From: a virus
Reading direction: 5' to 3' (one strand)
IMG/VR virus record: IMGVR_UViG_3300035703_000383
Span: 1-26,021 of that record
Length of the DNA: 26,021 bases
Below, piece by piece: positions 1-26,021 of this stretch. The notes beneath the pieces were generated by a model. It was not told the DNA's origin and searched no databases. It was given only the letters and a program-made list of their open reading frames with translations. A program made the translations under genes and the position numbers. Positions within the stretch are counted from its first letter, which is position 1. Every line of letters begins with the position of its first letter.

Positions 1-1420
1 CACCGTACACGATCACAAAGCGAGTGGAGGAAACACCCGCAATACCGAAATCTGAAAAGTTCGCCGTTGCAAGGTTTGTATTGGTAACGCCAACTGTGAT
101 GCTCAGACCCGAAACGGTCAGCAGCGCACCGCGCAGGGCGTTTGTTTGATCCCGGAAGGCAAAAGCGGCGGTGGTGGCGCTCAATGCGCAGAGATTTGGG
201 GGCACACTAGCCGAAGCTGTCGCATCCAGTGCAACGGGTGTCCCGGCAACAATCGAATCACCGCTGACCGTAAAGGCAACCGCGAACATCAGGTTGCTTG
301 AGTCAAGGTAAACGGCAACGCCCGTGGTGGCCGAAAGCATCTCAACGGATGCATATTGACCACTACCAAGACCATCAACAAGTCGGCTTTGCCTGCCCGC
401 TGTAACTACCCCTGCTGTAATGGTTAGAACCGATGCGTTCAGCGTGTATCCGATTGATGTGTAATTCGGCCCGGCTGGTGAACCGTTACGCATCGAAAAA
501 ATCTTGACCGCCTTGGTGCTGCTGATCGCAGATACCGAGCGATTTGTGCGCAACACCTCGGGTGTGAAATTCCCGGCAAGCGCACTGCCTCCGAATGCCG
601 GAGGCGTATCAGCCGAAAAGCTCCATGAGCCCGCCGCAGTGCTGATGTCGTTTGCCCATACGATGTAGCCCATGCCGGGGCCAATGGCGGCAAGGTAGTT
701 CCCCGCGCTGTCCAGCACAAGCGCCGCGAACTCTCCGGTGTTCTTGATCGTGAACGAGGTATCGCCCGTGAGCGTGGTCGCATCAGGCAGCGTCAACGAC
801 AGGTCGTTGACCGGCTCCACCGTGATCAGAGCGCCCGCATTCTCGCTGGTGAGCGTGATGTCCGCAGACCGGGCAAAGAAGTTCAGCGTTGCAGGCGCAA
901 CCGCCACGTTGCCTGTACCGAGCAAAGACTGACCATTTACGGTTTTCAAAGCAGACCACGAAGGTGTCTGCCCATCGGTGGTGATGATCTTCCCGGCGTT
1001 TCCCGTGGTGCTCGGGATCGACAAAATCCGCAGCCAAGTCGGCCCATCCACCGGGATCACGTTTGTGCTGTTGACCTTGGCGATGAATCGCTCGCCCAGG
1101 TACGACACGCTTTGCCCGGTTGTGTATGCCGTGGCGCCGCTCCATTCACCCTTGAAGTTTGCGGCTCCAGTGGCAATGTTTGCAGCGGTATTTGCCAGTG
1201 CGACCTGAGCCTCCGCCTCTGTCGCGCTGGCCGCCGCGCTGGCCTCCTTCTCGTTGACGTTGGCCTCGGTGCTGTTGGCCTGCGATGAGAAAAAGTTCAA
1301 CTCATCGACCAACAGCGGAAGGCCCTGCGTCAAAACCTCATCGGCCCGCACCTCGAACGTCGCCGGGTCGTTGATGCTGGGTGTGGGACCCAGCGTTGAG
1401 ATGGTCTGTGTGATGGCCAT
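1..1420 (-). CDS. Tail fibre-like protein, 3' end cut off by the window
   Basis: The reading frame stays open for 473 codons from the ATG at 1420 to the left edge, so the C-terminus is missing. The N-terminus has an alanine-rich, helix-prone stretch (about residues 45-75). Next comes a motif of the form FKGEWSGATAYTTGQSVSYL, typical of carbohydrate-binding-like modules (CBM5/12 type) in phage tail fibres. The rest is Ser/Thr/Gly-rich beta-type sequence (for example TVNGQSLLGTGNVAV), also common in fibres. The start overlaps the stop of the upstream tail gene in TGATG, so translation is probably coupled. It likely forms part of the tail tip or side fibres and contacts the host surface; that role is inferred from motif and position. 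By eye the sequence is less GC-rich than the head genes, as is usual for exchanged fibre genes. Confidence 0.8.
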   Translation of the reverse strand, partial: MAITQTISTLGPTPSINDPATFEVRADEVLTQGLPLLVDELNFFSSQANSTEANVNEKEASAAASATEAEAQVALANTAANIATGAANFKGEWSGATAYTTGQSVSYLGERFIAKVNSTNVIPVDGPTWLRILSIPSTTGNAGKIITTDGQTPSWSALKTVNGQSLLGTGNVAVAPATLNFFARSADITLTSENAGALITVEPVNDLSLTLPDATTLTGDTSFTIKNTGEFAALVLDSAGNYLAAIGPGMGYIVWANDISTAAGSWSFSADTPPAFGGSALAGNFTPEVLRTNRSVSAISSTKAVKIFSMRNGSPAGPNYTSIGYTLNASVLTITAGVVTAGRQSRLVDGLGSGQYASVEMLSATTGVAVYLDSSNLMFAVAFTVSGDSIVAGTPVALDATASASVPPNLCALSATTAAFAFRDQTNALRGALLTVSGLSITVGVTNTNLATANFSDFGIAGVSSTRFVIVYG

Positions 1421-2346
1421 CAGATGCCCTCCGCTTCAATGTTGATCAAGGCGTGGTTGGGGTACTCCACCACCACGGCCATGCGTTTGAAAATCCCAAC
1501 CAAACTGAGCGAGTCGAAATAGGCGTCCTCGCCATCCTCAATGCCGAGGAACACCAACGGCCTGCCGGCGAAGTCCTGGCGCAGCTTTCGGATCGCCGGT
1601 ACATCGGCCTTGTCAGCGAACACCTGGGCCGTCAGGCGCGGCACGTTCTTGCGCGGCACCAGCGTGGCGTTGCCAAACCCATCCCGCTCCACGCGGCTGA
1701 AGTCCACGATGTCACTCTCAGCCCCGAGGCTTGTTTCGCCAATCGTGACCGGCGCACCAATCACCATGGACTCGATCAGCACATCACCAACGGTCTTGGT
1801 CAGGCTGACCGTGATGAACGCATTGGCGTAGGGCGGCAGATCAATGAGCACCAACGACTCGCGGAAGATGAACGGCGCGAAAAAGTGGCTCATCCAGTTG
1901 CTGACAAAGCGCTCCTGCAGGTTGTAGCTGCGCGTGTACACGATGGGGCCGGTATCAGACCCCTCGCGCACAGTGATCTCAACCATCTGCGCATCCAGGC
2001 CAAACAGCACCAGGGCAGTGGCACGGCCCATCGAGCGCACAGTGGCGTTGATGCTCAGTGGCCTGCTGCTGGCGGTGTTGCGGTCATAGTCGAACATCGC
2101 AAACCGGTTCGTCGGCCCGACATCCACCCAGTTCAGCGGGTCGTTCTCGGGCGGGGTGCTCACCGTGTTGGCGATGTTGGTCAGCGCTTGGTAAATGCGG
2201 TGCGTGGTCGTGCGGATGCGCCGCGTGCCCGTGGTGTAGGCCGTATTGGGTGTCCACGCAATTTCTCCGAACGCCGGATCGGGCTCGGGGATGTTGCTGC
2301 TGAAAAACCGCGAGTCATCAATCACGAAGGGAGGAACGATTTTCAT
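1420..2346 (-). CDS. Phage tail protein downstream of the tape measure
   Basis: A 308-residue protein whose ATG overlaps the tape measure stop (ATGA at 2343-2346) and whose TGA overlaps the next start. Residues about 30-60 carry an AWTPNTAYTTGTRRI...HRIYQAL segment that resembles the small carbohydrate-binding-like repeats of phage tail proteins. The rest looks mainly beta-stranded, with no signal peptide or membrane segment. Position directly after the tape measure suggests a distal tail or tail-tip component (Dit or lambda M/L position). I recognise no named family, so the precise role is inferred from order alone. Confidence 0.7.
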   Translation of the reverse strand: MKIVPPFVIDDSRFFSSNIPEPDPAFGEIAWTPNTAYTTGTRRIRTTTHRIYQALTNIANTVSTPPENDPLNWVDVGPTNRFAMFDYDRNTASSRPLSINATVRSMGRATALVLFGLDAQMVEITVREGSDTGPIVYTRSYNLQERFVSNWMSHFFAPFIFRESLVLIDLPPYANAFITVSLTKTVGDVLIESMVIGAPVTIGETSLGAESDIVDFSRVERDGFGNATLVPRKNVPRLTAQVFADKADVPAIRKLRQDFAGRPLVFLGIEDGEDAYFDSLSLVGIFKRMAVVVEYPNHALINIEAEGI

Positions 2347-5300
2347 GCGGCCTCCATGCGCACGGTCAGCGCGTCATCGCCGCCATCAGTGGCGCGGTAC
2401 AGCAGTTCGGCGGTCTTGCTTGTGGCCACCGCCGTCGCTTGGGTGTTGGCCCGCAGCATGGCGACCTCTTCGCGCAGCGCACGCATCTCCGCGACCATCT
2501 CGCGGTTGTCCTCACCCATCATCATCATCCGCATGGATTGGTCGTTCGTGTACACCTGCCCAGGGTTGCGGAAGTTAATCAGTTCCGGCCCTTGCTCGCC
2601 CACGAGCGCCATGCCGCCCGGGTAGTAGCCACCAGTCGCAAACCCGGCGAGCTTTTCAAGGTCCATCCAGTTGCGGTCGCTTTGCTTGCCCAGCACAGAC
2701 TCAACGGCGGTGCGCAGTTCGGAGGAACTGAATCCCGCCTGCAAGCCATCTCGGTACAGCGCAACCTTGTCTCCCACGCTGTTGTCGGACACAGCACCGG
2801 CACGCAAGCGCAGCCAGTCGTAGTCCGTCTGCGGGCCGAGCAGCTTTTCAACGCGAGCCCGGATTTGCAGATCGGATAGCCCCGTGGCCTCCAACGCCTC
2901 ATAGGTGTCCACCTTGTTCCCGTAGGTGGACTGGCTTGCCGAGGTGATGGCCTGGTCGATGGCAGCGCCACCTCCCCGAGCAAGCTGCAGCGCCAGAATG
3001 GCGTCACGCACGGACAGCACCGACTCATTGATGGTGATGAGGCTGCCCACCTGAGCGTTCAGGATCGCAAGCTCCGCCTCGGCCTGGGCTGCGGCTTGGG
3101 TGGCCGTGATGAAGTTGGCCTTGAGTTCCTCCAGCCCCGGTGTGCGCCCAATCAACTGCTGCAGCTGGTCTGCGAGCACCTGGCGCGTGCCCGTGGCCTG
3201 CTCGGCGGTCTCCAACAAGCGGATAGCCTGCGCCACGGACTCCACGCGGGTGTCCACTCCAAGGATGCCCGTGAGTTGGGCCTGGATGTTGGGCGACAGG
3301 CCCGCCACTGCCCTGGCAACGGTGATCGTGCCGTCGTCGATGTCGATGAGCTTGGCAACCTGGTCGCGCAGGGTCTTCAGTTGATCCTTGGCGACATCCT
3401 GCGCGGTTTTGGTGGCCGACTTGGCCGACTCCGCGCCCGTGCGGATGGACGCCAGGATGGTCAGGTATTCGGCCTTGTCGCTGGCGTTGTTCAGCGCGGC
3501 CTGCGCGTAGGCATCACCCGCCGAGATCAAGCCAGGGATCGCATCCGTGTTGCCCGCCTGGACCTCGGCCAAGCGGCGCTCGAACTGGTCGCGGGCGAAG
3601 GCAAATGAGCCAATGTTGGCTTGTGCGATGGTGCTGTTGATGCCGCTGATGAAGTCCTCAAGCGACTTGTCCAGTTCGCCCAGGCCGCTGATGGTCTGCT
3701 CCAAGGCGCTGGAGTCGCGCGTGAACGCATCGCGCAGCACTTGCTCCAGTTGCTTGAGCCCGTCGATCTCGCGCTGCAGGCCAGCCTGATAAGCCGACCG
3801 GGCCTCATTGGCCTGCTCGATGATGGCCCCAAGCCTGCCCGCCTCTGCTTCATAGGCCCGGCGCAGGGCGCTTTCGGCATTGCTGACCATTTGCTCCATG
3901 GACAACGATGCGGCCTCCACTACCGGGGTGACCTGGGCGAAGGCATCAGAAACCGCGATCAGCGCGGCATAGGTGCCCCGACCGGACTCGGTGGTGAGGT
4001 CTTGCGCGTCCACCAGCGCGCGGAATGCATCGCGCGTTGCCGGGAGGGTGTTGATACCCAAGGACTTGAGCGTGGCCGTGAGTTGCGCCGTGGTAAAGGC
4101 TGCGCGCTCTGACTCGCTGTAGAACGCTTCGTAGTAGCGTCCGATGGCTGCACTGGCGTTTTGGAAGCCGCCGAACAGGTCGGCGAGCTTGATGCGCAGT
4201 TCGTCGGACAACCCCGCGATCTTCGAGAACGACCCCGGCAGCAGCTTGAACGCATCGGCCATCTGCTTGGAGGCCGTCATCAGCGCGACCACCTTGTCGG
4301 TGAACGCGGCCACGGCCTCGATGGTGGGGCCGCCCACCTGAGTGCGCAGCACCGACAACTCATCGGCCAGCTGCTTGGGCAGCGTGATCGTCTGCTGAAT
4401 CGCATCAACCAGGGACAGGGCGAGTTCGCCCGTGAATTCCTTGGTGGCTTGTTGCAGGTCTTGCGTGAACTTCAGTTCTTCCTTGGCGGCAAGCACCGCG
4501 CCATCGGCGAACAGCTTGATGGCCCCTCGCGTGTCTTCCACGCCATCAATGGCGAACTGCAGGCCAACGGCGAACTGTTTGACGCCGCCGGTGAGCGCGG
4601 AGAGCTTGTTGAGCGCCTGGGCACTGGACAGGGCCAGGGGTGCCAGGAACTGCTCGGTTTGCGCCACGCGCTCGTTCTGGAACGCGGCGTCTGTGCCGAA
4701 GCGCGAGGTGACCGTACCGGCCAACGGGTCGGCTACCGAGGTTCCGCTTGAGAACACATCCGCGCCACGGGTTGGCGTGCCGCTCTTGTCCAGGGCCTTG
4801 TAAACGGCGTACAGCGCGGCAGCGGCCAGAGCGTAGGGACCGAGGGCACCGGCGATGGTGGACAGCCCAACACCGATAGATGTCGCCGTCCCAGCGGCAA
4901 TAGCGGCCATACCGCCCTCGATGGCCAGCGCGGTAGAAGCGAATCCGCCCGCCAAGGTTGCGGAAACACCCCCCGCGAATGCGCTACCCATAGCACCAGC
5001 CATCGTGCCAATAGAGGCAAGCGAACCCAGGCTACTGAGTGCATCGCTCCCGCCCTGCCCCGCCTGCGCAGCCGTCGATCCCAAGCCCAGCGCCGATGTG
5101 ATCGCGCCCGTGATGGGGTTCACGATGGCCTTGATGATGGGCTGGAGCACCAAGGTTTTGAAATAGTCTTTCAGCAGACGACCCGCGTTTTTGCCGCCGC
5201 GCATGATTTCGGTGGTCAGGGCCTCGCCGATCTGCTCGAAGGTCTTCACCCACTCCTGGCGCGACTGCTCAGCCGCGTCAACGTTGGCCTGCCTGGCTTC

Positions 5301-6737
5301 CTTGGCGATGATGAGCTCAGCCTGGCGGCGCAGCGCGGCGGCCTGGCGCAGCTTGGTCTCATCATCAGAATTCAAACCCTGCGCTTCGAGCACGGCAGCG
5401 TTGTCGCGCAGCCTGGCGGCGGTGAGTTCTGCCAGCGCCTGCTTGGTCAGGCCGATTTCCTCGGTCTCAAGCTCCAGAGCGCGGTTAGTTTTTTCTATGG
5501 CGGCAAGTTCCTGCAGGGAGGCATCGAGCGCCTTGCGCGTGGCAGCGTCCAGATCCTGCTTGGCCTTGATCAGGGCTTCCTCGGCGTCCTGTTCGGCCTT
5601 GTCGTAGGCCGTTTGCCTGCGCAGATCGCGCGTGGCGAGTTGTTCCTTTTCGAGCTTGAGGCGGTCGGCTTCGGCTTTGGCGAGCTCTTTCAGCGCATCC
5701 TTGCGCGCCTTGATGGCGTCGGTCGAGCCAACAGTCTTCAGCGGCTCTTCGGGAGCCTTTGGCAACGTGCTTTGCAGCTTCTCGACCTCCTTCCGAAGGC
5801 CTTGCACCAAAGCGAGCTGTTTTTCCAGGTCTTTGGTTCTGGCTTGGCGCTTTGCAGAACCCGTTGACGGGTCATCCACCTCATCTTGGATCCTTGCCAA
5901 GATGATCTCCTGCTTGGCCAGCCGGTCGATCAGGTCTTGCGCTTGCTGTTGCTGCGTCTGGCTGCCAAACAAGGTGTTCATCGCGCCGATGACGGCATTG
6001 GCTGCCGGCAAAAGCGTGATGGACAAGGCTCGGCCAATGTCTTCGATGCCGGTCTTGAACGCTGCGAGCTGCTTCTGAAAGGCTTCGGCCTTTTCTGTCT
6101 GCTCTGCGATGACCTTGGCGTTTTCACCGCCGCCTGCTGCGGCATCCTTCAAAAAAGATGCCAGCTCTTTGGTTGATTTCCCGAACAGCTCTTGAATGAT
6201 TCGGGCCTTGTTTCCGTTGTCGGCATAACCGGCAAGGGAAGCGGCAACCTGGTTGAGCGCTACTGCTGGATCTAGCTTCTTCAGCTTTTCCGCATTCAAA
6301 CCAATGGCCTCCAGGGCAATGGCGGTCGGAGATTCTGCATCCCCCTCGGACAGGCCCTTGTTCAGCTTAAGGAGCGCCGTCTGCACGGTCTCAAGCGTGC
6401 CGCCATTGAGCCTGGCGATTCGCTCAAGCTTGGCCAGCTGCTCGATGGTTGCGCCCGTGGAATCCGCGACGTCATTGAAGGCGTCAAGGTCTCTGATGCC
6501 CTTGAGCGCAAAGCCGAGAGTGCCGACAACTGCGACAACCCCGGCTATGGCTGTCGCAGCGGTGCCGGCGGCCGCCAAAAGCCCACCGAAACCTCTGGCG
6601 GCGGCAAGCTGCATGCCTTGGAAACCGGAGGTGGCTCGGCCGCTGGCTTGCTGCGTGATTCGCTCGACCTCGGCCATCTTTGCCTTGAGGTCGCTGATGT
6701 CCGCCAACAGCTTCAGGGTTGCGGCTCCGGCTTGCAT
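2343..6737 (-). CDS. Tail length tape measure protein
   Basis: At 1464 residues this is the longest gene, directly after the tail chaperone frames, as in lambda-type tails. The tape measure sets tail length during assembly and is expelled at infection. Features seen: an N-terminal helical part; an Ala/Gly/Val hydrophobic stretch near residues 50-80 (AATAIAGVVAVVGTLGF) and others near 540-650, which could insert into membrane; long Lys/Glu/Ala/Gln-rich coiled-coil-prone stretches (about 270-500 and 960-1200); and a C-terminal GGYYPGGMALVGEQGPELIN segment, very common at the end of prophage tape measures. Two similar 47-residue units lie at about 1270-1316 and 1319-1365. The start overlaps the chaperone stop (TGATG at 6739-6735). 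Confidence 0.95.
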   Translation of the reverse strand: MQAGAATLKLLADISDLKAKMAEVERITQQASGRATSGFQGMQLAAARGFGGLLAAAGTAATAIAGVVAVVGTLGFALKGIRDLDAFNDVADSTGATIEQLAKLERIARLNGGTLETVQTALLKLNKGLSEGDAESPTAIALEAIGLNAEKLKKLDPAVALNQVAASLAGYADNGNKARIIQELFGKSTKELASFLKDAAAGGGENAKVIAEQTEKAEAFQKQLAAFKTGIEDIGRALSITLLPAANAVIGAMNTLFGSQTQQQQAQDLIDRLAKQEIILARIQDEVDDPSTGSAKRQARTKDLEKQLALVQGLRKEVEKLQSTLPKAPEEPLKTVGSTDAIKARKDALKELAKAEADRLKLEKEQLATRDLRRQTAYDKAEQDAEEALIKAKQDLDAATRKALDASLQELAAIEKTNRALELETEEIGLTKQALAELTAARLRDNAAVLEAQGLNSDDETKLRQAAALRRQAELIIAKEARQANVDAAEQSRQEWVKTFEQIGEALTTEIMRGGKNAGRLLKDYFKTLVLQPIIKAIVNPITGAITSALGLGSTAAQAGQGGSDALSSLGSLASIGTMAGAMGSAFAGGVSATLAGGFASTALAIEGGMAAIAAGTATSIGVGLSTIAGALGPYALAAAALYAVYKALDKSGTPTRGADVFSSGTSVADPLAGTVTSRFGTDAAFQNERVAQTEQFLAPLALSSAQALNKLSALTGGVKQFAVGLQFAIDGVEDTRGAIKLFADGAVLAAKEELKFTQDLQQATKEFTGELALSLVDAIQQTITLPKQLADELSVLRTQVGGPTIEAVAAFTDKVVALMTASKQMADAFKLLPGSFSKIAGLSDELRIKLADLFGGFQNASAAIGRYYEAFYSESERAAFTTAQLTATLKSLGINTLPATRDAFRALVDAQDLTTESGRGTYAALIAVSDAFAQVTPVVEAASLSMEQMVSNAESALRRAYEAEAGRLGAIIEQANEARSAYQAGLQREIDGLKQLEQVLRDAFTRDSSALEQTISGLGELDKSLEDFISGINSTIAQANIGSFAFARDQFERRLAEVQAGNTDAIPGLISAGDAYAQAALNNASDKAEYLTILASIRTGAESAKSATKTAQDVAKDQLKTLRDQVAKLIDIDDGTITVARAVAGLSPNIQAQLTGILGVDTRVESVAQAIRLLETAEQATGTRQVLADQLQQLIGRTPGLEELKANFITATQAAAQAEAELAILNAQVGSLITINESVLSVRDAILALQLARGGGAAIDQAITSASQSTYGNKVDTYEALEATGLSDLQIRARVEKLLGPQTDYDWLRLRAGAVSDNSVGDKVALYRDGLQAGFSSSELRTAVESVLGKQSDRNWMDLEKLAGFATGGYYPGGMALVGEQGPELINFRNPGQVYTNDQSMRMMMMGEDNREMVAEMRALREEVAMLRANTQATAVATSKTAELLYRATDGGDDALTVRMEAA

Positions 6738-7213
6738 CAGTGCTCCTGCTGTGCCTTGGTGGGCACCTTGAAGATGGACCTCGCCTGGGCATCCAGGCGG
6801 CTGCTGCGGGTCTCGGGCTCCACATCAACCCAGGGCGCGGGCGCCGTGGGGTCTTGGGACTCATGCTGCTGGTTCAGCCAGGCCTTGCTCAGTTCTCGCA
6901 GGGTCTGCGCCTCCCAGGCGTTCAGCTCACATCCCGTGTTTGACTGCCATGAGGCCAGTTCGCTATGGGTGATGGGGGCTGCCCCCATGCCTGTGGGCAG
7001 CACCGGGCCAATCTCCCAGAGGTAGCTGGCCAGGTAGGCGGCCGGGCCCGGGTCCGGCAGTGCAGGCTCTGCGCCTTGGCGTTGGAGGGTCTGCATGCGG
7101 GTCTCGGGCTCTGCTTCGGTTTGGCGTTTGTTGGTGGTCTTGGGCCTGGGCGCGGTGTGAAGGTGGGCGAGCGTTCGGACGTACAGCGTCAGCTGCGCGC
7201 TCAGGCCTTCGAG
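6737..7213 (-). CDS. Tail assembly chaperone T region, reached by -1 frameshift (G-T fusion)
   Basis: This frame opens at the slippery site and ends at 6737. A stop (7228-7226) lies just upstream in the same frame, and the first ATG is at 7096, so about 40 sense codons precede any ATG. That is the signature of an extension fused to G. The G-T product would be 286 residues: 128 from G, then LEGLSAQLTLYV onward. The downstream part (LWEIGPVLP, LNAWEAQTLRELSKAWLNQ) resembles DUF1799-like phage proteins. In lambda, GT binds both the tape measure and the tail tube protein. Independent start at 7096 (119 residues) is possible but lacks a clear ribosome binding site. Confidence 0.75.
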   Translation of the reverse strand, partial: LEGLSAQLTLYVRTLAHLHTAPRPKTTNKRQTEAEPETRMQTLQRQGAEPALPDPGPAAYLASYLWEIGPVLPTGMGAAPITHSELASWQSNTGCELNAWEAQTLRELSKAWLNQQHESQDPTAPAPWVDVEPETRSSRLDAQARSIFKVPTKAQQEH

Positions 7214-7219
7214 AAATTT
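7166..7219 (-). promoter_or_regulatory. Programmed -1 frameshift site with downstream stem
   Basis: Reading in the G frame, the heptamer A AAT TTC (7219-7213) fits the X XXY YYZ rule. Slippage gives AAA TTT and then continues CTC GAA. Five bases after it, GGC (7207-7205) can pair with GCC (7168-7166), and GAGCG (7202-7198) with CGCTC (7173-7169), with two bulged bases and a 24-base loop. That is the right distance for a stimulatory structure. The G stop (7203-7201) falls in the stem. The heptamer, frame and spacing are read directly; the fold is by eye. Confidence 0.75.
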
Positions 7220-7596
7220 GCCCAGTCACCCTGGGCCTTGATGACCTGGTCCAGGATGAAACCGAGGGATGGGTCGGCGTACATGGCGCGGATGGCCGCG
7301 GCGTCGTTGGCGCCCTTGTAGCCCCACCCGTTGAGGCTCACGGTCAGCTCGGCCACGTCCTCGACCTGGCGGCGCTCGATGTCCTCGGCGTTGAGCTTGA
7401 GCGAGCCTTTGCGCTGCTGCTCATTAATGGCACGCTGCAACTGACGCTGACGGAGGGCGCGGGCGGCTTTGGAGCCAGGGCCCCACAGGGTGATGGACAG
7501 GCGATTGCCGGCGGCGTCGACCAGCGGTGTGTCGTCGGCCCGGTTGAGCTCGAGCGTGAATTGGTCTTGGGCCGCGACGGAGGTGATATCGAACAT
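7201..7596 (-). CDS. Tail assembly chaperone G
   Basis: A 131-residue acidic/basic helical protein between the major tail protein and the tape measure, the invariant place of the tail assembly chaperone in lambda-like siphoviruses. Begins MFDITSVAAQ and ends GDWANFSKA. The frame is open upstream to 7719, but I chose the ATG at 7596 because an AAAGGA ribosome binding site stands just before it and upstream residues look non-protein-like. In the lambda paradigm, G coats the tape measure before the tube polymerises and is absent from the virion. A fraction of ribosomes should shift frame at its end to make G-T. Confidence 0.8.
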   Translation of the reverse strand: MFDITSVAAQDQFTLELNRADDTPLVDAAGNRLSITLWGPGSKAARALRQRQLQRAINEQQRKGSLKLNAEDIERRQVEDVAELTVSLNGWGYKGANDAAAIRAMYADPSLGFILDQVIKAQGDWANFSKA

Positions 7597-7627
7597 GGGG
7601 ATTTCCTTTGCCGGGGAAGGTTGGGTT

Positions 7628-7643
7628 GCCGGCTTGCGCCGGC
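7628..7643 (-). other. GC hairpin with GCAA tetraloop between tail tube and chaperone genes
   Basis: In the 133-base gap between the major tail protein stop and the G start, GCCGGC-GCAA-GCCGGC forms a perfect 6-bp stem with a GNRA-type tetraloop on the transcript. No T-run follows, so it is not a classical rho-independent terminator. It could stabilise the upstream message or attenuate readthrough. The structure is seen in the sequence; function is inferred. Confidence 0.4.
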
Positions 7644-7729
7644 GGGTTTGCCCGTGGCCCACCGGCGCTCCATCCCCGGCAGAGGAAGGAGACACCGGCG
7701 GGCTCGGTGCGCGAGTCACCTAGTGGTGA

Positions 7730-8194
7730 TCAGGGGGCCGGGACGAAGATCTCGCCCACGCCGTTGGCGGAGTAGGTCCGCTCGATCATGGCCGTGGCGC
7801 TGGTGATGTCGTTCACCGAGCCCACGTTGATCTTGAAAGAGGTGACTTTGCCCAGGAAGTACACCTTGGTGTTGTCCTGCAGGGTCATCTCGAAGGCGTA
7901 GTCGGCATCGTCGTCCTGCGCTGTCTGCAGGAGCTGCTGGCCGGGATCGTTGGGGATGTAGGCCATCTCCAGGTCGATGGAGCCCAGGTTCTTGGAACCC
8001 TTGACCTTGACAACCCCGCGCGTGGCGATGGGGTTGTGAGTGATCATTTCGGTCTCTTCGCCCACAGAGCCGATGTTGGTCAGCTCGGCGATGTTGGTGT
8101 ACATCAGGGCGGAGTAGCCGCTTGCATTGAAGGTGGCCGGCAGCGACGCGGAAATTTTGAGTGTGCTGCCAGCGGATGAACGAACGTCAGACAT
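7730..8194 (-). CDS. Major tail (tube) protein
   Basis: A 154-residue protein. I start it at the ATG at 8194 (MSDVRSSAG) because GGAG sits 6 bases upstream; the frame could begin at a TTG at 8206. Sequence is beta-rich, with TEMITHNPIATRGVVKVKGS, DLEMAYIPNDPGQQLLQTA and FEMTLQDNTKVYFLGKVTSF, the pattern of siphovirus tail tube proteins (lambda gpV-type N-terminal domain). The place just before the chaperone and tape measure genes supports the call. It polymerises into the tail tube around the tape measure. No C-terminal Ig-like domain is present. Confidence 0.85.
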   Translation of the reverse strand: MSDVRSSAGSTLKISASLPATFNASGYSALMYTNIAELTNIGSVGEETEMITHNPIATRGVVKVKGSKNLGSIDLEMAYIPNDPGQQLLQTAQDDDADYAFEMTLQDNTKVYFLGKVTSFKINVGSVNDITSATAMIERTYSANGVGEIFVPAP

Positions 8195-8211
8195 GATTGG
8201 CTCCAATAGGG

Positions 8212-8517
8212 TCAGGATTTAGGCTTGAGGTGCAGCTCGCAGATTCCGGTGCCGTCGTGCATGGCGTTGGCCACCGAGTAGGTGCCCGCGGCCGGCCCCG
8301 CCTGGATCACGAGCGGCTTGCCTTCGGGCCTGTTGGGCACTTGGGCGCTTTGCAGCGTGAATCGGGGGGTGGAGCCTGCCCGGGGGTCGAAACCCTCGAG
8401 CAGGCCGTTCTCGAAACCGGAGTTGACGTAGCCGGTGACCGGATGGCCGTTCAGCAGGGCCGGCACTGAGTCCAGACCCTGGAAGAAAGCGGTCAGATCG
8501 GAAAACACGGCCTGCAC
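8212..8517 (-). CDS. Head-tail joining protein, FII/Gifsy-2-like
   Basis: A 101-residue protein between the capsid and major tail genes, which is the lambda FII position. It starts with GTG at 8517 (QAVFSDLTAFFQGL), 12 bases after the capsid stop. The ribosome binding site is weak, suggesting coupling. N-terminal helix, then beta strands with TGYVNSGFENGLLEGFDPRA and a FTLQSAQVPN core, resembling the gpFII/Gifsy-2 prophage joining proteins. Expected to sit at the head vertex and receive the tail. The family call rests on size, position and overall look rather than an unmistakable motif. Confidence 0.6.
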   Translation of the reverse strand: MQAVFSDLTAFFQGLDSVPALLNGHPVTGYVNSGFENGLLEGFDPRAGSTPRFTLQSAQVPNRPEGKPLVIQAGPAAGTYSVANAMHDGTGICELHLKPKS

Positions 8518-8529
8518 CTGCTCAGCTCA

Positions 8530-10395
8530 TCAGGCGGTGGTGGCGTCCTTGATGACGGCGAAGGACTCGGGGTGGCGCAGTGCCACGTCCACGTCCTGCA
8601 GCGCCACCACGCGCACGGTGCCCGAGGTGCTGTTGGTGTAGGGATCCACCATCAGATCCAGGCCGCCCCACATGCCGATCAGCAGATCGTTCCAGTTGCC
8701 GAACAGCACCGAGCTCAGTGCGGTGCCGGTACCCTTGGTTCCGTTGCTGGGCACGGCGTTCGTCACGAAGGCGTTGTAGCCGTTGACGCTGTTGCCGTCC
8801 TGCCAAACGCGCTGGCCGGTGCCCGGGCCGTCGATGAAGGTGCGCTTGAGCTTGCCGCGCACTTTGGCGTTGGTCAGGTAGTTCAGGCTGCCGACCGCGG
8901 CGTTGGCGAAGGCCACGTTGGTTTCCAGGTCAACCACCGAGTCCCAGGTGATAGCGCCACCGTCGGTTCCCAGCGGAAGGGTGTAGACCTGGCTGGTCTG
9001 CAAGATGCCTCGCGGCTCATTGGACATGCCGGAGCCGTTGATGGCAGCGCGCTCGATCTCCAGCCCCAGGACGGTGGCCAGGTCGTTGCGGACCATGGCT
9101 TCCACGTCCAGGCTGGACTGCAGCAGCAGCTTGCGGCTGATGTCGGTGAAGGCGCCGACCGTCTTGGGTGTCATCGGCACCTGGTCGAAGGCCTGGGTGC
9201 TCTCCGTAGGGGAGTTGCCCTCAGCCACCCAGTAGGCGGTAGCTGCACCGGTGTGACGGGGGATGAACACGTTGCCCACCAGGCCGGTCATCATGCGCGT
9301 GCCCATGCCGGACAGCACCATGGCGTTGCGCAGCAGGGTGATGAAGTCGGCAGACAGGAGATCGTCCGACACCGTGGCGCCACCTGCGGCCAGCACGCCG
9401 GCGCTGAGGTCGCGGCGCAGCACATCGCTGGGAACCATGATGCCCTTGACGGCGCGGCCGGAGGTCTCGGCGGCGGCGCGGCTGGCCTCGAGCTCGAAGG
9501 CGGCGGCTTGCTGTGCGCGCTGGTCCTGGGGGTTGGCCAGGGCGTTGAGCACCCGCAGGAAGCTGTAGCGCTGCGTCTCGGCCTTGGTCATGCCCACATC
9601 GGCCGTCGGCTTGCTCTGGGTGGCCAACTTGTCCATCAGCTGCGCCCGGAACTCTTCGGCACCCTTTCCGGCCTGGATGGCTTCCATGGCCAGCTCGACG
9701 CCGCCTTGGCTCTTGAATTGCGCGCCGATGGCAGCAATGGTCTTGGCATCGGCCGAGCGATCGGCCACCACGGATTCAGACATGGTCTTTTCCTCTTGGA
9801 TGACGGCCTCTGTGGCCGCCGGGGTTTGGGGGGTCTCTTCGGCCTTGGTGGCCTCGGAGGTCGCCGCCGGAGCGGGGCTGTTGTCGGCTTGGTCTGCGCG
9901 GCCCACGCCGACCGTGGGGTCGGCAGGAACGGCCACCAGGCTGACTTCGAAGGGCTCCCAACGCACGACGCGATAGGTGCCCAGGCCGTCTCGCTCGCTC
10001 TCGAGCTTGGCCTCGTGAATCACATAGCCGACGCTGACATTGCGCCGGATGCCGTCGACCACGTCCTGGAAGATCTCGCTGGCTCGCGCGCTTCTCCCGA
10101 AGCGCACCTTGGCGCGGGCCACCCGGTCCGCGCCAATGCTCACCTGCTCAATCACCCCGACGACGTCACGGGCGTCGTGATCCATCAGGAGTGGGCCGCC
10201 CACGGTGAGGCGGTCCATCTTGATGCTCTCGGGCGCGTGATCGAGGATTTCGATGCCCCAGCCGCGCTCGTATGGCTCCTCCGAAGAGAAGGCGAGCTCG
10301 GCCGTGCGGGCCTCGACGTCGATCACAGCGCGCTTTTCCACACTCAGCAGCCGCGTGGCGCGGGTGCCGGGTGCATAGCGTGTGGTGATGTCCAT
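8530..10395 (-). CDS. Fused HK97-type prohead protease and major capsid protein
   Basis: A 621-residue single frame. Residues about 15-165 match the HK97-type prohead protease fold (S78/U35): a histidine in LLMDHD (H73), a serine in RRNVSVGYVI (S121) and FEVSLVAVPADPTVG at 149-163. A Pro/Ala/Thr/Glu-rich linker follows (about 167-203). From residue 205 (MSESVV) comes a helical scaffold-like delta region, then an HK97-fold capsid protein (GIMVPSDVL, FIPRHTGAATAYWVAEG, MTPKTVGAFTDISRKLLLQS, AAINGSGMSNEPRGIL, VALQDVDVALRHPESFAVI). It builds the shell and matures it. I start at the ATG at 10395; the frame is open to 10461. That ATG has no Shine-Dalgarno and follows a hairpin, whereas internal M205 has a strong one, so a separate 417-residue capsid protein is likely. 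Confidence 0.95.
   Translation of the reverse strand: MDITTRYAPGTRATRLLSVEKRAVIDVEARTAELAFSSEEPYERGWGIEILDHAPESIKMDRLTVGGPLLMDHDARDVVGVIEQVSIGADRVARAKVRFGRSARASEIFQDVVDGIRRNVSVGYVIHEAKLESERDGLGTYRVVRWEPFEVSLVAVPADPTVGVGRADQADNSPAPAATSEATKAEETPQTPAATEAVIQEEKTMSESVVADRSADAKTIAAIGAQFKSQGGVELAMEAIQAGKGAEEFRAQLMDKLATQSKPTADVGMTKAETQRYSFLRVLNALANPQDQRAQQAAAFELEASRAAAETSGRAVKGIMVPSDVLRRDLSAGVLAAGGATVSDDLLSADFITLLRNAMVLSGMGTRMMTGLVGNVFIPRHTGAATAYWVAEGNSPTESTQAFDQVPMTPKTVGAFTDISRKLLLQSSLDVEAMVRNDLATVLGLEIERAAINGSGMSNEPRGILQTSQVYTLPLGTDGGAITWDSVVDLETNVAFANAAVGSLNYLTNAKVRGKLKRTFIDGPGTGQRVWQDGNSVNGYNAFVTNAVPSNGTKGTGTALSSVLFGNWNDLLIGMWGGLDLMVDPYTNSTSGTVRVVALQDVDVALRHPESFAVIKDATTA
9783..9797 (-). promoter_or_regulatory. 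Internal ribosome binding site and start for separate capsid protein
   Basis: On the minus strand AAGAGG (9797-9792) stands 8 bases before an in-frame ATG (9783-9781, MSESVV). This is a near-ideal Shine-Dalgarno inside the protease-capsid frame, just after the low-complexity linker. Starting here gives 417 residues, close to a normal HK97-type capsid precursor with its delta domain. Capsids need hundreds of shell subunits but few proteases, so an internal start makes biological sense. The site is seen; its use is inferred. Confidence 0.6.
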
Positions 10396-10412
10396 GTCGC
10401 CATGTTGGCGAC
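10396..10412 (-). promoter_or_regulatory. Hairpin immediately before the protease-capsid start
   Basis: GTCGCCA-ACA-TGGCGAC is a perfect 7-bp stem with a 3-base loop that ends directly next to the ATG at 10395. It fills the place where the ribosome binding site should be, and no purine-rich Shine-Dalgarno is visible. It may keep translation of the full protease-capsid fusion low compared with the internal capsid start. Confidence 0.5.
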
Positions 10413-10414
10413 GA

Positions 10415-10449
10415 TCGGCGCGGTCGATAAGGCAAACGGCCGCGCCTGG
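10415..10449 (-). repeat. 35-bp dispersed repeat, copy 1
   Basis: Identical over 35 bases to 16310-16344. It lies 20 bases upstream of the protease-capsid ATG. On the transcript GGCGCGG pairs with CCGCGCC, with an inner CG/CG after one mismatch and a 10-base loop (TTTGCCTTAT). No T-run follows, so it is not a standard terminator. See the matching copy and the finding. Confidence 0.85.
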
Positions 10450-10457
10450 CGGCAGCT

Positions 10458-10715
10458 TCAAATGGCGCCGCAGAGGATCAGTCCTTCGTCATCCTCAACC
10501 GGCTGGCGGGCAATGATGGGCATGGGCGGTCGCCAGGCCAGGCGCGGCTTGATGCGGGCTGGCTTTCGAAGTGGGACGCGGCCGGTGCCGCCGGTGCTTC
10601 CAAAGATCAGCGGCTGCGGCTCTTCCTCTCGGAACACGCCCTGCAGCGCCAGAATGATGGCGCGAAGCGGAAGCGGCACGAAGCCGCGGCTTGCGATCAG
10701 TAGGCTGTTGCGCAT
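10458..10715 (-). CDS. Small hypothetical protein before the capsid gene
   Basis: An 85-residue basic, proline-rich frame (MRNSLLIASRGFVP ... DDEGLILCGAI) with an ATG at 10715, 13 bases after the preceding stop. It sits in the run of small late genes without gaps, which supports it being translated. I recognise no domain. The Pro/Arg-rich middle (PLRKPARIKPRLAWRPPMP) suggests an extended or disordered protein. The 35-bp repeat begins 8 bases after its stop. Confidence 0.5.
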   Translation of the reverse strand: MRNSLLIASRGFVPLPLRAIILALQGVFREEEPQPLIFGSTGGTGRVPLRKPARIKPRLAWRPPMPIIARQPVEDDEGLILCGAI

Positions 10716-10728
10716 GGGCGCCTGAGGG

Positions 10729-11094
10729 TCAAGCTACGCGCTCGATGCGCGTGGCGGTGGTGTTGACGTTGGTAAAGGTCAGGTCCACGCCGCCGCCAGT
10801 CTCGCCTTCGGGGCTGACCAGGCGTGGTGCGCCCAGGCCCAGGCGCTCGTGGGTGTCGCGTAGGGTCACCTCGCGCGATCCGTCCCACAGCAGCTCGCCA
10901 CTGCCGACGATCTCCTGACCTACCAGGATCAGCACCTGGTAGGCGCCGGCGGCCAGGGCGGCCGGGATTGAGGCGGTGTAGAAGCCCGCCTGGTCGGTTT
11001 TCGCCATGGGCACCGAGCCCGCGGCCACGCCGTCGCGGTACAGGCGGGCCACCGGCTGGGCGCCAGGGTCGGTGATGGCGTGAATGAGGCTCAC
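10729..11094 (-). CDS. Hypothetical late protein, beta-sandwich-like
   Basis: A 121-residue frame from a GTG at 11094, two bases after the preceding stop. The pattern LYRDGVAAGSVPM, GFYTASIPAALAAGAYQVLI and GSGELLWDGSREVTL resembles small Ig- or carboxypeptidase-regulatory-like beta-sandwich modules found in phage structural proteins. It lies among fibre-like genes between portal and capsid, so a capsid decoration or head-fibre part is possible. The start has only a weak ribosome binding site and is probably coupled to the upstream gene. No firm family. Confidence 0.6.
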   Translation of the reverse strand: MSLIHAITDPGAQPVARLYRDGVAAGSVPMAKTDQAGFYTASIPAALAAGAYQVLILVGQEIVGSGELLWDGSREVTLRDTHERLGLGAPRLVSPEGETGGGVDLTFTNVNTTATRIERVA

Positions 11095-11096
11095 GA

Positions 11097-11576
11097 TCAG
11101 AAGGTTACTTTGACTCTGCCCAGAAGGTCGATGTCCTGGGTCTTGCCGATGCCAGCAGTGCCGCCGATGCGCTTGCGGGTGAAAAGGCGCGTGCCGTCAT
11201 TGGCGGCCGGGTTCGTGCCGTTCAAAGCCCCGGAGCTCACGCCGATCTCGTACAGCACCACAGTGCTTCCGGGCGTCGTGCTGATCTCGGTGGTCAGGAA
11301 GGTCGCTTCGAATTGGAAAAATGGATCGGACGCCGCATCCTGGCCAGTGGTCTGCACGACGTTGGCGGCGGTTTTCCAGTAGCTGTTCGTGCTGGCCTGG
11401 CCGGCGGCGTTGTTAGCCGTGCCGCCGCCGAGCTTGTTGATCGCGTAGGAGGGCCCGGCGCCATCGACCGCATCGTTGGTTCCGAAGCCCAGAGAGTCCA
11501 CGACAAAACCGGCCTTCGGCCCAGAGCCGATGGTGCGGTCGCGCAAAATGAAAAGTCCGTTGTCAACGACCGGCAT
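11097..11576 (-). CDS. Hypothetical structural-type protein
   Basis: A 159-residue frame with a strong GGAGG ribosome binding site before its ATG at 11576. It is Gly/Ala/Thr/Asn-rich with no charged clusters (LGGGTANNAAGQASTNSYW, FEATFLTTEISTTPGSTVVL), typical of beta-structured virion proteins. It is the third of six small genes between portal and capsid. A decoration, fibre or adhesin subunit is plausible; I do not recognise a named family. Confidence 0.65.
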   Translation of the reverse strand: MPVVDNGLFILRDRTIGSGPKAGFVVDSLGFGTNDAVDGAGPSYAINKLGGGTANNAAGQASTNSYWKTAANVVQTTGQDAASDPFFQFEATFLTTEISTTPGSTVVLYEIGVSSGALNGTNPAANDGTRLFTRKRIGGTAGIGKTQDIDLLGRVKVTF

Positions 11577-11578
11577 GG

Positions 11579-11791
11579 TCAGCCTCCACAGTTGCAGAAT
11601 GGAATGATCGGCCCGTAGGGCGAGCCGTCTGGATCTAGGGCCTGCCGGAATGATCCGGCCACGATTCTTTCCACCGCCACGCCCTCGCGCTCAACGATGG
11701 TTTCGGAGAACACCTCCGACCCGCACCGCCGACACCTGGCCACCGCAGAGGTGTCCATCTGCCGAGGCTGGGGCATCTTGAGGCTTTCCAT
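11579..11791 (-). CDS. Small putative zinc-binding protein
   Basis: A 70-residue protein whose ATG overlaps the previous stop (TGATG at 11791). Two cysteine pairs, C20/C23 (ARCRRCGSEVF) and C66/C68 (PFCNCGG), could bind one metal ion as a split zinc ribbon. Small metal-binding proteins of unknown role do occur in phage late operons. No catalytic motif is seen, so the function is unknown. Confidence 0.6.
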   Translation of the reverse strand: MESLKMPQPRQMDTSAVARCRRCGSEVFSETIVEREGVAVERIVAGSFRQALDPDGSPYGPIIPFCNCGG

Positions 11792-12903
11792 CAGTACGTC
11801 CTTGAAGCGTTGACCACCATCCAGGCGCGGAAAAAGCTCGCAGTATTGCCCGCGCCCAGGCCTGTGCCGCTGGTCACAGTGCCGGTGGCTCGAATCTGCA
11901 GCGCTGAGAGCTTGGCGTTGTCCTGCCCAACCAGAGCGGTGATGTCGATAGTCCGGATGCCCTTGGCGGTTGCCGGAGTGTTGTGGGTGTAGAAGGTCGT
12001 GAACGTCGTGCCATCCAGGCTGTACTGATACTGGATGCTTGTCGTCGGTTGCGCAATGGCCACGCCAGCGGTAGCCCCTTGCGTCTCGACAAACAGGTTC
12101 ACATTGGAGATGGTCAGGTCCCCCAGGCGAACATCCTGGAAGCCCAGCGTGATCGTGCCGGTGACGGTGTTGTTCGTGGTGCCTGCCAAACCGCTGGCCG
12201 TGGCCGCGAGGGTCGCCGCCGTGCCGGTCGTGTTGCCCAGGCTGTTGTTCGGATTCGTCCAGCCGGTGCTGGCGACCACCGCGTTGGCGTAGCCGGTCAG
12301 GTTGGCCGTGATCGGCTCCACCACGATCTGCATGGGCACGGTGTTGTCCTGCTCAATCACTGCGGCGGCCAGGCCCTCTGTGATGGCGGGCACCGACTCC
12401 ATGGCGTTGGCCCTGACATCGATGCGCACGGTCTCGATTTGCTCAGGAACTTGCTCCGGTGTTGCAAACAGCAGGGCCTGAATGGTGTCGCGGATTTCGG
12501 GCAGGATTTCGTTGGACTGCGTCGCCAGGGCTAAGCGGTCAGCCTGGCCGGGGACCAGCTCGGCGATCATCGGCCGCACGGTGGTGCGGATCGTCTCGAT
12601 CTGCGCCGGGTTGATTTCTTCGGCGCGGACCAGCAGCGCGGCGATCACCTCCTCGATCTGCGGCGGCACGGCTTCCGTCGGGCGGACAGCAAGCACATCG
12701 CGCACGGTCTGGCCGGGAACCACCTCGGGGCGGTCGTAGGTCATTCGCTCGCGGGTGACGGTGTCGCCGCCACCACCACCCACGACGGTGGGCTCGAAGA
12801 AGGCCTCCTTGATCTGCCCCTGGTCGAGTACCAGTACGGCTGCGCCGCCGGCGGGGATTGCCCCCTCCGAGACGGTTCCGTCAGGCTGGACGATCAGCGG
12901 CAC
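11791..12903 (-). CDS. Putative head-fibre or decoration protein with tandem repeats
   Basis: A 370-residue protein starting with GTG at 12903. Three zones are visible: a short N-terminal beta region ending in a GGGGGD hinge (about 1-47); two and a half tandem units of about 54 residues (62-116, 117-170, 171 on), each opening with VP and holding an IETxR-type helix; and a Gly/Thr/Asn-rich beta domain (about 210-370; WTNPNNSLGNTTGTAATLAA, YQYSLDGTTFTTFYTHNTP) like phage fibre heads. The layout of stem plus beta head suggests an elongated surface protein. Its location between portal and capsid argues for attachment to the head, but this is inference. Confidence 0.7.
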   Translation of the reverse strand: MPLIVQPDGTVSEGAIPAGGAAVLVLDQGQIKEAFFEPTVVGGGGGDTVTRERMTYDRPEVVPGQTVRDVLAVRPTEAVPPQIEEVIAALLVRAEEINPAQIETIRTTVRPMIAELVPGQADRLALATQSNEILPEIRDTIQALLFATPEQVPEQIETVRIDVRANAMESVPAITEGLAAAVIEQDNTVPMQIVVEPITANLTGYANAVVASTGWTNPNNSLGNTTGTAATLAATASGLAGTTNNTVTGTITLGFQDVRLGDLTISNVNLFVETQGATAGVAIAQPTTSIQYQYSLDGTTFTTFYTHNTPATAKGIRTIDITALVGQDNAKLSALQIRATGTVTSGTGLGAGNTASFFRAWMVVNASRTY

Positions 12904-12915
12904 GGCTCAATTCAC

Positions 12916-13419
12916 TCAGGCCCGAAGGATGTGGTCGTCGATCTCGGTGGTGATCGCGGTGGCGGTATAGGCTCGGCCCAGGTACTGGTGCAGCTTGTTC
13001 GTCCCTGTCACCGGCGTCATGGTGTAGCCCCCGGGCACGGTGTCGGAGAGGTACACCCGCGCGCCGGGGGTGAGGCCGGTGGCGTTGGTGTTGCTGCCCT
13101 CAAAGTAGACGGTGACGGCCGCGCCGCTGGCTGCAGAGGTTTTCACGAACCCCACGGCCGGGCTCCCGCCGGGGCTGGCGGACGCCTTGGAGGCGGTGCC
13201 GGCCGGTGTGATGTACACGAAGTCTCCGGCTGTCAGAGACTCGCCCGCGGTTGTGGCGAACACATCGGCTCCAATGCCTACGGGAAGCAGTGACTCATCG
13301 AACTTGCCGGAGGCGTCCAGCGCCGGGATCTTCCCGCCCTGCGCTGCAGTTCCCCCGGTGACGGTGCCCTCAACCTCTTGCTCGATGCCGCTCAGCAAAG
13401 CGATGTACTTGTCTGCCAT
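12916..13419 (-). CDS. Putative phage fibre or decoration protein
   Basis: A 167-residue protein with ATG at 13419 preceded by GAGGG. Begins MADKYIALLSGIEQEVEGTV, then a segment GGKIPALDASGKFDESLLPV that resembles the linker found in many phage fibre and head-associated proteins. A C-terminal beta domain follows (DFVYITPAGTASKASASPGG, ARVYLSDTVPGG, HQYLGRAYTATAITTEID) reminiscent of capsid-decoration proteins. Likely a virion surface protein. Homologues seem common in phages, but I cannot name the family with certainty. Confidence 0.65.
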   Translation of the reverse strand: MADKYIALLSGIEQEVEGTVTGGTAAQGGKIPALDASGKFDESLLPVGIGADVFATTAGESLTAGDFVYITPAGTASKASASPGGSPAVGFVKTSAASGAAVTVYFEGSNTNATGLTPGARVYLSDTVPGGYTMTPVTGTNKLHQYLGRAYTATAITTEIDDHILRA

Positions 13420-13420
13420 T

Positions 13421-13795
13421 TCAGGCCCTCACGATCACGTTCTGAATGTCGATCCAAACCTCGGTTGCGCTGCGGGCGTGCCCGATGCGCTGGCTGAACA
13501 CGCCGACCTGAGACGACGTGATCTGGCCATCAAGCCCAAGGAATAAAAGCGCCCCCGGCGTCCAGTTCCAGCCGTCGTTTTTGAGGGCGCCAGCGTGCAC
13601 AACACGCACAGGGCCACCAGGTAGAGCGGCGTGAGCAGTAAATCCCACAAGACGGCCAGCGTGATCGCGCACGCCCGCGCTGGCGTAGTCAGCCAGGCCG
13701 GCTTCATCAGTGAGCACCCCATGAAAGGCCAGCAGCGCGGGGCCGGCCACCAGGCTGGCCGATGGCTGCCGCGGCGCGATCGGTGCGGCCAACAT
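13421..13795 (-). CDS. Hypothetical structural protein after the portal gene
   Basis: A 124-residue protein whose ATG overlaps the portal stop (TGATG at 13797-13793). The C-terminal half (NWTPGALLFLGLDGQITSS, SQRIGHARSATEVWIDIQN) has the W-TPG-LLFLG pattern common in phage fibre or decoration proteins. It leads the run of six small genes and is tightly coupled to the portal. Probably a virion surface part; the role is inferred from look and position. Confidence 0.65.
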   Translation of the reverse strand: MLAAPIAPRQPSASLVAGPALLAFHGVLTDEAGLADYASAGVRDHAGRLVGFTAHAALPGGPVRVVHAGALKNDGWNWTPGALLFLGLDGQITSSQVGVFSQRIGHARSATEVWIDIQNVIVRA

Positions 13796-15741
13796 CAGGC
13801 ATCGCTTTCCACCGCCACCGAGCTGCTGATGCGCCCGGCGCTGTCGCGCGTGATGGTGGTTTCGGTCTTGCGGGACGGCAGGGTGAGCTCGACGGCCGCC
13901 GGCTCGATGGTGGCCTCAACAGTCACTTCGGCCGGTGCCACGTTCACGATTGGAGCGGCCACGTTCACCACGGGTGCCTGGGCATCCACCCGCACCTCGG
14001 TGGGCGCGATGTTGACCACTGGCGGCGGCTGGTCCGGCAGCTTGATTTCGGCCTTCAGCTCGGTCTGAGCTGGGGCGATGTGGTTGTGGATCTCGATGGG
14101 CTTGGCGGGCTGGCCGTTTGCCGTGCGGCGCTCCAGTTCGTCTACCTTGCGCTCGATGCGCTGCCAGACGCGGCGCAAGACGGCCGACCGCCCGCGCGCC
14201 TGGTTGTCGTCATCGGCTTCCTCTTCCTCGGTCTGGTCGCCTTCTTCATCAGGCGCGGCGCGGGGTGCGGGCTGCGACGCTGCGCCCAGGGTCACGCCGT
14301 AGCGGGCGGCCATCTGCGCCTCGCGCTGCTTGGTGGCCATGACGTCCTCGATGTCGACGCCATTCTTGGCCGCCACGTCGGTGGCTGTGGTCAGCCCGGC
14401 CTCGATGGCCAGGATCGAGGCCTGCACGTCCTTCATCGGGTCCACCCACTGCCAGCGGCGGGCCATGAAGCAGTGCTCCCGGAACTTGTCGAGCTTGGCC
14501 ATCGGCAGTGGCGCCGGGCCATTGCGAGAGGTCTGAGTGATGGCGCCGGCGGCGATTCCGACCTGCAGCCAGGCGTCGAAGATCGGGTCGACAACCGACT
14601 CGATGAGCCAGTCCTGCAGCATGATCCACTGATCGCGCTCTTCCAGGACGCCGCTGCGGATTGAACTGTAGTTCACACCCTCCAAGTCGTTGCTCAGGGT
14701 GTTGTAGGACACGCCCAGAGCAGAGCTGATGCCTCGCAGGGTGGCTTTGATGAACTCACCGAATTGTTCGTGGGGGTACTGCGGGTCGTAGCTCTTGAAA
14801 TCCGTGCCGGGGGGCAGGACGCCGAACTCACCCGGGCTGGCCGAGGTGTAGGGCACCTCGTGCTCATCGGTGGAGTCGGTGAGCGTGTCGGGTTGCTCGG
14901 TGGTGAAGAAGCCCATCTTCGCCGCGCCGATCCGCGCCGCGATCACCGCAGCTTCCCGGTAGCCCGCCAGGTCGTTGAGGCGCCGCATGGCGGCATGGCC
15001 CCAGGGGTAACCGCGGGTCTGCTCGAGCTCCAGGGGAAGGAAGGCGTGGATGACGTCGCGGGCCAGCACGCGCTCGGTCTCGCCGGCGGGCTCGGTGCTG
15101 TAGGCGTTGGTCGGCAGGTTCTGCAGCAGGTGGTAGGCCACTGGCTTGTGGAACTGGTCGACCTCAACGCCCATGATGATGGCGTTCTGGTTGCCCGTGC
15201 GGGCCCGGTTGCAGTGCACGTCCAGACGTTCAATGTCCAACAGCTGCAGCTGCAGACCGTAGGTTCCGCGGCCGCGGTAGACGCGGATCAGCAGCTCGCC
15301 ATCCCGGGCCAGGGCCACGACGGCCGTGCGCAGCAAAGTCCACAGGCCGGACCGGCCGGCCACATCGCATTCGGTGGGCTTGGCCCATTTGATCCAGTGG
15401 GTCTCGATGGCGCTGGCCGCCTGGCCGTCGACCACCGGGCCGCCGGCGGTGACGTCCACTGGCTTGCTCTGCAGCGTCATGCCTGGGCCGATGATGTTGG
15501 CCGCGCACATCGCCAGGAATCGCTTCATGTATTCGTTGTCGCGGGCCATCTGGCGGCTGCGGCGGCGCAGCAGGCGCAGGTCGTTACGCAGTTCCTGATC
15601 GATTGCCGAGTCGGCGGCGGCCCATGCGGCGGTGAGGCGGTCAACCTTGGCGGCTTCAAAGCGGCGGCGGCCTTGCGGCTTTTGCAGCGGTGAGGGGTTG
15701 GCAAAGGCGCGGAGTCTGTCCAGCAGGGACGGCGTCGGCAT
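13795..15741 (-). CDS. Portal protein, lambda gpB type
   Basis: A 648-residue protein; I start at ATG 15741 (MPTPSLLDRLRAF), which overlaps the preceding stop as TGATG, although the frame is open further upstream. Lambda-type portal signatures: RRRSRQMARDNEYMKRFLAM, then NIIGPGMTLQSKP, DGELLIRVYRG, LQLLDIERLD, PWGHAAMRRLNDL and FIKATLRGISSALGVSYNTL, then WQWVDPMKDVQASI. It forms the dodecameric DNA entry ring and binds terminase. The body ends near residue 500. About 130 extra residues follow: an acidic EEGDQTEEEEADDDN run, a coiled-coil-prone stretch and a Val/Pro-rich repetitive tail (APVVNVAAPIVNVAPAEVTV), longer than lambda B (533 residues). Confidence 0.95.
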   Translation of the reverse strand: MPTPSLLDRLRAFANPSPLQKPQGRRRFEAAKVDRLTAAWAAADSAIDQELRNDLRLLRRRSRQMARDNEYMKRFLAMCAANIIGPGMTLQSKPVDVTAGGPVVDGQAASAIETHWIKWAKPTECDVAGRSGLWTLLRTAVVALARDGELLIRVYRGRGTYGLQLQLLDIERLDVHCNRARTGNQNAIIMGVEVDQFHKPVAYHLLQNLPTNAYSTEPAGETERVLARDVIHAFLPLELEQTRGYPWGHAAMRRLNDLAGYREAAVIAARIGAAKMGFFTTEQPDTLTDSTDEHEVPYTSASPGEFGVLPPGTDFKSYDPQYPHEQFGEFIKATLRGISSALGVSYNTLSNDLEGVNYSSIRSGVLEERDQWIMLQDWLIESVVDPIFDAWLQVGIAAGAITQTSRNGPAPLPMAKLDKFREHCFMARRWQWVDPMKDVQASILAIEAGLTTATDVAAKNGVDIEDVMATKQREAQMAARYGVTLGAASQPAPRAAPDEEGDQTEEEEADDDNQARGRSAVLRRVWQRIERKVDELERRTANGQPAKPIEIHNHIAPAQTELKAEIKLPDQPPPVVNIAPTEVRVDAQAPVVNVAAPIVNVAPAEVTVEATIEPAAVELTLPSRKTETTITRDSAGRISSSVAVESDA

Positions 15742-16289
15742 CAGAGCCTCACAAACAGCTTGTTGCGCGGCAGCTGCCCGTTGGCCAGGCGCTGGGCGGC
15801 ATCCTCGGCACGGGCGTCGCGCCGGTAACGGTCGCGCAGCTCCAAGAGCTCGGGGATGGGAATGTGGCGCAGCTCGCGCCCGGCGATCTGGTAGCTGGCC
15901 ACAGCACTGGACGCGCGGCCCTCGATGACGGCCTCGATGTTGTCCAGGGTGCGGCGCACATGGGTGCGCGTGTCCAGCCCAGCGGTGGCTGCGGCCAGGT
16001 CGGGCAGGATTTCGATTTCGCCGGTGGCCAGCGTGGTGCGCTGGGCGAGCCTTTCGACGTAGGTTTGCCAGCGGTAGCGGCCTGCCACCCAAGTGCCTGA
16101 AACTGCTGAGTTGATGGAGAGAGCGTGCGCCGCTCCGCTGGCAACCGTCGAAAACGTGATCTGCGCGCCGGCGCTGACCAGTACAAACCGCAGGACCCAG
16201 CCATCACTGGCCGGGTACTCAGGCAGCTCGAACTGCCGCTCTAGGCTGTCGCCGGCGTACAGGCGGCTCGGCAGGCTCACGGTTTGCAT
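15741..16289 (-). CDS. Head-tail joining protein with gpW-like C-terminus
   Basis: A 182-residue protein between terminase and portal, the lambda W position. An AGGA ribosome binding site precedes the ATG at 16289. N-terminal half is beta-rich (SLERQFELPEY, WVAGRYRWQTYVERLAQ). The C-terminal segment (IEAVIEGRASSAVASYQIAG, then LRHIPIPELLELRDRYRRD) resembles lambda gpW, which plugs the portal after packaging. The protein is over twice the length of gpW (68 residues), so it looks like an added N-terminal domain. Its start lies inside the 3' end of the Mor-like gene (71-base overlap). Confidence 0.65.
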   Translation of the reverse strand: MQTVSLPSRLYAGDSLERQFELPEYPASDGWVLRFVLVSAGAQITFSTVASGAAHALSINSAVSGTWVAGRYRWQTYVERLAQRTTLATGEIEILPDLAAATAGLDTRTHVRRTLDNIEAVIEGRASSAVASYQIAGRELRHIPIPELLELRDRYRRDARAEDAAQRLANGQLPRNKLFVRL

Positions 16290-16698
16290 CAGGCATATCC
16301 TGACGGCGTTCGGCGCGGTCGATAAGGCAAACGGCCGCGCCTGGTGCGTTGGCCGGCTGATCGGCCCGGTGCTGCTGCAGGATCTCCTGGATGCGCCGCT
16401 CGCTCAGGCCGAAGTGGCGGCAAAGGAAGCTGATGTGCTCCCCACGGTTCCAGCGCAGCAGAATTTCCTTGTTCCTGGCTGAGGCGGCCTGTATGCCCAG
16501 GCTGTGGGTCTTTCCGATGTAGACCTTCTCGCCTCCCCACGAACTGCGCACGCGCTTTTCGGCCTCGCCGCGGCATTCGAGGGCCAGCTTTTCCACCTCC
16601 AGGCGCAGCGTGGGTGAGGCTCGGGCGCCGGTTTCCCTGAGCAGGGTGATCAGGGTGTCGAGGGTGTCGTGGATGATGTCGCTTGGCATGTACTTCAC
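16219..16698 (-). CDS. Mor-family transcription regulator
   Basis: A 159-residue protein starting with GTG at 16698 (GTGA overlap with the TerL stop) or ATG at 16689. Helical N-terminal half, then GGEKVYIGKTHSLG, RNKEILLRWNRGEHISFL and a helix-turn-helix CRHFGLSERRIQEILQQH. This order matches the Mor/C transcription activator family of phage Mu (beta strand for dimer groove, then HTH). About 45 residues follow the HTH, partly encoded by the 35-bp repeat. Mor activates Mu middle genes; here the gene sits inside a lambda-like late operon, so it may control virion genes. DNA targets are unknown. Confidence 0.75.
   Translation of the reverse strand: MKYMPSDIIHDTLDTLITLLRETGARASPTLRLEVEKLALECRGEAEKRVRSSWGGEKVYIGKTHSLGIQAASARNKEILLRWNRGEHISFLCRHFGLSERRIQEILQQHRADQPANAPGAAVCLIDRAERRQDMPDANREPAEPPVRRRQPRAAVRAA
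16310..16344 (-). repeat. 35-bp dispersed repeat, copy 2
   Basis: Identical to 10415-10449 and 21 bases upstream of the gpW-like gene ATG. Here it also encodes the peptide GAAVCLIDRA in the Mor-like reading frame. In the 12 bases after the repeat the copies differ, but the same frame still reads (D/E)RRQ in both, with only third-base changes. Confidence 0.85.
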
Positions 16699-18635
16699 CA
16701 GTGAGTTGCGAATGGGCCGGGACGGCGGGGCGGGGATTTGCGGGTGTTTTGCTGGGGCAGGGGATCGGTCTCGGGTTGAAGCTGCGCCGGCGGGGCGAGT
16801 TGCTCCGGCTGCCGAAGCCTGGCCTCAATGGCGGCCCAGTTGGACTCCGTGAACCGGTGCAGTCGCAGTTCTGGATGGTGAGCCGCAGCGAAGCTGTAGA
16901 CCCAGGTGTCCAAGGGTTCGTTACGAGCGCCGCGCTTCTTCTCGAACCGCGCCTTGGCTGGGTTGAACGTCTCGCTGACCAGTCCGGTGAAGTATTCGGG
17001 TGGCAGCTGGTCGGTGAAGTGGGTCAGGCGCTTTTCTGGCGCCTTGTCTGCGTCCGTGCTCAGGCGGCTGTATAGCCAGTGCTTGGCGGCCACAGTACCC
17101 ACCTGGTACATCATCACGCCGCGCTTGTCGGTCTGCCCGCGCCAGGTGACGTCGTGGGCTTTTGGCTTGTTCAGCACCGGGGCGTTGTTGGCTGTGGCGC
17201 CGAAGATGGCCATGGGCCGCTTGACGCGGCGCTCGCGCACCCAGGCTTTGACGGCTTCCTGGCGGTGGCCGCCGGTGTCGATGGCCATGGCCTGGATCTG
17301 CAGCTGCGCGCCCCACTCGTGCTGAATGGGCGTGTTCAGCAGCTCCGTGAGTGCCGTCCACACTTCGGGGCTGGCCGGATCGCCCGGCAACTCGATGTAG
17401 TCCAGTGTCCAGAAGGCCATGCCGCGGCCCCAGCCGGTGATGTGCACCGCCAGGCGGTTGTCCTGGGTGTCGACGCCGGCAGTGACCACCAGCACGCCGG
17501 CCGGCGCTGTGCGCAGAGCGTAGGGTTCCGCCCGGTCGGCAATCGCGTTGTGCTTGACCGCGCGCATGGCCTGGTCTTCCCAGGTTTCGGCCAGGCGGTC
17601 GTTCACAAAGGTCTTGAGCTTGGCCGGATCGTTCTGGGCCTTGATCCACATCTCCACCAGGTCAGCCCAGCGCGGCCCCAGGCCGATCTGGTAGTACAGA
17701 GCGTTGATGTGGTAGCCGCGCGTCTTGGCTCCGGGGTTGCCGGGCACCCAGCGGCCGGCGGCAATCATGGCCGTCTTGTGATGCTCCTCGATGAGCGTGC
17801 CGCAATCCTGGCAGGCGTAGCCGACCGAGTGCACCTCACCGGCGTGGTGTTGGTACTGCAGGCCGCTCCACTGAAGGTGCTGTTCGTGGCCGCAGTGCGG
17901 ACACGGGACGTGGTAGCGGCGCTGATCGCTGGAATCCCACAGGCTCTCGATGCGGCTGAGGCCTTTGATGGTGGGCGTGCTGATGAAGAGGCGCTTGGAG
18001 GTGCCCGGGAAAGCGGAGGTGCGGCCATTGAGAAGATCCACCGGATCGTCGCCGCTGTGCAGGTTCGCGGCGAATTCGTCCACCTCATCTACCAGAAGCG
18101 TGCGCACGGTGGTGGACTTCAGCCGGGCCGGGCTGCCGGCGTGCTCGAGGTAGAGCTGGCCGCCGGTGAAGTCCTTGAACTCCCGGCGGTTGGCGCCGTC
18201 GCGGCTCGAGGTGCTGGTGAGCACCTGGCGGACCGCAGGGGTCTCCTCAATCATCGGCTGCAGCTTCTGGGCGATCCACTTGTTCATGGACACCTCGCCC
18301 GGCAGGCACACCATCACCGGTCCGGGGTTGTGGTCCATGGTGTAGCCCAGGGCGTTGATGGCCACCTCGGTCTTGCCGAACTGGATGGGGAACTGCAGGA
18401 CCACCTCGCGCACCGGGCTGCGCGCGCTCATGGCGTCCATGGGTTCGCGCAGCGGCGGGTTGCGGTCGGTGCTCCACTGGCCGGCCAGGGCGCTGCCCTT
18501 GCTGGACAGGCGGCGGTTGAGGTCGGCCCACTGGCTAACGGTCAGTGGTTTGCGGGGGGCGATGGCGCGCGCCATCGCATCGGCCAGCAGCTGAGGGCTG
18601 GCGTATTGGAGGAGGTCGACGTCGCGAGCGCCCAT
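16695..18635 (-). CDS. Terminase large subunit, lambda gpA type
   Basis: A 646-residue packaging motor and nuclease. An ATPase domain has a Walker A-like FPIQFGKTE (82-90) and Walker B LLVDEVDEF (180-188). A cysteine set follows (CPHCG at 245-249 and CQDCG at 275-279) as seen in gpA-type terminases. The nuclease domain begins near residue 382 with VVTAGVDTQDNRLAVHITGW and AIDTGGHRQ, giving acidic residues D389 and D453. It cuts concatemeric DNA with TerS and pumps it through the portal. The start overlaps the TerS stop (TGATG at 18637-18633), and the stop overlaps the Mor-like start. Confidence 0.95.
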   Translation of the reverse strand: MGARDVDLLQYASPQLLADAMARAIAPRKPLTVSQWADLNRRLSSKGSALAGQWSTDRNPPLREPMDAMSARSPVREVVLQFPIQFGKTEVAINALGYTMDHNPGPVMVCLPGEVSMNKWIAQKLQPMIEETPAVRQVLTSTSSRDGANRREFKDFTGGQLYLEHAGSPARLKSTTVRTLLVDEVDEFAANLHSGDDPVDLLNGRTSAFPGTSKRLFISTPTIKGLSRIESLWDSSDQRRYHVPCPHCGHEQHLQWSGLQYQHHAGEVHSVGYACQDCGTLIEEHHKTAMIAAGRWVPGNPGAKTRGYHINALYYQIGLGPRWADLVEMWIKAQNDPAKLKTFVNDRLAETWEDQAMRAVKHNAIADRAEPYALRTAPAGVLVVTAGVDTQDNRLAVHITGWGRGMAFWTLDYIELPGDPASPEVWTALTELLNTPIQHEWGAQLQIQAMAIDTGGHRQEAVKAWVRERRVKRPMAIFGATANNAPVLNKPKAHDVTWRGQTDKRGVMMYQVGTVAAKHWLYSRLSTDADKAPEKRLTHFTDQLPPEYFTGLVSETFNPAKARFEKKRGARNEPLDTWVYSFAAAHHPELRLHRFTESNWAAIEARLRQPEQLAPPAQLQPETDPLPQQNTRKSPPRRPGPFATHW

Positions 18636-19177
18636 CAGACCGTAACCGCCTTGCCGAGCTCATGCGCCAGGTCCGCCAGTGCGCCCTCGATCTCAACGGC
18701 CAGGCGCGCCCTGACCTGCTGCTCATCCGAGGTCGCGGCCAACACCGGGGCCAGTTGGTCTGGCAACATTTCCAGCCGAGTGCGCAGGGTTGTGGCGGCT
18801 GATGAGGCCAGGAGCCGCACGGCGTCGTACTCAAGCAGCTGGCCGCGCATCTTGGCGACCTCCATTTCGGCCATTTCCGCCTGCGCCTTCTCTTTGCGCT
18901 CCTTCCAGTCGATGTAGGTGGGCTCCGGGGTCGCAGGAGCCGCCTGGCGGCCCTGTTCTGCTTTCGACTGGGCGGCCCCCTCCCCTGCCGCCATCACCGC
19001 GTCCAGCGCTCGTTCTGGTGCGCCCGTGGTCGACTTGATCAGGGCCAGGGTCGGCTCGAGCTCGATGCGGCCGTCCGGGGCCAGCACCAGGCGGCCCTGG
19101 TTGCCGAGCTTGGTCACGTAGCTCTTGGCGCAGTCCATGTGCGCGGCCAGCTGGCTGCGGGTCACCAGGGTGCTCAT
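18635..19177 (-). CDS. Terminase small subunit, Nu1-like
   Basis: A 180-residue protein directly upstream of TerL. The N-terminus (VTRSQLAAHMDCAKSYVTKL then GNQGRLVLAPDGRIEL) is a winged-helix DNA-binding domain like lambda Nu1. The central helical part (about 85-115, Lys/Glu/Ala-rich) is coiled-coil-prone, and the C-terminal helix should bind TerL. It recognises the packaging start (cos) site. Its ATG overlaps the stop of the gpZ-like gene (ATGA at 19177-19174). Confidence 0.85.
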   Translation of the reverse strand: MSTLVTRSQLAAHMDCAKSYVTKLGNQGRLVLAPDGRIELEPTLALIKSTTGAPERALDAVMAAGEGAAQSKAEQGRQAAPATPEPTYIDWKERKEKAQAEMAEMEVAKMRGQLLEYDAVRLLASSAATTLRTRLEMLPDQLAPVLAATSDEQQVRARLAVEIEGALADLAHELGKAVTV

Positions 19178-19965
19178 GCCTTGCCCTCCAAGATCCGGCG
19201 CAGGTGATACCGCAGCCGCGGGTTGAACTTGGCGATCGCATCCTTCGCCGGCGTGTCGTAGAAGTCGAGCTTGGTTCGATAGGTTGCCTTGCGAACGAAC
19301 ATCAGGATGGGCTCGACCTTTACATCGTGCGTGCCGCTGGCCTGCCAGATGCCGGGATGCAGGTGCCTGGTGGGGCCTGAGCGTAGGCGCCCGTAGGCCA
19401 CGAAGTAGCGCACACCGGTGGTGGTCAGGTAGCCCCGTTCATTGCGCAACTGACCGCGCTTTTTCTTTTTCTTGCGGTCGGTCATGTTGGCCCGGTAGCC
19501 CTGCCCTTCCGGGAAGGCCCCCAGATAGCTCAGCAGCATCACCATAAAGCTGCCCTTGATGTTGCCGTACCGGTCCAGTTCGGCCCTGCGGCCCGGCACC
19601 ACGGCATATCCCGGAGGCAGGATGCCGGCGGTGGTCAGCTTCCGCTCGCTGGCCTTGTCCTTGCGCCCGCCGCCCAGGATCTCGTGCGCAAGGACGTTCT
19701 GAGGATCAATGCCCTTGCCGCCCATGTACTTCGCGCTGACGATCGCTTCCAGCCGCTCCGGCGTGGCCTTTTCCACCTGAACAGAGCGAACGATGTACGG
19801 GGTCACCCGGTCGAACGATTGCTTCATGTTCGCCTGCACCGTCGAACGCGCCTTGAAGGCGGCGTCGTTCAGTGCCGAGGCGACCGCCCCGCGCGCTTGC
19901 TGACTGGTGACCTTGGCGATCAGCCGCTCAGCCTTGGACCAGTCGATCTTCGCCGTGAGCTTCAT
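19174..19965 (-). CDS. Minor tail Z-like (virion morphogenesis) protein
   Basis: A 263-residue basic protein with a strong GGAGG site 8-9 bases before its ATG at 19965. The N-terminal helix region (VTSQQARGAVASALNDAAFK, then ARSTVQANMKQSFDRVTPYI) and the later Lys-rich DRKKKKKRG stretch resemble lambda gpZ-type minor tail proteins, which finish the tail end that meets the head. In lambda the gene lies with the tail genes; here it is the first gene of the late operon, before terminase. The family call is by pattern and is moderate. Confidence 0.55.
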   Translation of the reverse strand: MKLTAKIDWSKAERLIAKVTSQQARGAVASALNDAAFKARSTVQANMKQSFDRVTPYIVRSVQVEKATPERLEAIVSAKYMGGKGIDPQNVLAHEILGGGRKDKASERKLTTAGILPPGYAVVPGRRAELDRYGNIKGSFMVMLLSYLGAFPEGQGYRANMTDRKKKKKRGQLRNERGYLTTTGVRYFVAYGRLRSGPTRHLHPGIWQASGTHDVKVEPILMFVRKATYRTKLDFYDTPAKDAIAKFNPRLRYHLRRILEGKA

Positions 19966-20329
19966 TGCCAGACCTCCGCAGGACGGGAATTCGCCAGGTG
20001 TGCAGGGTGTGCAGGGTGTGCATGCCTCGGGTTTCTACTAGCCTGCACGCCTTTTCCTGTTTCAAAACAACCACTTATATCTAGTGTGCAGGGTGTGCAG
20101 GGTATATCTACGCGCGCGATGCATTCGGAATTTCTCTGCCGCCACTGTTGGGCGCGAAGTGCGCGAGGTGCGCGCGCGCACGTAGGGGTCTGCACACCCT
20201 GCACACTCGCGGCAAAGCCGCGCCGATATTGGGTTTGCCGCGTGCAGGGGGGTCTGCACAAGACCCTGCACACCCTGCACAGAATGGGCAAAACCGAGCC
20301 GACCGGGCGAATTTGGAGGTTTGCGGCCG
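19966..20329. other. Non-coding segment between replication and late genes; candidate origin
   Basis: This 364-base gap holds no convincing gene. It contains 9-bp repeats in both orientations, an AT-rich patch (about 20050-20082, with the palindrome TGTTTCAAAACA at 20059-20070) that stands out in GC-rich surroundings, and a second short tandem repeat, GCGCGA(A/G)GT, at about 20152-20170. It follows the primase-helicase gene. The late-operon promoter may also lie here, but I see no clear promoter. Confidence 0.5.
19998..20282. repeat. 9-bp iteron-like repeats GGTGTGCAG / CTGCACACC
   Basis: Direct copies stand at 19998-20006, 20007-20015, 20016-20023 (8 of 9), 20083-20091 (one mismatch) and 20092-20100. 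Inverted copies stand at 20190-20198, 20199-20207 (one mismatch), 20266-20274 and 20275-20282 (partial). The direct copies flank the AT-rich patch and the inverted ones lie on the other side. On RNA the two sets could pair into a large stem. Confidence 0.85.
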
Positions 20330-22633
20330 TCACTTCACGAGCTCCAGGTGCTGCTTCTTCCAGACCTTCACGGAGTCCGCGAAGTTGTCCAGGTGCTGCG
20401 AGAGTTCCTGGATCGGCATGGCCGGATCGGCGCCCTCCGGGAAAAACACCGTCGACTGCCTGGTTGCGGAGGTGTCGCCCACGTAGTGGCGCCGGCGCTC
20501 CTTGGATGCCCTGGCTCGCCGCACGGACTCTGTGACGAACATGGTCATGGTCGGCCCCTTGGAGCCGGTCTTGTGCTGCCAGAAGCGGAAGGCCTCGAAC
20601 AGATCCTCGGTGCAGCATGGCACCACGGGCAGCGGCAGCAGGCGGTCCAGCCAGTCCTGGATGAAGCGCTCGGAGCTGCCCATCGACACGTCGATCAGGG
20701 TCTTCTTCGCTTCCGTCATAGGTGGCAGCGTCCAAGGCTTGAAGTCGCCCAGCGGCAGGCGCAGCAGGTGCTCGTGCAGCGCAGCGACGCCCCCGTTGGC
20801 CATCTCGATCTTGACCGACTCATAGAAGGCCGGATCGAGCTTTGGCGGGGTCCACACCACCAGGTAGCGGCGGTCGTCACGCTCCAGCACGGCTGGCATC
20901 ACTTCGTTGGAAAGGAAGACCATGTTGACGTGGTTCTTCTCCTCATAGGCGCCCACGTTTTTGGGGTTGATGCGGATCGTGTCGCCGGTCACCAGGCCCT
21001 TGAGCTTGTTCTTGATGTGGAACAGCTCGGCTCTGGCCACCACTTCGTCGGCGATCAGGAACAGCTTGCGACTGGCCCAGTCGTTGAACTTATCTTCGAC
21101 GGCGGCCTGGTCAATGATGCGACCGTAGATGCCGTATATGGCGGCCACCGCCTCGAAGAACATGTTCTTGCCAGAGCCCTGCGGGCCATGGAAAACCAGC
21201 GCCGTCTTCATCTTGGCGCCCGGGTACTGGATCGGGTAGGCCAGCCACTTGAGCGTCCACTGGTACACCGCCTCTGGGTCCGCCTCTTGTTTGCACAGGT
21301 GATACAGCAGCTCGAGCAGGCCTTCACAGTCGCCCTTGCGGGCCTCCGTAGGCCATCCGCCCCAGAGGTTGCACTTGATCTTCGGGTCGTCGCCGGCTGG
21401 ATCGAATCCGACCTCCTCGGCACGCACCACGCGCTTGGCTGGGCTTTCCATCCAGGCGCGGTGGATCATGCGATTCGTGCACAGGTTGCGCATCGAGCTG
21501 AGCGGCACGAGCTTGTGTTCCTGCGCATCGAAAACCGTCTCTGGCAATTCGTACACCAGAGCAAAGCGGTCCAACAGGTCAGCAGCGTTTTCGATCGGCT
21601 TGAGATCGCCGGCATCGTCGTCACCCCCTCCCCCCTGGCCGGTAGGGTGCGCGGCCGGAGCACTCAGCCAGCCAAGCTGCCGGAGCTTGGTCTCCACCTG
21701 TGCGCGAACCGCGTGCAGGCCCTCCAGGGAGTGCAGGTCGTTGAAGTCGGTGATCTTCTGCTGGCCGCGGTCAGCCGCGAACACCGGCGCCACCCAGGCG
21801 CCGCCCACGGCCAGCGCCGCGGTGGATGCTGCGGTGATACCTGGGTTGCCCTCGGTCAGGTGGTCGTCATCGGCGCAGATCAGGAAGTGCACGCCCTTGT
21901 AGCGCTTGACCAAGGCATGGGCGACATGCGCCAGGTTGCCTGCGTCGAAGGCGACGGCCACTGGCCAGCCGGTGGCCTCGAACAAACTGGCGGCGGTGGC
22001 GTATCCCTCAGCCACAAGCATCACCGTGGTGGGCGTCGGGCCGATGTGGTGGTAGTGGCCGATCTTGGCCATGCCGGCCGGCCAGAAGTCCTTGTCCCGG
22101 TTGTGGCGCTTGGCGGCATGAATGAACTGCAGGCCGTGCACGCGGCCGCTGGTGTCCAGCATCGGCACGACCACCGCGCCCTTCGGGCTGTACCTCACGC
22201 CGTGGCCGGCGATGCCCTTGCGCGCCAGGTAGGCGGAGTCGCCTTCTCGTGAGCACTTCTCCCACACCGTCTGGGCACGCTGCGCAGCGCGGGCGGCCGT
22301 GGCCTTGCGGATGCGCTCGGCCGTCTTCTGGTCTTCCGCGATGCGCGACTTGAGCGCGGCCTTCTGCTCGGCGGTCAGCGGCTTGCGCTTGAGTTCGATC
22401 TTCTGCGCGTTGGAACTGTTGCCGCGCCAGACGCCGTAGCTGCCGACCAGCACGGTCTCGCCATCATCCAGGCGCAGCTCGTGCAGCAGATACCAGCCGC
22501 GCTTCTCGTGGTCCCCTTCGACCTTGACGCGCCAGGGTCCGCCGTTAGATCGAGGGCCGACCTCAAGGCTGTCGACGACCAGGCCAGACTGTCGGAGCTG
22601 GGCCAGCACGTCGTCATAGTTGGACCAGTTCAT
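20330..22633 (-). CDS. TOPRIM primase with SF3/D5-like helicase domain
   Basis: A 767-residue replication protein. The N-terminal half carries a TOPRIM primase domain with acidic residue E209 in VAEGYATAAS and D255-D257 in ICADDD. The C-terminal half has a helicase ATPase with Walker A GPQGSGKN (483-490), Walker B LFLIADE (524-530) and a later VNMVFLSNEVMPAVLERDDR sensor-like segment. A glycine/aspartate-rich linker (about 332-343, GQGGGGDDDAGD) separates the halves. It should open the origin and prime phage DNA synthesis. Its ATG overlaps the stop of the upstream small gene (ATGA at 22633-22630). The repeat-rich candidate origin is directly downstream. Confidence 0.9.
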   Translation of the reverse strand: MNWSNYDDVLAQLRQSGLVVDSLEVGPRSNGGPWRVKVEGDHEKRGWYLLHELRLDDGETVLVGSYGVWRGNSSNAQKIELKRKPLTAEQKAALKSRIAEDQKTAERIRKATAARAAQRAQTVWEKCSREGDSAYLARKGIAGHGVRYSPKGAVVVPMLDTSGRVHGLQFIHAAKRHNRDKDFWPAGMAKIGHYHHIGPTPTTVMLVAEGYATAASLFEATGWPVAVAFDAGNLAHVAHALVKRYKGVHFLICADDDHLTEGNPGITAASTAALAVGGAWVAPVFAADRGQQKITDFNDLHSLEGLHAVRAQVETKLRQLGWLSAPAAHPTGQGGGGDDDAGDLKPIENAADLLDRFALVYELPETVFDAQEHKLVPLSSMRNLCTNRMIHRAWMESPAKRVVRAEEVGFDPAGDDPKIKCNLWGGWPTEARKGDCEGLLELLYHLCKQEADPEAVYQWTLKWLAYPIQYPGAKMKTALVFHGPQGSGKNMFFEAVAAIYGIYGRIIDQAAVEDKFNDWASRKLFLIADEVVARAELFHIKNKLKGLVTGDTIRINPKNVGAYEEKNHVNMVFLSNEVMPAVLERDDRRYLVVWTPPKLDPAFYESVKIEMANGGVAALHEHLLRLPLGDFKPWTLPPMTEAKKTLIDVSMGSSERFIQDWLDRLLPLPVVPCCTEDLFEAFRFWQHKTGSKGPTMTMFVTESVRRARASKERRRHYVGDTSATRQSTVFFPEGADPAMPIQELSQHLDNFADSVKVWKKQHLELVK

Positions 22634-22998
22634 GATGCGCGGCCCTCGCTGTCTACAGATACATCGAGGCTCGCATTACCCTGATTGGGCGACTGCAGGA
22701 AGGACCCATGACCTGGTTCACCTTCCGTGTTCACTCGAAGTGAACCGGCGCGATTTTCGCGCTCCCCTGAACTTGGGGAGATGGGGCGATCACTCGTCGC
22801 ATTCCATGCCTTGATGACGTCATCACGCAATCGCTTGGCGGCCGCCGCACCACGCTTGCGCTCAACGTCCATCACGTACAGCGCGCGCTGCTCACGAAGT
22901 GGCATGTTCATCACGTGCCGGACCTCGCACTCGTGCCGCCACGATTCTGATGTCGTGTCCTGTTCGGCGGCCTGCTTTACTCCCTCGATGACGTTCAA
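22630..22998 (-). CDS. Small early protein of unknown function
   Basis: A 122-residue protein from a TTG at 22998, chosen because GAGGAG lies 6 bases upstream. The core ESWRHECEVRHVMNMPLREQ followed by VERKRGAAAAKRLRDDVIKAW resembles a family of small phage replication-region proteins (DUF7696-like in my recollection). The C-terminal 50 residues are Ser/Gly/Asn-rich and probably disordered. Overlap with the primase start suggests coupled expression. No biochemical role is known to me. Confidence 0.7.
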   Translation of the reverse strand: MNVIEGVKQAAEQDTTSESWRHECEVRHVMNMPLREQRALYVMDVERKRGAAAAKRLRDDVIKAWNATSDRPISPSSGERENRAGSLRVNTEGEPGHGSFLQSPNQGNASLDVSVDSEGRAS

Positions 22999-23148
22999 GT
23001 CATGCTCCTCTACATTTGCAGTCCTCCCACGCTCGTACAGCTATGGCTCCGCCTGCCTGGTGAAAAGCATGCTTTGCCGGTAACCCGGTACTGCTGGGGC
23101 ATTGGTTGTGGGTACTGCTACTGCAGCGGCCAACGCGGCCGCGGCGGT
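22999..23148 (-). other. Gap between cII-like gene and the next early gene
   Basis: A 150-base stretch without a supported gene. A 30-codon frame (23102-23010, MPQQYRVTGKACFSPGRRSH then SCTSVGGLQM) has no ribosome binding site and is only a possibility. The sequence just before 22998 provides the GAGGAG site for the next gene. Confidence 0.4.
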
Positions 23149-23643
23149 TCAACGGTGCGCCTGGGCGCGTTCGCTCGACTGGGCGCGAACCTCGCGCAGT
23201 TCGACGGGCTTGCCCGCCTGGTTGATGGCACGGGCCTTGGCCACGAGTTGATTGATGCGACTGATGGCGTCAGAGGCTTCCGCCTCGATGCGGCCCAGCT
23301 CGTTGTCGCTGACCTGGCCGTCGGCCATGCCGCTGCTGCTGGCGTGCAGGAACTCACCGAACTCCCTCACCGCAGCAACCAGCTCGCCATCAGTAGCTTC
23401 GTCGCACGCCATCCGGCTCAGGCAGATGTAGCCCAGGCGGTCGGCCATGGCCTGCAGAGGGCCGTGATCGCCGGTGATCTCCATGATCATCGCTGCCTCC
23501 TCGGGGCTGCAGTGCGCCGTGAGGTCTGTGGGGCTGCACTTGTGGGTGAGAGTGTGCCGGCTCATGCCCATCTGCGCGGCCAAGGCTGCCGTGCCGGCCG
23601 GATGGTTGTGCACCGCTCGGTGCAAGGCGCGCGTGATGTCCAT
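23149..23643 (-). CDS. CII-family phage regulator
   Basis: A 164-residue protein; I start at ATG 23643 because AAGGGGG lies just upstream and the sequence beyond it looks non-coding, though the frame is open to 23799. The N-terminus MDITRALHRAVHNHPAGTAA, then LAAQMGMSRHTLTHK and a LTAHCSPEEAAMIMEITGDH block fits the phage regulatory CII (CP76-like) family with a helix-turn-helix. The C-terminal part is helical. It probably controls the lysis-lysogeny choice or early gene timing. It lies downstream of the Cro-like gene, as cII follows cro in lambda. Confidence 0.85.
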   Translation of the reverse strand: MDITRALHRAVHNHPAGTAALAAQMGMSRHTLTHKCSPTDLTAHCSPEEAAMIMEITGDHGPLQAMADRLGYICLSRMACDEATDGELVAAVREFGEFLHASSSGMADGQVSDNELGRIEAEASDAISRINQLVAKARAINQAGKPVELREVRAQSSERAQAHR

Positions 23644-23734
23644 GTGCCCCCTTACGTCAGGGATAGCGTTGATGTGCTGCCCTGCGCTGCACCGGAAAGG
23701 CCGCGCAGGCCTGACCATTGAGCACGAGCAGTTC

Positions 23735-23767
23735 GAAGAAAGACCCCTGCAGGTACACCCGCAGGGG
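23735..23767 (-). terminator. tR1-like terminator between cro-like and cII-like genes
   Basis: On the minus strand CCCCTGC (23767-23761) pairs with GCAGGGG (23750-23744) across a 10-base loop, then TCTTTCTTC follows (23743-23735). That is a rho-independent-like terminator for leftward transcription. Its place matches tR1 between cro and cII in lambda. A second small stem, AGCCGG/CCGGCT, lies beside it (about 23770-23793). Efficiency is unknown; the T-run is broken by three C bases. Confidence 0.5.
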
Positions 23768-23923
23768 AAAGAGCCGGCGAAGTCATACCGGCTGCCCAAG
23801 AGGAAAAAGGTATGGCGACCATGTCAGGCGGCTTCAGCGGCCAAAGGCGCGCGGCAAATGGGCGGGCGCCCCTTGCGATTTACGATGGAGGCTCTCAACC
23901 CTTCCATCACACAAGGAGCGCCC

Positions 23924-24247
23924 ATGGAAAACGAGGAGTTCGAGCGTCGGCTGACCGGTATCGTGCGGAAGGAGAACGCGCGATTCGAGGCTGCATTGCA
24001 GGAGCAAAGCGCCCGAATAGGCGTGCTCCGGTTCTTGCTGGAACAGGTCTTTGCCAACCAGTTCATCGACGCACCGGAAGCATTCGAAGAGTTCATGCTG
24101 CAGACCCTCGAGAAGATCCGCGCCAGGCCTTCGCTCGTCGAGCCCACGCCAGAAGAAGCTGTGATCGAAATGCAGGCCTTGATGGCCGCACACGCAGACC
24201 GGTTCCGGGTCGACGTGCTGAGACGAATCGAGCAGGCATCGGGCTAG
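23924..24247 (+). CDS. Small plus-strand protein of unknown function
   Basis: A 107-residue acidic, almost fully helical protein (MENEEFERRLTGIVRKENAR ... RIEQASG) with a good AAGGAG site 6 bases before its ATG. Coiled-coil-prone N-terminus, then IGVLRFLLEQVFANQFIDAP. It is transcribed against the leftward early operon, between the Cro-like and CII-like genes, so any leftward transcript from the Cro promoter is antisense to it. No family recognised. The good start site and protein-like composition support a real gene. Confidence 0.7.
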   Translation: MENEEFERRLTGIVRKENARFEAALQEQSARIGVLRFLLEQVFANQFIDAPEAFEEFMLQTLEKIRARPSLVEPTPEEAVIEMQALMAAHADRFRVDVLRRIEQASG

Positions 24248-24297
24248 ACGCGCGATGCGAGATCAGCTCGGGACCCTCCTCTCCGAGAAGCCTCATC

Positions 24298-24564
24298 TCA
24301 AGCCGCCTCCTGCACCGCTGGTGCTGCTACATCAATGCAGGGACGGCCGGCCGGGTGCGGCCAGGTGGCGTCAGGTACGCGGACCCACTTGATGTCGGGG
24401 CGAAGGCGCTCGCAAATGTGCCTTCCGTCCGTGGCTCGCTCAATGAGCGGGCACCGCTCCACCGGGATGCCGTTCTTTCGCCAATTGCTGACGCTCGGCA
24501 CCGCCACTCCGGCAAGCCGCGCGACTGCTGCTGTACCACCAAGCTCGTCAATTGCTGTGTCCAT
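24298..24564 (-). CDS. Cro/YdaS-like helix-turn-helix regulator
   Basis: An 88-residue protein from ATG 24564 (a GTG at 24582 is possible). The N-terminal MDTAIDELGGTAAVARLAGV, then VPSVSNWRKNGIPVERCPLI matches YdaS/Cro-type HTH regulators; the tail has KWVRVPDATWPHPAG. It is divergent from the CI-like gene with shared operators between them, the classic switch layout. No Shine-Dalgarno is present; a promoter with 17-base spacing places the transcript start at or next to the ATG, so the message is probably leaderless. It is expected to repress the repressor gene and start the lytic programme. Confidence 0.8.
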   Translation of the reverse strand: MDTAIDELGGTAAVARLAGVAVPSVSNWRKNGIPVERCPLIERATDGRHICERLRPDIKWVRVPDATWPHPAGRPCIDVAAPAVQEAA

Positions 24565-24572
24565 AGATACGC

Positions 24573-24601
24573 ACGTTAGCACATCGCTAACGCTAACACA
24601 A
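24573..24601 (-). promoter_or_regulatory. Promoter of the leftward early operon
   Basis: On the minus strand TTGTGT (24601-24596), 17 bases, then TAACGT (24578-24573). The A of the Cro-like ATG (24564) is 9 bases after the -10 box, so transcription likely begins at the start codon. The promoter is covered by the operator at 24575-24591, which explains repression. Confidence 0.6.
24575..24591. promoter_or_regulatory. Operator 1 of the genetic switch
   Basis: A perfect inverted repeat, GTTAGC-N5-GCTAAC, followed at once by an additional GCTAAC half-site (24592-24597). It lies over the leftward promoter. Likely bound by the CI-like repressor, the Cro-like protein or both. Confidence 0.75.
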
Positions 24602-24622
24602 GCAGAACGCTCGCAGTCGGGT

Positions 24623-24639
24623 GTTAGCGTCGGGCTAAT
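24623..24639. promoter_or_regulatory. Operator 2 of the genetic switch, overlapping the repressor start codon
   Basis: GTTAGC-N5-GCTAAT, the same half-sites and 5-base spacer as operator 1, one mismatch. Its last bases include the AT of the CI-like ATG (24638-24640), so binding here could block or tune repressor expression. Confidence 0.7.
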
Positions 24640-25054
24640 GGATATTGCAGACGTTCATAACCTGCGGCGTGAGCAGCTGAAAAAACTGCTCACCATGAAG
24701 CCGTACGACGGTTCCGTCAAGAAGTTGGCGAGCAGGCTGGACATCCACCCCTCGCAAGTCAGCCAATGGACGTCAGGGCACCGGGGAATCTCCGACAAGT
24801 CCAGAGAGCACATCGAGCGGTGCTGCGAACTTCCCCCAGGTTGGTTGAACGGGGAGTTTGACCAGCGGCCGCTTAGGGTGGAACAGCAGCCCGCGCGCTT
24901 CTCGGATGCTATGGAGTGGCCATTCAGCGTTTCGCGCCGATCGGTAGCCGCTCTGCCGCCGGAAAAACTGAGCCAGGCCAATGCGTACCTGCAGGGACTA
25001 GTAGACGGTTACCAGGGGAACGATGAAAAAGGGGCGAGCTTCGCTACGGGCTAA
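24638..25054 (+). CDS. CI-like repressor, short form
   Basis: A 138-residue protein. The helix-turn-helix is KKLASRLDIHPSQVSQWTSG, then HRGISDKSREHIERCCELPP, close to phage repressor N-terminal domains. The C-terminal part is short (MEWPFSVSRRSVAALPPEKL, then SQANAYLQGLVDGYQ) and lacks the S24/LexA-like autocleavage domain, so induction may not use RecA-driven self-cleavage. No ribosome binding site precedes the ATG, which lies in operator 2; a leaderless message is likely. It should maintain lysogeny and immunity. Confidence 0.8.
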   Translation: MDIADVHNLRREQLKKLLTMKPYDGSVKKLASRLDIHPSQVSQWTSGHRGISDKSREHIERCCELPPGWLNGEFDQRPLRVEQQPARFSDAMEWPFSVSRRSVAALPPEKLSQANAYLQGLVDGYQGNDEKGASFATG

Positions 25055-25145
25055 TCTAAGGGCCAAGGTCTACGATTTAAGCAAAGCGCGCAGGCTCAAG
25101 CGCTCAGTGGGGGCATTTGACACCTTCACCCGCGAGTTGTTTGAG
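25023..25145 (+). CDS. Possible 40-residue basic peptide overlapping the repressor end
   Basis: ATG at 25023 preceded by AGGGG at close distance, stop at 25143-25145, overlapping the last 32 bases of the repressor gene. The product (MKKGRASLRANLRAKVYDLS, then KARRLKRSVGAFDTFTRELF) is strongly basic. The overlap suggests coupling, but length and lack of a known family keep this tentative. No other gene is visible in the 159 bases between the repressor and the immunity gene. Confidence 0.3.
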
Positions 25146-25213
25146 ACGCCCACCGAACCAAGGGATTGAACACGGGCAATTGGGTTGTTCAAATCCGCGT
25201 CAGGGAGACAATC

Positions 25214-25621
25214 ATGGCAGTAATCGATTGTGCGGAGTGCGGGCACAAAGTGAGCGACACGGCGAAGGCGTGTCCATCTTGTGGGGCGCCTCAAGAGTCA
25301 ATGCTAGGCGTCGCCACTCCACCCAATGCTGAAAGTCAAAGAGAGGGATCAGGCGCCCTGCTTTGGACCTTTTTGGTTGTCGGCATCCCGGCTGGATTGA
25401 TTTGGTTCCTGCAAGCACCATCCGGGGCCGGCTCGGGCGGCTCCGCATTCACCCTCGTAGTCCTGTTGGGCCTCGGGTACTTTCTGCCGCCAGTAATCGC
25501 CGGTCTTCGGGGTCATCACCAAGCTGGCGCAATTTTCATCCTGACGCTGTTTTTGGGCTGGACTGTTTTGGGCTGGATCGCTGCTCTGGTTTGGTCTTTC
25601 ACCGCCACCCGTAAAAGTTAG
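25214..25621 (+). CDS. Zinc-ribbon membrane protein, superinfection-immunity type
   Basis: A 135-residue protein with a GGGAG ribosome binding site and ATG at 25214. The N-terminus is a zinc ribbon (C6, C9, C20, C23). Three hydrophobic segments follow, about 48-66, 79-97 and 106-128. The last two (GLGYFLPPVIAGLRGHHQAG, then ILTLFLGWTVLGWIAALVW) match the superinfection immunity (Imm) family pattern, in which membrane proteins block DNA entry by related phages. It sits beside the repressor, transcribed in the same direction, as a lysogenic conversion gene. Its sequence is less GC-rich than the late genes, in keeping with a separately acquired 'moron'. Confidence 0.8.
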   Translation: MAVIDCAECGHKVSDTAKACPSCGAPQESMLGVATPPNAESQREGSGALLWTFLVVGIPAGLIWFLQAPSGAGSGGSAFTLVVLLGLGYFLPPVIAGLRGHHQAGAIFILTLFLGWTVLGWIAALVWSFTATRKS

Positions 25622-25669
25622 AACCCTACCGCCGCACCTTGCCAAAGATGGACGGCCAACGCAATCACT

Positions 25670-25906
25670 CTACCGAAGCGACGCGTAAAACTCTCTGACA
25701 GACACGCCAGCCTGTCTTGCCATGTACGACACCATGGTGTCAGTGAAAGGCTGATTGTGAGCGGACAGCGTCACCTTCCTGAACGGCACAGGTTCATCTC
25801 TGACCCATTGCTCGTGCCCGCCCTCGGTGTTTCTAAGCTCAAAACCAAGAGCCTTCAGAATGTGTCTGACTTCTCTCGCCGTCAGAGGGCGCTTCCAACG
25901 GCTCAC
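25670..25906 (-). CDS. hicA: HicA-type mRNA interferase toxin
   Basis: A 78-residue protein from a GTG at 25906 that overlaps the preceding stop (GTGA at 25906-25903). LTAREVRHILKALGFELRN, then TEGGHEQWVRDE and KVTLSAHNQPF fit the HicA (YcfA-like) double-stranded RNA-binding-like toxin; the histidine in GGHEQW is the expected catalytic residue. HicA cleaves mRNAs and is neutralised by HicB. No HicB-like frame lies downstream (25620-25670 is empty), so the partner should be the overlapping upstream gene cut off by the window, or be absent. Confidence 0.75.
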   Translation of the reverse strand: MSRWKRPLTAREVRHILKALGFELRNTEGGHEQWVRDEPVPFRKVTLSAHNQPFTDTMVSYMARQAGVSVREFYASLR

Positions 25907-26021
25907 GCCGCCCTAAGTGACAGCGGCTCCATGTAGGCGATCTTGCGCCGGGGAATGAAGGCCCCGTTGAGCGCGTCAGCGAAAGCCTTGAGGCGCGGTT
26001 TGTGCCTCAGCACAAACCGCC
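25903..26021 (-). CDS. C-terminal end of a gene cut off by the window
   Basis: An open frame enters from the right edge and ends at 25903 with residues RFVLRHKPRLKAFADALNGA then FIPRRKIAYMEPLSLRAA. It overlaps the HicA start by GTGA, so the two form an operon. This piece does not look like the known C-terminus of HicB, and I cannot name it. By position it is the candidate antitoxin. Confidence 0.5.
   Translation of the reverse strand, partial: RFVLRHKPRLKAFADALNGAFIPRRKIAYMEPLSLRAA
25995..26020. repeat. Perfect inverted repeat at the window's right edge
   Basis: GCGGTTTGTGC (25995-26005) and GCACAAACCGC (26010-26020) form an 11-bp perfect stem with the 4-base loop CTCA. It lies inside the partial coding frame. 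No T-run follows on the transcript strand. It may be a protein-binding palindrome or an RNA hairpin. Confidence 0.7.

Follow-up and report, generated by a model that had tools for sequence, protein, structure and literature searches.

The window analysed here, 26,021 nucleotides of viral DNA (IMG/VR record IMGVR_UViG_3300035703_000383), carries on its minus strand a protease-capsid fusion gene (8530-10395), a single open frame of 621 codons whose product of 621 residues has a mass of 66.0 kDa. Residues 68-162 (9910-10194, minus strand) match the Pfam profile of the S78 prohead protease (PF04586, E 6.5e-6, 26.8 bits against a cut-off of 21), and residues 338-616 (8548-9384, minus strand), the HK97-fold shell domain, match Phage_capsid (PF05065, E 5.5e-47, 160.9 bits). 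The protein also matches the solved shell protein 8gta (1.3e-53) and, in PHROGs, the family phrog_617 (8e-166, over profile positions 9-625 of 626). The protease looks active, because H73, S121 and E150 are invariant in an alignment of 48 relatives. A preliminary description of this DNA had read the frame as an HK97-type protease joined to the major capsid protein, and the profile matches agree. The fusion is real, but it belongs to a known family and is not novel. Relatives occur in 132 phage records (54 of them at a coverage of at least 80%, none at 60% identity or above), and several are already annotated as a capsid-protease fusion.

The full-length start is best placed at the ATG at 10395; a TTG at 10461 was considered and rejected, because relatives start some 35-65 codons before the ERGW motif, where this ATG lies. 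An open frame of 717 codons (8572-10725, plus strand) runs antisense to the entire fusion gene and is probably no more than a consequence of codon usage at high G+C. Several small open frames, one of them weakly similar to a phage cement protein (PF09956), separate the portal and protease-capsid genes of the window (10458-13795, minus strand); in many relatives the two genes adjoin or overlap. The fusion of Roseobacter phage CRP-811 (record L098, 775-3225) has an extra N-terminal region of about 230 residues that contains EDQTMTDE, which resembles another start-like methionine context.

Protease and capsid parts are joined by a low-complexity linker (residues 167-204; 9784-9897, minus strand), after which codon 205 is an in-frame ATG (9783). 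It is preceded at 8 nt by the Shine-Dalgarno (SD) stretch AAGAGG (9792-9797, minus strand) and is predicted to initiate a nested capsid precursor of 417 residues and 43.8 kDa (8530-9783, minus strand); start codon, ribosome site and product length are all as first described. Within its own linker this is the best position for pairing with the 16S tail (-6.0 kcal/mol), a value that the next codon equals. Of the 16 further ATGs in the gene, that at codon 582 pairs better (-6.7) and that at codon 71 nearly as well (-5.7). Taken alone, the site in the window is only modestly special and the weight of the case comes from its conservation; it was because the internal start barely exceeds chance in the window that relatives were collected.

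About 320 relatives, drawn from viral contigs, bacterial genomes and phage records, were compared in dereplicated sets of 249 (family A) and 75 (family B), the latter a second fusion family of a different capsid clade represented by RcDormio and Shewanella phage 1/44. Statistics for family A were computed on 63 clusters (below 70% identity), and a site was called SD-like if it paired with the 16S tail at -4 kcal/mol or better. The protease-to-prodomain linker cannot be aligned between lineages, yet an in-frame ATG with an SD-like stretch is almost always there. An in-frame linker ATG is found in 61 of the 63 family-A clusters, where about 50 were expected to have one and about 13 to lack it, and the two exceptions have a GTG behind AAGGAG (L055) or GGAGGT (L081). 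SD-like pairing is found before 76% of these ATGs; for other in-frame ATGs the figure is 18%, and for ATGs lying out of frame within the same linkers it is 9%. When all positions of a linker are ranked, a comparison that controls for composition, the SD of its ATG lies at a mean percentile of 0.217 (Wilcoxon p = 1.4e-9), and in family B the ATG is present in 18 of 18 clusters and is SD-like in 89% against 24% (p = 7.6e-6), p-values that overstate independence given the shared ancestry among clusters. The E. coli 16S tail alone missed sites of the GAAAG type; when the analysis was repeated with a longer tail, ...CCUCCUUUCU, chosen for the likely hosts and possibly not that of the window's own, the SD-like fractions were 85% against 24% in family A and 100% against 33% in family B.

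Other traits of the site resemble those of real gene starts. The residue after the internal methionine is enriched in S, T, P and A in both families, as at such starts. The SD block CGGAGAACCGC does not vary among 15 Variovorax-type sequences, third positions included, while the surrounding linker gained and lost codons. The main strength of the case is that lineages differ in the amino acids from whose codons the SD is made (EE, KE, EV, GE). In some clusters the linker ATG has a weak SD or none, as in L097, from a cyanophage, and in L214 and L222. A synonymous-codon shuffle fails to separate the internal SD from what the amino acids force, a null of little power since Lys, Glu, Arg and Gly codons are themselves SD-like, and the own-linker comparison replaced it. 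The preliminary description had proposed two starts in one gene and named the loss of the internal site from close homologues as evidence to the contrary; the site is instead conserved in two separate fusion families, which supports the proposal. The protease gene of these phages thus contains a conserved internal start codon with its ribosome site, as expected of a nested in-frame gene. In the phage records examined, this start is unannotated and the fusion appears everywhere as one product. Searches of the open-licence literature found no description of an internal start in protease-capsid fusions, and subscription journals may contain one.

The size of the predicted short product is that of an ordinary capsid precursor, as had been suggested. 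Internal products in the family have a median of 433 residues (5-95%: 410-487), and in unfused relatives outside family A, where the protease has its own gene, the capsid precursor encoded behind it measures 427-439 residues (428 in phiKO2, 427 in Marinobacter AS1, 437 in L145 and 439 in L147). The precursor of phiKO2 is annotated as N-terminally cleaved. Because the mature R4C capsid chain (8gta) aligns with the window protein from residue 338 onwards, the alignment suggests a delta-like prodomain of about 133 residues (205-337; 9385-9783, minus strand), predicted to be removed on maturation, followed by a shell protein of 284 residues.

The start of the full-length product looks very different. 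No SD precedes the ATG at 10395 (-0.9 kcal/mol with the 16S tail), which follows directly on GTCGCCAACATGGCGAC, a perfect hairpin of 7 bp whose stem ends at -1 (GTCGCCA-ACA-TGGCGAC; 10396-10412, minus strand). Both features had been noted before. The hairpin alone is not rare, since the window holds about 21 perfect 7-bp hairpins with loops of 3-8 nt. Relatives nevertheless show an excess of dyads that abut the ATG: those of at least 5 bp occur in 9 of 20 copies of the upstream element, against 0.9 expected. Such dyads lie upstream of the capsid ATG in L042, L035, L039, L078 and L140.

Further upstream lies a palindrome, GGCGCGG-ccgTTTGCCTTATcga-CCGCGCC (10417-10446, minus strand), centred 36 bp before the ATG and predicted to be an activator site; between the two, 6 nt before the ATG, is a predicted -10-like hexamer, CAACAT (10402-10407, minus strand). 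This order of palindrome, -10-like hexamer and ATG, usually lacking an SD, is conserved. In some 35 relatives a palindrome lies upstream of the full-length ATG with (T)TTGCCTT(A/G) as its conserved centre, the GCCTT lying 38-42 nt from the ATG. A wider search found palindromes with unrelated arms and even other centres, and in nearly all of these lineages the centre lies 36-39 bp upstream of the ATG. It is the centre, not the edge, of the palindrome that keeps this distance while loop length varies from 8 to 16. The hexamer, placed 5-9 nt before the ATG, fits nAnnnT in 12 of 20 copies (2.4 expected), and several others read TGCAAT. In lineages with the palindrome, the SD of the full-length ATG is weaker (median -1.8 against -6.1 at the best candidate ATG, p = 0.007): it is weak in seven of ten such lineages, the other three having an SD-like stretch. 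Family-A lineages that lack the palindrome mostly have an ordinary start with an SD, often overlapping the portal gene, so the leaderless part of our interpretation concerns a subclade, whereas the internal start concerns the whole family. Intrinsic terminators were seen by eye just upstream in L029, L031, L037 and L047.

A second, identical copy of the palindrome (16312-16341, minus strand) points to a candidate regulator. It lies upstream of the ATG (16289) of an open frame of 182 residues with no assigned function (15741-16289, minus strand) and directly behind an open frame with the helix-turn-helix text RHFGLSERRIQEIL. From this text we predicted a Mor-type protein beforehand, and Pfam agreed, placing the gene (16219-16698, minus strand) in the Mor family of transcription activators (PF08765, E 1.6e-8, above the cut-off). 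Record L398 has a similar arrangement, in which a gene with a Mor profile, ending in a similar helix-turn-helix, precedes a copy of the palindrome and an open frame of 182 residues in the same place; its second copy lies between an open frame of 526 residues, probably the portal gene, and the protease-capsid gene. A Mor gene is present in 14 of 15 records bearing the palindrome and in 4 of 19 others (Fisher p = 2.8e-5), a comparison in which many records are fragments and mutually related and in which palindrome status comes from our own scan.

Palindromes with the centre TTTGCCTT(A/G) usually occur in two copies per record, one behind the Mor gene and one before the protease-capsid gene, as in the window and at positions 30 and 2177 of L018, 529 and 2763 of L078, and 815 and 2940 of L076. 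Their arms are alike within a genome and different between genomes. In the Variovorax-type records L012-L024 and L088, the second copy, at about position 770, has a -10-like GATAGT and no ATG at the usual distance; the text CGGTCAACACTGACCAAAGG downstream of it is conserved. In L034, a record with a Mor gene, a palindrome at about 2940-2980 (GTCAAAT-N12-ATTTGAC) ends exactly at an ATG and is not centred near -37.

From these regularities we infer that the module is an activator-dependent promoter, with Mor as the protein that would bind the palindrome, from which transcription would start at or next to the ATG, leaving the full-length message leaderless or nearly so. Such a transcript start would explain both the missing SD and the use of ATG as start codon. 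The flush dyad overlaps the predicted -10 and would go untranscribed in a leaderless message. A promoter of this kind fits the data better than a hairpin that blocks translation. Compared across homologues, the hairpin takes its place within the conserved module of palindrome and -10-like hexamer.

All of this evidence comes from comparing sequences. It shows how the gene is laid out, how well and with what statistics its internal start is conserved, that palindrome and -10-like hexamer form a module, and that this module goes with a Mor gene; we infer where initiation and transcription would begin, that Mor would bind the palindrome, in what ratio the products are made and how they assemble. 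The best explanation, to which we give a probability of roughly 80%, is that one frame yields two co-terminal products from two starts. Initiation at 10395 would give the full-length protease-prodomain-capsid fusion, and initiation at the ATG at 9783, with its own SD, the prodomain-capsid precursor of 417 residues. The short precursor, made in excess, would form the prohead, and a smaller number of full-length chains would be built in by way of the capsid domain that both products have, carrying the protease inside. The enclosed protease would then remove the prodomain, so that the shell protein would start near residue 338. In the subclade of the window, the full-length mRNA is probably leaderless or nearly so, because the ATG lacks an SD and is preceded at constant spacing by an activator-type palindrome and a -10-like hexamer. 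With a weak leaderless start followed by one that has an SD, output would be tilted in favour of capsid.

Alternatively, the full-length fusion might be the sole product, cleaved both in the linker and behind the prodomain, the methionine and purines of the linker reflecting the composition of a charged linker. Prohead proteases are known to cleave at several sites, the frame is uninterrupted, split copies being absent from 296 testable loci of family A, and the synonymous-shuffle null is weak. Yet the SD at the methionine exceeds that at other positions of the same linker; a methionine is present in nearly every linker, with S, T, P and A enriched behind it, and the exceptions lacking ATG use GTG with strong SDs. 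We regard this explanation as very unlikely. Somewhat less improbable, though still distinctly unlikely, is that both starts are used at comparable rates and that the internal one provides unfused capsid without setting a strong ratio. Where the palindrome is missing, the upstream SD is often good, and paired over 69 lineages the internal site is the stronger in 45 and the weaker in 23. Against comparable rates, the window and most of its closest relatives combine a weak upstream start with a strong internal one, and assembly of the HK97 type, as known from HK97 and lambda, needs shell subunits in hundreds and far fewer proteases.

The remaining alternative concerns only the upstream element. 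Palindrome and hairpin might belong not to a promoter but to an RNA leader with two stems, through which translation from the full-length start is regulated, for instance as an operator for capsid or protease. From one lineage to another the sequence of both stems changes while the stems themselves persist, and the ATG-flush hairpin is enriched, as this model would have it. An RNA leader would not easily account for the constant distance of the palindrome centre from the ATG, for the tendency of copies within a genome to share identical arms, for the -10-like hexamer with terminators just upstream, or for the neighbouring Mor gene and its co-occurrence with the palindrome; a search of Rfam with the upstream element matched no RNA family. 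We hold it to be unlikely, if less so than the two previous alternatives.

Two starts in one frame recall several known systems. In lambda C/Nu3, Mu I/Z and herpesvirus UL26/UL26.5, an in-frame internal start or nested transcript within a protease gene gives an abundant structural product that shares its C-terminus. The short product of these systems is a scaffold, whereas that of the window contains the whole shell domain and would be the major capsid precursor itself, which makes the window gene a variant, not a member, of the C/Nu3-type systems. HK97 gp4/gp5 likewise combine a protease with a prodomain-capsid precursor, no separate scaffold gene being seen, and gp5 is similar in size and layout to the internal product of the window; HK97 uses two genes for this, the window one frame with two predicted starts. 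The other members of phrog_617 (VP882, phiHAP-1, the FoX phages, Jilinvirus and Rhodobacter phage RcRhea, of which VP882, FoX, Jilinvirus and RcRhea can be cultured) have the same architecture as the window gene, and nearly all relatives have the predicted internal start too. As for the promoter, those activated by Mor and C in Mu likewise combine a Mor-family gene, an upstream inverted repeat and a sigma70-like -10 (PMC4390567, PMC4461284). In Mu, the centre of the Mor site is at -43.5 relative to the transcript start (PMC4390567), whereas sites of the window type are centred 36-39 bp from the start codon, 5-7 bp closer if the transcript starts at the ATG. In the window gene, unlike at the Mu promoters, the predicted transcript start falls on the start codon.

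The fusion of protease and capsid raises a puzzle of stoichiometry, because at face value each subunit of the shell would carry a protease. The conserved internal start would resolve this puzzle for a large group of phages, whose annotated capsid gene would hide a second gene. The promoter module suggests in addition that transcript start and start codon are locked together in a phage structural gene. More broadly, and tentatively, at slightly less than even odds, fusions across at least two capsid clades may be covert two-gene units. In the window's subclade, a leaderless start for the protease fusion, on an activator-driven transcript, and an SD-driven internal start for the capsid precursor would be combined on one message, so that the mode of initiation would set the protease-to-shell ratio.
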